Below are positions 1 through 64,000 of a stretch of DNA of 64,000 nt, piece after piece. The notes under the pieces were generated by a model. The model was not told the DNA's origin. It searched no databases and saw only the letters and a program-made list of their open reading frames with translations. The first letter of the stretch is position 1, and each line of letters opens with the position of its first letter. The DNA lies in the NCBI GenBank assembly GCA_022823235.1, contig JAJDXO010000030.1:62001-126000 (forward strand), given 5' to 3'. The translations under genes and the position numbers were made by a program. The DNA comes from Rhodospirillales bacterium (lineage in GTDB: Bacteria > Pseudomonadota > Alphaproteobacteria > Rhodospirillales > UBA2165).

Positions 1-871
1 CCATGTCGGCCAGCTCCTTGAACTTCTCGGTCTTGATGCCGCAATCGACGCCGTAGAGGGTTTTGAGCGCCATCACGGTCTCTTCCATGGGCACGTTGCC
101 GGCACGCTCGCCCAGGCCCAGAACCGTGGACTGGATGACCTCGACGCCTTCGGCGACGGCCATGATGGTGTTGGCGACGCCGAGACCGTAATCCATGTGG
201 AAGTGGGCCTCGAGCGGCACATCCGGGAACCGCTTCTTCACCTCGCGGACGAAGTACGGCATGGCGTGCACGGACGTGACGCCCATGGTGTCGACCAGCG
301 CGAGGCCGTCCATGTGGCCTTCGTTGCCGACCTTCTCGATCAGGTCCATCACCCAGTTCAGATCGGACCGGGTAAAGTCGATCGGGAAGAACACCACTTC
401 CAGGCCCTGGTCATGGGCGAACTTGGTGCTCTCGATGGAGAGGTCGATGGCCCGCTCCAGTTCCCAGCGGTAGCCTTTTTCGATCAGGTGCTGGGAGGAC
501 GGGACCTCCATGATCACGCCGCCGACGCCGGCGTCGACGGCGCGCTTGACGTCGTCGACCATGCAGCGGGCGAAGGAATAGATCTTGGGGCCGAAGTCGC
601 GCTTGGCGAGGTCCTGAACCACGCGGGCGTCGTCGGGGGAGACCACCGGCATGCCGGCTTCGATCCGGTGGACGCCGGCCTCGGCGAGGCCCTCGGCGAT
701 ACGGATCTTGTCGTCGTAATCGAAGGCGAGACCGGCCTGCTGCTCGCCGTCACGGAGCGTGACGTCGTGAATGCGGACCTGCTCGGGGAACTTCCAGTCC
801 TTGGTCACTTCGTCGGCGAAGTTCCAGGGGCTGGTAAACCAATCGTCGGAAATCCATGGGGTGTCGGGCAT
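1..871 (-). CDS. HMGL-like / 2-isopropylmalate synthase-family protein (partial, runs off the left edge)
   Basis: Reverse-strand reading from ATG at 871: MPDTPWISDDWFTSPWNFADEVTKDWKFPEQVRIHDVTLRDGEQQAGLAF...; the (H)DVTLRDGEQ motif is typical of the HMGL-like family. Not in the ORF track because it has no stop inside the window. Confidence 0.85.
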   Translation of the reverse strand, partial: MPDTPWISDDWFTSPWNFADEVTKDWKFPEQVRIHDVTLRDGEQQAGLAFDYDDKIRIAEGLAEAGVHRIEAGMPVVSPDDARVVQDLAKRDFGPKIYSFARCMVDDVKRAVDAGVGGVIMEVPSSQHLIEKGYRWELERAIDLSIESTKFAHDQGLEVVFFPIDFTRSDLNWVMDLIEKVGNEGHMDGLALVDTMGVTSVHAMPYFVREVKKRFPDVPLEAHFHMDYGLGVANTIMAVAEGVEVIQSTVLGLGERAGNVPMEETVMALKTLYGVDCGIKTEKFKELADM

Positions 872-1045
872 TATTCTTCTCCTCGGGCGCCCGCGCGTCT
901 ACGCGGGCCAGACAGCAATCGGCAAAATAAATTTGAACTTATCCTCGCCGGGCGAAACGCGGCGGGAATCTAGGGAACGGGTTAGTGGGAGTCAACGCGG
1001 AAGCCCGTTGCGGAATCAACGGTTCCGCACCCCGGAGACCGCGGC

Positions 1046-1813
1046 TCAGACCGCGGTGTAGCCGCCGTCGACCAGAAGCTCGATACCGGTGACGAAACTG
1101 GCCTCGTCGCTCGCCAGAAACACGGCCCCGGCGGCGATTTCCTCGGGCTCGCCCAACCGGCCCATCAGCGTGTTGGCGTTGGCCTGCGCCTCTTCCTTGC
1201 TCGGCCACTGGCTGAAGAATCGCTCATCGGCGGTCGGCCCGGGGGACAGGGCATTGGCGCGGATGCCGTCCTTGGCGTGATCGACGGCCAGCGCCTTGGC
1301 GAGGCTGACCATGGCGCCCTTCTGGGAAGCGTACCAGGTGCGGCCGGGTTTGGGGGCGAAGGCGAGCTGCGAGGCCACCAGGATGATGCTGCCGCCGCCA
1401 CGGTCACCGGCGCCGGCGGCCATGACCGGAACCGCGTGCTTGGCGAGCAGGAACGGGCCCGTCTGGTTTACGTCGATGCTTTTCTTCCACTCCCCGACGG
1501 GAAGGTCCGGGGCCGGCTGGTAGGGGGCGTCGTAGATCGCGGAGGCGACGACCGTCGTCAGTCCGCCGAATTCGCGCTCGGCCATCTCGACCGCACGGAC
1601 CGCCGTTTCTTCGAGGGACACGTCGCCGATCAGGGCCGCGGCCCTGCCGCCTGCCTCGAGGATGGCGTTCTTGACCTCGCGGGCCGCGGCCTCGTTGAGA
1701 TCGACCAGCACCACCGCCGCGCCCTCGGCCGCAAACGACCTCGCGATAGCGCCGCCGATGCCGCCGCCGGCGCCCGTCACGATCGCAACCTTGTTCTCCA
1801 GCCGTCCACTCAT
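1046..1813 (-). CDS. SDR-family NAD(P)-dependent oxidoreductase
   Basis: MSGRLENKVAIVTGAGGGIGGAIARSF..., YASQKGA active site and GIELLVDGGYTAV C-terminus; the ORF-track start at 2125 is over-extended. Confidence 0.9.
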   Translation of the reverse strand: MSGRLENKVAIVTGAGGGIGGAIARSFAAEGAAVVLVDLNEAAAREVKNAILEAGGRAAALIGDVSLEETAVRAVEMAEREFGGLTTVVASAIYDAPYQPAPDLPVGEWKKSIDVNQTGPFLLAKHAVPVMAAGAGDRGGGSIILVASQLAFAPKPGRTWYASQKGAMVSLAKALAVDHAKDGIRANALSPGPTADERFFSQWPSKEEAQANANTLMGRLGEPEEIAAGAVFLASDEASFVTGIELLVDGGYTAV

Positions 1814-1897
1814 GTCCTTGCGTCCGAAAGTGATGTTCATCCGGGATTTAGCTTCTAAACTTCGGGCGGACAATGGCGAAATTCCGGGGAGGGGTCC

Positions 1898-2737
1898 TTG
1901 AGCGGATTTGACCGAGACACCATTCGCGCGCGGTTTCAGGCCGAGCGGGAAGCGGGCCGCGCCATCTACGATGCGCTCTGCGGCACCGGCATCACCGCCA
2001 AAATGGCGGCCCGCGGCGGCGCCGACATGGTCACCACCCATGACCTTGCCTATTTCCGGATGCAGGGCCTCTCGTCCATGGCCGGGTATCTGCCCATCTG
2101 CGACGCCAACGAACTCACTCTCCACGTCGGCGAGCGGTCGATGATCAACGTGGTTTCGGGCTGCCCGGTGATGGCCGGACTGCTGTGCGTCGATCCGACC
2201 CGCGACATGCGCCGCTTCGTCGATCGCGTCGCGGCCGCCGGGTTCAACGGCATCATGGCCTGCCCGACGGTGGCCCTGATCGACGGCAAGTTCCGCGGCG
2301 ACCTGGAAGAGACCGGCATGGGGTTCGGCAGGGAAGTGGACGTGCTGGGCTATGCATCAAGCCAGGGCATCTACACCAAGGCGTTCTGCACCAGCGCCGA
2401 TGAATCCCTCGCCATGGCCGAGGCGGGCGTGGACAACATCATCGTTCACTTCGGCAACTCGTCGGGCGGCACCATCGGCTCGCAGACCGTGATGGCCGAG
2501 GACGACGCGATCGGGCGCGCCTCCGACGTCTGCGATGCCCTGGCATCCGGATACGCCGACCGGATCGTCACCTGCCACGGCGGCGCCATCGAGACTCCGG
2601 AGGACTTCGCGGCGTTCTGGGCCAAGGAGCCGCGGCTGGACGGCTATGTGGGCGGCTCGTCCGCCGAGCGGTTTCCCATCGAGGACTCGGTCCCGGCCGT
2701 CACCGCGAGGTTCAAAGAAATCACCAAGCCGGCATAG
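1898..2737 (+). CDS. Phosphoenolpyruvate hydrolase-family TIM-barrel protein (C-terminal half of Tm-1-like proteins)
   Basis: IYDALCGTGITAKMAARGGADMVTTHDLAYFRMQGLSSMAGYLPICDANE...; TTG start; followed directly by a UPF0261 gene. Confidence 0.75.
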   Translation: MSGFDRDTIRARFQAEREAGRAIYDALCGTGITAKMAARGGADMVTTHDLAYFRMQGLSSMAGYLPICDANELTLHVGERSMINVVSGCPVMAGLLCVDPTRDMRRFVDRVAAAGFNGIMACPTVALIDGKFRGDLEETGMGFGREVDVLGYASSQGIYTKAFCTSADESLAMAEAGVDNIIVHFGNSSGGTIGSQTVMAEDDAIGRASDVCDALASGYADRIVTCHGGAIETPEDFAAFWAKEPRLDGYVGGSSAERFPIEDSVPAVTARFKEITKPA

Positions 2738-2740
2738 CCC

Positions 2741-3988
2741 ATGGCCGATCCCGTCCGCATTGCCGTTCTGGCGACCCTCGACAGCAAATCCGAGGCGGCC
2801 GGGCACGTTTGCGGCAGTCTCCGGAACGCGGGCGCCGAACCCTGGCTGCTGGACTTGTCCCTCCGGCCGCACGGCAAGCCGGGGGCCGCGATGACCGGCG
2901 GCGAGGTCGCGGCGATGGCCGGACGGACCTGGGAGGCACTGGGCGAGCTGGATCGCTCCGCCGCCGCAGAGGCGATGATTGCCGGCGGCGCCCGGGCATT
3001 GGCCGACGCCCAGGCGGCGGGGGAAATCTCCGGCGCCATCGGGATCGGCGGGGCCAATGGGTGTACCGTCTTTTGCGGGATGATGCGCGCGCTGCCGCCT
3101 ATGTTCCCCAAGGTGATGGTGACCCCGGTGGCGGCCACGGCCGCCGTGCAATGGTACGTGGCCGAGAGCGATATCGCCATGTTCCCGACCATCAGCGATA
3201 TCGTGATGAACCGGATTACCCGCTCGATCATGGAAAACGCGGCGCATGCCGTCGCCGCGATGGCGCGATCGTGGGAAGACCAGCGGGCCCGGACCGGGGA
3301 GTCCCCGCCGCTGATCGGCGTTTCGTCCTTCGGCAATTTGCAGGTCGCCGTCGACCGTATAACCGGTCAATTGCAGGAAGCGGGATACGAGGTCATGCAC
3401 TTTCATGCCTCGGGTCCCGGCGGCAAGGCGCTGGAGAATTTGGCGTCCCGCCGCGAGCTGGCGGGGGTGATCGATTTGACGACGTCGGAAGTGACCGACC
3501 TGCTGACCGGCGGGGTCTACAGCGCCGGACCGGACCGCCTGACGGGCGCGGCGAAGGCCGGCCTGCCGCAGGTCGTTGCGCCCGGCGCCATCGATCACAC
3601 CAACTGGTGGGTCGGCGAGTGTCCGGAGCGATTCAGGGACCGGGAGTTCTATCAATACAACATGGAAATCCTCCTGATGCGGACCAACGCCGAGGAAATG
3701 GCGGAACTGGGCACCATGTTCGCCGAGCGCCTGAACCGGTCGACGGCGCCGTTCGTGGTCCTGGTGCCGAGCCGGGGCTTCAGCCAGCACACCATCCGCA
3801 AGACCCACGATCTGGACGGCAACGAGATCGGCTCCTGGTTCCAGCCCGAAACCGACCGGCGCTTCACGGACGCCGTCGGCGACAAATTGAGCGCCGGGGA
3901 ACTCAAGGTGATGGACGTTCACATCAATGACCCCGAATTCGCCGATGCCTGCGTGGCCGAGCTCAGGCGTCTGATGGACCGCAACTGA
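2741..3988 (+). CDS. Tm-1-like ATP-binding (UPF0261) domain protein
   Basis: IAVLATLDSKSEAAGHVCGSLRNAG... GIGGANGCTVFCGMMRALP..FPKVMVTPVAA; 3 bp after the upstream gene. Confidence 0.8.
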   Translation: MADPVRIAVLATLDSKSEAAGHVCGSLRNAGAEPWLLDLSLRPHGKPGAAMTGGEVAAMAGRTWEALGELDRSAAAEAMIAGGARALADAQAAGEISGAIGIGGANGCTVFCGMMRALPPMFPKVMVTPVAATAAVQWYVAESDIAMFPTISDIVMNRITRSIMENAAHAVAAMARSWEDQRARTGESPPLIGVSSFGNLQVAVDRITGQLQEAGYEVMHFHASGPGGKALENLASRRELAGVIDLTTSEVTDLLTGGVYSAGPDRLTGAAKAGLPQVVAPGAIDHTNWWVGECPERFRDREFYQYNMEILLMRTNAEEMAELGTMFAERLNRSTAPFVVLVPSRGFSQHTIRKTHDLDGNEIGSWFQPETDRRFTDAVGDKLSAGELKVMDVHINDPEFADACVAELRRLMDRN

Positions 3989-3989
3989 G

Positions 3990-5678
3990 ATGGCCGGGAT
4001 CGAAACCAGGTACTTCAAGACCGACGTCCTGATCATCGGCGGCGGCGCGGCCGGCACCATGGCCGCCTTCGAATGCGCCGAGGCCGGTGTGTCGGTCATC
4101 CAGGTCACCAAGGGCCGGGCGACATCCGGAACGACCACGGTCGCCCGCGGCGGATTTGCGGCGGCCATGGGCAAGGAAGATTCGCCCGGGAAGCACCTGG
4201 ACGAAATCCTCGAACATGGCGGCGAGCTGATCGACCCCGATCTGGCCCGCGCCTGGTGCGAGGACATCATCCCCATTGTCCGGGACCTGGAAGCGTGGGG
4301 CGCCGACTTCGTGCGCGGCGGCGACGGCGAGTTGGACCTCAAGATGTTTCCCAACCACACCCTGCCCCGCGCCGTACACCATCACGACACCACCGGCAAT
4401 ATGGTTACCAAGACCCTCTCCAGGCGGCTCCGGGCGGACGCGCGCATCGACAAGCACTCGCTGACGGCCATTGTCGATCTCGTGAAGGACGGGGACCGGG
4501 TGGCCGGCGCCTGGGGCGTCGATTACGGGGAAGGGTGCCTGGCGGCCTACGCGGCCTCCCAGGTCATTCTCTGTACCGGCGGCGGTAGCGGCCTGTTCTA
4601 TGTGAACGACAATCCGCCTCAGGTCACCGGCGACGGCTTCGCCCTCGGATTCCGGGCCGGCGCCCCCTTGATCGGGATCGAAATGATCGACTTTCAGGCC
4701 ATGTGCTGCGCGCCCGAGGAGCTGTTCGGCTTCGCGCCGCATCCGACCGGCTTCATCAATGCCGGCGCCATCTTCAGGAATCGGGACGGCGAGGAGTTCC
4801 TGAAGCGCTACTATCCGGATACGGCGGAGCGGAGCACCCGCAGCGAGGTGATCCTCGCCATGGCGCGTGAAATTCACGCCGGCAACGCCAGCCTCACCGG
4901 CGGCATCTATATGGATGCCACCCACGTGCCGAAGGAGACCATCCTGAAGGCCATCCCCCACGTCTACAGGACCTGCCTGCACCGGGGGATCGACTTGACC
5001 GAGACGCCCCTCGAAGTGGCGCCGGGCAGTCATACCTGGCTCGGCGGCCTGAAGATCGACGTTCACGGCAGGACCCCGATCGACGGTCTGTGGGCGGCGG
5101 GGGAAACATCGGGCGGCGTGCACGGCGGCAACCGCATTGGCGGATCCGCTTTGTCGGACGCCCTGGCCTTCGGCCGCCGGTCCGGCCGGGGCGCCGCGGC
5201 GGCTTCGCTGGATCACCGGGCTCCGGACGCCGTAAGCCTTCCCGAAGACGCGGCCCAAAACCTCGAAGCGCTGATGGCGCGGGAGGACGGTCCCCTCCAG
5301 GCCGAGGTCCGGCTGGCCTGCCGCATGCTGGCGCACGGGAAGCTGGGCCCGATCCGGGATGCCGAACAATGCGCCGCGGCCCTCGCCGAATATGAGCGTA
5401 TAGAGGCCGAGGACATCCCGGCGATGCGACTCTCGCCCGAGGCCGGGGTATCGGCGAAGACGCTCGGCCAGGAACTGGAGAGCGCACTCTCCATTCCCAA
5501 CCTCACGCTCCTGGGCCGGCTGCTGGCAACCGCCGCGGGCGCCCGGGAAGAAAGCCGCGGCGCTCACTTCCGATTGGATTTCCCGGATGCCGACGACGAT
5601 CGCTGGCGGGCGGTTACCCGGCTGGAACACGCGGCGGGCGGAAAAATCCGCTTCGAAACCGATCCGGTGAAAATTTAA
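3990..5678 (+). CDS. FAD-dependent succinate dehydrogenase/fumarate reductase/L-aspartate oxidase-like flavoprotein
   Basis: DVLIIGGGAAGTMAAFECAEAG dinucleotide-binding motif, HHHDTTGNM, GETSGGVHGGNRIGGSALSDALAFGRRSG. Confidence 0.9.
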   Translation: MAGIETRYFKTDVLIIGGGAAGTMAAFECAEAGVSVIQVTKGRATSGTTTVARGGFAAAMGKEDSPGKHLDEILEHGGELIDPDLARAWCEDIIPIVRDLEAWGADFVRGGDGELDLKMFPNHTLPRAVHHHDTTGNMVTKTLSRRLRADARIDKHSLTAIVDLVKDGDRVAGAWGVDYGEGCLAAYAASQVILCTGGGSGLFYVNDNPPQVTGDGFALGFRAGAPLIGIEMIDFQAMCCAPEELFGFAPHPTGFINAGAIFRNRDGEEFLKRYYPDTAERSTRSEVILAMAREIHAGNASLTGGIYMDATHVPKETILKAIPHVYRTCLHRGIDLTETPLEVAPGSHTWLGGLKIDVHGRTPIDGLWAAGETSGGVHGGNRIGGSALSDALAFGRRSGRGAAAASLDHRAPDAVSLPEDAAQNLEALMAREDGPLQAEVRLACRMLAHGKLGPIRDAEQCAAALAEYERIEAEDIPAMRLSPEAGVSAKTLGQELESALSIPNLTLLGRLLATAAGAREESRGAHFRLDFPDADDDRWRAVTRLEHAAGGKIRFETDPVKI

Positions 5679-5898
5679 TTCCGGCAAGAAAATTTACTTT
5701 TGGGATATCAAAATTTTGCGGTGGAATATCACCAGACCAATTTTTTCTGTGCTCCGTTTTCGCGATGTTCGCCAGGTATTTTATACAACATATTGAAAAA
5801 TATATAATATTTTAAGATTTTCGTTGTTGGAATGGTTCCAGGACCACGTCAAGCATCCCTATTGACTTTGAAGACGAATTTCTGCGATATTCTTCATA

Positions 5899-6624
5899 GT
5901 GATATTTCAGAAAGCGCTTGAGATGCTTGATCGGCCGCAAATTCAGGATCAGACCGAAGACGCGCCGCAGGGATTGATGCGGGATACGGTGTATGACCAG
6001 ATCCGTGCGGATATTCTGAACTGTGATCTGCGGCCGGGCGCTCAGCTTCGGGAAAACGATCTCGCCCGGCGCTATCGGGTTTCCAAGTCTCCTGTCCGGG
6101 ACGCCCTGCTCCGACTTCAGGAGCAGGGTCTCATCGAAGTCCTCCCGCGCAAGGGTTACCGGGTTGTCCCTGTCTCGGTCTCCGACGCGCGGGAGCTTTA
6201 TGAGATGCGGATAATGATGGAAAAGGCATGTGCCCGCCGCGCCATCGAAGAGGCGAGCGACGAAGAACTGGCCACTCTCGATATTTTCCGGGCGGTGGAT
6301 GCCGACGGCCTCGCGGCATGGGTTACGTACAACCGGGACTTCCATTCCGCCGTCGCCAGGCTGTCCGGCAATACGCGGCTTGCGAAGACCGCCTGCGAGG
6401 TAATTGATCAGTTCGACCGCCTGACTTTCATGGGCGTTTCGGGCCAGCAGTCGTCGGCTCAGGGAAACGGCTCGGCGGAGAAGCTGGTCGCCGAACACGT
6501 AGCGATCATCGATGCGATCCAGGCGCGCGACAAGACCAGGGCCGCGAGCCTTATCGGGTCGCACATCAAGAAATCCCGGAAACGTTTGTTTGCCGTACTC
6601 GAGAACCCGCCGATCGTGCAGTAG
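5899..6624 (+). CDS. GntR-family transcriptional regulator (FCD/FadR-type)
   Basis: N-terminal wHTH (VYDQIRADILNCDLRPGAQLRENDLARRYRVSKSPVRDALLRLQEQGLIEVLPRKGYRV) with a helical FCD-like C-terminus. Confidence 0.88.
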   Translation: MIFQKALEMLDRPQIQDQTEDAPQGLMRDTVYDQIRADILNCDLRPGAQLRENDLARRYRVSKSPVRDALLRLQEQGLIEVLPRKGYRVVPVSVSDARELYEMRIMMEKACARRAIEEASDEELATLDIFRAVDADGLAAWVTYNRDFHSAVARLSGNTRLAKTACEVIDQFDRLTFMGVSGQQSSAQGNGSAEKLVAEHVAIIDAIQARDKTRAASLIGSHIKKSRKRLFAVLENPPIVQ

Positions 6625-6656
6625 GCGGTTCCCGACCCTTTCGACAGGGAGAGGAA

Positions 6657-7532
6657 ATGGAAATGAGGGCCTTTGATTTTGTATCCGCGGAGAACGCCGA
6701 TCAGGCGGTTTCTCTTTTGAGCGAACATGGTCCCAACGTCATCGTGCTCGCCGGCGGGACGGACATTCTCGTCGATCTCAAACACGCCAAGCACGACCCG
6801 GATGTGGTCGTCGACATTACCAGGGCCGAAGACCTGAAGGGCATCGAGGTGAATGACGAGGGGCTGCGCATCGGCGCCTTGGTCACCCACACCCAGATCA
6901 TGGATGACCCTTACATTCAGGAAAACTTCCCGGCGCTGGTTCACGCCGCCCACACCATCGGCGCGGTGCAGACCCGGAACCTCGGAACCCTCGGGGGCAA
7001 TCTGGTCACCTGCGTGCCGTCGATGGATTCCGGTCCCGCCCTGATGGCGCTCGAAGCCGAGGTGACGGTGGCCGGTCCGGACGGCACCCGCCGCATGGGC
7101 CTGGAAGAGTTCTTCGTCGGCCCGCGCAAGACCGTCCTCGAGCACAACGAAGTGCTGCTCGACGTGATCATTCCGAGGAAGAACCTGGGCAAGCCCACCG
7201 ACTTCCTGAAATTCGGGCTCCGCAAGGGCCAGGCGCTGGCGCTGGTCAATGCCGCCTCCGCCCTCTGGATCGGCGAGGGGAACACCTTCAAGGACGTGAA
7301 GATAAGCCTGGGCGCCGTGGCGCCGACGGTGATCCGCGCGGCCATCGCGGAGGACTTCCTCGAGGGCAGGGAAATCACGCCCGAGAACATGGCCGAAGCC
7401 GGCCGGCTGGCGGTCGAGGACGCCAAGCCCATCGACGACTTCCGTGCCTCGGCATCCTACCGCCGGGATCTGATTGCCGTGCTGACCAAGCGCACGCTCG
7501 ACAACGCCTATCGGCTCGCCCAAGGCAGGTAA
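6657..7532 (+). CDS. Molybdenum hydroxylase FAD subunit (CoxM/NdhF-like)
   Basis: RAFDFVSAENADQAVSLLSEHGPNVIVLAGGTDILVDLK... TRNLGTLGGNLV. Confidence 0.9.
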   Translation: MEMRAFDFVSAENADQAVSLLSEHGPNVIVLAGGTDILVDLKHAKHDPDVVVDITRAEDLKGIEVNDEGLRIGALVTHTQIMDDPYIQENFPALVHAAHTIGAVQTRNLGTLGGNLVTCVPSMDSGPALMALEAEVTVAGPDGTRRMGLEEFFVGPRKTVLEHNEVLLDVIIPRKNLGKPTDFLKFGLRKGQALALVNAASALWIGEGNTFKDVKISLGAVAPTVIRAAIAEDFLEGREITPENMAEAGRLAVEDAKPIDDFRASASYRRDLIAVLTKRTLDNAYRLAQGR

Positions 7533-7557
7533 GCGGGCGGAGAAAAGGAGAACGGAC

Positions 7558-8040
7558 ATGACGGACGTTACGCTCACCATCAACGGGGAAGAACGCTCGG
7601 CATCGGTGCCGCCGGAGACCAGCCTGCTTCGGTTGCTCCGGGATGAATTCTATCTCACCGGATCCAAGCTCGGCTGCGATGTCGGCGACTGCGGCGCCTG
7701 CACGGTCATCGTCGATGGTCTTCCGGTAAATGCCTGCCTGATGCTGGCCGGCCAGGTGGACGGCAGGGATGTGGTCACCATCGAGGGCCTGGCGACCCTG
7801 GAGGACCTCCATCCGATCCAGAAGGCGTTCGAGGAGTTCGCGTCCCTGCAGTGCGGTTTCTGCGGCCCCGGCGTGATTATCGCCGCCAAGGGACTGTTGG
7901 ACAGGAACCCCGATCCGACCAAGGAAGAGATCAAGGACGCGCTCTCCGGCAATCTTTGCCGGTGCACGGGCTACACCAAAATGATCGAAGCTGTTCAGGA
8001 TGCGGCGCGCATTCTCCGCGGCGAGAAGGAAGCCGCCTGA
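7558..8040 (+). CDS. Molybdenum hydroxylase [2Fe-2S] subunit (CoxS/NdhS-like)
   Basis: GCDVGDCGACTVIVDG and QCGFCGPG / GNLCRCTGYTKM cysteine motifs. Confidence 0.95.
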   Translation: MTDVTLTINGEERSASVPPETSLLRLLRDEFYLTGSKLGCDVGDCGACTVIVDGLPVNACLMLAGQVDGRDVVTIEGLATLEDLHPIQKAFEEFASLQCGFCGPGVIIAAKGLLDRNPDPTKEEIKDALSGNLCRCTGYTKMIEAVQDAARILRGEKEAA

Positions 8041-8063
8041 GGGCGCAGAGAGGAGCTTGAACC

Positions 8064-9455
8064 ATGACTGATGATGTCAAAGTCGCCGACAAGACGGATT
8101 CGCTGACCGACCTCAAGGAGACCGACGAAGACCTTCGACTCCCGTCGGTCGTCGAGCCGGCTCATTTTCCGGTCGAGACCATCGATACCGAGGCGCGGCA
8201 CCAGACGCCGGCGGTGGGCCAGCGGGCGACCCGTCCGGATGGCCGCCTGCACGGTCTGGGTCAGACCAAATACATCGACGACATAACGTTCCCCAACATG
8301 CTGTTCGCCAAGATGAAGCGGGCGGGCATTTCCTCGGCATTGATCAAGTCCATCGATACCTCCGAAGCCGAGGCCATGCCCGGCGTGGCGGCGGTGCTGA
8401 CCGGCAGGGAAATTCCGGTCAACTCCTATGGTCCGTCCTATCAGGATCAGCCGGTCCTGGCCGACGAACGCGTGTTCCACGCCGGTGATCCGGTTGCCGC
8501 GGTGGCCGCGGTGACCGAACAGATTGCCGAGGAAGCGTGCGAGAGGATCAAGGTCGAGTACGAGCCGCTGGAGCCGGTCTACGATCCGGTGGAGGCGATG
8601 AAGGACGAGATCAGGGTCCATCCGCCGCACAGCAACATCTACGCGACCAAGCGGATCAAGAAGGGCGATCTCGAGAAGGGCTTCGCCGAAGCCGACCACA
8701 TTTTCGAGGGCGTCTATTCGACCCAGATGATCGAGCACGTGCCGTTGGAGCCTCATGCGTCCATCGCGCAGTGGGATCCCAATGGCCGGGTGACCTTGTG
8801 GTCGAGCCTGGGCAGGATAACCCTGGGCCGGGCCGACATCGCCCGCACGCTCGATATGCCGATCAACAAGATCCGCATTGTCGGCACCATCGTCGGCGGC
8901 AACTTCGGCGGCAAGAACGAGATCACCACCGAACCGGCGCTGGCGCTGCTGTCGCGGAAGACCGGACGGCCGGTGAAAATGGTCTATACCCGCGAAGAGG
9001 AATTCATCGCCTCGACGACCCGGCACCCGTTCATCATGGAGTACAAGACCGGCGTCACCAAGGACGGCATGATCACCGCCCGCAAGGTCCGTCTCGTCCT
9101 GGATGGCGGCGCGTATTGTTCGTGGAGCGAAACCACGCTGGGCAAGGCCTGCATTTTGTCGGCGGGGCCGTACAATATCGAGAACCTGCTCGCCGAGGCC
9201 TACTGCATGTACACCAACAAGACCATGGCCGGCGCCATGCGCGGGTTCGGGGCGCCGCAGGTGTGCTTCGCCTATGAATCCCAGATGGACGAGATCGCCC
9301 ACAAGCTGGGCATCGACCCGCTGGAGCTGCGGATGAAGAACGCCTTCCACGAAGGTTCCGCCAGCCCGACCGGTCAGGTGCTGCAAAGCGTGGTGGTCAA
9401 GGACTCCCTCGAAAAGGCCGCCGAGCGGTTCGGCTGGAAGGAGGACGGCCAATGA
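8064..9455 (+). CDS. Molybdenum hydroxylase Mo-binding subunit, N-terminal half (NdhL-like)
   Basis: VGQRATRPDGRLHGLGQTKYIDDITFPNMLFAKMKRAG..., GGNFGGKNEITTEP, GAMRGFGAPQ; ends with TGA overlapping the next ATG. Confidence 0.88.
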   Translation: MTDDVKVADKTDSLTDLKETDEDLRLPSVVEPAHFPVETIDTEARHQTPAVGQRATRPDGRLHGLGQTKYIDDITFPNMLFAKMKRAGISSALIKSIDTSEAEAMPGVAAVLTGREIPVNSYGPSYQDQPVLADERVFHAGDPVAAVAAVTEQIAEEACERIKVEYEPLEPVYDPVEAMKDEIRVHPPHSNIYATKRIKKGDLEKGFAEADHIFEGVYSTQMIEHVPLEPHASIAQWDPNGRVTLWSSLGRITLGRADIARTLDMPINKIRIVGTIVGGNFGGKNEITTEPALALLSRKTGRPVKMVYTREEEFIASTTRHPFIMEYKTGVTKDGMITARKVRLVLDGGAYCSWSETTLGKACILSAGPYNIENLLAEAYCMYTNKTMAGAMRGFGAPQVCFAYESQMDEIAHKLGIDPLELRMKNAFHEGSASPTGQVLQSVVVKDSLEKAAERFGWKEDGQ

Positions 9456-10474
9456 AAAAGCGCGGCAAAGGCATGGGCTGCATGTGGTACCCGATCGGGT
9501 TTACCGTGATGGCCAACCCGTCGGCGGCGACCGTAAAGGTCAATGAGGACGGCACCGCGACCCTGATCACCGGTACCGTGGAAACGGGCCAGGGCTCGCT
9601 CACCGTCCTCGGCCAGATCGCCGCGGAGGAACTCGGCATCTCCACCGACGACGTGCATGTGGTTTCGGCGGATACCGACGCGACGCCCATGGATACGGGC
9701 GCCATCGCCAGCCGCACGACCTATGTCACCGGCAACGCGATCCAGCTCGCGGCCGAAAAGGCCAAGAACATCCTGTTCGACGTTGCGGCGCCGATGCTGG
9801 GCGTCCGTCCCGACCAGCTCGAGGCCAAGGACCGGCGGATCCAGGTGAAGGGCTTCCCGCAATCCTGCCTGCCCATCGGCGAGGTGGCGGCGCACGCGCA
9901 GAACGGCGCCGGCACGCCGGCGCTGGGGTCCGCATCCTACAATCCGCCGACCGTCGCGATGGATCCGGAAACCGGCCAGGGCAAGCCGTTCTCCACCTAT
10001 GTCTACGCAACCCAGATCGCGGAGGTCGAGGTGGACGAAGAGACCGGAGAGGTCGAGGTTCTGCGGATCGCGGCGGCCCACGATTGCGGCACCGCGATCA
10101 ACCCGATGTTGGTCGAAGGCCAGATTCAGGGCGGCATCTCCATGGGAGTCGGCATGGCGATCCAGGAAGAGATGCTGTTCGACGACGAGGGCAGGCAGAT
10201 CAATCCGAACCTCACCAACTACATCATGCCCACCAGTCTCGATATGCCCGACCTGGAGGTCGACATCGTCGAGAACTTCGACCCGACGGGACCCTTCGGC
10301 GCCAAGGGTGTGGGCGAGCCGACGGCGGTGGCTACCTCGGCGGCGATCTGCAACGCCATCTACGACGCCGTGGGTGCGCGGATCTACAATTTGCCGGCGA
10401 CGGCGGAGAAGGTCCTGGCGGCGATCAAGTCGAAGGACCACAGCGACCGGCAGAAATATCTGCCGGCCGGGTAG
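9452..10474 (+). CDS. Molybdenum hydroxylase Mo-binding subunit, C-terminal half (NdhM-like)
   Basis: MKKRGKGMGCMWYPIGF... TGTVETGQGSLTVLGQIAAEELGI... AHDCGTAINPMLVEGQIQGG...GAKGVGEP; ATGA overlap with the upstream CDS. Confidence 0.88.
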   Translation: MKKRGKGMGCMWYPIGFTVMANPSAATVKVNEDGTATLITGTVETGQGSLTVLGQIAAEELGISTDDVHVVSADTDATPMDTGAIASRTTYVTGNAIQLAAEKAKNILFDVAAPMLGVRPDQLEAKDRRIQVKGFPQSCLPIGEVAAHAQNGAGTPALGSASYNPPTVAMDPETGQGKPFSTYVYATQIAEVEVDEETGEVEVLRIAAAHDCGTAINPMLVEGQIQGGISMGVGMAIQEEMLFDDEGRQINPNLTNYIMPTSLDMPDLEVDIVENFDPTGPFGAKGVGEPTAVATSAAICNAIYDAVGARIYNLPATAEKVLAAIKSKDHSDRQKYLPAG

Positions 10475-10482
10475 CGCTCGAG

Positions 10483-10980
10483 ATGGCCGATCCGATCCGC
10501 AGACTGACGCCGTTGGCGGAGACGGTCGGCCGGCTTCTCAAGGACCGCGGCGAGACGGTCGCGGTGTCCGAATCGTCCACCGGCGGTCTGGTTTCAGCCG
10601 CGCTTCTCAGCATTCCCGGCGCCTCGGCCTACTTCATGGGCGGCGGGGTGATTTATACGCACAAGGCGCGCGAGGTGTTTCTCGAAATCGATCTCGACGA
10701 TCACCCGGGTGTGCGCTCGGCCTCCGAACCGTTCGTCAGGCTGACCTCCGCCGCCGTTCGCGAGAAGCTGGGCACGACCTGGGGACTGGCCGAAGCCGGC
10801 GCCGCCGGGCCGACCGGCAATCGCTACGGCGACGATGCGGGACACACCTGCATCGCGGCCGCCGGCCCCCTGGAGCGGGTCGTCACCATCGAGACCGGCC
10901 ATGCGGACCGCGAAGACAATATGTGGCGCTTCGCGGAAGAAACCCTCAGGTTTTTCGAGGCGGTTCTGCGCGACGCGTAA
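10483..10980 (+). CDS. CinA-family protein (C-terminal nicotinamide-nucleotide amidase-like domain)
   Basis: ETVAVSESSTGGLVSAALLSIPGASAYFMGGGVIYTHKAREVFL... GLAEAGAAGPTGNRYG; the ORF-track start at 10084 is over-extended. Confidence 0.85.
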   Translation: MADPIRRLTPLAETVGRLLKDRGETVAVSESSTGGLVSAALLSIPGASAYFMGGGVIYTHKAREVFLEIDLDDHPGVRSASEPFVRLTSAAVREKLGTTWGLAEAGAAGPTGNRYGDDAGHTCIAAAGPLERVVTIETGHADREDNMWRFAEETLRFFEAVLRDA

Positions 10981-11099
10981 TTCTCCATCCCGCCGATCTA
11001 GCCGATGCGCGGACACTCCGGCGGATGCGTCTGTCGGCGGGCGCGCTCACCCGATATCCTCAAGGCCGGTCGACAACCACCGCCGGGGAGGAATTGGTC

Positions 11100-12107
11100 G
11101 TGGCGGAAATCGTTCTCGGGATCGGTACCTCGCATAGTCCGATGCTCTCGCTTGCACCGGCGCACTGGGATATCCGGACGGATGCGGACCGGGCGGCGCC
11201 GGCGCACCCCTACCGCGGGGAAATGTACTCCTTCGAGGAGCTGAAATCGGTGCGCGATACGGCGCGCTACACGGCGCTGGATACGCTGGAGAACCGCGAG
11301 GCGAGCTACGCGGCCTGCCAACGGCATCTGGATGCGCTGGCCCGGAAGCTCGCCGAGGCCGATCCCGATGTGCTGATCATCGTCGGCGACGACCAAAAGG
11401 AATGGTTCTTCGACGACGTGCAGCCGGCCTTCGTCATCTACCACGGCAGCTCGATTCGGGCGCGGGCCGTCGACGCCTCCGATCCCGACCTCCCGCCGCC
11501 CATGCTGCCCGTCCGCCTATCCTATTGGCCGGCGGAGGATACCGACTATCCCGTCGACGGGGCGTTTGCCGAACACATCATCCTGCAAACCATCGAGGAT
11601 CGGTTCGATGTCACCTCGTCGCGCCGCCCGCCCGCCGATGCGCATGGTCCGCGCACCATCGGGCACGCCTTCGGCTTTATTTACCGGCGGCTGCTGGAAG
11701 ACCGGCCGATCCCCTTCGTCCCCATATTGATCAATACTTATTTTCCGCCCAACCAGCCGACCGCCGCGCGGTGCCACGAGATCGGCCGGTCCATCGCGCG
11801 GGCGGTCAAGTCCTGGGAAGCGGACACCCGCGTCGCCGTGATCGCATCGGGCGGCCTGACCCATTTCGTCATCGACGAGGCGTTCGACCGCAAGCTGCTG
11901 GACGCCATGCTGGCGGGCGATCGCGCCGCCATGACCGAGGACGGAAACGAAGCCTTTCAGTCCGGAACATCCGAAATCAAGAACTGGATTGCCGCGTGCG
12001 GCATTCTCGAAGACACCGGCCTCGAGATGACGCTGCTGGACTATGTGCCCTGCTATCGGTCCGAAGTGGGAACCGGTACCGGGATGGCGTTTGCAACCTG
12101 GACATAG
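11100..12107 (+). CDS. Class III extradiol ring-cleavage dioxygenase (LigB)-like protein
   Basis: EIVLGIGTSHSPMLSLAPAHW... DVLIIVGDDQKEWFFDDVQPAFVIYHG... VIASGGLTHFVIDEAFDR; likely GTG start after GGGGAGGA. Confidence 0.82.
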   Translation: MAEIVLGIGTSHSPMLSLAPAHWDIRTDADRAAPAHPYRGEMYSFEELKSVRDTARYTALDTLENREASYAACQRHLDALARKLAEADPDVLIIVGDDQKEWFFDDVQPAFVIYHGSSIRARAVDASDPDLPPPMLPVRLSYWPAEDTDYPVDGAFAEHIILQTIEDRFDVTSSRRPPADAHGPRTIGHAFGFIYRRLLEDRPIPFVPILINTYFPPNQPTAARCHEIGRSIARAVKSWEADTRVAVIASGGLTHFVIDEAFDRKLLDAMLAGDRAAMTEDGNEAFQSGTSEIKNWIAACGILEDTGLEMTLLDYVPCYRSEVGTGTGMAFATWT

Positions 12108-12130
12108 GCCCGGAGGACCCGTAAGCCGCT

Positions 12131-12508
12131 TTAGCCGGGCGCCCGCTCGACGCGGATCGGGTCGCCGGCCCGAACCGCCGCGAGTACCCGGACGTCGCTG
12201 GAGGCGTCGGCCCAAATGTTGACCGCGGCGGCGAGACGGATTTCGTCACCCTGGCTGACCGGTGTCCTCCCGAAGCCGATGGCGATGGCGTCACCCTGGC
12301 ACCAGAAGGCGATCTCGCCCGCCTCGACCACGTCACGGGCGTCACCTTCCCGCGAGGCCGAAACCGGCGTCGGGAAGTACACCTCCTCGCCCCAGGTGTT
12401 GGCGGTCGACGTGAAGGGGAGGGCGGCCCAGATAGCTTCGGCCGTTGCCGTCTCGCGGAGGGCCGCCTCCATAACAACCTCACCGGCGGTGATCCGGACG
12501 GTGCGCAT
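12131..12508 (-). CDS. Cyclophilin-like fold (DUF369-type) protein
   Basis: ETATAEAIWAALPFTSTANTWGEEVYFPTPV... GDIAFWCQGDAIAIGFGRTP-type pattern. Confidence 0.7.
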   Translation of the reverse strand: MRTVRITAGEVVMEAALRETATAEAIWAALPFTSTANTWGEEVYFPTPVSASREGDARDVVEAGEIAFWCQGDAIAIGFGRTPVSQGDEIRLAAAVNIWADASSDVRVLAAVRAGDPIRVERAPG

Positions 12509-13345
12509 TTACCGCTCGACCGGAAACCCGACGATCGAGCCCCATTCGGTCCACGAACCGTCGTAGATTTTGACGTTCTCCCAGCCCAGGATCAGCGCCA
12601 TGGCGGTCCAGGCAAGGGTGGCCCGATGAGAGAGGCGGCAATAGACGACGATCTCGTCGACGTCGTCGGGGTCGGCGCCCGCTTCCCTGAATTTGGCGCT
12701 CAGTTCGTCGGCGCTCTTGTAGGTATCGTCGTCATTGAGCAGTTCCTTGAAGAACAGGTGCCTGGCGCCGGGGATGCGGCCGCCGCGCTCGGCGCCGTGG
12801 TCGAATTTACCGTACTCCATCACCCGTTCGCCCGAATATTCCTCGGGCGTCCGCACGTCCAGCAGGAAGCGCCCGGGGTCGCCCAGGCGTTTGCGCACGG
12901 CCTCGCGCCCGAGACGCATGGACTGGTCGGGCGTTCCGGGGGTGTACCCGACCGGCTCATAGGCCGGAACGTCGGTGGTGAATTCGCGGCCGTCCGCGAG
13001 CCACTTCCCGCGGGCGCCGTCGAGCAACCGCAGGTCGGGATGGCCGGCCATCTTCAATGCCCAGAAGGCGTAGTTTCCGTACTGAACCGGATCGCCGTAA
13101 AGAACCAGCGTGGTCTGATCGCCGATCCCGGCGGCGCCGAGCCGCTTTGCGAGCTCATCCGGCGTCACGAACTGGCGGTCGGTGTCGTGCCAGCAAAGGT
13201 CCTTCCAAAACCAGCGGATGGCGCCCGGAATGTGTCCCTCGTCGTAGGCCTTGCCCTCCGGGTCCGATTCAACCTCAATGATCCGGACGTCGGGATCGTC
13301 CAAATGCTCGGCAAGCCAAGCCGTGTCTACCATCGGTGAAGTCAT
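12509..13345 (-). CDS. Sulfurtransferase with tandem rhodanese domains
   Basis: VDTAWLAEHLDDPDVRIIEVESD... FLLDVRTPEEYSGE...GRIPGA; catalytic VVYCRLSHRA. Confidence 0.9.
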   Translation of the reverse strand: MTSPMVDTAWLAEHLDDPDVRIIEVESDPEGKAYDEGHIPGAIRWFWKDLCWHDTDRQFVTPDELAKRLGAAGIGDQTTLVLYGDPVQYGNYAFWALKMAGHPDLRLLDGARGKWLADGREFTTDVPAYEPVGYTPGTPDQSMRLGREAVRKRLGDPGRFLLDVRTPEEYSGERVMEYGKFDHGAERGGRIPGARHLFFKELLNDDDTYKSADELSAKFREAGADPDDVDEIVVYCRLSHRATLAWTAMALILGWENVKIYDGSWTEWGSIVGFPVER

Positions 13346-13354
13346 CTCAACTCC

Positions 13355-14362
13355 TCAGGCTGCGTGGTCGAGAATGATTTTGATGCCCTTTCCGTCTTCG
13401 AGCATGTCGAGGGCGGTGTTCATTTCCATCAGGGGCACGACATCGGTGATCAGCGGACCCAAATCGACGATCCCGCGCTGCACGAAGTCGATGCAGGCCG
13501 GGAAGTCCTCTGGCTTCGCCACGCGCGCGTTCACCACCTGGATTTCCTTGAAGTACAGATCATAGAACGGGAGCTCGCCCTCGGTAACGGTCAGGATGCC
13601 GAACGGCAGGATGCGCCCGCCGATGCGCACCAGATCGATGGCCTGGGCGACGATCGACAATTGACCGACGGATTCGATCACCAGGTCCGCGCCGCCCCTG
13701 TCGCCCGTCGCCTCGATCACCTGCGCCTTCACATCCGCGGCCGGATCGATGGTGAGGTCGGCGCCCAGTTCCTCCGCCAAATCCCTCTTCCATTTGCTCC
13801 GCGTAATTCCGATCACCGGATAGGCGCCGTGGGCCTTGGCCAGCTGGACATGGAGCAGGCCGGTGACCCCGAGACCGATGACGATCACCGCTTCGCCGGG
13901 AAAGATTTTGGCCAGCCGCTGGGCATGGAGGCAGGTGGTCATCGGTTGAATGAGCGGCGCATGGGTGACGTCCATTCCGTCCGGCAGGGCGTGGACGTTG
14001 TCGCTGGGCGCGACCAGATACTCCGCGAATCCGCCATCCACATCCCGGCCGATGAGCCCGCCGTTGGGGCAAATGTGCATCTGCCCGTTCCGGCACTGAA
14101 AGCAGGTGCCGCAGAAATAGGCCGGGTCGACGATGACCGATGTCCCCGGCGCCAGCGTACCGCCGGAGACGACCTCGCCCACCGATTCGTGGCCCATGAT
14201 CCGGGGATAATCGACGGGAATGCCGCCCTGATAGATTTTCAGGTCGGTGCCGCAGATGCCGGTCTTGGCTACCCTGACCAGGGTTTCGCCGTCGCCCGGT
14301 GCCGGTTGCCCGACATCCCGTGCCGAGACGTCCTTGGGGGCCGTCAGCACCATGCCTTTCAT
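13355..14362 (-). CDS. Zinc-dependent alcohol dehydrogenase
   Basis: GICGTDLKIYQG, GHESVGEVVSGG, CGTCFQCRNGQMHIC, VIGLGVTGLLHVQLAKAHGA. Confidence 0.9.
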   Translation of the reverse strand: MKGMVLTAPKDVSARDVGQPAPGDGETLVRVAKTGICGTDLKIYQGGIPVDYPRIMGHESVGEVVSGGTLAPGTSVIVDPAYFCGTCFQCRNGQMHICPNGGLIGRDVDGGFAEYLVAPSDNVHALPDGMDVTHAPLIQPMTTCLHAQRLAKIFPGEAVIVIGLGVTGLLHVQLAKAHGAYPVIGITRSKWKRDLAEELGADLTIDPAADVKAQVIEATGDRGGADLVIESVGQLSIVAQAIDLVRIGGRILPFGILTVTEGELPFYDLYFKEIQVVNARVAKPEDFPACIDFVQRGIVDLGPLITDVVPLMEMNTALDMLEDGKGIKIILDHAA

Positions 14363-14387
14363 GTCGGGCTCTCCCTTGGCCGCGGCC

Positions 14388-15350
14388 CTAGCGGGGCTTC
14401 ACGGGGTATTTGGGCTCCTCGCCGGCGAGTACGGCGGCGACGTCGCTGGCGACCGTGGTCTGCAGATCCAGCAAGGCGTCTTCGGAGTAGAACCCGGTGT
14501 GCGGCGTGAGCACCACATCGTCGCGCCCGACAATGGGGTCGTCGGCGGCCGGCGGCTCGGACGGCAGCACGTCGAGGCCGGCGCCGGCGATTTCGCCCGC
14601 GTCCAGCGCGGCGGCCAGATCGGCGGTATCGACCAGGGGCCCGCGCGCGGTGTTGATGAGGAACGCGGTGTTCTTCATCTTCTTGAAGGCGTCCATGTTG
14701 AACATCTTCTCGGTCTCGGGCGTCAGCGGCGCGTGGACTGAAATGTAGTCCGAACGCGCCAGGAGACCGTCAAACCCGACCTTGGCGACGTTCAGCCTCT
14801 GAAAGACTTCATCGGGGCAGTACGGGTCGGCGGCAATGACGTTCATGCCGAACGCCTGCGCCTTGCCGACGATTTGCTGCGGGATGTTGCCGAGGCCCAG
14901 GAGGCCGAGAGTGTTTCCCCGGAGCCGCGCAATCGGGACCACCGCCGGCATTTCCCAACGGCCGTCGGCGACCAGCTTGTTGGCGTACGGGATCTTGCGC
15001 GCCACCGACAGCAACAGCGCCATCGCGTGATCCGAAACCTCGTCCAGGCAATAGACCGGCGCGTAGGTGACGACGATTCCCTTCTCGGCCGCCGCCCCGA
15101 TATCGATGTTGTCGGTGCCGATTCCGAACCGGCCGATGGCTTTACAGTTGTTGAGGCCGGCAATGACGTCGGCGTTGATCTGGCCGTAGGTGACCAGCAG
15201 AGCGTCGGCATCGGCGGCCACCTCCAGGATGCCTTCCGCGGTGGGCTCGGAAGCGAGCGTGAGTTCCGCATCAACGCGGGACAAGGCCTCCCTGGCAGGG
15301 TCGAGGCTGGGAAAAACGGTATCGGAAACGGCTACTTGGGTACTCATCAA
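14388..15350 (-). CDS. D-isomer-specific 2-hydroxyacid dehydrogenase
   Basis: KAIGRFGIGTDNIDIGAAAEKGI, LGLLGLGNIPQQIVGKAQAFG, FLINTARGPLVDTADLAAALDAGEIAGAGLDVLPSEPP. Confidence 0.93.
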   Translation of the reverse strand: MMSTQVAVSDTVFPSLDPAREALSRVDAELTLASEPTAEGILEVAADADALLVTYGQINADVIAGLNNCKAIGRFGIGTDNIDIGAAAEKGIVVTYAPVYCLDEVSDHAMALLLSVARKIPYANKLVADGRWEMPAVVPIARLRGNTLGLLGLGNIPQQIVGKAQAFGMNVIAADPYCPDEVFQRLNVAKVGFDGLLARSDYISVHAPLTPETEKMFNMDAFKKMKNTAFLINTARGPLVDTADLAAALDAGEIAGAGLDVLPSEPPAADDPIVGRDDVVLTPHTGFYSEDALLDLQTTVASDVAAVLAGEEPKYPVKPR

Positions 15351-15504
15351 TCAATTCCTTGCCGGATCAATTCGCGGGCCCGGAGGCGGGCAAATATCGG
15401 TTGCTGAAGGTGCCGTGACATAGCATTGCCCCCCGGGGGTTGCCAGATAATTTTGGGCCGAATTCCGCGCCAATTCCGCACTTTCGGGTGCGCCCGGCGG
15501 ATGC

Positions 15505-16950
15505 TCAGGCAACGATGGGTTGGGCAATGATCCACAGACTGATCATCGTGTAGCCAACCATCAAAACCAACATCGGCAGTTGGCTGCGGAGGGCGCGGCC
15601 GCGATCCCGGTAGAACTTCAGCGCCTCGGCGTGGGCGAGATAGACGGCGGCCACATGGCCGGCGACGATCGCGCCGACGGAAATGAACCAGACCGACCTC
15701 GCGCTGATCACGGCGATGTCGACCTTGTGCCCGGCGGTTCCGAACAGGTCCCAGCCGAACCCGAACGGATCGGAAATGCGCGAGATGAGAAGCTGCCCGT
15801 CGATGGCAAGCAGCGTGTAATAGTGAGAGAGGTGATAGGCGATAGCGATGGGGACGATGGAGTAGACCATGATCCGTGCCAGTCGGAACGTGTCCCGGAC
15901 GTCCCCGCCCATGGCGCTGATCGCCGCCATGAAAATCAGATAGACGGCAATAAACAGGATCGGGAACGCAGCGAGGCCGATCAATTCGACGATCGGCACG
16001 GCCAGCCGCCCGATGTCCTGGATCATGTAGAAGGCTTCGAGGGCGATGCGTTTCGATTGTTCGGTCTCGGTGAAGCCGTCCCAGCTGACAGTTGCCAAGA
16101 GCACCAGAATGAAGACCATCAGGCCGGCATTGGGCAGTTTATCGACCCGCAGTCCGATACCGGGCGGCCGGAGATTCCATTCTCGTCCTTCCGGCCCGGC
16201 CCGGCCCTCGGTGATGGAGAACCGCGCAAACGTTCCGAACACGTTGTGAAAGGCCTCGCCGCGCTCCAACCATTCCTCGCGGCCGGTGAGAAACATGCCG
16301 GTCCAGGTGATGAGCGAATAGACGGTGAGCGCGATGGCGATATTTCGCGGGACCGCGCCGCCCGGCCACGAAATTTCCATCCAGGCAAAGACGGCGAACA
16401 GGATGACGGCCGGCCAGGACCCCATCCCGGGCGGGCACGCCAGGCCGCGGGACAGCCGCCTGCCCGTTGCCGCTCCATGGATCCGTTCGGCCCACAGGAA
16501 GAGCGTGTTCCAGGGATTGAGAAGCGCCCAGGCGTTGCCGATCAGCGAACATACGAAAGCCAGTCCGACCCAGGCGATCACCCAGACCATGACCACCGAG
16601 AAATTCTGCAAGGGGTTTTGGTTGCCGGCATATCCGGTGGCGACGATCAGAAAAAAGACCCCGACGAAAATCAGCCTGACGACAAAGACCAGAACGGGGT
16701 GGGCCAGAATACGAAACGGCCGGGCGTTCAATAGGTTAACTGTCGGCGGCTGGTCGTCGGGCCGGTGACGCATGAATAGGGCGGCGACAACAAACGACAA
16801 GGCAACCGCCGCACCGGCGCCGAACAGGAAGAACGGCAGCGGCACCGGCAAATCGAAGCGTTGACCGAACGCGTGCGCGGCGGCCGGGCCTGCCGGCGCG
16901 GCAAGCAAAATCGCCGCGAGGCCGAGGGTAGGTAAGTGGGTCACGCTCAA
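15505..16950 (-). CDS. Polytopic membrane protein (resembles proteins annotated as fenitrothion hydrolase)
   Basis: N-terminal signal then HAFGQRFDLPVPLPFFLFGAGAAVALSFVVAALF and many hydrophobic segments; the name is from recalled similarity only. Confidence 0.6.
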   Translation of the reverse strand: MSVTHLPTLGLAAILLAAPAGPAAAHAFGQRFDLPVPLPFFLFGAGAAVALSFVVAALFMRHRPDDQPPTVNLLNARPFRILAHPVLVFVVRLIFVGVFFLIVATGYAGNQNPLQNFSVVMVWVIAWVGLAFVCSLIGNAWALLNPWNTLFLWAERIHGAATGRRLSRGLACPPGMGSWPAVILFAVFAWMEISWPGGAVPRNIAIALTVYSLITWTGMFLTGREEWLERGEAFHNVFGTFARFSITEGRAGPEGREWNLRPPGIGLRVDKLPNAGLMVFILVLLATVSWDGFTETEQSKRIALEAFYMIQDIGRLAVPIVELIGLAAFPILFIAVYLIFMAAISAMGGDVRDTFRLARIMVYSIVPIAIAYHLSHYYTLLAIDGQLLISRISDPFGFGWDLFGTAGHKVDIAVISARSVWFISVGAIVAGHVAAVYLAHAEALKFYRDRGRALRSQLPMLVLMVGYTMISLWIIAQPIVA

Positions 16951-17093
16951 GATGGTATGCCGTAATTCGGATAATTCTATCGGGAATGTTGAGGATCATA
17001 CCCGGTTCGTATTATTCGTTAAGCCCGCTTTTGGCCGGGGAGGCGCCGGCTTGGAACCTTGACTCGACCAGGGCGGACAAGTACACCACCGCG

Positions 17094-17107
17094 GTCTTAT
17101 ATAAGAC
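17094..17107. promoter_or_regulatory. Perfect 14-bp palindrome GTCTTATATAAGAC (candidate operator, site 1, upstream of tctB)
   Basis: Direct sequence reading; identical copies at 19356 and 20523. Confidence 0.75.
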
Positions 17108-17207
17108 TAAAAAAGGTGTGGTTATCGGGGCCGGCGGATTTTACGGTACCAAGGCGGCAAACGGACCGAAGATCCGAGCCGCGAATTGACAGGAAGGGAA
17201 GCCTCAG

Positions 17208-17774
17208 TTGGACGACACCGAAGCCGAGACGTCCGAGAAGCATCTCAACTATAATTCGGTCGCCGCGCTGATTTTCGTCGCGCTGTCGATCGCTCTATGG
17301 GTCCTCATTCCCGATCATGTCGACAAGCCGCTCATCCGCGTCGTCGGAGACGTTTCCCTGCCGGCGGAACTCTTCCCCCAGGTCATTGCCGTCGGCATCT
17401 TTGTGCTCGGTATCTGGTTTTTCTGGAAAAGCCGGTCGCTGCATCAACGGAATGAACTTCGTGACCTCGACCGGGAAGCAATTATAAATGTGGCGGTGAC
17501 CGCCGCCTGCATGGCCGGCTATGTCTGGCTCATGGTCAATATCGGCTTCGTGGCGGGCAGCATGATCATGATCTTCGTGGTCTCGACCTATTTCGGAAAC
17601 CGCAATTATTGGGCGGGCGCGCTGGTCTCCATCATCGTGCCCTTTGCGCTGTTTATGCTGTTTACGAAGGTGCTGGTAACGTCGTTGCCGCCATTTCCGA
17701 TAGATGAGGCCGTTCCCAGCAACTGGGCAATTTACGAGCCGTTGAAGTGGCTCAGCAACAAATCGGTATTTTAG
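17208..17774 (+). CDS. tctB: Tripartite tricarboxylate transporter TctB-family protein
   Basis: About four hydrophobic helices, 188 aa, immediately upstream of tctA; TTG start after AGGAAGGGAAG. Confidence 0.78.
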   Translation: MDDTEAETSEKHLNYNSVAALIFVALSIALWVLIPDHVDKPLIRVVGDVSLPAELFPQVIAVGIFVLGIWFFWKSRSLHQRNELRDLDREAIINVAVTAACMAGYVWLMVNIGFVAGSMIMIFVVSTYFGNRNYWAGALVSIIVPFALFMLFTKVLVTSLPPFPIDEAVPSNWAIYEPLKWLSNKSVF

Positions 17775-17788
17775 GGCGGCGCTGACGC

Positions 17789-19312
17789 ATGTTTGAGGCA
17801 TTCATCGGCGGATTTGGAATCCTGTTCAACCCGGAAACGGTGTTGATGACATTCCTTCTGATTGCCGCCGGATTGTTCCTTGGCATGTTCGTCGGCGCCC
17901 TGCCCGGCTTCACCACACTGATGGCGATGGCGATCCTGCTGCCTATCTCGTTCTTTCTTCACCCCCTGCTGGGGATTCCGTTTTTGATCGGTGTCTATAA
18001 AGGCGGAATTTACGGGGGCAGTATTCCAGCGATCCTGGTGTCGATGCCGGGTACGGGCGCGGCCGTGGCGACCACATTCGACGGTCCGCCCCTGACCAAG
18101 AAGGGAAAGGGGCGGAAGGCCCTGGAAACCGCACTGTTTTCATCGGTGATCGGGGACACCGCGAGTGACATCTTCACCATTGCCTTGATTGGTCCCATCG
18201 CCGCTGTCGCGCTCCTCATGGGACCGCCGGAGTTGGCCGCCGTCCTGTTCTTGGCGTTGATCGTCATTTCGGCTACGTCCAGCGGCGTCTTCGTCAAAGG
18301 CCTGCTGATGCTCGCCATCGGTCTGTTCTTCGCCATGGTCGGTCAGGACCCCATCGGCGCGCTGTCGCGGTTCTCGTTCGGGATAACGTCGGTGGAATCC
18401 GGTATCCCGCTGCTGCCCATGCTGATCGGCGTGTTCGCGCTTCCCGAGATTTTTGCCGGCATCGAGAAAAAAGCATCCCAGATCATCAGCGCCGAGGGAT
18501 TGAAGGTTTCCGGGGAACGCCTCACCTTTGCCGAATTCAGGAGCTGTCTTCGTACGATTGGCCGGTCCACCGTGATCGGCACGACCATTGGGATGGTGCC
18601 CGGCGTCGGTCAGGTGGTCGCCGCGTTCATGGGATATGCCGCGGCCAAAAGCGCGTCCGATCACCCCGAGAGATTCGGCCAAGGCGAGCTTGAAGGAGTG
18701 GCGGCCGCGGAGGCCGCGAACAACGCCGTGAACGGACCGACACTGGTGCCGCTCCTTACGCTCGGAATTCCGGGCGACAACCTCACGGTCATTCTTGTCG
18801 GCGCGTTCATTGCGCACGGCATGCGGCCCGGCCCCCAGCTCATGGAGGAGCAGGGCTCGCTCGTTTTCGCCATTCTGCTCTCCATTATTCTTGCAAACAT
18901 TCTATTCCTGTTCATCGGCTACCTGTGCATTCCCTTCTTCGCGAAGGTGGTGACGATCAGGAAGTCATTTTTGTTGCCGCTGACACTGGTGTTTGCGTTT
19001 GCCGGCTCGTGGGTGTTCCGGGGACAGCCCTTCGATCTCGCCGTCCTGGTGTTCTTCGGCGTCTTTGGATACGTGGCCAAAAAACTGCATTTCGATGTGA
19101 CACCCATGGCCATGGGCTTCATCTTGGGGCCGACACTCGAGTATTCCTTTGGTCAGACCGTGACCTTGGCGCAGGGGGACCTGTTGACCTTCGTTACGCT
19201 GGAGCGTCCGGCGACCGCGGCCATCCTGGCGTTGACGCCGTTGCTGACCTATTTGATGTGGCGGCGCAACAATCGGCTCAGGCAGCGGTTTGGTGAAGGC
19301 GCCGCGCACTGA
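17789..19312 (+). CDS. tctA: Tripartite tricarboxylate transporter permease TctA
   Basis: GALPGFTTLMAMAILLPISFFLHPLLGIPFLIGVYKGGIYGGSIPAILVSMPGTGAAVATTFDG; TctA family hallmark. Confidence 0.95.
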   Translation: MFEAFIGGFGILFNPETVLMTFLLIAAGLFLGMFVGALPGFTTLMAMAILLPISFFLHPLLGIPFLIGVYKGGIYGGSIPAILVSMPGTGAAVATTFDGPPLTKKGKGRKALETALFSSVIGDTASDIFTIALIGPIAAVALLMGPPELAAVLFLALIVISATSSGVFVKGLLMLAIGLFFAMVGQDPIGALSRFSFGITSVESGIPLLPMLIGVFALPEIFAGIEKKASQIISAEGLKVSGERLTFAEFRSCLRTIGRSTVIGTTIGMVPGVGQVVAAFMGYAAAKSASDHPERFGQGELEGVAAAEAANNAVNGPTLVPLLTLGIPGDNLTVILVGAFIAHGMRPGPQLMEEQGSLVFAILLSIILANILFLFIGYLCIPFFAKVVTIRKSFLLPLTLVFAFAGSWVFRGQPFDLAVLVFFGVFGYVAKKLHFDVTPMAMGFILGPTLEYSFGQTVTLAQGDLLTFVTLERPATAAILALTPLLTYLMWRRNNRLRQRFGEGAAH

Positions 19313-19355
19313 TGAAGGATGTCGGGGTGCACTTGACCACGAAGCGTGCTATGTA

Positions 19356-19369
19356 GTCTTATATAAGAC
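19356..19369. promoter_or_regulatory. Perfect palindrome GTCTTATATAAGAC (candidate operator, site 2, between tctA and tctC)
   Basis: Direct sequence reading. Confidence 0.75.
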
Positions 19370-19450
19370 CTTGACGGCACAAAATGATTTACGACCCCTG
19401 TTTTACAGGGAACATTATTGAAGAGAGACGACCAACAGAGAGGAAAGACA

Positions 19451-20416
19451 ATGCGGATAGCGAATTTGTCCAAACTACTTCTGGGAGCCCTTCTCGTATT
19501 CGGTCTGCTCGGCGTCGATGACGTCCGGGCCGAATTTCCCGAGAAGCCCATTACGATGATCATGCCCCTTGGTGCGGGCGGATCTCACGACCGGAACGCG
19601 CGGGTGTTCACCTCCGTCATTCCGCAATATCTCGGCAATGCGATGATCGTGAAGCTGATGCCGGGCGCGTCGGGCCAGACCGGTACGGCGGCCGCGGCCA
19701 AGGCGAAGCCGGATGGGTATACCCTCCTGTTCTCGCACAACTACTTCGATCAGCTGCAGAAGCATGTGAAGAAGCTTCCCTATGACACCGACAAGGATTT
19801 TGTCACCGTCGCGAAGCTGAACTCCGGTTTCTTCTCGATCATCGTGCGCGCCGACAGCCCGTTCAAGTCGTTCCAGGATCTCGTCGCGGCGGCCAAGGCC
19901 AAGCCGGGTACGATCAAGTTCGCCCATTCGGGCAACTGGGGCGCCACCCACGCGCCGGCCCTGCAACTGTTCACCGAAGCGGGCATCGCCGACAAGATCG
20001 TCATGGTGCCGTACAAAGGCGGCGGACCCTCCATGGCCGGCTTCCTGCGCGGCGAAGCTGACTTCACCATGCAGTTCAAGTCGACCATTCTCGGCCAGGG
20101 CAATAAGGTTCGCGTCCTGATCAGCGCCGGGACGAAGAGCGACTTCAAAGGGGTGCCGACCTTTAAGGATCTGGGCTACACCGCCGATATCGGCCAGATG
20201 CACCGCATTCTGATGGCGCCGCGCGGCATTCCCGCCGACCGCCTGAAGAAACTCCGCGATGCCATGGTTGCCATTCAGAAAGACAAGACGTACCTGCGTC
20301 TGATCAAGGCCATCGGCGAGGTTGCAAACTTTGAGAGCGGCGAAGATTACGAGAAGCGCCGCCCGAAACAGAGCGTTGCCTACAAGAACATGATCAAGGG
20401 CTTGGCCTCCAACTAA
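19451..20416 (+). CDS. tctC: Tripartite tricarboxylate transporter substrate-binding protein TctC
   Basis: Signal peptide, FPEKPITMIMPLGAGGSHDRNARVF, MPGASGQTGTAAAAKAKPDGYTLLF; Bug/TctC family. Confidence 0.93.
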   Translation: MRIANLSKLLLGALLVFGLLGVDDVRAEFPEKPITMIMPLGAGGSHDRNARVFTSVIPQYLGNAMIVKLMPGASGQTGTAAAAKAKPDGYTLLFSHNYFDQLQKHVKKLPYDTDKDFVTVAKLNSGFFSIIVRADSPFKSFQDLVAAAKAKPGTIKFAHSGNWGATHAPALQLFTEAGIADKIVMVPYKGGGPSMAGFLRGEADFTMQFKSTILGQGNKVRVLISAGTKSDFKGVPTFKDLGYTADIGQMHRILMAPRGIPADRLKKLRDAMVAIQKDKTYLRLIKAIGEVANFESGEDYEKRRPKQSVAYKNMIKGLASN

Positions 20417-20432
20417 GCCAGATCGGTTCCGG

Positions 20433-20463
20433 AAATGGCATCCCCTCCGGGGGATGCCATTTT
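20433..20463 (+). terminator. Rho-independent-like terminator after tctC
   Basis: AAATGGCATCCCC-TCCG-GGGATGCCATTT stem followed by TCATATTT. Confidence 0.75.
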
Positions 20464-20522
20464 CATATTTACCTGCAGTGACCGGATAGGGACGAGGGTC
20501 GCGTTGCTCTCGGCCAATTCCA

Positions 20523-20536
20523 GTCTTATATAAGAC
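20523..20536. promoter_or_regulatory. Perfect palindrome GTCTTATATAAGAC (candidate operator, site 3, upstream of the Gfo/Idh/MocA gene)
   Basis: Direct reading; the TATATA inside lies 17 nt after a TTGCTC hexamer (20504-20509), so the site may overlap a -10 box. Confidence 0.75.
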
Positions 20537-20577
20537 TTCAAAGGCAATTTCCGGCTTTGGCCGGGGTTTCAGGGGTT

Positions 20578-21645
20578 ATGGGCATGTACAATCCGATTAA
20601 CGTGGCGATAATCGGCACCGGCTGGTGCGGCGGCATACGCGCGGCAAGCTGTGCGGATAACCCGCTCGTCGGTGAACTCCACATTGCGGAGACCAACCCG
20701 GAGCGTCTCGAGGAAGTTCGGTCCATGACCAGTGCCGTCACGGCGACGGCGGACTACGAGGAACTCCTGAAGAACGACGGGATTACGGCTGTCATCATCT
20801 CGGCCACCCCCGAGACCACCCACTACCCGATGGCCAAAGCGAGCATGGAGGCCGGGAAGCACGTCTTCCTGGAAAAGCCCATTGCCCTGACCCTCGCCGA
20901 AGCGGACGAACTGGTGGACCTCGCCAAGGCAAAGGACCTCAAATTCACCATCGGCTACTCCCAGCGTTTCAACCCGAAATTCGCCTATGTCGCCAAATCC
21001 ATCGCCGACGGCACCATCGGCAAACCGGTGAGCGCGTTGGTCAGCCGCCATATTACCCGGGGACTGGGGAATAAGATTTCCGGCCGAATCAGCCTGTCAC
21101 CGGCCGCGATGGAGGCGACCCACGACATCGATTTCGCCCTTTGGGCCATGGGCGGCGCCAAGCCGGTCCGGGTGTATTCCCAGTCGGCCTACGGCATCAT
21201 GAAGGAAAAATCCGGGCTCGAAGATACCCAGTACATTATCGTCACGCTCGACAACGGCATCGTCATCAACATTGGCGCCGGCTGGACCATGCCGCACAAC
21301 TATCCGAATTACGCCGGTACCTGGATCGAATTCATCGGAACCGACGGCATGCTGACCGTCGACGATACGCACCGCGACGTTTTGTGGAACACGGTGGAGA
21401 AGGGCATCCAGCTTCCCATGTCGACCATGCCGGGTGAGTTCGTCGATCACGTCTACGCCGGACCGATGGTTGCCGAGACCGTTCACTTCATTGACGCGGT
21501 CGCCCGTGACCGGGCCGTCATGGTGACGCCGGAGGAGGCACGGACGGTGATGGAGGTTTATGTCGCCGCCGACATGTCGGTAGAGCGCAACGAGCCCGTC
21601 AATCTGCCCCTCAACAGCCGCGATTTGCCGGCGGCCGCCGAGTAG
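20578..21645 (+). CDS. Gfo/Idh/MocA-family oxidoreductase
   Basis: NVAIIGTGWCGGIRAASCADN..., AGKHVFLEKPIALTLAEADELVDLAK, IGYSQRFNPKFAYVAKSIADGTIG. Confidence 0.93.
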   Translation: MGMYNPINVAIIGTGWCGGIRAASCADNPLVGELHIAETNPERLEEVRSMTSAVTATADYEELLKNDGITAVIISATPETTHYPMAKASMEAGKHVFLEKPIALTLAEADELVDLAKAKDLKFTIGYSQRFNPKFAYVAKSIADGTIGKPVSALVSRHITRGLGNKISGRISLSPAAMEATHDIDFALWAMGGAKPVRVYSQSAYGIMKEKSGLEDTQYIIVTLDNGIVINIGAGWTMPHNYPNYAGTWIEFIGTDGMLTVDDTHRDVLWNTVEKGIQLPMSTMPGEFVDHVYAGPMVAETVHFIDAVARDRAVMVTPEEARTVMEVYVAADMSVERNEPVNLPLNSRDLPAAAE

Positions 21646-21649
21646 GCTC

Positions 21650-22609
21650 TCACATATTCTTCTTGGGGCTCTTCTTGGGGCGTTTCCTGGGGGCCCGGCG
21701 CCGGGGCTTCGCCTTTTTGATTTCGTCGAAGTCCCGGTAGACCAGCGTGAAATCCTCTTCGGACAAGCCGAGGGACATGGCCTGCGCCAAAAAGGCGTGG
21801 GTATCGGCGCCCAACCTGGCATCGACCCCCAGCGCCTTGGCGAGATCAACGGCCATACCCGTATCCTTGTAGAGATTGTAGACCCGCGACCGCCCGTCCC
21901 ATTTCCCGTTGAGGATGTGGTCGGGAAACCGCGCCTGGCTGGCGTTGGAACGGGCGTTCGAAACGTTGAAGACGTCGATCAGGTCGGCGAGGTCGATCCC
22001 CGCCTTCTCCGCCATTCGTCCGCCTTCGCAGGTGGCCAGGAAGACGGCGTGGCAGACCATGTTGTGGATGAGCTTGGTGGTGTGTCCGGCGCCCGACGGG
22101 CCGAGGTGGAACAGCTTGTCGGCGATCGCCTCGAGATGACGCCTGGTCCGCCCGAAGGCCCTTTTGTCGCCGCCGATCATCAATGTCAGGGTTCCCTTGT
22201 CGGCGCCGCCGGCGCCGCCGCTCATGCCCGCGTCCAGATAGGCGATGTCCTTGCGCGCCGCCTTTTGCGCGAGTTTCTTGGTTTCCGCCGGGTCGGATGT
22301 CGTAAAATCGTAAATGACCAGGCCCTTCCTGGCCGTGGCGAATATTCCGTTGCGGCCGAGGCAGTGTTCCTCGATCTCGGGCGTCGCCGGCACGACGAAG
22401 AAGATGATCCGGGACCGGACCGCCATCTCCTTTGGGTCGGCAACGGCTGCATTCTTCAGTTTTGAGAAATTTGCCCGTGCCGACGGGTCGGAATCCCAGA
22501 CCCAGGTCGGATAACCCGCCTTGGCGAAGTTGCGGGCGATGCCGCCGCCCATATTGCCGAGACCGACGACTCCGATGGCGGGCAAGCCCTGTTTGCTCTT
22601 GGCGGCCAT
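21650..22609 (-). CDS. 3-hydroxyisobutyrate dehydrogenase-family protein with Lys/Arg/Pro-rich C-terminal tail
   Basis: IGVVGLGNMGGGIARNFAKAGY..., DAGMSGGAGGADKGTLTLMIGG; tail KKAKPRRRAPRKRPKKSPKKNM. Confidence 0.9.
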   Translation of the reverse strand: MAAKSKQGLPAIGVVGLGNMGGGIARNFAKAGYPTWVWDSDPSARANFSKLKNAAVADPKEMAVRSRIIFFVVPATPEIEEHCLGRNGIFATARKGLVIYDFTTSDPAETKKLAQKAARKDIAYLDAGMSGGAGGADKGTLTLMIGGDKRAFGRTRRHLEAIADKLFHLGPSGAGHTTKLIHNMVCHAVFLATCEGGRMAEKAGIDLADLIDVFNVSNARSNASQARFPDHILNGKWDGRSRVYNLYKDTGMAVDLAKALGVDARLGADTHAFLAQAMSLGLSEEDFTLVYRDFDEIKKAKPRRRAPRKRPKKSPKKNM

Positions 22610-23496
22610 CAGCCCTTCTCCCGCACGCAATCGGCGGCGCGTTCCATCGAAGCGCACACGGCCGCCGCGTCTTGATCGCCGTACCCTTGCGCTACCGCGG
22701 ACATATAGGTCTGGAGCGCCGCGTGGTAGATCGGCGTCGGCACCTTCATTGCCGCCGCGTGGCCCTGGATGAACGCCCGATCCTTCATCGGGATGGAGAA
22801 GTTGCTGCCCTCGTAGTCGTAATCGTTGGCGACCATCAAGGCGCCGCGGACTTCGAACATGGAGGAGGACGAGCCCGAGCCGCTGATGACCTTGTGAAAC
22901 AGCTCCGGGTCCAGGCCGGACTTCATCGCCAGCACCATGACCTCGGCGGCCGCGGCATTATGGACGAGATTCAGAATGTTGCCGCAGAGCTTGGTCTTCA
23001 TGCCGTTGCCGAAGGGGCCGACATAAAACGTGCGATTGGCGAACCCGCGGAGGATCGGCTCGATTTCCGCGTAGGTGTCTTCATCGCCGCTGCCGAAGGC
23101 GGTCAGTTTTTTTTGCTCGGCCAACATGCGGTTTCCGCTGACCGGGCAGTCCATGGCGGTGTAACTGGCGCCCTCGACCGTGTCCCGGAAGGCCTCCTTC
23201 TCGGCGACGGGAAAGGTGCTCGCCTCGATCACCACCTTGCCGCTGCCGTCCTGGCCGGCGAGTTGGGCGGCGACATCGTGGAGCGCCTCGAGGCTCGGCA
23301 GACAGGTGACGATCCCGCCGGTCAGCGACGCGGCCTCGGCGACCGAGTTCGCCGCCGTCATCCCCATCCCGGCGAGCGTCGACATCGCCTCCGGCCGGAC
23401 ATCATATCCGACGACGCCAAATCCGCTGTCGATTAGGTTCGGCACCATGGCCGAGCCCAATACGCCCAGACCGATGAACCCCACATCCGTGCTCAT
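22609..23496 (-). CDS. 3-hydroxyisobutyrate dehydrogenase-family protein
   Basis: MSTDVGFIGLGVLGSAMVPNLIDSGFGVVGYDVRPEAM...; TGATG overlap with the downstream paralogue. Confidence 0.88.
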   Translation of the reverse strand: MSTDVGFIGLGVLGSAMVPNLIDSGFGVVGYDVRPEAMSTLAGMGMTAANSVAEAASLTGGIVTCLPSLEALHDVAAQLAGQDGSGKVVIEASTFPVAEKEAFRDTVEGASYTAMDCPVSGNRMLAEQKKLTAFGSGDEDTYAEIEPILRGFANRTFYVGPFGNGMKTKLCGNILNLVHNAAAAEVMVLAMKSGLDPELFHKVISGSGSSSSMFEVRGALMVANDYDYEGSNFSIPMKDRAFIQGHAAAMKVPTPIYHAALQTYMSAVAQGYGDQDAAAVCASMERAADCVREKG

Positions 23497-23534
23497 GGCG
23501 GAACCTCCCAACCGAAACTGAAATTCACCGGCGC

Positions 23535-24311
23535 TCAGCCGCGCTCGGAGACATAGTGATGGCTTGATGTATTGCAGCGGCTGACCCGCCATTCCACCGG
23601 CCGTCCGTCAATGGTCATCGACGTCCGGTCGATCTGCAACAACGGCGCGCCCGCCTTGATGCCGAGAAGCCCGGCCTCTTTCCTGGTGGCGCTGACGGCC
23701 GTGATCAACTCCCGCGCCTTGGCGACGGTGACCCCGTAGATGGATTGATAGAACCTGAAAAGATTGTTGGGCGGCTGAAGTTCGATGCCAAAATCCGGGA
23801 ACAGTTCCTGGGGCAGCGCAATTCCCTCAACGATGCTCGGCACGTTCTGGAACGAACGGACGCGGGTAAACCGCACCACTTTGGCGCCGGGCTCCAGTTC
23901 CAGCCGCTCGACCTCGTTCCTGGTCGGGTCGGTCTGCTTGCAATCCAGGAGCTCGCTCTCGGGCAGGGAACTGGAGCCGTCCTTTCCCTGGATCTTGAAG
24001 AAGAAGAACAGCGCCCGGCGCTCGGTATGCTCGGAGACGAAGGTTCCAAGTCCCTGACGCCGGTAAAGCAAATTTTCCGCGACCATGTCGTTGAGAGCCT
24101 TGCGGACCGTCCCCTGACTGACGTCCAACTCCGCCGCCAGCTGCATTTCGCTGGGCAGCGCGTCGCCGGGCTTCCAGACGTTGTCGATCAGCCGCCGGCG
24201 GATGATATTGTCGACCTGCTGGTAGAGCGGCAGGGAGCGTTGCTGCTTTTTGACAGCCGGCCTTTTCGCCGATTTTGCGGTGGATTGTTTTTTGGCTGCC
24301 GGCCGCGCCAT
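23535..24311 (-). CDS. GntR-family regulator, HutC/UTRA type, with Lys/Ala-rich N-terminal tail
   Basis: LPLYQQVDNIIRRRLIDNVWKPGDALPSEMQLAAELDVSQGTVRKALNDMVAENLLYRRQGLGTFV plus UTRA-like effector domain. Confidence 0.92.
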   Translation of the reverse strand: MARPAAKKQSTAKSAKRPAVKKQQRSLPLYQQVDNIIRRRLIDNVWKPGDALPSEMQLAAELDVSQGTVRKALNDMVAENLLYRRQGLGTFVSEHTERRALFFFFKIQGKDGSSSLPESELLDCKQTDPTRNEVERLELEPGAKVVRFTRVRSFQNVPSIVEGIALPQELFPDFGIELQPPNNLFRFYQSIYGVTVAKARELITAVSATRKEAGLLGIKAGAPLLQIDRTSMTIDGRPVEWRVSRCNTSSHHYVSERG

Positions 24312-24427
24312 GATGCCGCTGAGCCTCCCCGGAAGCGGAAAAATAGGTTATAGTCCAGTATGCTATGAGCAAACCCGGATCGCAAACCGCGCGGTTTCCG
24401 GGTCTACATGTCAGGTGAGGAAGCCCA

Positions 24428-24835
24428 ATGTCCGAAACGATCGTAGTGAAGATCGACGAAGTTCCCGTGCATGCCCGTGGCGACGGGGTGGAATCCACGC
24501 TGCTGGTCGGCAACAGTCGTTGCGGTGCGCCTTTTACGTCCGGGATCACCAGATTTCCGGCCGGCCAGAAGGTGCCCATGCACTCGCACAATTGCGATGA
24601 GCAGGTCACTATTCTCGAAGGCCAGGCCGATCTCGAGGTGGATGGAAAGTTGACGCCTGTAAAGGAACTGGACACCACCTACGTCGAGGCCGGCAAACCC
24701 CATCGGTTTCTCAACACCGGCGATGGTCCCCTGACCATCCTGTGGGTCTATGCTTCGACGGACGTAACCCGCACGTTTACCGAGACCGGCAAAACGGTCC
24801 CGCATCTCTCCGAACAGGATCTGGTCACCCCGTAG
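24428..24835 (+). CDS. Cupin-domain protein
   Basis: GITRFPAGQKVPMHSHNCDEQVTILEGQADLEVDGK...VEAGKPHRFLNTGDGPLTILWVY. Confidence 0.9.
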   Translation: MSETIVVKIDEVPVHARGDGVESTLLVGNSRCGAPFTSGITRFPAGQKVPMHSHNCDEQVTILEGQADLEVDGKLTPVKELDTTYVEAGKPHRFLNTGDGPLTILWVYASTDVTRTFTETGKTVPHLSEQDLVTP

Positions 24836-24870
24836 CGGACGCATTGGCGAGACGGCTTCAGGGGACCGCC

Positions 24871-25932
24871 ATGAGCGATGCCGGAAACTATACGGCGGCG
24901 CAGCTCTCGGAATTTATCCAGGACGCGCTTGCATCGGCCGGAATGCCGGCCGGCGATGCCGCAAAGGTGGCCGGTCTGATGGCGGACGCCGACCTGAACG
25001 GGTCGGATGGGCACGGCGTCTTTCGTCTGCCCGGCTATCTGAAGCGGATCAAATCCGGCGGCCTCAACCTGACCCCGGACATCCGGATCGAGCGGGAGCG
25101 GCCCGGGATGGCCCTGGTAAACGGCGACAACGCCCAGGGTCATCTGGTGATGAGCTATTGCGCCGAAACCGCCATCGAGAAGGCGAAGACGGCCGGCGTC
25201 GCGTGGGTCGGCGCCCACCACAGCAATCACGCGGGACCGGCCAATCTGTACGCCAAAATGCCGCTTGCCCACGACATGATCGGTCTCTATGTCGCCATCG
25301 GGAATGCCAATCACCTGCCGCCCTGGGGCGGGTTGGAGATGCTTTTGAGCACCAACCCCATCGCCATTGCGGTGCCGGCCCTCGACCGGCCGGATGTCGT
25401 TCTCGATATGGCGACCACCGTTGCGGCCTACGGCAAGGTAAAGACCGCCGCCCAGCGTGGCGAGCAAATGCCCGAGGGCTGGATGATGGGACGCGACGGC
25501 AAGCCGCTGACCGACCCCGCCAAGGCGGATGACGGATTTCTGCTGCCGATCGGCGGGGCCAAGGGTTACGGCCTTGCGCTGATGTTCGGCCTGCTGGCGG
25601 GGACGCTCAACGGCGCGGCTTTCGGAAAGGACGTCGTCGATTTCAACGCCGACTTCGAGACACCGACCAATACCGGGCAATTCATCGTCGCCGTCGACAT
25701 TTCCGCCTTCGGCGATGTGGACGGCTTCAAGCGGCAGGTCGACCGGATCGTGGACCAGATGAAAGGCTCACCGACCCTGCCCGGCTTTGACGAGGTCTTG
25801 CTGCCCGGCGAGCAAAGTCATAAGAAACGTGTGTACCGAGAGGCGAACGGTATTCCGCTCCATGCCTCTTTATTGAAGGCCCTGAACGCGACGGCGGACG
25901 AATTCGATATCGCCCGCCTGGATCAACGATAA
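24871..25932 (+). CDS. Malate/L-lactate/sulfolactate dehydrogenase-family (Ldh_2) oxidoreductase
   Basis: ADLNGSDGHGVFRLPGYLKRIKSGGLN, GVAWVGAHHSNHAGPANLYA, GAKGYGLALMFGLLAGTLNGAAFG; the ORF-track start is over-extended. Confidence 0.92.
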   Translation: MSDAGNYTAAQLSEFIQDALASAGMPAGDAAKVAGLMADADLNGSDGHGVFRLPGYLKRIKSGGLNLTPDIRIERERPGMALVNGDNAQGHLVMSYCAETAIEKAKTAGVAWVGAHHSNHAGPANLYAKMPLAHDMIGLYVAIGNANHLPPWGGLEMLLSTNPIAIAVPALDRPDVVLDMATTVAAYGKVKTAAQRGEQMPEGWMMGRDGKPLTDPAKADDGFLLPIGGAKGYGLALMFGLLAGTLNGAAFGKDVVDFNADFETPTNTGQFIVAVDISAFGDVDGFKRQVDRIVDQMKGSPTLPGFDEVLLPGEQSHKKRVYREANGIPLHASLLKALNATADEFDIARLDQR

Positions 25933-25950
25933 GCCGGGAGATTTTTCCTG

Positions 25951-26475
25951 ATGTCCATTTCAATGCATCATCTTGTCCGGACCGAAACCGAGCAGTTGCT
26001 CACCGGAATGCTCAACGTTCTCGACCATGCCGAAGGGCTGGTGAAGGACGGCAAGGCCGAGGAAGCCGATTTGATGGCCAGCAAGCTGGCGCCGGACATG
26101 TTTTCGCTGTCCTTGCAGGTGTGGCGCGCCGCGGACCATGGCCGGGCGGCTGCGCGGCTGGCTGGGCGGGAAACGCCGCCGTTCACCGATATGGGCGAAC
26201 TCGGCATCGCCGATGCGCGGGCAAGGATCGAAGAAACGATGACGCTCGTGAAATCGGTAACCGAGGATGAGCTTGAGGGCGCCGAGGACAGGACCGTCGA
26301 GATCACTGCCCGCGGCGAGCCGACCCGCTTCAGGGGCGAGGACTATCTTCTCCGGTTCGCCATCCCGCAGATCGCCTTCCATGTCACCACCGCTTACGCG
26401 ATCGTCCGCAACGCCGGCGCCGAACTCGGCAAACGCCACTATTTGTGCGACGCTTTCGACTACACCCTAAGCTAG
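25951..26475 (+). CDS. DUF1993-like protein
   Basis: 174 aa, IPQIAFHVTTAYAIVRNAGAELGKRHYL; located 13 nt before the Sec-candidate gene. Confidence 0.65.
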   Translation: MSISMHHLVRTETEQLLTGMLNVLDHAEGLVKDGKAEEADLMASKLAPDMFSLSLQVWRAADHGRAAARLAGRETPPFTDMGELGIADARARIEETMTLVKSVTEDELEGAEDRTVEITARGEPTRFRGEDYLLRFAIPQIAFHVTTAYAIVRNAGAELGKRHYLCDAFDYTLS

Positions 26476-26488
26476 GAGCCCGCCGCCA

Positions 26489-27109
26489 ATGTCCGAACCC
26501 ATCACCCTCGAGATATTCACCGACTACGTCTGACCTTGGTGTTATCTCAGTACCGGGCGTATTGAAAAATTACGAGACACCTTCGACGTCGACGTCGAAT
26601 TCGTGCATTTTCCGCTTCACCCGGAGACTCCGGGCGAGGGCCAGACCCTTGAGGAGCTGTTCGCGGGCCGCGACTACGACATCGATGCGGCCTACCGGCG
26701 CATGAAGGGCCTGATGGACGCCGAAGGCCTCGATTACGGCAAGCGTACCCACACCTACAATAGCCGGCTCGCGCAGGAACTGGGCAAGTGGGCGGAAACC
26801 CAGCCGGACGGCGACGCAATCCACATGGCGCTGTTCCGCGCCTACTTCGTGGACAACCGAAACATCGGCAATGCCGAGGTGCTGATGGAGATCGCCCGGG
26901 AGGTGGGTCTCCCCGAAGACGGCGCCCGTGAGGTCATCGAGGAGCGGACCTTCGAAGCCGCCGTCGACGTGGACTGGGCCAAATCGCGGCAGTATGGCGT
27001 CACCGGCGTCCCAACCTACGTAGCCGAGCGCCAAGGCGTGGTCGGCGCCCAACCCTACGAAGCACTGGAACAATTCATGGACGGTGTCGGCGCCCAAAGG
27101 AAAGAGTGA
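26489..27109 (+). CDS. FrnE/DsbA-family thioredoxin-fold oxidoreductase, candidate selenoprotein (in-frame TGA at codon 15, UPWC motif)
   Basis: ATG at 26489 reads MSEPITLEIFTDYV-TGA-PWCYLSTGRIEKLRDTFDVDVEFVHFPLHPETPGEGQTLEELFAG... to TGA at 27107-27109. The same frame continues as a full FrnE-like domain (GVTGVPTYVAERQGVVGAQPYEALEQFM). The ORF track shows only the fragment from 26603. Confidence 0.85.
26538..26581 (+). other. Candidate bacterial SECIS hairpin
   Basis: Upper stem UCAGUAC (26547-26553) / GUAUUGA (26559-26565), 7 bp with one G-U, loop CGGGC (26554-26558), loop begins 20 nt after the UGA. Outer stem GGUGU (26538-26542) / ACACC (26577-26581). Confidence 0.6.
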
Positions 27110-28329
27110 CCGGCCCGGGAGAGGCAGACGTGGATACCCTCAACGATCCTAAATCCGGGGTGACGGGCGACGAACTCATCCAGCGGATCAGCGACATGGT
27201 CCCGGCGCTTCGGGAGCGTCAACGCGCGGCCGAGGAGGCGGGCCGAATCCCTGAAGAGACCATCGGAGACCTCAAGCGGGCCGACCTGTTCCGGGCCATC
27301 GTGCCAAAGCGCTATGGCGGCCATGAGGTTGACTTCAAATACATTCCGCAGATTTTCCGCGAGCTGGGACGCGGCTGCATGTCCACCGGATGGACCATGG
27401 GGTTCCTCATCTACCACAATTTCCAGTTCGGCCATTACCCGGTGGAGGCTCAGGACGAGGTGTGGGGCGGCGAGCCCGGCTACACCATGGCGGCCGGGCA
27501 GGTCATGCCGAGCGGGACGGCCGAGCGCGCCGACGGCGGCTTTCGGCTGACCGGCCGGTGGGGGTACGCGACCGGAATTCTTCACGGCGACTACATGGCC
27601 CTGGCGGCGCCGGTCGCCGATAGCGGCGATCCGGCGGAAATGCGGCGGTTCTTCGTACCGGCAAGCGAGTTCACGATCCTCGACACCTGGGACGTGTCGG
27701 CGATGGCGGCAACCGGCAGCCACGACGTGGAGTTGGACGGCACGTTCGTGCCGGAGCACCATTCGGTGCTGGTAAGTGATTTGCGCAATGGCCGGGCGCC
27801 CGGGCTGGAGGTCAACACCGATCCTGTGTGGCGGGTGCCGCTCCTGACTTTCATGGTCTACGGCGCGGTCGGCCCGTTGATGGGCGCCGCCGAGGCGGTA
27901 TGCGAGCTCGTCTGCGGGGTCCTCAAGGGCAAGACCAACGCCTACTCATACGCCGCCATGGACAAACAGATGTCCACCCGGGTGCGAATGGCCCAAAACC
28001 AGATGACCGTGGAAGCGACCCGCCGTTTATTCGACGCCGGCATCCAGGAAGTTTCGGACAAAGTCGCCCGCGGCCACGAATTCAGCCGCGAGGAACGCGT
28101 CAAGGCGCGGATGGTCGCCAGTCACGTCGCTCGCACGTGCCATACGGTGGTCAACGATATGGCGCGCGAGGCCGGTTCCCGGGCGATCTACAATGACTCG
28201 CTGATCCAGCGATTCCAGCGCGACACCAATGCGCTGGCCACCCACGCCATCTTCGACGTGGACCACGTCGGCGACATCTATGGCGGCGTCCTGCTGGGTC
28301 AGGAAATCCCGCCCAACGTCATGCTTTAG
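27106..28329 (+). CDS. Acyl-CoA dehydrogenase / HsaA-like flavin-dependent monooxygenase family
   Basis: ALRERQRAAEEAGRIPEETIGDLKRADLFRAIVPKRYGGHEVDF... RGCMSTGWTMGF; start may be downstream of 27106. Confidence 0.85.
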   Translation: MTGPGEADVDTLNDPKSGVTGDELIQRISDMVPALRERQRAAEEAGRIPEETIGDLKRADLFRAIVPKRYGGHEVDFKYIPQIFRELGRGCMSTGWTMGFLIYHNFQFGHYPVEAQDEVWGGEPGYTMAAGQVMPSGTAERADGGFRLTGRWGYATGILHGDYMALAAPVADSGDPAEMRRFFVPASEFTILDTWDVSAMAATGSHDVELDGTFVPEHHSVLVSDLRNGRAPGLEVNTDPVWRVPLLTFMVYGAVGPLMGAAEAVCELVCGVLKGKTNAYSYAAMDKQMSTRVRMAQNQMTVEATRRLFDAGIQEVSDKVARGHEFSREERVKARMVASHVARTCHTVVNDMAREAGSRAIYNDSLIQRFQRDTNALATHAIFDVDHVGDIYGGVLLGQEIPPNVML

Positions 28330-28347
28330 CAGGCTGCCAGGCGGCGC

Positions 28348-29466
28348 CTACTTGTAGAATTCCGCCGGATCGATAGGCAGCGGAACTTCTTCGCCCCGCT
28401 TCGCGGAGAGATCCATGGCCATGGTGTGCATGAGGTTGTTGTGACCGTCGAGCGCCGAGGCGTGCGGCGTCGGCAGACCCAACATGATGCGGCCGAACCA
28501 GCCGATGGTTTCTTCGCGCATCGGACCGTAGAGCTGGTCGTTCCAGAGATCGCCGGGCGGGTAGCTGGTCATGAATTCGACGTGGCGTTCGGCGGGTTCG
28601 AATCCGTTCGGCACGTAGCCGCCGCCCAGTTCCTCCGTGGTCGCGACAACCAGATCCCGATGGGTGTCCTCGATGTCGATGGCGCCCTTGGACCCGACGA
28701 TGCCGATCTCCAGGCCATAAACGGCGCCGGGCCAGACCTCGGGCAGACCCCACGAGATATTCATCGAGAAGATGGTGTCGTCATCCATGGTGAAGATGCC
28801 GAAGGTGGAGTCCTTGGTGCCCCACTCGGACAGCACCGGATCGACGGACTTGGCGTAGATTGACTTCGGCGTCTTGCCTTCCATCAGCCACATGGACATG
28901 TCGAGGGAGTGGGTGCCGGACACCACCATCGGCGTCAAATTATGCCGCTCGTTGGTCTTGGCGATGGTGGCGATGGGCACCATCCGGTTCATGAAGGCGC
29001 GGGTCACGACCGAGTGCACGTCGCCGATCTGGCCGGTTTGGAGGCGTTCCTTGACGGTGAGGAAACGGCGGCGAAAACGCTGGGTGTAGCCGATGCAGGC
29101 ATCCAGACCTTCCCCGGTGATGGCGTCGAGGATCTGTTTGGATTCCCGGGCCTCGGTGGCCAGCGGCTTTTCGATAAACAGTTTGTGGCCCTGTTCGACC
29201 GCCAGCAGCGTCGGCTCGGTATGTTTGTTTTCCTCGGTGATGATCATCACCGCATTGACTTCGGAGCGCTTGATCAGCTCCTCGGCGGACGTCGTGAAGA
29301 AATCCGCCTTGGTATCCTCCGCCAGCTTGCGGCCGAGGGGTTCGTTTATGTCCGCGAGGCCGAGCCATTTCACCCCCGGATATTCGCGCGCATACTTTGC
29401 GCGGATGCGGCCAATGGTGCCGCAGCCGATGATTGCCAAGCCGATCTCATCTACCGTGTCAGTCAT
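28348..29466 (-). CDS. Gfo/Idh/MocA-family oxidoreductase
   Basis: GLAIIGCGTIGRIRAKYAREYPGVKWLGLADINE, FIEKPLATEARESKQILDAI, IGYTQRFRRRFLTVKERL. Confidence 0.92.
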   Translation of the reverse strand: MTDTVDEIGLAIIGCGTIGRIRAKYAREYPGVKWLGLADINEPLGRKLAEDTKADFFTTSAEELIKRSEVNAVMIITEENKHTEPTLLAVEQGHKLFIEKPLATEARESKQILDAITGEGLDACIGYTQRFRRRFLTVKERLQTGQIGDVHSVVTRAFMNRMVPIATIAKTNERHNLTPMVVSGTHSLDMSMWLMEGKTPKSIYAKSVDPVLSEWGTKDSTFGIFTMDDDTIFSMNISWGLPEVWPGAVYGLEIGIVGSKGAIDIEDTHRDLVVATTEELGGGYVPNGFEPAERHVEFMTSYPPGDLWNDQLYGPMREETIGWFGRIMLGLPTPHASALDGHNNLMHTMAMDLSAKRGEEVPLPIDPAEFYK

Positions 29467-29649
29467 GCATTCAACCCTTTAATTCGGAGGCCGGCGCCTG
29501 CCCTTCCGGCGCCGGAGTTCCGCAAAATTATTGTCTGCGGTGGATTAATCAATCCCCGGATCACATGTTCCATATGGGGGTGATTTCCGATTGGTGCGTT
29601 ATGCGCAAGTAGGTACCGTATTCAAACAAACGCGATTATGTTGTTTATG

Positions 29650-29663
29650 GTCTTATATAAGTC
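29650..29663. promoter_or_regulatory. Near-perfect copy GTCTTATATAAGTC (candidate operator, site 4, upstream of the NMT1/SsuA-type ABC operon)
   Basis: 13/14 match to the 14-bp palindrome. Confidence 0.65.
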
Positions 29664-29803
29664 TATTCCTTAGATGGACGGTGTGTAATCGTTTGCACAA
29701 TGCCCGTAAAGGGGAACAGGCAGGTTACTTCGTTCGTGTTCGTGACGGCCGCATTTGCGGAATGGTTGCGTGTGTTTCACCCAAGTGCCTTAGGGAGGCG
29801 TTT

Positions 29804-30823
29804 ATGAAGAGAGTACTCAAATATACTATGGCGGCCGTCGCGGCTGTCCCGATGATGGCGGCGGCGATGACCGCCAACGCGCAGACCGTTAATGTCGGCG
29901 CGGCGGCCAACGTCGGCGGACTGATCGTGTTTGTCGCGCAGGCGAAGGGCTTCTTTGCGGCCAACGGCATTGACGCCAAGGTCGTGACCCGGAACACCGG
30001 CGGCGCGCTCACCAAGTCGCTCCGTGCCGGCGAGATGGATTTTGCTCCCGCCGCATTCACCAACCTGCCGGCGGCGCTGGAGCGCGGCTTCAAGGTCCGC
30101 GGTTTCGTGGGCTACACCGGCGGTTCATTCCTGAAACCGACCAGTGACAACTTCGTCGGTATCGCGGCGCGCGCCGGCACCGGCATCAAGACCGTCAATG
30201 ATCTCAAGGGCAAGAAGGTCGGCGTGACGTTTGCCAGCACCGGTGATCTGTATCTCCGCACCGTCCTCGAGAAGAACGGCATCACCACCCGTGACTACCA
30301 GCGCATCAACACCCGTCCGCCGAGCCTCGTCTCGGTTCTGGATACCGGCGGCGTGGACGCGATCGTCGCCTGGGAGCCGAACCTCACTCGTGCGCTCGAC
30401 AAGGTGAAGGGGGCGACCCTGGTGTCCCGCGGCGGTGACCACGTCTGCTTCTGCGCCGGCCTCCACGGCCTGCCGGAAAAGGTCTATGCGGACCGCAAGA
30501 AGACCCAGGGCGTTGTCGACGCCATGGCGCAGTCCGCCTGGTATATCCGCCAGCCCAAGAACGCCGATGAGGTTGCCGAAATCGGTTCCCGGTTTATCCG
30601 CGGCGCCGACAAGGATCTCGTGAAGCGGACCATGAAGCACATCGTCTTCGACGTGCGGATCGGCGAGAACACCAAGAAGGCCTTCAACTTCTCGGTCAAG
30701 CAGCTGATCGCCCAGAAGAAGATGAAGAAACCCTATGATCCGGATCAGTACTTCGACTTCTCCTTCATCAACGAGACGATGAAGAAACGTCCGGAGTGGT
30801 TCGCCGACCTCAGCAAGAGCTAG
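29804..30823 (+). CDS. ABC transporter substrate-binding protein (NMT1/SsuA/TauA type)
   Basis: Signal peptide then VNVGAAANVGGLIVFVAQAKGFFAANGIDAKVVTRNTGGALTKSLRAGEMDFAPAAFTNLPAAL. Confidence 0.88.
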   Translation: MKRVLKYTMAAVAAVPMMAAAMTANAQTVNVGAAANVGGLIVFVAQAKGFFAANGIDAKVVTRNTGGALTKSLRAGEMDFAPAAFTNLPAALERGFKVRGFVGYTGGSFLKPTSDNFVGIAARAGTGIKTVNDLKGKKVGVTFASTGDLYLRTVLEKNGITTRDYQRINTRPPSLVSVLDTGGVDAIVAWEPNLTRALDKVKGATLVSRGGDHVCFCAGLHGLPEKVYADRKKTQGVVDAMAQSAWYIRQPKNADEVAEIGSRFIRGADKDLVKRTMKHIVFDVRIGENTKKAFNFSVKQLIAQKKMKKPYDPDQYFDFSFINETMKKRPEWFADLSKS

Positions 30824-30848
30824 CCGCAGACCGGAGGCTGAATGGATG

Positions 30849-30880
30849 ATGGCGGGCGTGAGGTTGCTCGCGCCCGCCAT
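30849..30880 (+). other. Intergenic hairpin between the substrate-binding gene and the ABC ATPase gene
   Basis: ATGGCGGGCG (30849-30858) / CGCCCGCCAT (30871-30880), 10-bp perfect stem, 12-nt loop. Confidence 0.7.
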
Positions 30881-30913
30881 TGTCGCAATGAAATAATCAT
30901 AACGAGCGCTGCC

Positions 30914-31714
30914 ATGAATTCGATGACGCCGAAACTCGTTGTTGAGGGCCTGACGCACTATTACCCGGACGAATATACCGGCGAGTCGGTCCACGCCTTG
31001 GAAGACATTAATTTGGAGCTTTATGAGGGAGAGTTGGTTTCCGTCGTCGGCCCGTCGGGCTGCGGAAAATCCACCCTCCTGAACATCCTCGCCGGGCTGC
31101 TGCCCTACAAAATCGGTACGGCGAGCGTTGACGGCAACGTTATTCATGGTCCGGGTCCCGACCGGGGGGTGGTCTTTCAGGAGCACGCCATCCTGCCGTG
31201 GCGCACCGTCGCCAAGAACATCGGTCACGGCCTGGAAATCCGCAAAGTACCGCAGGCCGAGCGGGAGAAGCGGGTTCAGGAATTCATCGACCTCGTCGGC
31301 CTGACCGGGTTCGAGGATAAATTTCCTCACGAACTTTCCGGCGGCATGAAGCAGCGCTGCCAGGTGGCGCGCACCCTTTGCTCCGATCCGGTGGTCATGC
31401 TGATGGACGAACCGTTCGCCGCGGTGGATGCGCAAACCCGCATCACCCTTCAAGAGGAGCTTAACCGGATCGCCATGGCGACCCACAAGACCATCCTCTT
31501 TATCACCCACTCGGTGGAGGAGGCGGCGTTCCTGGCCGATCGCTGCCTGGTATTTTCGGCGCGGCCCGGCCGTTTGAAGGAAATCGTCGAGATTGGTATT
31601 CCGCGCGAGCAGCGCAACTGGACGAATATGAACGATAACGCGATCTTCATCGCGGCCCGCGACCGCATTCTCGCATCGGTGCGCGAGGAGGTATCCATTG
31701 CAGTCGAGGAGTAG
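30914..31714 (+). CDS. ABC transporter ATP-binding protein (SsuB/TauB type)
   Basis: Walker A GPSGCGKSTLL, signature LSGGMKQR, Walker B VVMLMDEPFAAVD. Confidence 0.95.
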   Translation: MNSMTPKLVVEGLTHYYPDEYTGESVHALEDINLELYEGELVSVVGPSGCGKSTLLNILAGLLPYKIGTASVDGNVIHGPGPDRGVVFQEHAILPWRTVAKNIGHGLEIRKVPQAEREKRVQEFIDLVGLTGFEDKFPHELSGGMKQRCQVARTLCSDPVVMLMDEPFAAVDAQTRITLQEELNRIAMATHKTILFITHSVEEAAFLADRCLVFSARPGRLKEIVEIGIPREQRNWTNMNDNAIFIAARDRILASVREEVSIAVEE

Positions 31715-32510
31715 CATGGACCGGCTGTGGTGGCATTTTCAGCAACTGCTGAAAATCGACGCCATGAATCTGGTCATCCTGGTGATCGTCGTCCTCATCG
31801 GGTGGACGATCATCTCGGAGACCATCCCCAATCCGGCGCGCTATCTGCCATCGCCGTTGGCCGTTTCGTTGTCGTCGGTGGACATGCTCGTCAAAGGACT
31901 GCTGCCCAGCTACTACAGCGATACGCTGGTGCGGCTCATCATCGGAAGCTCCATCGGCCTGGCGGCCGGTATTCCGTTCGGATTGCTGCTCGGTTTGAAC
32001 AAGACCGTCGCCGATATGTTCCACCCGATGATGAACTTCTTCCAGTCGGTCTCGGGCATCGCCATCTTTCCGATCGTGGTGATCTGGTGGGGCAACTCGG
32101 ACACCACGGTTCTTGCGGTCATTCTTTACACCAGCTTCTTCCCGATCGCCTTCAACGTCTTGTCGGGCGTCCGGGAAATCCCAATTCGCTACGTCAATGC
32201 GGCGCGGACCATGGGCGCCAGCAAATATCAGATCATGAAGGATGTGCTTTTTCCGGGCGCCATGCCGCACATCGCGACGGGTTCACGTCTCTCGATCGGC
32301 TTTGCCTGGCGGGCGGTGATCGCCGGCGAGATGCTGGCCGGCCGCCAGGGCCTGGGCTGGATGATTTTCACCGGCCAGGACGCGGACCGGACCGCCGAGG
32401 TGATTCTGGGCATGGTGATGATCGGACTCACCTGGATCATTCTCGATCATTATCTGCTGCGGCCCATCGAAGCCGACACCATCGAGAGATGGGGGCTGGT
32501 GCAGCGATGA
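31698..32510 (+). CDS. ABC transporter permease (SsuC/TauC type)
   Basis: LGLNKTVADMFHPMMNFFQSVSGIAIFPIVVIWWG; EAA-like loop NAARTMGASKYQIMKDVLFPGAMPHI. Confidence 0.92.
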   Translation: MQSRSSMDRLWWHFQQLLKIDAMNLVILVIVVLIGWTIISETIPNPARYLPSPLAVSLSSVDMLVKGLLPSYYSDTLVRLIIGSSIGLAAGIPFGLLLGLNKTVADMFHPMMNFFQSVSGIAIFPIVVIWWGNSDTTVLAVILYTSFFPIAFNVLSGVREIPIRYVNAARTMGASKYQIMKDVLFPGAMPHIATGSRLSIGFAWRAVIAGEMLAGRQGLGWMIFTGQDADRTAEVILGMVMIGLTWIILDHYLLRPIEADTIERWGLVQR

Positions 32511-33370
32511 CCACGGCGGTCGGAAATCTCTCCATTGCCATCCAGCGGCGCTTCGGGCGCCAGCGGCTCCGCAAGATTATCCTGGGGTCCATCCCGTTCG
32601 CGGTGATGATTACCATTTGGCACGCCAATACGGTGTTCGAGTGGCTGCCGCCGGTGTTCATTCCGCCCATCGGCGACGTCTGGGAGGCGATCTTCTTCCT
32701 GCAGGAGGATTGCGCCGGGTTCGTCGCCCTGGTCATGCTGGACAATAGCTGTCTGATCACCACCCATGTGTTTTCCAGCATCGGACGGGTGATATTGGCG
32801 GCCATTGTCGGTCTGCCGCTGGGCATCGCCTTCGGCATTCTTTGCGGGATGAGCCGGACGCTCTCCAAGTTCCTCGAACCGGTCGGCGTGTTCGCCAATT
32901 CGATCTCGGGCATCGCCTGGATCCCGCTGGCAATCGTGTGGTTCGGCGTCGGCTGGGTGACCACGTTGTTCATCATGCTGAACACCATTTTCTGGTTGAT
33001 GTTCTTCAACTCCATGCTTGGTGTGCGGTCGGTCGCCAAGGTCTACGAGGAGAGCGTGCTGACCATGGGCGGCAGCCGCTGGGACGTGATCAAGCAGGTC
33101 TATTTGCCGGGGGCCATGCCCTCGATCATCACCGGCATGCGCATGTCCATGGGGTTCGGCTGGCGGGCGCTGATCGCCGCCGAGATGATCGGCGGTGACA
33201 GCGGCCTCGGGTTCATGATCTTTACCTCCGCCGCCGAGTTCAAGATCGAGGAGGTCTTCCTCGGCGTGATCTTCATCTCCATTATCTTCATGGCCACCGA
33301 CAAGTATCTGCTGGCGCCCCTGGAGAAATGGACGGTGGAGCGTTGGGGACTGGTCTGGAGGCCGACCTAG
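32507..33370 (+). CDS. ABC transporter permease (SsuC/TauC type)
   Basis: FVALVMLDNSCLITTHVFSSIGRVILAAIVGLPLGIAFGI; EESVLTMGGSRWDVIKQVYLPGAMPSIITGMR; ATGA overlap with the preceding permease. Confidence 0.92.
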   Translation: MTTAVGNLSIAIQRRFGRQRLRKIILGSIPFAVMITIWHANTVFEWLPPVFIPPIGDVWEAIFFLQEDCAGFVALVMLDNSCLITTHVFSSIGRVILAAIVGLPLGIAFGILCGMSRTLSKFLEPVGVFANSISGIAWIPLAIVWFGVGWVTTLFIMLNTIFWLMFFNSMLGVRSVAKVYEESVLTMGGSRWDVIKQVYLPGAMPSIITGMRMSMGFGWRALIAAEMIGGDSGLGFMIFTSAAEFKIEEVFLGVIFISIIFMATDKYLLAPLEKWTVERWGLVWRPT

Positions 33371-33371
33371 G

Positions 33372-33782
33372 ATGGCGCGTGCACAGACCGACGCCGAGGG
33401 CAACGTTCTCGAGGGCGAATATCAGTCGGGCGTGGTCAGCGAGACCGGCTTCAGGCGCCGGCGGTGGTATCACCGCCGGGACGTCCGGTTCGTCAGCCTG
33501 GTCGCGGCTTTCGTCATCGCATTCCAGGCATATGGTTACATTACCGGCCCATCCCGCATCAGCGGCGACGTTCAGGCGCGTATCGATCAAGGGGCTGAAG
33601 CCATAGATATCCTCGTCACGGCAAATTTCAAAGCCGAAGCCTTCCATATGGAGATCTATCAGGAACTGGGTGCGCTGGCGGGCGAGGAGGGAGACGCGGT
33701 CATCGTTCGGCGAGTGACGCCCGACGAAATTCGATTTCTCGCGCGGAAGTACTGGATCAAATCCATAGATTTGGCAAAGTAG
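33372..33782 (+). CDS. Small single-TM protein of unknown function
   Basis: 136 aa; RRRRWYHRRDVRFVSLVAAFVIAFQAYGYITG then soluble domain; starts 1 nt after the permease stop. Confidence 0.65.
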   Translation: MARAQTDAEGNVLEGEYQSGVVSETGFRRRRWYHRRDVRFVSLVAAFVIAFQAYGYITGPSRISGDVQARIDQGAEAIDILVTANFKAEAFHMEIYQELGALAGEEGDAVIVRRVTPDEIRFLARKYWIKSIDLAK

Positions 33783-33816
33783 CGCAGAATTAAATCCTAT
33801 TACCGGCGAGGATCAC

Positions 33817-34602
33817 ATGACACTCAAATATTCCGCCAACCTCGGGATGATGTTCACCGAGGAGGACGACCCCATCGCGCGCATCGGTGCGGCGGCGGCA
33901 GCCGGGTTCAAGGCGGTCGAATTCCTTTTCATCTATGACCTGGATCTGGATGCCATCCGGCGCGAAATGGATGACCATGAGCAGGACATGTCGGTGATCA
34001 ATATCGCCGTCGGCGAGGGCATCCAAATGGGGCCGCTGGTGATGGCGGCGCCCGGCAGGCAGGAGGCTTTCCGGGAAAATCTGGCGGCCGGGGTCGAATA
34101 CGCCTCGGCGCTCAAACCCACCGGCTTCGTCATTCCGGCCTATATGCCGCCCGAGGGGGTTTCGCGCGCGGAGGCGATTGATGTCTTTAAGGAAAATCTG
34201 CCGGCGGTCGGCGACGCCATGGGGGATATCGGCGTGCCGGTCCTGATCGAGGCGCTTAATCCCGATATCCGGCCCAAATCCATTCTTCGCGATACCGCCG
34301 AGATCATGGAGGTTATCGACGCCGTGGGTCATCCCAATATCGGCATCGAGTACGACGTTTATCATATGTACACGACGGAGCCGGACATGATCGCGGTCAT
34401 TCGCGAACATCTGGACCTGATCGGCAACATTCAGATTGCCGATACGCCCGGCCGCGGCGAACCGGGAACCGGCGAGATCGACTACGGGACTTTTCTCAAG
34501 GATCTCGATGAACTGGGGTACGACAAGTGGGTGGCGCTGGAATACATGCCGACGGTGCCGACACTCGAGTCGCTCGAATGGATGAAAACCCTGGCGGCAT
34601 AA
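33817..34602 (+). CDS. Hydroxypyruvate isomerase / sugar-phosphate isomerase-family TIM barrel (Hyi-like)
   Basis: YSANLGMMFTEEDDPIARIGAAAAAGFKAVEFLF... IEYDVYHMYTTEPDMIAVIREHLDLIGNIQIADTPGRGEPGTGEIDYG. Confidence 0.9.
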   Translation: MTLKYSANLGMMFTEEDDPIARIGAAAAAGFKAVEFLFIYDLDLDAIRREMDDHEQDMSVINIAVGEGIQMGPLVMAAPGRQEAFRENLAAGVEYASALKPTGFVIPAYMPPEGVSRAEAIDVFKENLPAVGDAMGDIGVPVLIEALNPDIRPKSILRDTAEIMEVIDAVGHPNIGIEYDVYHMYTTEPDMIAVIREHLDLIGNIQIADTPGRGEPGTGEIDYGTFLKDLDELGYDKWVALEYMPTVPTLESLEWMKTLAA

Positions 34603-34643
34603 TTGCTTGCCGCCGAAACCCGATCGTCAGTTAGGTAAAGCGC

Positions 34644-35573
34644 ATGAAAGCCGTCTTGATGAAGGACTACGGCGGTGCCGAGGTTCTGGAATTCGAAGAA
34701 ACCGATGATCCCGTGCCCGCCGCCGGGCAGGTGCTGGTCGACATTCACCGGGCGACCGTGAACCCGGCGGACTGGAAGGTCCGCGAAGGCCGCCGCCGGG
34801 ACGCCGTCAAGGCCGCGTTCCCTCACATTCTGGGCCGGGATTTCTCCGGCGTCGTCGCCGAACTGGGCGACGGGGTGTCCGGCCTGTCGGTCGGGGATGC
34901 CGTATTCGGGGTTACCGACACCGGTCAGGAAGGGTGTTATGCCGAACGCTTGGCGATCCGCGCCGATCTCTGCGGCAGGAAGCCCGACGCCATGTCGCAC
35001 GCCGAAGCCGCGGCCCTCGCATTGACCGGCCTTACGGCCATGATTTCCATCGAGGAGTATCTCAAGCTCAAAGAAGGGGAAACCATCCTGATCCAGGGCG
35101 GCGCCGGCGGCGTGGGTAGTTTCGCCGTTCAATTCGCGCACCATATGGGCGCCCATGTCGTCACCACCGCGAGCGGCCGGAACCGTGACTACCTCAAGAG
35201 CCTCGGGGCCGACGAGGTGATCGATTACAACAAAACGGATTTCACCGAAGCGGTATCGGACGTCGACGCGGTCTATGATCTGATCGGCGGCGAGATTCAG
35301 GTGCGGTCGTATGGCGTACTGAAATCCGGCGGACGGCTGGCGTGGAACGCGCCGCCGCCGGCAGGCGCCGAAGTGGGCCGGGACGATATCGAGGTGCTGC
35401 ATCCGAATGTGGCGCGGGACGGCGAATATATGCGCCGGATCGCCGAGCTTTATTCGGATGGCGCGATCAGACCGCCGGAAATCCGGGAAATGCCTCTATC
35501 GGAAATCCGCGCCGCCCATGAATTGAGCGCCACCGGGCACGTCCGGGGGAAGCTCGTCCTCGTCGTCCGCTAG
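34644..35573 (+). CDS. NADP-dependent quinone oxidoreductase-like MDR protein
   Basis: MKAVLMKDYGGAEVLEFEETDDPVPAAGQVLVDIHRATVNPADWKVREG, ILIQGGAGGVGSFAVQFAHHMGAHVV. Confidence 0.93.
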   Translation: MKAVLMKDYGGAEVLEFEETDDPVPAAGQVLVDIHRATVNPADWKVREGRRRDAVKAAFPHILGRDFSGVVAELGDGVSGLSVGDAVFGVTDTGQEGCYAERLAIRADLCGRKPDAMSHAEAAALALTGLTAMISIEEYLKLKEGETILIQGGAGGVGSFAVQFAHHMGAHVVTTASGRNRDYLKSLGADEVIDYNKTDFTEAVSDVDAVYDLIGGEIQVRSYGVLKSGGRLAWNAPPPAGAEVGRDDIEVLHPNVARDGEYMRRIAELYSDGAIRPPEIREMPLSEIRAAHELSATGHVRGKLVLVVR

Positions 35574-35583
35574 AGTCCGGACT

Positions 35584-36786
35584 CTAAACGACGCCGTCTT
35601 TTCGAAGCACGGCGATCTCCTCGGCGCTCAACCCCGCCAATTCGGCCAGGACATCGTCCGTATCGGCGCCCAGAACCGGCGGCGGCGACTGCACCGCGGC
35701 CGGTGTATCGGAGAATCCGTACGGGATTCCCAGGGCGCGGATCGGTCCCGCCGTCGGGTGATCCATCTCCACGACCATGTCGTTGGCAATCGCCTGGGCG
35801 CTCGCCAGCGACTCGTCGACGGCATTGACCTTCGAACATGGAATGCCCCCGGCCTCGAACAGAGCCATCCAGTCTTCGGCGGACCTTGCCGCGAGCGCTT
35901 CGATGATGAGGGGATCCAGCTTGTCGCGGTTCGTAACCCGCCCCGCGTTGGTCTTGAACCGATCGTCCGCGGCCCACTCCGGATGTCCGACCAGTCCCGC
36001 GAACTTTCCGAACTGAAGGTCGTTGCCGACCGCCAGCGCGATTTCCCCCTCGGCGCACGGATAGTCGGCATACGGCACGACGTTCGGGTGGCCGTTGCCG
36101 AACCGGCCCGGCCGGCCGCCGCCGATCAAATGGTTGGACGCCACGTTGATCAGCATGGAGAGCGAGGTGTTGAACAGCGACAGATCGATCCTTTGCCCCT
36201 TGCCGGTGCGGTGGCGCGCCTGAAGGGCGGCCAGAACCGTCATCGCCGCGTATTGGCCGGTGCACACGTCGACGATGGCGACGCCGAGCTTGGTCGGGCC
36301 ACCGTCCTTCTCACCGGTGATGCTCATGAGTCCGCTTTCGGCTTGCAGCAGGAAGTCGTAGCCCGGCATGCCGCCCTTGGGCCCCTTGTCGCCATAGCCG
36401 GTGATCGAACAGTGCACCACCTGCGGCGCATTCTCCTCCATCCATGCGCGGGTGAAGCCCCAACCGTCCAGCTGGCCGGGCTTGAAGTTTTCGATCAGAA
36501 CGTCGGCGCCGGCGAGCAGTCTGCGCAGGATTTCCCTGCCGCGCTCGTCTTTCAGATTGAGCGTCACGCTCCGCTTGTTGCGGTTGATGCCCAGGAAATA
36601 AGCCGCTTCACCGCCGGCGAAGGGAGGGCCCCAGCTACGGGTATCGTCGCCCCGGCCGGGCTGCTCGATTTTGATGATCCCGGCGCCCATGTCGCCCAAA
36701 TTCATGGTGCAGAACGGCCCGGCGAGTATCCGGGTGAGGTCGATCACCCGGATGCCGTGGAGTGGACCCTGGACGTCCGAATTCAT
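35584..36786 (-). CDS. CoA transferase, family III (CaiB/BaiF)
   Basis: LHGIRVIDLTRILAGPFCTMNLGDMGAGIIKIEQPGRGDDTRSWGPPF, NRNKRSVTLNLKDERG. Confidence 0.94.
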   Translation of the reverse strand: MNSDVQGPLHGIRVIDLTRILAGPFCTMNLGDMGAGIIKIEQPGRGDDTRSWGPPFAGGEAAYFLGINRNKRSVTLNLKDERGREILRRLLAGADVLIENFKPGQLDGWGFTRAWMEENAPQVVHCSITGYGDKGPKGGMPGYDFLLQAESGLMSITGEKDGGPTKLGVAIVDVCTGQYAAMTVLAALQARHRTGKGQRIDLSLFNTSLSMLINVASNHLIGGGRPGRFGNGHPNVVPYADYPCAEGEIALAVGNDLQFGKFAGLVGHPEWAADDRFKTNAGRVTNRDKLDPLIIEALAARSAEDWMALFEAGGIPCSKVNAVDESLASAQAIANDMVVEMDHPTAGPIRALGIPYGFSDTPAAVQSPPPVLGADTDDVLAELAGLSAEEIAVLRKDGVV

Positions 36787-36789
36787 GGA

Positions 36790-37659
36790 TCAGCCCCTCG
36801 GCGGCGCCATATTTCGGTCATTGGCCAGATCATCGAGATAGGTGTCGACCTTCTCTTTCCGCTGGAGCCGGAATTTGTGGAAATCGGCCGGCCGTTTCTC
36901 CAGGAACGCGTTCATGCCTTCCAGGGACTCCTCGGAGCCCCAGATCTCGGCCAGCAGTTCCATACCCTGCTGCCACGACGCGTACAACTCGTCGGATTCG
37001 AAATTGAGGGATTTCTTGGTTGCCCGCAGGGTCTGGCCCGAATAGCCCTTGATCTGCCGGCACCAAGCCTCCGTCTCCTCCCGAAGATTGGCTTTGGGTA
37101 CGACCTTGTTGATGAGGCCGATCTCGACGGCCTCCTCGGCGCTGAACCGCCGGCAGAGGAATATCATTTCCTTGGCCAGCCGGTCGCCGATAAGGCGCGG
37201 AATATACTGGGTCGCGCCGACTGTCGGGCAGGCGCCGACCTTGGCGCCGGTCTGACCGAAAATGCCGTCATCGGCCGAGATTACCAGGTCGCACCAAAGC
37301 GCCAGTTCGTGGCCGCCGCCCATGCAGTAGCCGTGAACCATCGCGATCATCGGCACCGTGGCGCCGCGAATGGCCATGGCGAGCCCGAGCATCCGGTCGT
37401 TCCAGTGCATCGCGTTGGCGCGGTTGAGCTTCATCATGGCGTGGAAATCGCCGCCGGCGGAGAACGCCTTGTCGCCCACGCCGGTGATGACGCCGGCGAC
37501 GATGGACTGGTCCTCGCGGATCGACTTCACCGCATCGATGAGTTCGTCCAGGGTCTGCTCGCGGAAGGCGTTCATCACCTCCGGGCGGTTGATGGTGATC
37601 CAGGCGACGTCGTCCTTCACCTCGAACAGAATTTCGTTGTAGCTGCGTTCAAGCGGCAC
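36790..37659 (-). CDS. Enoyl-CoA hydratase/isomerase family
   Basis: VAWITINRPEVMNAFREQTLDELIDAVKSIREDQSIVAGVITGVGDKAFSAGGDF. Confidence 0.93.
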   Translation of the reverse strand: MPLERSYNEILFEVKDDVAWITINRPEVMNAFREQTLDELIDAVKSIREDQSIVAGVITGVGDKAFSAGGDFHAMMKLNRANAMHWNDRMLGLAMAIRGATVPMIAMVHGYCMGGGHELALWCDLVISADDGIFGQTGAKVGACPTVGATQYIPRLIGDRLAKEMIFLCRRFSAEEAVEIGLINKVVPKANLREETEAWCRQIKGYSGQTLRATKKSLNFESDELYASWQQGMELLAEIWGSEESLEGMNAFLEKRPADFHKFRLQRKEKVDTYLDDLANDRNMAPPRG

Positions 37660-37687
37660 GGGTTTTCTCCCTTGTGCGTGGGTCGGG

Positions 37688-38101
37688 CTAGTGGGTTTCT
37701 TCGATTTCGATGAGGGTGCCCATCGAATCCTTGGGATGAATGAAAAATAGACGGCTATCCGGCGTCGGTTCGCCGAGGACGCGGATTCCGTTCCTGTTTG
37801 CGGCGGCGGCGGCGCTGTCCACGTCCGGGGTGGTCAGACAAAAATGATGGATGCCGCCAGCCGGATTGCGTTCCAGAAACCTGGCTATGGGCGAGTCCTC
37901 GCCAAGTGGCTCCATGAGTTCGATGCGGGCGTTCTCCAGCTGGATCATCACCATGCGCACGCCCTGGCGGGGATTTTCGGAAGGTTTGCTCACCTCGCAG
38001 CCGAACCGCTCCCGATAGAGCCGGATGGCGGCATTCAGATCGGGAACCGCGATCGACACGTGATCCAAACCTTGGGCGGGAATTGGCGCTTTCTCGGACA
38101 T
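37688..38101 (-). CDS. Methylmalonyl-CoA epimerase-like VOC protein
   Basis: GLDHVSIAVPDLNAAIRLYRERFGCEVSKPSENPRQGVRMVMIQLENARIELMEPLGEDSPIARFLERNPAGGIHHFCL. Confidence 0.87.
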   Translation of the reverse strand: MSEKAPIPAQGLDHVSIAVPDLNAAIRLYRERFGCEVSKPSENPRQGVRMVMIQLENARIELMEPLGEDSPIARFLERNPAGGIHHFCLTTPDVDSAAAAANRNGIRVLGEPTPDSRLFFIHPKDSMGTLIEIEETH

Positions 38102-38104
38102 GAT

Positions 38105-38995
38105 CTATCTCACCGGGTTTTCCAGTGTCCCCAGGGGCTCGATGGTGACGCTCACCACGTCGCCCGGTTTCAGGAAGATGGGCGGATCGAAGCCGATGCC
38201 AACGCCAACCGGGGTGCCGGTGGCGATGATGTCGCCCGGCTTGAGGGTGATCCCGGCCGAGATGCATTCGATCAGGGCCGGAATATCGAATATCAGCGCG
38301 CTGCAGCTGGAATCCTGGCGCTTCTCGCCGTTCACGTGGGTGGTGAGCCGGAAATTGTCGGGGTGGCCGGCCTCGTCGGCGGTCACAATGGCGGGGCCCA
38401 GCGGGCAGTAACCGTCGGGGCTTTTGCCGATGAACCATTGCTTGTGCTGGTGCTGCAGATTGCGGGCGGTGAGATCGTTGCAGACCGTGTAGCCGTAGAC
38501 GTAGCCGAAGGCGTCTTCCCTGGCGATGCCGCGGCCCTCCTTGCCGATGATCACGGCGAGTTCGCCCTCGTAGTCGACGGAGCCGGTCGGATCCAACTCC
38601 GTGAGAATGGGATCGCCGGGACCGGAAACGCTGGTGGTCGCCTTGGTGAAAATGATCGGATGATCCGGAACGGCTGTCGCGCCAGCGGTGGCGTCAAAGC
38701 CGGAATCGTGGAATTCCCGGGCATGTTCGTGATAGTTCCGCCCCACCGCCATTACGTCCCTGCGCGGCACGGGGATTGGAGAGAGCAGTTTGACCTCACT
38801 CACGGGATGTTTCGCGTCGTCGCTCGCAGTCGCGACGGCATCGGCCGCCCGCGCGAGGGCCGCATCGCCGGCTTCGATGAAGCCGTTCATGTCGGCGGGC
38901 AGGTCCGGCGCGGCTCGGGAAAGGCCGACAACAATATCGCCATCCAGGACGCCGACGGATTCCGCGCCGTTGGCGGTGAACGTAACTAATCGCAT
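38105..38995 (-). CDS. Fumarylacetoacetate hydrolase-family protein
   Basis: VMAVGRNYHEHAREF, DYEGELAVIIGKEGRGI, GYTVCNDLTARNLQ, LKPGDIIATGTPVGVGIGFDPPIFLKPGD. Confidence 0.94.
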   Translation of the reverse strand: MRLVTFTANGAESVGVLDGDIVVGLSRAAPDLPADMNGFIEAGDAALARAADAVATASDDAKHPVSEVKLLSPIPVPRRDVMAVGRNYHEHAREFHDSGFDATAGATAVPDHPIIFTKATTSVSGPGDPILTELDPTGSVDYEGELAVIIGKEGRGIAREDAFGYVYGYTVCNDLTARNLQHQHKQWFIGKSPDGYCPLGPAIVTADEAGHPDNFRLTTHVNGEKRQDSSCSALIFDIPALIECISAGITLKPGDIIATGTPVGVGIGFDPPIFLKPGDVVSVTIEPLGTLENPVR

Positions 38996-39086
38996 GTGAT
39001 GATCCCTGATGCGGAAGGATGGTTGTTCGATTGGCCGGGATTTTACCCAGCCAATTCCGCAAAAGACAGCCCGCAAGCCCGCGAAA

Positions 39087-40577
39087 TCAGGCCGCCCTGC
39101 CTCTCCGGAAGATGCCGTCGTAGAAGGTGTAGAGGACGATCACGATGAGAGTGGTGCCGATCGGCCGCTCCGAGATGATCCACCAGACCGATCTGTCCTC
39201 GAACACCAGCAAGGCGCGGCGCAGGTTCTCATCGGCCAGCGGACCGAGGATGACCGCAAGCACCATCGGCGCCAAGGGAAAGCCGAAACGATGCAGGACG
39301 TAGCCGACGATGCCGGCGGCGAACATCAGATAGACGTCGAAATAATTCAGGCTGACGGCGAAAGCGCCCATCACGCAGATCGGAATGATCAGCGGCATCA
39401 ACAGCGTGCGCGGCAGGCTGAACAGCTTGACGCACGGTTTGATCAGCGCGATCGCCATGAAATACATCAGGAAGTTGGCGATGATCAGGCCGATATAGAT
39501 GAAGAATATGATGCCGGGGTTTTCCGTTTGGATGGTCGGCCCGACCACCACGTTCTTCATTTCCAAGGCGGCGAGAATGGCCGCCGCCGCGGCATTGCCT
39601 GGAATGCCCAGCGTCAGGGTCGGCAGCATGGAGCCGCCCACATTGGCGTTGTTGGCCACTTCCGCCGAAACGATGGCCTCATACGACCCCTTGCCCCATT
39701 TTTTCCGTTCTTCGGGCTTTGCCCGCCGCCGGCCGATGTCATAGGACAGGAACGACGCGACATTGGCGCCGGCGCCCGGGATGGCGCCGATGATCGTGCC
39801 GACGATCCCGGAACGGACGGCGGTTCGGGTGTAGCCGATCAGCTTCTTCAGCGGCGGAACGACTTTGCCGACCTCGCTTGGAATGCCCGGCGGGCTGTAT
39901 TGCGGCAGCACTTTCAAGATTTCCGTCAGCCCGAACAGGCCGATCAGCAGCGGTATGTAGCTGATGCCGTCCTCCAAAATGCGGACTCCGAAGGTGAAGC
40001 GCGGCACGCCGTGAATGGCATCGAGCCCGACGAACGAAATCAGCAGGCCGATCCAGCCGGAAATCCAACCCTTGATCGGCATGTCCCCGGCGGCCATGGA
40101 GCCGCAGATGGCGATCCCCCACATGGACAACAGGAACATTTCCCAGGACCGGAACTGCAGGGCGAGAAACAGAAGGGCCGGAATAAACGCGATCAGGAGA
40201 ACGATGCCGATCCAGTTGCCCATGAACGAGCCCATGATCGCGGTGCCGAGCGCCAGGCCGCCTTCGCCCCGCTTGGCCAGGGCATGGCCTTCGATCATGG
40301 TCGGGACGGCATCGGGCGTGCCCGGAATGTTGATCAACACCGCGGAGATGGCGCCGCCGAACACGCTGCCCGTATATACGCCGAGCATGAACATGATGGC
40401 GACATGTTGAGACATGCCGACGGAGAGCCCGATCAGCAGGGCCATCGCCATGGTCGTCGACAGGCCCGGCATGGCGCCCCACAGGATGCCCAGGGTCACG
40501 CCGATCAGGCAGACAAAGATCATCCAGGGCTGAAAGGCGATGGCGGCCTGGGTGAGGACTTCCTGGAGTTCGAACAT
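39087..40577 (-). CDS. tctA: Tripartite tricarboxylate transporter permease TctA
   Basis: GAMPGLSTTMAMALLIGLSVGMSQHVAIMFMLGVYTGSVFGGAISAVLINIPGTPDAVPTMIEGHALAKRGEGG. Confidence 0.95.
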   Translation of the reverse strand: MFELQEVLTQAAIAFQPWMIFVCLIGVTLGILWGAMPGLSTTMAMALLIGLSVGMSQHVAIMFMLGVYTGSVFGGAISAVLINIPGTPDAVPTMIEGHALAKRGEGGLALGTAIMGSFMGNWIGIVLLIAFIPALLFLALQFRSWEMFLLSMWGIAICGSMAAGDMPIKGWISGWIGLLISFVGLDAIHGVPRFTFGVRILEDGISYIPLLIGLFGLTEILKVLPQYSPPGIPSEVGKVVPPLKKLIGYTRTAVRSGIVGTIIGAIPGAGANVASFLSYDIGRRRAKPEERKKWGKGSYEAIVSAEVANNANVGGSMLPTLTLGIPGNAAAAAILAALEMKNVVVGPTIQTENPGIIFFIYIGLIIANFLMYFMAIALIKPCVKLFSLPRTLLMPLIIPICVMGAFAVSLNYFDVYLMFAAGIVGYVLHRFGFPLAPMVLAVILGPLADENLRRALLVFEDRSVWWIISERPIGTTLIVIVLYTFYDGIFRRGRAA

Positions 40578-40588
40578 GCCCTGTCTCC

Positions 40589-41203
40589 TCAACCCGCGCC
40601 GGGGAGAAGAATCTGAAACCCGTCCCGGAAGACGACCGCCAGAAATACGACGATACCGGTCGCCACCAAGAAACAATTGAGAAGGGTGGAGCGCCAGAAA
40701 AACCGCAGGATGAAGAAGATGAAGGGTATCGAAATCAGTTCGAACCCGGAGAATCGGAAGGTGTAAACCTCTGTCTTGAACCGCCAGTCCAGATCGACCT
40801 GACCGAGGATCATGACGTAGGCGAAGATCACCAGCATCAGCATCAATGTGCGGCGGGCTTCGGGATCGGAGAGGTAATTTCGGACCGCCCGCAGGCTGTC
40901 GCCCGCGAGCATTTCATCCAATCCGTACCGCCGTTTGGTTTTCAGGAACAAACCGGCCCCCATCACCACGAGGCTCGCGCCGGTGATGAACGGCAGGACA
41001 CCCGGTGCCGTGAATATGCTCTCCGGGTTGCCAAGCCGAACCGACAGGATCATGGCGAATATGCCGAGTACCGCGACGGCGACCGAAGCGATGAAGTCCT
41101 TCCGCGGGGTGGAGCGCTCGTCGCCGCCTTCCTCGCCGGTAAAGACGCCTTTTTCCAGGCTCTCGATATCGGCTTCTATTCCGGTTTTTTGACCTTCTGC
41201 CAT
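40589..41203 (-). CDS. tctB: Tripartite tricarboxylate transporter TctB-family protein
   Basis: Four hydrophobic segments, between tctC and tctA in the same orientation. Confidence 0.78.
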   Translation of the reverse strand: MAEGQKTGIEADIESLEKGVFTGEEGGDERSTPRKDFIASVAVAVLGIFAMILSVRLGNPESIFTAPGVLPFITGASLVVMGAGLFLKTKRRYGLDEMLAGDSLRAVRNYLSDPEARRTLMLMLVIFAYVMILGQVDLDWRFKTEVYTFRFSGFELISIPFIFFILRFFWRSTLLNCFLVATGIVVFLAVVFRDGFQILLPGAG

Positions 41204-41250
41204 CGCGGAGCGGCCTTTGCCCTGAGGACTTCATTCCATGACAAAATGAA

Positions 41251-41289
41251 AATACGGGTGAGCCGCGATTGCCGCAACTCACCCGTATT
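41251..41289 (-). terminator. Intergenic hairpin between tctC and tctB (attenuator or terminator-like)
   Basis: AATACGGGTGAG (41251-41262) / CTCACCCGTATT (41278-41289), 12-bp perfect stem; TTCATTTTGT follows on the transcribed minus strand. Confidence 0.7.
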
Positions 41290-41318
41290 CCAGGATAATA
41301 CCATCCAAGGGACGGCGG

Positions 41319-42398
41319 TTACTTCATCATCATCTTGCTCTGCTTGTCCCACCAGGCATCGAAATTCTCGGGCTTGGGCAGACCAAGCGCTTTCAGCGAC
41401 CGGGCACCCTTGATGCCCAGTTTCTCGAAGGTTGCCGCGGTCTGTACCTCGACCTGAGCCGCGCGGCGGCTGGCGTCCGAACCCGTACGAATGTCGACGT
41501 CGAAGAATTTCTGCTTCGCGACTTTGGCAAAGGCGTCGGACTTGACGGCCGCAACGAAGGCCTTTTCGATTTTGCCTTGGACATCCTTCGGAACGCCCTT
41601 CAGCATCGCAAGATTGTAGATGCCGGAGAAGGGCAGCTGGCTCTTGATCTGCGGCAGGAAATTGCCGACGGATTTCAACATCTTTCCGCCGCCCGCATCC
41701 AGATCCTTGGTGCCGGTTTGCTGGATGTGGACAAGCTTGCCCGCGCGAATGAACTCGATGTGCTCGTGCACGCCGCCGCCGGCGATCATGGTCTCGCCAT
41801 TCAGACCGGCAAGCGTCGCCGGTTTGCCGCCCTTGTAGGGAACGTACTTCAAGGTCACGCCCGCCGACACGGCAACGACCGCGGCCAGTTCATGCCACAG
41901 ACCGCCGGTACCGGAGGTCGAGATGGTGACCTTTCCGGGATTGGCCCGCGCCTCCTTGATGACGTCTTCGAAGGTCTTGAACTTGGAGTCCGGACGAACG
42001 GACCAGCTGCCAAGGGAATTCGCGGCCTGCATGTACTGCCAGTCTTTCCAGGCCCGCGTTTCGGTGTGGCCCATGACGCTGGCATACTTGTTGTAGTTGG
42101 CCGCCCCCAGAAGCGTGTAGCCGTCGGCTTTCTTGCCCGCGACAAACTTGGTCGCAACACCGCCGACCGCACCCGGCTTGTTGATGACGTTGATTTTCCA
42201 GCCCGTCGATTTGGTCATTTCACCGACCAGCGTCCGGAGAACGGTATCGGTACCGCCGCCGGCGCCGTACATCACGACAACCGTAATCGGACGCTCAGGC
42301 CATTCCGCCTTTGCGTCGGTGGCGGTCACGGCCATGAGGGCCGCTGCGCCGATGGCGGTGGCAAATACCGCCGAAGAGCTTCTGATGGATTTTCTCAT
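41319..42398 (-). CDS. tctC: Tripartite tricarboxylate transporter substrate-binding protein TctC
   Basis: WPERPITVVVMYGAGGGTDTVLRTLVGEMTKSTGWKINVINKPGAVGGVATKFVAGKKADGYTLLGA. Confidence 0.92.
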   Translation of the reverse strand: MRKSIRSSSAVFATAIGAAALMAVTATDAKAEWPERPITVVVMYGAGGGTDTVLRTLVGEMTKSTGWKINVINKPGAVGGVATKFVAGKKADGYTLLGAANYNKYASVMGHTETRAWKDWQYMQAANSLGSWSVRPDSKFKTFEDVIKEARANPGKVTISTSGTGGLWHELAAVVAVSAGVTLKYVPYKGGKPATLAGLNGETMIAGGGVHEHIEFIRAGKLVHIQQTGTKDLDAGGGKMLKSVGNFLPQIKSQLPFSGIYNLAMLKGVPKDVQGKIEKAFVAAVKSDAFAKVAKQKFFDVDIRTGSDASRRAAQVEVQTAATFEKLGIKGARSLKALGLPKPENFDAWWDKQSKMMMK

Positions 42399-42462
42399 TT
42401 AGGACACTCCCAGTAGGAAATTTAGACGCCGATTGAAAATTGAACTCACTGGAACGCGAGCG

Positions 42463-42476
42463 GTCTTATAGAAGAG
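42463..42476. promoter_or_regulatory. Degenerate copy GTCTTATAGAAGAG (candidate operator, site 5, in the divergent tctC / Mo-hydroxylase intergenic region)
   Basis: 12/14 match to GTCTTATATAAGAC. Confidence 0.4.
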
Positions 42477-42642
42477 TGGAACGTACCGATGGGTCCGCCG
42501 CGAGTCAACATTGTGACCGCAGGTCGGACAAGTAACGCGTACGTCGAGGTGCGTTGACTCTCCTTGGTCGAGTTGGGCAAGGTACGAAGCAATAACCGTC
42601 GCCGTCTCGGCGGCCCCACGAACAACTTCACCCGGGTCTGAC

Positions 42643-43491
42643 GTGAAACCTGCACCGTTCAATTACGCCAAGCCGTCCTCCGTCGATGAGGCGATCGCCC
42701 TCCTCGGTGGTGACGCAACCCTTCTCGCCGGCGGCCAAAGCTTGGTTGCCACCCTCAACATGCGCCTGAGCGCGCCCGAACTGCTGGTCGACATTAACGG
42801 CATCGAGGAATTGTCCGGCATCTCGGTCGACGGCGGCACGGTTCGTATCGGCGCGCTCACCCGTCACCGGGAACTGGAGAGGTCCGAGGTCATCGCGGCG
42901 CAGGCGCCGCTGATCGCCGAAGCCGTGCCGTTGATCGCCCATCCGGCGATCCGCAACCGCGGGACCATCGGGGGCAGCATCGCCTTTGCCGATCCCGCCG
43001 CCGAACTGCCGGCGTGCCTGCTGGCGCTTGACGGAACGGTCGAGATTGCCGGTTCGGGCGGCCGCCGCAAGGTGAGCGCCGGCGAATTTTTCCGTGGTGT
43101 CTACGACACGGCGCTCGAAGACGGTGAAATGATCACCGCCATCGAAGTGCCGGCGGCCGCCGGCAACCAGCGCTTCGCCGTCGAAGAGGTGGCGCGGCGT
43201 CATGGGGATTACGGCATGGCCGGCGTCATGGCATCCGTCACCTTGAACGGGGCGACCGTGGAGGCAGCCCGCCTCGTCTACCTGGCCGCCGGCGGTACGC
43301 CCATGCTGGCCGAAGGGGCGGGGGCCGCGCTTGCCGGAAATGCCATTGACGAGGCGAGCATCGGGGCGGCGCAGTCGGCGCTCAAGGACGACCTCGATCC
43401 GTTTGACGACATGAATTCCACCGCCGCGACCAAGCTTCACTTGGCGCGGGTGATGACCGAGCGGGCGCTGAAGCGCATCGCGGGAGCGTAG
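42643..43491 (+). CDS. Molybdenum hydroxylase FAD subunit (CoxM-like)
   Basis: APFNYAKPSSVDEAIALLGGDATLLAGGQSLVATLNMRLSAPELLVDINGI... IRNRGTIGGSIAFADPAAELPA. Confidence 0.93.
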   Translation: MKPAPFNYAKPSSVDEAIALLGGDATLLAGGQSLVATLNMRLSAPELLVDINGIEELSGISVDGGTVRIGALTRHRELERSEVIAAQAPLIAEAVPLIAHPAIRNRGTIGGSIAFADPAAELPACLLALDGTVEIAGSGGRRKVSAGEFFRGVYDTALEDGEMITAIEVPAAAGNQRFAVEEVARRHGDYGMAGVMASVTLNGATVEAARLVYLAAGGTPMLAEGAGAALAGNAIDEASIGAAQSALKDDLDPFDDMNSTAATKLHLARVMTERALKRIAGA

Positions 43492-43495
43492 ACCC

Positions 43496-43990
43496 ATGCC
43501 GGATTCCATCGAAATTCCCCCTGTCGTCGTGACCGCGACGGTCAATGGCGAACGGGTCTCGCGCGCGGTCGAACCCCGGATGAACCTCGTCGATTTCCTC
43601 CGCGAGGAACTGGAACTCACCGGCAGCCACGTCGGTTGCGAACACGGCGTTTGCGGCGCCTGTACCGTCAGGGTCGACGGGACCATCGTCCGCGGCTGCC
43701 TGATGCTGGCCGTCCAGGCCGACGGCGCCGAGGTCCTGACCATAGAAGGCCTGTCGGAAAGCGGCGAGATCGCCGATCTGCAGGAAAACTTCAAGACCCG
43801 CAATGCGGCGCAATGCGGCTTTTGCACGCCGGGCATGCTGATGACGGCCGCCGAACTGCTGGCCGAGAACCCCGGCGCCGGCCGAACGGAAATCCGGGAG
43901 CACATTTCCGGCAATTTCTGCCGCTGCACCGGTTACCAGGCCATTGTCGACGCCATAGAGGAAACCGGCAAGAACCGGGGAGAGAAATAA
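43496..43990 (+). CDS. Molybdenum hydroxylase [2Fe-2S] subunit (CoxS-like)
   Basis: GSHVGCEHGVCGACTVRVDG, QCGFCTPGML, GNFCRCTGYQAIVDAI. Confidence 0.95.
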   Translation: MPDSIEIPPVVVTATVNGERVSRAVEPRMNLVDFLREELELTGSHVGCEHGVCGACTVRVDGTIVRGCLMLAVQADGAEVLTIEGLSESGEIADLQENFKTRNAAQCGFCTPGMLMTAAELLAENPGAGRTEIREHISGNFCRCTGYQAIVDAIEETGKNRGEK

Positions 43991-46374
43991 TGGCTGATAG
44001 CCCCGTCGTCACCGTTCACGATCGGCCCAACAGCTATATCGGCCGCTCGGTTCCCCGTCCCAACGTCCAGCGGCTGCTCCATGGCCGCGGCACATTCACC
44101 GACGACATCAAGCTGCCGCGAATGGTCCATGCGGCGTACCTGCGCTCACCGTTCGCCCACGCCGACATCAAGTCGATCAACGTCGATGCGGCCAAGGCGG
44201 CGCCGGGAGTCGTCGGTGTCTTCACCGGAAAGGAGATCGCCGAACTGTGTGAACCCTGGGTCGGTGTCCTCTCCCATCTGGAGGGCATGCGCTCACCGCC
44301 GCAATACCCGATGGCCATCGATAGGGCCCGCTGGCAGGGCGAGCCGGTGGTTGCCGTGGTCGCCGAGACCCGCGCGCAGGCCGAAGACGCCGTCGAACTG
44401 GTTGACGTGGACTGGGCCGAACTGCCGGCCGCCTGCGACATGTCGGCGGCGCTCGATGCCGACGCACCGGTGATCCACGAAGAGTACGGCAACAATCTCT
44501 GTTGGGAGCGGATCGTCGACGAAGGCGATGTGGACGCCGCGTTCGATCAGGCAGCGGTGGTCGTCGAGGACGAGTTCACCTTCGGCCGCCACACCGGCGT
44601 CACGTTGGAACCAAGATCCATTATTTCCAGTTGGGATCCGTCCGAGGAAGAGCTCACGGTCTATATGTCGACCCAGGGTCCGCACATGCTTCAGGCCATC
44701 TTCGCCAAGCACTTCGGTTTGGACGAGCACCGGGTCCGGGTGATTTGCAAGGATGTGGGCGGCGCGTTCGGCATCAAGGTGCACACCTACGGCGACGAGA
44801 TCGCGACCGCCGCGCTGACCATGCTCCTGAAGCGGCCGGTGAAATTCATCCCCGACCGGATGGAGAGCTTTACGGCCGACATTCATGCCCGCCATCACAC
44901 GATCAAGGCGCGGATGGCGGTTGCCGGGGACGGCAAAATTCTCGCCATCGATTTCGACGACCTCACCGGCATCGGACCCTACTCCATGTATCCGCGGTCA
45001 AGCGGCATCGAGATCAATCAGGTGCTCAACTTGACCGGCGGGCCCTACACCATCGAAAACTATCGGGCGCGGGGACGGGTGGTGTTCCAGAACAAGCCGC
45101 TGATGTGCCAATACCGGGCGGTCGGCCACCCCATCGCCACCGCGATGCAGGAAGCGCTGGTCGATCATGCGGCCCAGGCGTTGGGTATGGATGTGGTGGA
45201 AATCCGGGCAAGGAACCTTGTCCCCGACGATGCCTATCCGACCAAATCCATCACCGGCATGCCGTTCGACAAGCTCTCCCACCATGCCGCCAAGGACAAG
45301 CTGCTCGGTATGGTGGACTATGCGGGATTGCGGGCCGACCAGGAGACGGCGCGGGAATCCGGCATCTATCGCGGTATCGGATTTGCCTGCATGATCGAGG
45401 TGACGAGCCCCAGCCCCATGTTCTACGGGGTCGGCGGCGCGCCGATCTCGGCCCAGGACGGTGTGACCCTGCGCCTGGATGCCAAGGGCAACCTGATTGT
45501 CGCGTCGGGCGTCACCGAACAGGGGCAGGGCGCCGAAGCGGTCCTTTCACAGGTCGCCGCGACGGCGGTCGGCGTGACCCCGGACAAGATCAAGATCATC
45601 ACCGGCGATACGGAGATCACCCCTTATGGCGGCGGCACCTGGGCCTCCCGCGGCACCGGCATCGCGGGCGAAGCGGCGGCACAGGCCGGCCACGCCCTCC
45701 GGGATCAGATATTGGAAGTCGCCGGCATCATGCTGCAGTCGGAACCCCGGAAGCTTGATATCCGGGACAACGCGGTCGTCGATGCCGATACGGGCAACGA
45801 ACGGATCAGCCTCGCCGAGGTCGGACGGGTGGTCTACTACCGAGCCGATACCATGCCCAAGGATTATCAGTCGGAGCTCATTGCCACCCGGCACCACGTA
45901 CCCAAGAAGTTTCCATTCGCGTTCACCAACGGCATCCATTGCTCCCACGTCGAGGTCGACGTGGATACGGGCATGGTGAAACTGCTTAACTATTGGGTGG
46001 TCGAGGATTGCGGCACGGTGATTAATCCGTTGCTGGTGGAAGAGCAGGTGCGCGGCGGCGTGATTCAGGGCATCGGCGGCGCGCTCTACGAAGAGTGTCT
46101 CTACAGCGACGAGGGGCAGTTGCTCAACGGCAACCTCGCCGACTATCTGGTGCCCATGGCCGCGGAGATGCCCGACATCGAGGTTGGCCACGTGACCAGT
46201 CCCAACAGCGATTCCGAACTCGGCGCGAAGGGTGCCGGGGAGGGCGGAACCGGCGGGGCGCCCGCGGCGATCCTCAACGCGGTCAACGACGCCCTGCTGC
46301 CCTTGGGCGCGCGGTTGACCGTCAACCCGATGACTCCGGAACGTGTGCTTCGTGCACTCGGCAAGACCGAATAG
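43990..46374 (+). CDS. Molybdenum hydroxylase Mo-binding subunit (CoxL-like, unsplit)
   Basis: IGRSVPRPNVQRLLHGRGTFTDDIKLPRMVHAAYLRSPFAHADI... DVGGAFGIKVHTYGDEIA... GVTEQGQGAEAVLSQVAATAVG... GAKGAGEGGTGGAPAAI. Confidence 0.94.
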   Translation: MADSPVVTVHDRPNSYIGRSVPRPNVQRLLHGRGTFTDDIKLPRMVHAAYLRSPFAHADIKSINVDAAKAAPGVVGVFTGKEIAELCEPWVGVLSHLEGMRSPPQYPMAIDRARWQGEPVVAVVAETRAQAEDAVELVDVDWAELPAACDMSAALDADAPVIHEEYGNNLCWERIVDEGDVDAAFDQAAVVVEDEFTFGRHTGVTLEPRSIISSWDPSEEELTVYMSTQGPHMLQAIFAKHFGLDEHRVRVICKDVGGAFGIKVHTYGDEIATAALTMLLKRPVKFIPDRMESFTADIHARHHTIKARMAVAGDGKILAIDFDDLTGIGPYSMYPRSSGIEINQVLNLTGGPYTIENYRARGRVVFQNKPLMCQYRAVGHPIATAMQEALVDHAAQALGMDVVEIRARNLVPDDAYPTKSITGMPFDKLSHHAAKDKLLGMVDYAGLRADQETARESGIYRGIGFACMIEVTSPSPMFYGVGGAPISAQDGVTLRLDAKGNLIVASGVTEQGQGAEAVLSQVAATAVGVTPDKIKIITGDTEITPYGGGTWASRGTGIAGEAAAQAGHALRDQILEVAGIMLQSEPRKLDIRDNAVVDADTGNERISLAEVGRVVYYRADTMPKDYQSELIATRHHVPKKFPFAFTNGIHCSHVEVDVDTGMVKLLNYWVVEDCGTVINPLLVEEQVRGGVIQGIGGALYEECLYSDEGQLLNGNLADYLVPMAAEMPDIEVGHVTSPNSDSELGAKGAGEGGTGGAPAAILNAVNDALLPLGARLTVNPMTPERVLRALGKTE

Positions 46375-46521
46375 ACATCGCCCAGGCGGACTAATTGTCA
46401 CGCTGCTTTCACGCTTTCGTGGGCAATTTCCGTGTGCTACCGTCTCTTCGAATTTTTCGATGCCGGACACTGACGAAATGATCCGGTGAAGCCTTAAAAT
46501 CAAATCTGGGAGGCGTCTTCG

Positions 46522-47766
46522 ATGCGATTTTTCAGACAATTAGTATTAGCCATTGCCGCGTTGGCGGTGGTCGTTGCCTACTCGCCGCAGGTGAGTGCGC
46601 AATCCGGCAAGCCCATCAAGATCGGTTTCTCGATGGCGCTCACCGGCGTTCTCGGCGCCGGTGGCAAGAGCGCGCTGATCGCCATGGAGATTTGGCGCGA
46701 CGACGTCAACAAGAAAGGCGGCCTTCTCGGACGCCCCGTCGAGCTGGTGTATTACGACGATGCCACGACGCCTGCGAAGGTGCCGGCCATCTACACCAAG
46801 CTGCTGAACGTCGACAAGGTCGACCTCGTGGTTTCCAGCTACGGCACCGACGTGATCGCGCCGGCCATGCCCATCGTCATGCGGTCCGGCAAGGTGTTCC
46901 TGGGGCTGTTCGGTCTCGACGTGAACCACAAGTTCAAATATGACCGCTACTTCCAGATCATGCCTGCCGGTCCGAACCCGGCCCAGGATTGGTCCCGCGG
47001 CTTCTTCGATATCGCCAAGGAAAAGGGCCTGAAGAGCGTGGCGATTGCCGGTGCGGACGCGGAATTCGCGCAGAACGCGGTCAAGGGAGCCCGCGCGAAC
47101 GCCAAGCAGGACAAGCTGAATATTGTCTATGACAAGAGCTTCCCGCCCTCCACGGCCGACTTCACGCCGATCCTCCGGGCCATTCAGGCGACCAATCCCG
47201 ATATCATCTACTTCGGGTCCTATCCGGCGAACTCCGTGGGTATCGTCAAGGCGGCCAACGAGCTCGGCCTCAAGGCCAAGCTGGTGGGCGGCGGCATGGT
47301 CGGTCTGCAATTCGCGGCGATCATGAAGAACCTCGGCCCCGGCCTGAACAACCTTGTCAACTACGATTTCTGGGTTCCGGCGAAAACGCTGAAGTTCCCC
47401 GGCATCGAGGAGTTCCTGAAGAAGTATCAGGCGGCTGCCGCCGGCAAGGGTGTCGACCTCTTGGGTCACTACCTTCCGCCGTGGGCCTATGCCTACATGC
47501 AGGTTCTGGGTCAATCCGTCGAAGCGACCAAGTCCCTGGATGACAAGAAGCTGGCCGAGTACATCCACAAGACCACCTTCAACACCGTGGTTGGACCGGT
47601 CAAATTCGGCAAAAACGGTGAATGGGCCACGTCTCGTGCGCTGATGATTCAGTTCCGCGGCATCAAAGCGAACAATCTGGATCAGTTCAAAATGGAAGGC
47701 ACACGCGTCGTCCTGAAGCCCGACACCGTCAAATCCGGGGATATTATGTTCCCGTACAAGAAGTAG
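46522..47766 (+). CDS. Branched-chain amino acid-type ABC transporter substrate-binding protein (LivK-like)
   Basis: Signal peptide, PIKIGFSMALTGVLGAGGKSALIAMEIWRDDVNKKGGLLGRPVELVYYDDATTPAKVPAIYTKLLNVDKVDLVVSSYGT. Confidence 0.93.
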   Translation: MRFFRQLVLAIAALAVVVAYSPQVSAQSGKPIKIGFSMALTGVLGAGGKSALIAMEIWRDDVNKKGGLLGRPVELVYYDDATTPAKVPAIYTKLLNVDKVDLVVSSYGTDVIAPAMPIVMRSGKVFLGLFGLDVNHKFKYDRYFQIMPAGPNPAQDWSRGFFDIAKEKGLKSVAIAGADAEFAQNAVKGARANAKQDKLNIVYDKSFPPSTADFTPILRAIQATNPDIIYFGSYPANSVGIVKAANELGLKAKLVGGGMVGLQFAAIMKNLGPGLNNLVNYDFWVPAKTLKFPGIEEFLKKYQAAAAGKGVDLLGHYLPPWAYAYMQVLGQSVEATKSLDDKKLAEYIHKTTFNTVVGPVKFGKNGEWATSRALMIQFRGIKANNLDQFKMEGTRVVLKPDTVKSGDIMFPYKK

Positions 47767-47787
47767 ACCAAGTACGACCTGACGGAA

Positions 47788-47845
47788 GCCCGCGGCGACA
47801 GTATCCATGGATGCATCTTTATTCCTGAATGCGATCGCCGCGGGC
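47788..47845 (+). other. Inverted repeat bracketing the livH start codon
   Basis: GCCCGCGGCGA (47788-47798) / TCGCCGCGGGC (47835-47845), 11-bp perfect complement; livH ATG at 47807 lies in the loop. Confidence 0.6.
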
Positions 47846-48679
47846 ATTCTTCTGGGTGGCTTCTATGCCGCCGTGGCGCTCGGCCTGTCGATCGTTTTCG
47901 GCCAGCTCGACATCGTTAACATTGCCCACCCGGCCTTCATCGTGGCCGGGTCTTATCTGGTATTTGCCCTGAACGGAGGCTTCGGCCTCGACCCGGTGAT
48001 CGCCGGCATTCTGCTGATGCCCATATTCTTCGCGGTGGGCGTCCTCGTTTATCGCGTCTATTACGCGGCATTCGAGCGAACCGGCCGGGAGTCGTTGGCG
48101 GGCCTCGCCTTTTTCTTCGGCCTCATGTTTGTCATCGAGGTTCTCTTCATCATTTTCTACGGCGTCGATTACCGGCTGGTCGAAGCCGACTATATCGGCA
48201 AACAGATCGAGATCGGCCTGGTCGGCATTCCGTGGCGGATGCTGGTGCCGTTCTGCGCGGCGCTGGCCATGACCGGCGCCATTTATCTGTTTTTGTCCCG
48301 GACCTTCCTTGGCCGTGCAATTCTGGCGGTGTCGCAGGACCGGTTGGCGCTGCAGCTCATGGGCGCCGATCCGGTCAAGATCAAGCAGATCGCCTTCGGC
48401 ATCGGCATCGCGACGGCGGCGCTCGCCGGCGCGCTTCTGATCATGATCGGCCCGGTGGAGCCGACCATTGGGCGGCTTTATATCGGCCGGATTTTCGCCA
48501 TCATCGTACTCGGCGGCATGGGCAGCATCCCCGGAACGCTCGTCGCGGCGCTTATCATCGGCCTGTCGGAGAGTATCGTCACGACCTATATCGGGCCGTC
48601 CTGGGCGCCGACGGTTGCGTTCGGCTTCTTGTTGATAACGCTGGCGGTTCGCCCGCAGGGCCTGTTTGGACGGCAATGA
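47807..48679 (+). CDS. Branched-chain amino acid ABC transporter permease (LivH-like)
   Basis: AAGILLGGFYAAVALGLSIVFGQLDIVNIAHPAFIVAGSY; AIIVLGGMGSIPGTLVAALIIGLSES. Confidence 0.94.
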   Translation: MDASLFLNAIAAGILLGGFYAAVALGLSIVFGQLDIVNIAHPAFIVAGSYLVFALNGGFGLDPVIAGILLMPIFFAVGVLVYRVYYAAFERTGRESLAGLAFFFGLMFVIEVLFIIFYGVDYRLVEADYIGKQIEIGLVGIPWRMLVPFCAALAMTGAIYLFLSRTFLGRAILAVSQDRLALQLMGADPVKIKQIAFGIGIATAALAGALLIMIGPVEPTIGRLYIGRIFAIIVLGGMGSIPGTLVAALIIGLSESIVTTYIGPSWAPTVAFGFLLITLAVRPQGLFGRQ

Positions 48680-49632
48680 TGAAAATCAGCGGGTTCTGGA
48701 TAGGCATTGTTTTGATGCTCGCCGCGGGCTTTGTCCTGGCCGGCGTCGCGGACAACCAGTTCCTGTTTTTCGCCGGCTACGTCATCCTGCAGGGTCTGAT
48801 CATGGCCGTGGCGTGGAATGTCCTTGGCGGGTTTACCGGCTATGTGAATTTCGGCAGCGCCGGATTCTTCGCCATCGGCGCCTACACGGCAATCGCGCTT
48901 CACCAGTTTGCCGAATTGCCGCTGCTGGTCCTGATCGTCATCGCCGGTATCGTGTGCGGATTGATCGGCCTGGGCACCGGTTATTTGACGCTCCGGCTGC
49001 GCGGCGTCTACTTCGCCATCGCCACATTGGCCATGGCCATCGTGTTCGAATCGCTGATCACCAACTGGGATTACGTCGGCGGTTCCGCGGGCGCCTATGT
49101 GATTACCCCCGCGGAGGTGCCGTTCTTCGACAGCTTCATCGAAATGATGTTCATTCTGATGCTGGTTTTGTCGCTGATCTGCGTGGCGGTGTCCCGATAT
49201 CTCAGCATGTCGCGGATGGGACGGGGACTGGCGTCCATTCGCGATGATGAAACCGCCGCCGAATGCATGGGCGTTCCGACCCTTCGATTGAAGCTCATCT
49301 CGACCACCGTCATGGGCGTCATGATGGGGGTGGCCGGCGCGCCGTTCCCGTTCTTCGTCACCTACATCAACCCGCTCTCCGCGTTCGATCTGCTGATCGC
49401 CGTCAACGCGATCGCCATGCCCATGATCGGCGGCACGGCGGTGTGGTTCGGACCCGTCATCGGCGCGCTGCTGCTCGGCACGATTCAGCAAATCGTGACC
49501 GTCACCATTTCTTCCGAGTTGAACATCCTGATCGTCGGCGTGGTGCTGATTGCGTTCGTCGCGCTCGCCCCCCGGGGGATCGTCGGGCTGTTCCAGGACT
49601 TCGCGCGGAAGCGCCGCGAGGGGGGCAAGTGA
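48676..49632 (+). CDS. Branched-chain amino acid ABC transporter permease (LivM-like)
   Basis: YVILQGLIMAVAWNVLGGFTGYVNFGSAGFFAIGAYTAIAL; ORF-track start is over-extended; ATGA overlap. Confidence 0.93.
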   Translation: MMKISGFWIGIVLMLAAGFVLAGVADNQFLFFAGYVILQGLIMAVAWNVLGGFTGYVNFGSAGFFAIGAYTAIALHQFAELPLLVLIVIAGIVCGLIGLGTGYLTLRLRGVYFAIATLAMAIVFESLITNWDYVGGSAGAYVITPAEVPFFDSFIEMMFILMLVLSLICVAVSRYLSMSRMGRGLASIRDDETAAECMGVPTLRLKLISTTVMGVMMGVAGAPFPFFVTYINPLSAFDLLIAVNAIAMPMIGGTAVWFGPVIGALLLGTIQQIVTVTISSELNILIVGVVLIAFVALAPRGIVGLFQDFARKRREGGK

Positions 49633-50363
49633 TGGACGCCAATGGCCGCCTTCTCGACGTTCGGGGCCTGACCAAGCGGTTCGGCGGCTTTGTCGCGCTC
49701 AACAACGTCAGCATGCATCTGAACCCGCGTGAGCGGCTGGGTCTTATCGGTCCCAACGGGTCCGGCAAGACGACGATGATCAACTGCATTTCCGGCGCGC
49801 TGTTCAACGAAGAGGGATCGGTCGTTTTCCGGGGGGAGGAGATCACCGGCCTGCCGGCCTTCAAGCGGGCCGAGCTCGGCATATCCAGATCCTTCCAAAT
49901 CCCGCGGCCTTTCCGGACCATGAGCATCCTGGAAAACATGCTGGTTCCCATGGAGTATGCCGCCTGGGGGCGCGTCGATCATGCGACGCACGAGGATCGG
50001 GCGATGGAAATTCTGGCGCTGGTCGGATTTCAGGACCGTGCTCAGGAGAATTCGGGCAACCTAACCCAGGTTGATCTGCGAAAGCTCGAACTCGCCCGCG
50101 CGCTTGCCGCACAGCCCGACGTGCTGGTCTCGGATGAATCGATGGCGGGCCTGTCCAGCTCGGAAATTGACGAGGTTCTGGAAATTCTGTTCAAGCTCAA
50201 TGAGCGGGGCGTGGCCGTCATCATGATCGAGCACATCATGCGGGCGGTCATGCGTTACTGCGAGCGGATTTACGTCCTGGATGCCGGTCAGCTGATCGCC
50301 GAAGGGACGCCGGAAGAGATTCAAGGCAATCCAGACGTGGAGCGTGCGTACCTTGGCGAATAG
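49632..50363 (+). CDS. Branched-chain amino acid ABC transporter ATP-binding protein (LivG-like)
   Basis: VRGLTKRFGGFVALNNVSMHLNPRERLGLIGPNGSGKTTMINCISGAL; degenerate signature (NLTQVDLRKLELARALAAQPDVLVSDESMAGL). Confidence 0.92.
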   Translation: MDANGRLLDVRGLTKRFGGFVALNNVSMHLNPRERLGLIGPNGSGKTTMINCISGALFNEEGSVVFRGEEITGLPAFKRAELGISRSFQIPRPFRTMSILENMLVPMEYAAWGRVDHATHEDRAMEILALVGFQDRAQENSGNLTQVDLRKLELARALAAQPDVLVSDESMAGLSSSEIDEVLEILFKLNERGVAVIMIEHIMRAVMRYCERIYVLDAGQLIAEGTPEEIQGNPDVERAYLGE

Positions 50364-51084
50364 CTTGAGCATATCCAACGTCGAAGCGGGCTACGGTTCC
50401 GTCCGGGTCCTTCACGATGTCACCATCAACGTCGGCGGCGGCGAAATTGTGGTCCTGCTCGGCTCCAACGGCAACGGCAAGTCGACGCTGATCAAATGCA
50501 TTACCGGGCTGGTCGAGCCGGATAGGGGCGAGATCATCTTCGAGAGCGATGGCGAGAAGATCAATCTGGTCGGCAGGTCGCCGGAAGACATCGTTGATCT
50601 GGGCATCGCCATGGTTCCGGAAGGGCGGCGTTTATTTCCGGCGTTGACCGTCGAGGAAAATCTGACCCTCGGCGCCTACCGGCCGGCGGCGCGCGCAAAG
50701 CTCGACGAGAACCTGGAGTTCGTCTATGGGGCGTTTCCGAGGCTCCTGGAACGCCGCGGCCAGCTTGCCGGTTCCATGAGCGGCGGCGAACAGCAGATGG
50801 TCGCCATCGCCCGGTCCATGATGTCCGATCCCAAAATCCTGCTGGTGGACGAACCCTCGGTCGGCCTCGCCCCCATCCTCGTCAGCCAGACAATCGCCAA
50901 GATCAAGGAGTTGCAGGAGCAGCGGAACCTGACGGTTCTGATGGCGGAACAAAATTTCAATCAGGCCATCAAGATTGCCGACCGGGGCTACATCATCGTC
51001 CACGGTCAGATCGAATTCGAGGGCGCCGATGCCGCCGCCCTCGAGAACAACGAGATGATCAAGCAATACTACCTGGGCGCCTGA
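50344..51084 (+). CDS. Branched-chain amino acid ABC transporter ATP-binding protein (LivF-like)
   Basis: VEAGYGSVRVLHDVTINVGGGEIVVLLGSNGNGKSTLIKCITGL, MSGGEQQMVAIARSMMSDPKILLVDEPSVGLAPILV. Confidence 0.94.
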   Translation: MRTLANSLSISNVEAGYGSVRVLHDVTINVGGGEIVVLLGSNGNGKSTLIKCITGLVEPDRGEIIFESDGEKINLVGRSPEDIVDLGIAMVPEGRRLFPALTVEENLTLGAYRPAARAKLDENLEFVYGAFPRLLERRGQLAGSMSGGEQQMVAIARSMMSDPKILLVDEPSVGLAPILVSQTIAKIKELQEQRNLTVLMAEQNFNQAIKIADRGYIIVHGQIEFEGADAAALENNEMIKQYYLGA

Positions 51085-51099
51085 GCGCGCCGGGCGCGA

Positions 51100-51510
51100 T
51101 CAGTCGTAGTAATTCAATTCAATGGTGATGTTGTTCGGGTCTTCCAGGAAGACCTGCTGCAGGTTCATTTCCGGCACCTCCCGCTCGCGATAGGGAACTT
51201 TCAGCTTCTCGAGCCTTGACTTGAGCTCATCCACATCGCTTGCCCGAAAGGCCAGGTGATCGACGGCGCCGCCGCCGTCCAGGTCATCGAGATCGACATC
51301 TCCCAGATATTCGATCAGGCCCGAGGGGTCGTCCTCATCGATGCCGACCAAATGCACCACCGCCATCTTGCCCACGTACATCCAGTAGCCCGGAAAATCG
51401 AGCGGCGGCCGATCACCGACACTCATGCCGAGGATGGTCTCGTAAAATTCCTTTGATTCCTCGAGCTTTATCGTACGGATCGAAAAATGATCCATTTCAT
51501 CGAGCGGCAT
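51100..51510 (-). CDS. VOC/glyoxalase-family protein
   Basis: LDEMDHFSIRTIKLEESKEFYETILGMSVGDRPPLDFPGYWMYVGKMAVVHLV... DHLAFRASD.. FLEDPNNITIELNY. Confidence 0.9.
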   Translation of the reverse strand: MPLDEMDHFSIRTIKLEESKEFYETILGMSVGDRPPLDFPGYWMYVGKMAVVHLVGIDEDDPSGLIEYLGDVDLDDLDGGGAVDHLAFRASDVDELKSRLEKLKVPYREREVPEMNLQQVFLEDPNNITIELNYYD

Positions 51511-51581
51511 GGCGGCCTCCCTTCGTCATCCAGCGCGTCGGGACATTATACCCCAACGGAGCCGGTCGTGCATGATCCGCT

Positions 51582-51890
51582 TCAGTTGTTTCCCATGCCC
51601 GGGGTCTCATCCATGATCACCGTTTCGACCTCGCCCGAACCGTCACGCCGATGAACGGCCGCGGCCTGATAGGCATCGGACTCGAAGCAGGCCACGGCGG
51701 AGTCGAAGTCCGGAAACTCGACGATCACGAAACGCTCGAAATATTCCGGGCCTTCCATCACCTGATACCTGCCGCCCCGCGACAGCGGTTTGCCGCCGTA
51801 TTCCTTGAGAATGTCGCCAACGAGGTCGGTGTATTTGCGGTAGTTGTCCGGATTGTTGATTTTCGAACGGGCAACCCAATACGCAGCCAT
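51582..51890 (-). CDS. DUF1330-family protein
   Basis: MAAYWVARSKINNPDNYRKYTDLVGDILKEYGGKPLSRGGRYQVMEGPEYFERFVIVEFPDFDSAVACFESDAYQ. Confidence 0.9.
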   Translation of the reverse strand: MAAYWVARSKINNPDNYRKYTDLVGDILKEYGGKPLSRGGRYQVMEGPEYFERFVIVEFPDFDSAVACFESDAYQAAAVHRRDGSGEVETVIMDETPGMGNN

Positions 51891-51903
51891 TTCCTCTTGC
51901 TCC

Positions 51904-52554
51904 TTATGCAAACTCGCCTTCGCCGGGAATTGGCAGCGGCTGATCGTTTTCCGGGATGTTCCAGCCGGTCCGAACGGCCGGACGGGCCGCCAGCAATTTC
52001 AGCCAGCGCAAAACGTTGGGGAATTCGGTGAGGTCCACTTCCTGCCAATTCCAACGGGCGACCCATGGAAAGATGGCGATATCGACGATGCTGTAGCCGC
52101 CGCCGAGGAAGTACTCGTTGTCGGCGAGGCGTTTGTCCATGACGCCGTAAATTCGCCGGCATTCCTTGTCGTAGCGTTCGGTGGCGCCGGTGTTCTCGCC
52201 CTTGCCGTACCGGCGGAAGACGTGAACCTGGCCGAACATGGGACCGACACTGGCCTTCTGGAACATCAACCACTCCATCATCTTCCACCGGCCGGCCTCG
52301 TCGGTGGGCGCAAGTTGACCCGATTTCTCCGCCAAATACAGCAGGATGGCGCCGCTTTCCATCAGCGACAGGTTGTTGTCCGTGTCGACGATGGCCGGAA
52401 TTTTGTTGTTCGGGCTGATTTTTAGAAATTCGGGATCAAGCTGTTCGTCCTTGCCGAGATTTACCGGGTGGACGCTGTACGGCAGGCCGCACTCCTCGAG
52501 CATGATGGAGATCTTGCGGCCGTTGGGCGTGAACCAAGTATGGAGTTCGATCAT
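51904..52554 (-). CDS. Glutathione S-transferase-family protein
   Basis: MIELHTWFTPNGRKISIMLEECGLPYSVHPVNLGKDEQLDPEFLKISPNNKIPAIVD; YfcG/GstN-like. Confidence 0.92.
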   Translation of the reverse strand: MIELHTWFTPNGRKISIMLEECGLPYSVHPVNLGKDEQLDPEFLKISPNNKIPAIVDTDNNLSLMESGAILLYLAEKSGQLAPTDEAGRWKMMEWLMFQKASVGPMFGQVHVFRRYGKGENTGATERYDKECRRIYGVMDKRLADNEYFLGGGYSIVDIAIFPWVARWNWQEVDLTEFPNVLRWLKLLAARPAVRTGWNIPENDQPLPIPGEGEFA

Positions 52555-52633
52555 TCTCAATCGTCCTTGATGTAAATTCGGCGGGAATGTACCGAAGGGC
52601 CCCGGGTCCTTCAATCACCTACCGGATAGTGCG

Positions 52634-53032
52634 TTAGCCGTCGATGACCGCGGTGACCTCGATCTCCACCAGCCAGTCCGGATGCACCAGTTTGGAAACC
52701 TCGACAGTGGTCGAAACCGGCTTGGTATCGCCGAAAAACTCGATCAGCACCGGCGCGCCTTCGGCGATGTAGCGGGCGACATCGATGGTGTAGACGTTGA
52801 TCCGCACCACATCCGACTTGCCGGCGCCCGCGGCGGCGAGGGAATTCTCGACATTGGCCAGGATCTGGCCGACCTGGGCGGCGACATCGTCCTTGCCGAC
52901 CAGTTCGTTGTCGACCGTCCATGGGACCAGCCCGGCGACGTGCACTTGAGTGCCGGACGCCTTGATGACCTGCGTGTAGATACCCTTGTTGGGCTTGTAG
53001 ACCGTATCGGGATTCAATCGTTCGATGCTCAT
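52634..53032 (-). CDS. RidA/YjgF-family protein
   Basis: GIYTQVIKASGTQVHVAGLVPWTVDNELVGKDDVAAQVGQILANVENSLAAAGAGKSDVVRINVYTIDV... VEIEVTAVI. Confidence 0.92.
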   Translation of the reverse strand: MSIERLNPDTVYKPNKGIYTQVIKASGTQVHVAGLVPWTVDNELVGKDDVAAQVGQILANVENSLAAAGAGKSDVVRINVYTIDVARYIAEGAPVLIEFFGDTKPVSTTVEVSKLVHPDWLVEIEVTAVIDG

Positions 53033-53901
53033 TTGCCGGCTTCCTTGTACCAATCCAAAACCTGGGCGCCGGTCCAGATGACCACGTCGTCGTGCTTTTT
53101 GATGTGCTCGAATAGCGCTTCGACGTATTTGATCCGGTGCGGCGCGCCCGAAATATAATTGTGAAGGCTGATGGCCATCACCCGCGCGGAGTTTTCACTG
53201 TCCTTGTAGAGCTGCTCGAACTGGTCGATGCCGCGCTTCAAAAACTCCTCGGACGAGTGCTGCTGCAGGGCGAAGACGGTAATGTCGTTGGTCTCCACGG
53301 TGTAGGGGACCGAGACGATCGGCCCGTGCCTGGTGGTGATCTCCACCGGCTGATCGTCGAGGATCCAGTCGGCGACGTACTCGATGCCCGCGCCGGCCAG
53401 GAAGTCGATCGTGTCCATGGTCTCGGTGAGACCCGGGCTTTCCCAGCCGCGGGGCGGATGACCGGTGAAATCCTCGATCGCCTTCACCGTCGCCTCGATA
53501 TCCCGTTTCTGGTCGTCGACCCGGTGCATGGGGCCCTGAATGTAGCCGTGGCCCATGAAATCCCAATCGTCCTCCAGCGCGGCCTCGGCAATGCGGCGAT
53601 AGCTCTCGAGCACCGTCGCATTCATGGCGAAGGTGGCCTTCACCCCCTGGCGGCCGAGCACCTCCCGGATACGCCAGAAACCGACCCGGTTGCCGTATTC
53701 ATGCCAAGCCCAGTTGGGGAGATCGGGGATCAGCGGCTGGCCCATGGGCGGCGGCAGCACGGTCCTGGGCTGCGGTTTGGTGGCATCCCACTCTTCCACA
53801 TTGACGATGGTCCAGACCGCCATGCGCGCCCCGCCGTGCAGCTTCAGCGGCGGACGGTCGACGATCGCGGAGTAGGGGAGGCGGTCCTTGAGGGTATCCA
53901 T
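53029..53901 (-). CDS. Polysaccharide deacetylase / PuuE-like family protein
   Basis: VNVEEWDATKPQPRTVLPPPMG... GVKATFAMNATVLESYRRIAEAALEDDWDFMGHGYIQGPMHRVDDQKRDIEATVKAIEDFTGHPPRGWESPGLTET. Confidence 0.87.
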   Translation of the reverse strand: MDTLKDRLPYSAIVDRPPLKLHGGARMAVWTIVNVEEWDATKPQPRTVLPPPMGQPLIPDLPNWAWHEYGNRVGFWRIREVLGRQGVKATFAMNATVLESYRRIAEAALEDDWDFMGHGYIQGPMHRVDDQKRDIEATVKAIEDFTGHPPRGWESPGLTETMDTIDFLAGAGIEYVADWILDDQPVEITTRHGPIVSVPYTVETNDITVFALQQHSSEEFLKRGIDQFEQLYKDSENSARVMAISLHNYISGAPHRIKYVEALFEHIKKHDDVVIWTGAQVLDWYKEAGK

Positions 53902-53910
53902 CTTGATTTC

Positions 53911-54804
53911 CTATTCCTGCTTTCCCCGGTCGAGCCCCGCCATTTCCTCCATGACCCGGCAGACGGCGGCGGTGTCCAGCTTGTCCATGCCCTTGGCGAG
54001 GGCGGACAGATAGACCGGAACGCAGGCCGCGAACACCGGGACCGGCATGTTCATCGAGGCGGCGAATTCACCGATGACGTTCATGTCCTTCTGCCAGATG
54101 TCGATCTTCATGGTCGCTTCGTCATACTTGTCCTCGGCCATCATCGGCCCCCGGAGCTCCAGAACGCGGGAGGTGCCCGCGCCCCGGGTGAGCACATCCA
54201 GCATCAGCTTGGGATCGAGGCCCGCCTTCATGCCCAGCACCATGGCTTCCGCCGACGCGACGTTGTGAATATGCACCAGGTGGTTGGCGACGTATTTCAT
54301 CTTGCTGCCGGCGCCGAACGGGCCGACATGGGTGTGGGTCCGCGCGAAGCCGTCGAATACGGCCGCCGCGGTTTCGTATGCCTGCGCGTCGCCGGAGGCG
54401 TAGACGGCGAGATCCTTGGTTGCGGCCTGGGACCCGGTGCCGCTGATCGGGCAGTCCAACAGGATCGAGCCGACGGCCGCCAAGGCATCGCGTCCCGCCT
54501 CCTTGTCGGCGATGGGCAGCGTGCTGGCCTCGATGACGATCAGGCCGTCCTTCAATGCCGCGGCAATCCCATGGTCGCCGGACACCACGTCGTGGAAGGC
54601 GGCGGCGCTCGGCAGCGATGTGATCATGATATCGGCTTCGAGGGCCGCCTCCCTGGGCGATCCGGCGCCGGCGCCGCCCGCCGCCTCGATGGCGGCGACG
54701 TTCTCCGCCGCCACATCGACGCCGATGACCTCGAATCCGCCCGCGAGAAGGTTCCGGGCGAACGCGCCGCCCATGATACCGAGACCGATAATGCCGACTT
54801 TCAT
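53911..54804 (-). CDS. 3-hydroxyisobutyrate dehydrogenase-family protein
   Basis: MKVGIIGLGIMGGAFARNLLAGGFEVIGVDVAAENVAAIEAAGG. Confidence 0.92.
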   Translation of the reverse strand: MKVGIIGLGIMGGAFARNLLAGGFEVIGVDVAAENVAAIEAAGGAGAGSPREAALEADIMITSLPSAAAFHDVVSGDHGIAAALKDGLIVIEASTLPIADKEAGRDALAAVGSILLDCPISGTGSQAATKDLAVYASGDAQAYETAAAVFDGFARTHTHVGPFGAGSKMKYVANHLVHIHNVASAEAMVLGMKAGLDPKLMLDVLTRGAGTSRVLELRGPMMAEDKYDEATMKIDIWQKDMNVIGEFAASMNMPVPVFAACVPVYLSALAKGMDKLDTAAVCRVMEEMAGLDRGKQE

Positions 54805-54827
54805 CCCGTGATCTTTCCCTGGTTGGT

Positions 54828-56231
54828 TTACCCGTTTCCCCAGATGCCGCCGAGCGGCGGTCTGCCAAGCCGTTCCCTGCCGTTTCCCAACACGTTCTCT
54901 ATCGCCAGGGACGCCGATAGCAACGCCTCCTCGGCGAACGGCCTGGCCATCAATTGCAGCCCCACCGGCATCCCCGAGCCGTCGAGCCCCACGGGCAGGG
55001 AAACGGCACATAATCCAAGTGCGTTGCCGGGCATGGTGTGGCTCAACGCGGCCGGGTTTATTTTCTTGTAGTCCTCGAGATCGGCCACGTCGTCCAGGGT
55101 TGGCGGCGTCATCGGGACTGTCGGCACGGCGAGGACATCCACGTTGGATAGCCGTTCGGCCGCCGCCGCATTGAGTTCGGTCATTCTGAGGCGGGCGGCC
55201 GCGTAGTCGGCCGCTGTGACTTTCATGCCGTCCTCCATGCGTGTAGCCACGCCCGGCTGGAGGGTCTCCAGCCAGCCGGGCAACCGGGTCTTGAGATGGC
55301 CCCAACCTTCCGCCGCGACGACGGCGCCGCCCATCAGCGCATCAAGGGACGCCTGTGCTTCGGGGAACGGCATTTCGACGATGGCCGCGCCGGCGGCCTT
55401 GAGCTCGTCGAGGGTCGATTGAACCACCGCGGCGACGTCGGGCTGGCAGCGTTCCCAGAAGTAGTCGGCCGTGATGCCGATCCGGACCCGGGAAATGTCC
55501 GCTGCTCTAGGAATACTATCGGTCCTCGGATCGAAGGCGGCGAAGCCATAAGCCAAATCGGCGACGGTCCGGGTCAGGATGCCGGGCGTGTCCAGGGTGG
55601 AGCTCAACGGCACGATCCCCTCCGTCGGCCACCGCCCGGCCGTGGTCTTGAGGCCCGCGGTGCCCGTCATGCTCGCCGGCGCCCGGACGCTGCCGCCCGT
55701 ATCCGTGCCGAAGGCGATCAGGGCGGATCCCTCCATCAAACTGGTGCCCGCGCCGGCGCTCGAGCCGCCGGGGACCCGGTGATTTTCGGAATCCCAGGGA
55801 TTCCGGGGCGTCCCCCAATGGTCATTGGTGCCAAGCCCGCCATAGGCGAACTCGACCGTGTGGGTCTTGCCGGTGATGACGCCCTGCTGTTCTCGAACCG
55901 CCGTGACCATGGGGCCGTCGCGTTCATACTCGGGGGGCAGCGCCTTGGGACTGCCGGCGAATGTCCGATGCCCCTCGGCGCCGAAGATGTCCTTTACCGA
56001 TATGGGCACGCCCTGCAGCGGACCTTTGTCCTGTCCCGCGCGAAGAGCCTCGTCGGCCGCATCGGCCTGCGCCAGAATCTCGTCCGCCCGCCAGTCCCGG
56101 TAGGCGGCAATTTGGTCTCCCCACTTATTGTGGCGGGCGATGGCCTCTTCGGCGATTTCGCGCGCGCTCGTGACGCCGTCGCGCAGTGCGTCGGCGATGT
56201 CGGCCAGGGAATTGTCGATCGGGTGGCGCAT
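54828..56231 (-). CDS. Amidase-signature-family protein
   Basis: GPLQGVPISVKDIFGAEGHRTFAGS, RVPGGSSAGAGTSLMEGSALIAFGTDTGGSVRAPASMTGTAGLKTTAGRWPTEG. Confidence 0.95.
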   Translation of the reverse strand: MRHPIDNSLADIADALRDGVTSAREIAEEAIARHNKWGDQIAAYRDWRADEILAQADAADEALRAGQDKGPLQGVPISVKDIFGAEGHRTFAGSPKALPPEYERDGPMVTAVREQQGVITGKTHTVEFAYGGLGTNDHWGTPRNPWDSENHRVPGGSSAGAGTSLMEGSALIAFGTDTGGSVRAPASMTGTAGLKTTAGRWPTEGIVPLSSTLDTPGILTRTVADLAYGFAAFDPRTDSIPRAADISRVRIGITADYFWERCQPDVAAVVQSTLDELKAAGAAIVEMPFPEAQASLDALMGGAVVAAEGWGHLKTRLPGWLETLQPGVATRMEDGMKVTAADYAAARLRMTELNAAAAERLSNVDVLAVPTVPMTPPTLDDVADLEDYKKINPAALSHTMPGNALGLCAVSLPVGLDGSGMPVGLQLMARPFAEEALLSASLAIENVLGNGRERLGRPPLGGIWGNG

Positions 56232-56454
56232 GGGTCGGGAAGTCCTGGTGCGGGGCGGGAATTACGATTGATCGTCAGGGGCTGTTATAGCCGCCCGGTC
56301 GAGTGCTGTCAGGCGCATTAGTAGCGCTCGATGCCGCGTTGCCGGGCGCGCAATCATCAATGGACTTCTGTCATTGCGCCTCTAAAATCACGGGCCAAGT
56401 CACGGGCCATTCCGAGCCCGGCCCAACGAACGCCATGAAATCAGGGAGGCCCCG

Positions 56455-57480
56455 ATGGCACGCACGCCAGCAAAAAAAGCTGCAAAAAAACCCGCCCGTA
56501 AAACGAAACCCGCCCGCCGGAAGAAAAAGCTGCTGAGCCAGGCGGATATCAACCGCAAGGGCCGCCAGCTCTCCAACTGGGGCAAGTGGGGCAAGAACGA
56601 CCAGCTGGGCGTGCTCAACTACATTCAGCCCGAGGACATCATCGCCGCCGCCCAACTGATCCGGGAGGGCAAGGTCTTCCGGCTCGGTCTGGAGCTCGAC
56701 GAAAACGGGCCGCAACAGGGCATCTGGGGCGGGCGATGGAACACCATGCACCACATGATCGCCACCGGCACCGATGCCGTCGCGGGCCGTCAGGACAAGG
56801 ACTACGGCATCCGCTGGGCGGACGATTTCATCAACCTGCCGACCCAGACCGCGAGCCAGTGGGACGCGCTGGCCCACGTGTTCACCGGCGACAAGATGTG
56901 GAACGGCTACCCCGCCGCGCTGGTCGACGCGCGAGGCGCCCACAAGAACGGGATCGAGCATTTCGCCGACAAGATGGTCGGCCGCGGCGTGCTGCTGGAC
57001 GTCGCCCGCCACAAGGGCAAGAAGCGCCTCGCCGACGGCTACGGCATTACCGTCCGCGATCTCGACGCGACAGCCAGGAAACAGGGCGTCGAGGTGCGCC
57101 GGGGCGACTTCGTGATCGTCAATACCGGCCAGATGGCCGACTGCCTGGACAAGGGCGAGTGGGGCGGCTACGCCGCCGGCGATGCGCCGGGCCTCGCCTT
57201 CGAAACCGTCGACTGGATCCACGAAAAGCAAATCGCCGGCATCTGCTCGGACACCTGGGGGATCGAAGTGCGTCCCAACCAGACCGTGCCCGGCATCTTT
57301 CAGCCCTGGCACCAGGTGACCATCCCCTACATCGGCATCGTGCACGGCGAGATCTGGTATCTGCGGGAATTGGTCGAGGATTGCGCCAAGGACGGCCGTT
57401 ACGAGTTTTTCCTTTGCGCCCCGCCGCTGGTGATCAGCAAGGGCACCGGCTCGCCGATCAATCCCCAAGCGATCAAATAA
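56455..57480 (+). CDS. Cyclase (metal-dependent hydrolase, PF04199-like) with Lys/Ala/Pro-rich N-terminal extension
   Basis: MARTPAKKAAKKPARKTKPARRKKKLLSQADINRKGRQLSNWGKWGKNDQLGVLNYI... QWDALAHVF.. GRGVLLDVARHKG. Confidence 0.88.
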   Translation: MARTPAKKAAKKPARKTKPARRKKKLLSQADINRKGRQLSNWGKWGKNDQLGVLNYIQPEDIIAAAQLIREGKVFRLGLELDENGPQQGIWGGRWNTMHHMIATGTDAVAGRQDKDYGIRWADDFINLPTQTASQWDALAHVFTGDKMWNGYPAALVDARGAHKNGIEHFADKMVGRGVLLDVARHKGKKRLADGYGITVRDLDATARKQGVEVRRGDFVIVNTGQMADCLDKGEWGGYAAGDAPGLAFETVDWIHEKQIAGICSDTWGIEVRPNQTVPGIFQPWHQVTIPYIGIVHGEIWYLRELVEDCAKDGRYEFFLCAPPLVISKGTGSPINPQAIK

Positions 57481-57533
57481 GGCAGTCAAATAAGGCGATC
57501 AGGCAGGCGAATAGTTAGACGGAGGGTCCGGCC

Positions 57534-58310
57534 ATGGGCCGACAATTTGTCGACATCTCCATGCATCTCGAGAACGACGTGATCTCGGATCCGCCGGGCT
57601 ATGAGCCCAGGATCGAGTATCTGACCCACAAGGACACGGCGTCCGACGTCACCGCGTTCTTCCCCGGCCTCAAGGAAGAGGACCTTCCGGACGGCGAGGG
57701 GTGGGCGATCGAGTGGATCCGGCTGATGACCCACAACGGCACCCACCTGGATGCGCCCTACCACTTTCACTCGACCATGGACAGGGGCGACCGGGCGATC
57801 ACCATCGACGAGGTGCCGCTGGACTGGTGCTTCAATCCCGGCGTGAAGCTCGATTTCCGCGCCTTCGAAGCGGGCTATGTGGTGCAGCCGGAAGACGTGG
57901 AGGCCGAACTCGGGCGGATCGGGCATGAGCTCCGGCCGATGGAGATCGTGGTCATCAACACGGCCGCCGGCGATGCCTACGGCACCGACCGCTACGTGGC
58001 CGCCGGCTGCGGCATGGGCCGTGAGGCGACCCTGTATCTGCTGGAGCGCGGCGTCCGGGTGACCGGTACCGATGCCTGGAGCTGGGACGCGCCGTTCGTG
58101 CACACCAAGGACAAGTATGCCGAGACCGGCAATGCCGATTTGATCTGGGAGGGTCACAAGGCGGGCCGGGAGATCGGATACTGTCACCTGGAGAAACTCC
58201 ACAATCTCGAAAAACTGCCGGGGGACGGCTTCCGGATCGCCTGTTTTCCGGTGAAAATCCGCGGCGCCTCGGCGGGCTGGACCCGCGCCGTCGCTATCTT
58301 CGACGACTAA
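57534..58310 (+). CDS. Cyclase / kynurenine formamidase-like family protein
   Basis: [25 protein letters not shown]... [48 protein letters not shown]. Confidence 0.9.
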
Positions 58311-58331
58311 CCGACCCTAGGGGAGAAGGAC

Positions 58332-59261
58332 ATGGCCAACAGCGTCATCATCACCTGCGCCGTTACCGGCTCCATCCACACGCCGACCATGTCGGACCAC
58401 CTGCCGATCTCGCCCAACGAGATCGCCGAGCAGGCCATCGGCGCGGCGGAGGCCGGGGCTTCTATCCTCCACCTGCATGCGCGGAATCCGGACGGCTCGC
58501 CGACCCCGGACCCGGACGTGTTCATGGAGTTTCTGCCCCGGATCAAGCAATCCACCGACGCGGTGGTGAACATCACCACCGGCGGCGGCCACGGCATGAC
58601 CCTGGAGGAGAGGTGCGCGGGCGCGCTGCGGGCGAGCCCCGAGATGACGTCCCTCAACATGGGCTCCATGAATTTCGGCCTATTCCCCATCCTCGACAAG
58701 CCCTACGACTGGAAGCACGAATGGGAGCCCAAGTACCTGGAGATGACCCGGGACTTCATCTTCCGCAATACCTTCAAGGACATCGAATGGGTGCTGAAGG
58801 AGCTCGGCGAGGGCCATGGCGTGCGCTTCGAGTTCGAATGCTACGACATGGGGCATCTCTACAATCTCGCCCACTTCATCGACCGGGGCCTGATCGAGCC
58901 GCCGGTGTTCGTTCAGACCATCTTCGGCATCCTGGGCGGTATCGGCGCCGACATCGAAAACCTGGTTCACATGCGCCGCATCGCCAACAAGCTGTTCGGC
59001 GAGGAAAACTACGAATGGTCGATCCTGGCCGCCGGCCGCCACCAGATGAGCTTCGTCACCACCGGCGCCATCCTGGGCGGCAACGTCCGGGTGGGCCTCG
59101 AGGACTCGCTCTATATCGGCAAGGGCGCGCTTGCGGAATCCAACGCCGATCAGGTGGCCAAAATCCGCCGCATCGTCGAGGACCTGTCCCTCGACGTGGC
59201 GACGCCCGCCGAAGCCCGCGAGCGCCTCAGGCTCAAGGGCGGCGACCAGGTGAAGTTCTAG
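58332..59261 (+). CDS. BKACE (DUF849, 3-keto-5-aminohexanoate cleavage enzyme)-family protein
   Basis: VIITCAVTGSIHTPTMSDHLPISPNEIAEQAIGAAEAGASILHLHARNPDGSPTPDPDVFMEFLPRI... GGNVRVGLEDSLYIGKG. Confidence 0.95.
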   Translation: MANSVIITCAVTGSIHTPTMSDHLPISPNEIAEQAIGAAEAGASILHLHARNPDGSPTPDPDVFMEFLPRIKQSTDAVVNITTGGGHGMTLEERCAGALRASPEMTSLNMGSMNFGLFPILDKPYDWKHEWEPKYLEMTRDFIFRNTFKDIEWVLKELGEGHGVRFEFECYDMGHLYNLAHFIDRGLIEPPVFVQTIFGILGGIGADIENLVHMRRIANKLFGEENYEWSILAAGRHQMSFVTTGAILGGNVRVGLEDSLYIGKGALAESNADQVAKIRRIVEDLSLDVATPAEARERLRLKGGDQVKF

Positions 59262-59285
59262 GGGCTAATCCCCGCCCGGGGACTA

Positions 59286-59651
59286 TCATGAATTTGGGCT
59301 CAGTTGGGACAAGACGTAGTTGGCTAGTACCTTGTCCCAGGTCCCGCCATTGGGAAGTTTTACTCCACAACGATTTAGTTCAGCGGCCAAGTTACCCCCC
59401 TTAATTTTGAGCGAACCGCTAAGTGACATAATGAATGGGCCGACCTCGGCCAAATACTCGGGGGTTATTCTTGCCACCTGGACCCGCCGTTGGAGCTGGA
59501 GGGCGGGCGCCAACCCAGTCCGGCGGATGCTAGCATTTTTTAATTTCTTGCTGCTACGTTTGAGTTTTGTTTTATCGCGGTTGAGTGATCTCTCCAAAGC
59601 CAAGTCATGCCGAGTGTCTCGTTGACTAAATTTGGAAGAGGATTTGTACAT
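59286..59651 (-). pseudogene. Recombinase/resolvase C-terminal-like fragment
   Basis: EYLAEVGPFIMSLSGSLKIKGGNLAAELNRCGVKLPNGGTWDKVLANYVLSQL matches the usual '..IA..LN.RGI.TP.GG.W....V..VL.RL' tail of serine recombinases; no N-terminal catalytic domain present. Confidence 0.5.
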
Positions 59652-59794
59652 TGGCTAACCCACAGTCGATAGAATACGGACTAGTTGATAAACTATAGGT
59701 ACTCATATTTCTACCCCTGACATTTGTCAGTCATTACACAGATTTGATTGTAGCTACTCGACCCTAGGCTGGCGAAGCACAGTTGGCGTTAGTT

Positions 59795-61519
59795 TCATCC
59801 CGTAGCATTTGGAATTTCTAGCCGCTCAAGTATCGGTTCGATGCGGTCACGATCAAAGCCGCTGACCATCAGATGGTATGGGCGCCCACTCGCCTTGAAT
59901 ATCTCTATGCCGTCCCCCCAAACCCTAAACCGGATTATGTCGTCCACTCTAATGGATAGATTTTTCTTTTCACCTGAGCAAATTATCCTATGGCTGGTTA
60001 GCAGAATTCTCCCCTCGTCAATTTTTTGCCATTCGTCATAAGAAACCACTCTGGATTGGGTTCCACCGACAAGAGCGCGTACGCCCCCACCAACCGGTAC
60101 ACTAAATCCGCCTCCAGTGTGTCCAATGCGACGAGTTTTTGTCCTCTCCTGGTACCAACCTCCTATACAGTCGTAGTGGCAGGTTTCCTTCTTTTGAAGC
60201 CGAACACCATCCACGCTTTTGATAACTGGCAACTGGCAATTCTTGAGTACCCAAATATCGCGTCTTAGGCTGAGATTGGCTTCCAATGAGGTCTCCAATT
60301 TTATGCGCGCATTGGTCTGTCGTTGGCACGCACGCAACAAATGAAAGTGCTCTGGAGAAAAGACATCGAATGAAAGAATATAAGATGCCAAGTTGCGGCA
60401 CACGTAGCGAGCAAACTTCAGATATATGCCATCGATAGTCTCTTGCTCCAACGCCAGAGTATCAACGACATCATTTATTGGCTCCCACGAATCGGTTTCT
60501 CCCAGAGTTACTGATTGGCCGTGGACTTTCCACGCTTCGCTCAACCACTCATAGAGATACGGCTCCAAGAATTCCTTTCTAACCCGATGCATAACTCCGG
60601 GCGTTAGTCCTGCGAGTTCAAAAACGGTTTGAAGCGACTGGTGGATATCCCGTGAGTAATAACTGGGTAAGGTTTCGGAGAACTTGGCTAATGCAATCTC
60701 CTGAGTCGTCAGACCGTTTGCGGCAGCCTCCCAATACCAATCCAAATAGTTTCTATATAGTTCCTTCAAAGACCCATCATCGATAGATGACCCGAATCGT
60801 TTCGACGACTTATAGAATTTACGTAGCGCCAAAACGTCGACCTCCTTGACTTTCGTCGGAGTCCCGGCCTTAGAAATCAAATTATTCAGCTCAATCAGGA
60901 AGTTGGCGCGTGGTGCTCTATTGAACAGCCTATCGACTAGGGATTTGCTTTCGAGGGTTTGGGTCTGAAACGGTGCGGGACCTGATCTCGGTGGGCTGGA
61001 ACCTTTATTCAAAGGAAATGGTGAGGGCTTATCCGGCACCTCGGACCGTAAGATTTCTATAGTGGGAATACTGCTCGTTTTTGGTCTGTTGCTGCCAGCA
61101 CACTCAAAGTCGACAAAACAAGCTATCTCCAAAGACTCATTGATCGCGTCTGAAATAACAGAGCTTGAGTTGATGTACTGGTCGTTTGTTGGATGAGCCT
61201 CTGAGAATTCCAACAACCAAATGTACGTCATTCCCGCATTAAGCCGAACCGCTAAGTCCAACTTGGTGTCCAAACACGTCTCAGTTAGTTCCCAAATGCC
61301 TACTGCACAAAATGATTCCTCGAATAAATTTCCACCTCTTTCGTCAGATTCATACAAACCTGAGGCGAAGTCCTCCAGACTAGCTCGGAGTCCTAAATCC
61401 GAAACCTTGCTAATTTCCTCGCTCAAAGCTTGAAAGAATTTATTGTCAGGTGACATCTCGTGACCTGCTCTGTCGATTAGTCCAGCTTGAATGTAGTGCA
61501 TCATCCGTTTTTCCTCCAT
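59795..61519 (-). CDS. Hypothetical protein, C-terminal PH/GRAM-like region
   Basis: 574-aa ORF in lower-GC DNA; C-term IDEGRILLTSHRIICSGEKKNLSIRVDDIIRFRVWGDGIEIFKASGRPYHLMVSGFDRDRIEPILERL. Confidence 0.7.
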   Translation of the reverse strand: MEEKRMMHYIQAGLIDRAGHEMSPDNKFFQALSEEISKVSDLGLRASLEDFASGLYESDERGGNLFEESFCAVGIWELTETCLDTKLDLAVRLNAGMTYIWLLEFSEAHPTNDQYINSSSVISDAINESLEIACFVDFECAGSNRPKTSSIPTIEILRSEVPDKPSPFPLNKGSSPPRSGPAPFQTQTLESKSLVDRLFNRAPRANFLIELNNLISKAGTPTKVKEVDVLALRKFYKSSKRFGSSIDDGSLKELYRNYLDWYWEAAANGLTTQEIALAKFSETLPSYYSRDIHQSLQTVFELAGLTPGVMHRVRKEFLEPYLYEWLSEAWKVHGQSVTLGETDSWEPINDVVDTLALEQETIDGIYLKFARYVCRNLASYILSFDVFSPEHFHLLRACQRQTNARIKLETSLEANLSLRRDIWVLKNCQLPVIKSVDGVRLQKKETCHYDCIGGWYQERTKTRRIGHTGGGFSVPVGGGVRALVGGTQSRVVSYDEWQKIDEGRILLTSHRIICSGEKKNLSIRVDDIIRFRVWGDGIEIFKASGRPYHLMVSGFDRDRIEPILERLEIPNATG

Positions 61520-61671
61520 GGGGATGATGCTTTTTGGTGCTGGTGGCCTGTAGCCAAGGGCTCAATGTGGCCACTTCGTGTTGCAAGGCCCCGGCCCCGA
61601 TTTGAACCGAAAGGCGACTTCATGCGAACATGGCCATCGGGTGAAGCGGAGACTGTCGCTGGGGCGATCCG

Positions 61672-61977
61672 ATGGCCGACACCGACCTCAAGCCTAAGAC
61701 CGAGACCAAGAAGAAGACGCAGCGCCCGCGTCTCTACAAGGTCATCCTGCTGAACGACGACTACACGCCCAGGGAGTTCGTCGTCGTGGTATTGAAAAAG
61801 GTCTTCCGGATGAGCGAGGAGGAGGCGCTGCATGTGATGATGACGGCCCACACCAGGGATGTTTGCGTCGTCGCCGTCTATACCAAGGACGTGGCGGAGA
61901 CCAAGGCCACCGAGGCCACCGATCTGGGTCGCGAGAACGGCTATCCCTTGATGTTCACCACCGAACCGGAAGAGTAG
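61672..61977 (+). CDS. clpS: ATP-dependent Clp protease adaptor protein ClpS
   Basis: RPRLYKVILLNDDYTPREFVVVVLKKVFRMSEEEALHVMMTAHTRDVCVVAVYTKDVAETKATEATDLGRENGYPLMFTTEPEE. Confidence 0.96.
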   Translation: MADTDLKPKTETKKKTQRPRLYKVILLNDDYTPREFVVVVLKKVFRMSEEEALHVMMTAHTRDVCVVAVYTKDVAETKATEATDLGRENGYPLMFTTEPEE

Positions 61978-61986
61978 GCGGGTTTC

Positions 61987-62373
61987 GTGAGCGACGATCT
62001 GGATGCCGTCCGCCGCACCGCCCGGGAAGCCTATGACAGGGGCGATTTCCGATCGGCCATCGAACACCTCTCGGCGGTGATCAACATTCTCGGTCCCAAC
62101 AGCCGGGCGGCGGTGGAGGATCAGGTGACGCTCGCCCGGTACCTGTCCGCGGTGGCCGATTACGACGCCGCGCTCAGCGTGCTGACCCATGCCGAGCGGC
62201 ATCTGCCGGTCGATGCCGGCCTCCTGGTCGACAAGGGGATCGTATTGGCCCGGCTGGAGCGTTTCGAGGAGGCCGAGGCGGTGCTCCAAAGCGCGCTGGC
62301 GGCGGGCGCCGACGATCCCGGCCTCTTCGACGCCCTCGCCGGCGTTTCGGCGCGGCTCGGGAAGAACCGGTAG
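61987..62373 (+). CDS. Tetratricopeptide-repeat-like protein
   Basis: AREAYDRGDFRSAIEHLSAVINILGPNSRAAVEDQVTLARYLSAVADYDAALSVLTHAERHLPVDAGLLVDKGIVLARLERFEEAEAVLQSAL; GTG start. Confidence 0.8.
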   Translation: MSDDLDAVRRTAREAYDRGDFRSAIEHLSAVINILGPNSRAAVEDQVTLARYLSAVADYDAALSVLTHAERHLPVDAGLLVDKGIVLARLERFEEAEAVLQSALAAGADDPGLFDALAGVSARLGKNR

Positions 62374-62442
62374 ACCCGCCGCTTCGGCGCGTCGGCCGGA
62401 ACGTGGCGGTGGCCGAGGGCTGAATGATCAATTGTGGACGAT

Positions 62443-63657
62443 TTATCCTTGGTCAAAAATGCGTTCAATGCGATGGAGAAACGTATTCACGAATGCATTC
62501 GAACCGGCTGCCAGGAATGACTTTATTTCCTCCCGATAGGCTGTGTCGTAGATGTTGGAAAACCGCTTTTTGACAAGAATCCGATACTTCCCGTTATCGC
62601 TCTGCCACTCGACAGGCAAATTCAGTTCTCGATCTATTTGACTCCGCTCCTCCCGCAGCGAGGCATAGGCCCTATCGCCGAAATCTCCCCTGTAGAAGGT
62701 TAGGTAAACGCCGACTTCGTTCTTTGCCTTGGAGAAATATATTGTGATCCAAGATTGATCCCCGGCCCTTGGTATAATGAATACGTTGCCAATCTTGGTC
62801 GGGTTGGGCAGCGGTTGAGATACGTCGTCCAGCCGCAGTTCTGCCAGGAACTCGGTCCAGAAGTCCTGATAAAAGCGTTGCAGATTCGTTAATTCTTCGT
62901 CCTCCAACATTTCATCGGCTTGGTCACGGGCTCGGAGGCCTTCGTCGGCAAGTTCGATAACCGAACGTTTAACAATTACAGATTGAGCAATGACTCGTGG
63001 CTGAAGCAGTCGGCCACGTTCCGGCACTTCATAGACTCCCATCTCAACGAGACCGAATGTGAATTGAAGGGTTGCATTCTGATCAAGGAATTCGGTGATC
63101 GCGCCGACACCCTCACGGATACCGTCACCGACGATGAGCAATAAGAAGTCGCCGGTGCGCAGTGAGCGAGATACACCATCGACGAAGGAAGTCTCGTCGA
63201 CGTCAGGGTGCGCGCGCTTTACTGCCTCGAACACATAGTTGCCGGGTTCACCCGCTGCGCGGGACACCTCGCGCTGTAGGTCTTCGTAGGACCAACGGGC
63301 GATTTCCTTTGCGTAGTCCAATATCTGTCCGATTACTTCCCGTCTAGCTTCCGGATTGCGCCACAGTTTCGCTTCGACAAGGACCAGGCGGCCTTCGGGG
63401 GTCGCATAGAGAACGTCGATGTATCCGGCGGGTGTTGACACCTCTCGGGCCAACGGGACCAAGCCCAAAAAACTTTGGTTGATCTCGGAAATTGGAAGAC
63501 ATGCTGGATGGCGAAACATAATGTCCTGCAACCAGCTCTCGTCATAGCCGGACGCCCGGCTGCCAACATCCAGCGGCGTCCGGGTGAGCGGGCACTCAGA
63601 ACCGTCTGGACCGATTAGGACCGGGGTTGCGTATTGGTTTACCATCGCGTCTTCCAT
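62443..63657 (-). CDS. PD-(D/E)XK nuclease-like domain protein
   Basis: TPAGYIDVLYATPEGRLVLVEAKLWRNPEARREVIGQILDYAKEIARW: D-x(n)-ExK spacing of restriction-endonuclease-like folds. Confidence 0.75.
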   Translation of the reverse strand: MEDAMVNQYATPVLIGPDGSECPLTRTPLDVGSRASGYDESWLQDIMFRHPACLPISEINQSFLGLVPLAREVSTPAGYIDVLYATPEGRLVLVEAKLWRNPEARREVIGQILDYAKEIARWSYEDLQREVSRAAGEPGNYVFEAVKRAHPDVDETSFVDGVSRSLRTGDFLLLIVGDGIREGVGAITEFLDQNATLQFTFGLVEMGVYEVPERGRLLQPRVIAQSVIVKRSVIELADEGLRARDQADEMLEDEELTNLQRFYQDFWTEFLAELRLDDVSQPLPNPTKIGNVFIIPRAGDQSWITIYFSKAKNEVGVYLTFYRGDFGDRAYASLREERSQIDRELNLPVEWQSDNGKYRILVKKRFSNIYDTAYREEIKSFLAAGSNAFVNTFLHRIERIFDQG

Positions 63658-63794
63658 TCCTTGGACTAAGTGATGTCTGCGGCCCCTTAGGATAGGACTT
63701 CGGACAAGGCCCGACGAGATCGAATATCCAACCAGCGGTAGCGACTTGCTTGGCGGCCGGAACGCGGCGACGCGTGACTGAGCGTGGGAAGAAA

Positions 63795-63870
63795 TGGCGT
63801 CCCCAGGGGGACTCGAACCCCCGTTTTCGGCGTGAGAGGCCGATGTCCTAGGCCGCTAGACGATGGGGAC
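63795..63870 (-). tRNA. tRNA-Glu (anticodon CTC)
   Basis: Reverse complement GTCCCCATCGTCTAGCGGCCTAGGACATCGGCCTCTCACGCCGAAAACGGGGGTTCGAGTCCCCCTGGGGACGCCA folds as a cloverleaf with encoded CCA and GTTCGAG T-loop. Confidence 0.95.
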
Positions 63871-63910
63871 GGCGCAAAAGGGCGCTCGTCTTAACCCATT
63901 TGGCCCCCCG

Positions 63911-63950
63911 GGATCAAGTGGGATCAAGTGGCATCGAGCGGCATCAGGTG
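63911..63950. repeat. Short degenerate tandem repeat, 10-nt period x4
   Basis: GGATCAAGTG GGATCAAGTG GCATCGAGCG GCATCAGGTG. Confidence 0.7.
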
Positions 63951-64000
63951 ACTCCGGCGATCAAAATCCGCTGACGGCGCCGTCCACCCGAAGCTCGATC

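Follow-up and report, generated by a model that had tools for sequence, protein, structure and literature searches.

The window analyzed here, a stretch of 64,000 nucleotides from an uncultured Rhodospirillales-like bacterium, contains a 206-codon frame on the forward strand (26489–27109) that opens with an ATG at 26489 and is interrupted at codon 15 by a TGA (26531–26533), directly followed by codons for PWC. Its translation reads MSEPITLEIFTDYV-[TGA]-PWCYLSTGRIEKL... An AGGAG resembling a Shine-Dalgarno sequence (26474–26478, forward strand), which an earlier reading of the DNA made without database searches (the sequence-only reading) had noted as GGAG, lies 10 nt 5′ of the ATG and is identical in both same-genus relatives. 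That reading had also described the interrupted frame correctly, estimating that about 190 codons remain open after the TGA; the exact figure is 191, and the frame closes with an ordinary stop that is itself a TGA (27107–27109, forward strand). An open frame of this length after the TGA would, from base composition alone, arise by chance with a probability of ∼0.004. In the mechanical list of open reading frames the gene begins at a GTG at 26603, as had been pointed out.

A gene for a DUF1993 protein lies directly upstream (25951–26475), and its TAG overlaps the Shine-Dalgarno sequence of the interrupted gene; the two genes stay together within the genus, and one further locus (L027) also has DUF1993 upstream. 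Downstream, a frame for an HsaA-like monooxygenase of the acyl-CoA dehydrogenase fold (27106–28329) overlaps the end of the gene, with its GTG at 27106 lying over the TGA stop, an arrangement in which translational coupling is possible. The set of neighbors (LDH/MDH-like, DUF1993 and acyl-CoA dehydrogenase-like) recurs within the genus and, in part, in a single genome besides, but nowhere else. No conserved operon partner hinting at a substrate was found: neighbors at the other loci of this type look unrelated, and several of the ORFs there are probably not real genes.

When the TGA is read as a residue, the product matches the Pfam DSBA domain (PF01323) with 108 bits over residues 6–196, and among PDB sequences it matches Deinococcus radiodurans FrnE over its whole length (E = 5.5e-24), bearing out the claim of a complete FrnE-like domain; in that alignment the TGA falls on the first cysteine of CPWC, precisely where it had been placed. 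An AlphaFold2 model (mean pLDDT 96.5) is closest to Deinococcus FrnE among solved structures (5coh, TM 0.89), with Streptomyces SCO1869 also among the closest, and YjbH, DsbM and kappa GST ranking behind these two. The residue encoded by the TGA (U15) immediately precedes the first long helix of the model (residues 16–31). U15 (as selenocysteine (Sec) or Cys), Cys18 (26540–26542, forward strand) and Pro175 (27011–27013, forward strand) are invariant in the alignment; Cys18 would resolve the UPWC motif and is the only other cysteine in the protein, so that U15 and Cys18 are its sole redox residues, and Pro175 belongs to the conserved GVP motif already recognized from the sequence, where the cis-Pro loop of the thioredoxin fold is expected. 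The protein thus has the features by which we define the FrnE subfamily of the DsbA family (PF01323/COG2761, the latter of which we take to be the FrnE orthologous group), namely a DsbA thioredoxin domain with an inserted helical domain, a CPWC-type motif at the first helix, and the GVP proline. The domain extends from the start of the frame, and inspection by eye revealed no N-terminal hydrophobic stretch, so a cytosolic location is likely.

In order to follow the TGA codon among relatives, we scanned genome contigs and 150 related genomes, obtaining 98 distinct orthologues. At the site in question 44 of these carry TGA, 30 TGT and 24 TGC, and no other codon occurs; an in-frame UGA thus stands where homologues have cysteine, the alternation of Cys and Sec that the sequence-only reading had proposed to look for. 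TGA is retained among orthologues as divergent as ∼55–60% identity, and two independent genomes of the same genus (95% and 93% protein identity) share it, so the codon is not a base-calling error of a single assembly. Hosts of the TGA form comprise MAGs of Alpha-, Beta- and Gammaproteobacteria, along with four Acidobacteriota MAGs whose genes form one clade.

A predicted bacterial SECIS hairpin (26547–26565, forward strand) begins 14 bases after the TGA, occupying bases 16–34 when the T of TGA is counted as 0. Its seven-base-pair stem (TCAGTAC, 26547–26553, with GTATTGA, 26559–26565) encloses a five-base loop (CGGGC, 26554–26558) that begins 20 nt after the UGA. All seven pairs are formed in 41 of the 44 TGA genes, as opposed to none of the 54 Cys genes. 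Compensatory changes are limited to two of the seven stem pairs, one of these in a single sequence: UA is replaced by CG at alignment pair 21/31 in eight genes, and AU by UA at pair 19/33 in one gene. The covariation score is 0.110, vs. 0.052 for shuffled alignments (reached in 0 of 500 shuffles), pairing is found in 99% of cells vs. 25–44% when the stem is slid, and RNAalifold recovers the identical stem unprompted. The loop reads CGGGC, CGTGC or a variant that contains GG (GGTYC), invariably with G as the second base; the element thus has the small, G-containing apical loop just 3′ of the UGA that characterizes a SECIS.

Codon usage points to a constraint at the nucleotide level in the hairpin region, additional to that on the protein. 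Over codons +1 to +12 the synonymous codon entropy ratio is 0.50 in TGA genes, compared with 0.91 elsewhere; in Cys genes it is 1.00. The TGA genes hardly vary in their codons for Leu, Ser, Thr, Arg and Ile in this region (CTC and CGT each in 43 of 44), whereas the choice is free in Cys genes. In the gene of the window itself, GC3 is 27% over codons 15–29 vs. 82% in the rest. Folded as a single sequence, the hairpin is not significantly stable (z = −1.13), and neither is that of selD, a sure selenoprotein gene of the same genome, which indicates that single-sequence folding is not a useful test for a SECIS; the case for this element therefore rests on conservation and covariation. An Rfam scan of the window returned nothing but one tRNA.

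Although TGC and TGT are each one base change away from TGA, a sequencing or assembly error is negligibly probable, and we reject it, because two independent genomes (G001, G002) have the codon as well, as do another 41 distinct orthologues, and because the hairpin specific to TGA genes is missing from all Cys genes.

The TGA might instead be a nonsense mutation in a pseudogene, with the protein ending at residue 14 and the remainder decaying or restarting at the GTG at 26603, the start that gene callers would choose. Such a restart would remove the active site, strand 1 and helix 1 from the product, yet UPWC is kept; the mechanical ORF list thereby retains only part of a well-supported selenoprotein, a fragment that lacks the active site. 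Beyond codon +12, downstream of the hairpin, dN/dS is 0.09–0.18 in five comparisons, indicating that purifying selection continues after the TGA, whereas neutral decay in this copy would have told against a selenoprotein, as would close relatives all carrying TGC or TGT. Conservation of the TGA among the 44 divergent orthologues, taken together with this selection, leads us to reject the pseudogene, which we consider exceedingly improbable.

The machinery for selenocysteine is complete in the host genome (3.78 Mb, 98.8% complete), where selA, selB, selC and selD, the genes that the sequence-only reading had suggested seeking, are all present. A tRNA-Sec (78.4 bits; called by ARAGORN as tRNA-SeC with anticodon TCA) lies on contig C46, selA (596 bits) and selB (460 bits) lie next to each other in overlapping frames where contig C60 ends, and selD (409.5 bits) is found on contig C58. 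The selD gene (L017:1501–2448, reverse strand, G000:C58) has its own in-frame TGA at codon 17, giving GGGUGCK, so the genome holds another clear selenoprotein gene. On genomic evidence, the use of selenium by this uncultured bacterium is established. A hairpin with a GUC loop lies ∼17 nt after the UGA of selD. A search of the host for the selenoprotein family NF041047 found no member.

Across genomes, selA accompanies the TGA form: it occurs in 14 of the 18 genomes with this form vs. 1 of the 11 with the Cys form (p = 0.0005, treating related genomes as independent) and, among genomes at least 90% complete, in 9 of 9 vs. 1 of 11 (p = 0.0001, on the same treatment). The four TGA-form genomes that lack selA are all at most 89% complete, and two of them still have a tRNA-Sec (74–79 bits). 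In two TGA-carrying genomes, G007 and G021 (85% and 88% complete), neither selA nor a strong tRNA-Sec was found, probably reflecting genome incompleteness. One Cys-form genome (G052, locus L049) still has selA and tRNA-Sec, showing that the capacity for Sec decoding does not oblige the FrnE-like gene to carry Sec.

Decoding of the TGA outside the Sec system, by a reassigned code, a suppressor tRNA or read-through that inserts Trp or another residue, would likewise produce an in-frame TGA in an open frame. The gene's own TGA terminator, however, argues against genome-wide reassignment, every orthologue without the TGA has Cys at the aligned position, the hairpin is confined to TGA genes, and the genome has the full Sec machinery together with a Sec-type selD. 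We therefore reject this reading as very improbable. The in-frame TGA is very probably read as selenocysteine, the first residue of a UPWC active site; the candidacy put forward by the sequence-only reading is upheld by the machinery, the Cys/TGA alternation, the lack of decay and the TGA of relatives.

The product of the gene is almost certainly a cytosolic selenoprotein belonging to the FrnE branch of the DsbA family (206 aa with U15), with its UGA decoded via SelB and the hairpin and UPWC as its redox centre. Evidence from sequence covers the frame, the machinery, the covarying hairpin, selection and the Cys/TGA alternation, and we infer Sec incorporation, redox direction and substrates. 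In the mechanism that we propose, SelA and SelD of the host would make Sec-tRNA(Sec), and SelB would bind the hairpin and bring the Sec-tRNA(Sec) to the ribosome, where the UGA would be decoded as selenocysteine instead of stop. U15-P-W-C18, where the first long helix begins, would form a thiol/disulfide redox centre. Its selenolate would attack a disulfide of the substrate, or else enter into a mixed selenosulfide, and Cys18 would then act as the resolving residue. Because the protein has no other cysteine and no C-terminal CX4C, regeneration should fall to an external reductant, either thioredoxin or glutathione; we would class the enzyme as a selenol-based thiol-disulfide oxidoreductase.

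A selenoprotein whose main activity is not disulfide reduction but that of an oxidase, an isomerase or, within the related kappa-GST/HCCA-isomerase fold, a glutathione-dependent enzyme is a rather unlikely alternative that nonetheless deserves some weight. The weaker structural matches do include kappa GST and HCCA isomerase; FrnE structures, however, are the best matches by a wide margin, and the two-residue redox motif is retained, unlike in kappa GST, which has a single Ser. For the selenol-based oxidoreductase, a role in oxidative or thiol stress is probable by analogy, as suggested by the Deinococcus FrnE mutant (PMC8945050).

A tree computed after masking the U column unites the TGA genes; three Cys genes fall within their group. 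The hosts of two of these, L036 (genome G003) and L040 (genome G013), lack selA. L036, in which the stem is broken, keeps the Sec-type context YLNTGRIEKL and most codons of the SECIS region (CTC AAT ACC GGG CGC ATC); it has likely reverted from Sec to Cys and still bears a fossil SECIS. Midpoint and outgroup rooting give conflicting answers on the polarity of the Sec and Cys forms; the outgroup places the root inside the Sec group, where it adjoins a long-branched row, and the outgroup branch itself is very long. We offer only tentatively, as a somewhat doubtful scenario, that Sec is ancestral in this FrnE subfamily, that a large Cys clade including marine SAR116 arose by Sec loss, that several independent Sec-to-Cys reversions occurred, and that the Sec gene was transferred into Acidobacteriota. 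The position of the four Acidobacteriota genes (L075, L090, L094 and L099), as one clade inside the proteobacterial Sec genes, suggests horizontal transfer between phyla, although these genes may also stem from binning error.

Among characterized proteins, D. radiodurans FrnE (DR_0659; PDB 5cnw, 5coh) resembles the protein of the window in fold (TM 0.89, 32% identity), in the position of CPWC/UPWC and in its predicted cytosolic location, but has Cys in place of Sec and uses a C-terminal CX4C in regeneration (PMC8945050). The protein of the window lacks this CX4C, as do FrnE of D. maricopensis and Streptomyces (PMC8945050). None of the NCBIfam models tested names the protein; the Rcas_1661 family thioredoxin-like (seleno)lipoprotein (NF041057, ‘DsbG-like’ family) is likewise a Sec-containing oxidoreductase of the thioredoxin fold, but a score of 30.6 bits against a cut-off of 190 marks it as a different family.

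The sequence-only reading had suspected that the class has a precedent, and it does: DsbA-like UxxC selenoproteins of COG2761 were described from nine Sargasso Sea sequences in 2005 (PMC1088965), ‘DsbA 1’ from 63 GOS sequences enriched in marine samples in 2008 (PMC2398784), and DsbA-like selenoproteins also occur in genomes (PMC1794560). A 2026 review catalogues a ‘DsbA-like protein form 1’ (PMC13188914), with published Sec sequences AACY01178397 and NIP15863.1. In the parts of these accounts available to us, no covarying stem, Acidobacteriota members or Sec-to-Cys reversions were found; as far as those parts go, the published proteins share with the gene of the window a UxxC motif of DsbA/FrnE type whose first Cys is replaced by Sec, the PF01323 domain, a downstream SECIS-like hairpin, marine bacteria and widespread Cys homologues, with no difference of kind. 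From the agreeing COG and motif, the gene would belong to the same clade as ‘DsbA-like protein form 1’. It is thus a selenium enzyme of a previously known kind, to which the present analysis adds the gene, its SECIS, and the spread over Proteobacteria and Acidobacteriota; the family, which offers numerous natural pairs of Cys and Sec forms, a covarying SECIS and what look like Sec-to-Cys reversions in genomes lacking selA, lends itself to the question of why selenium is gained or lost by redox enzymes.
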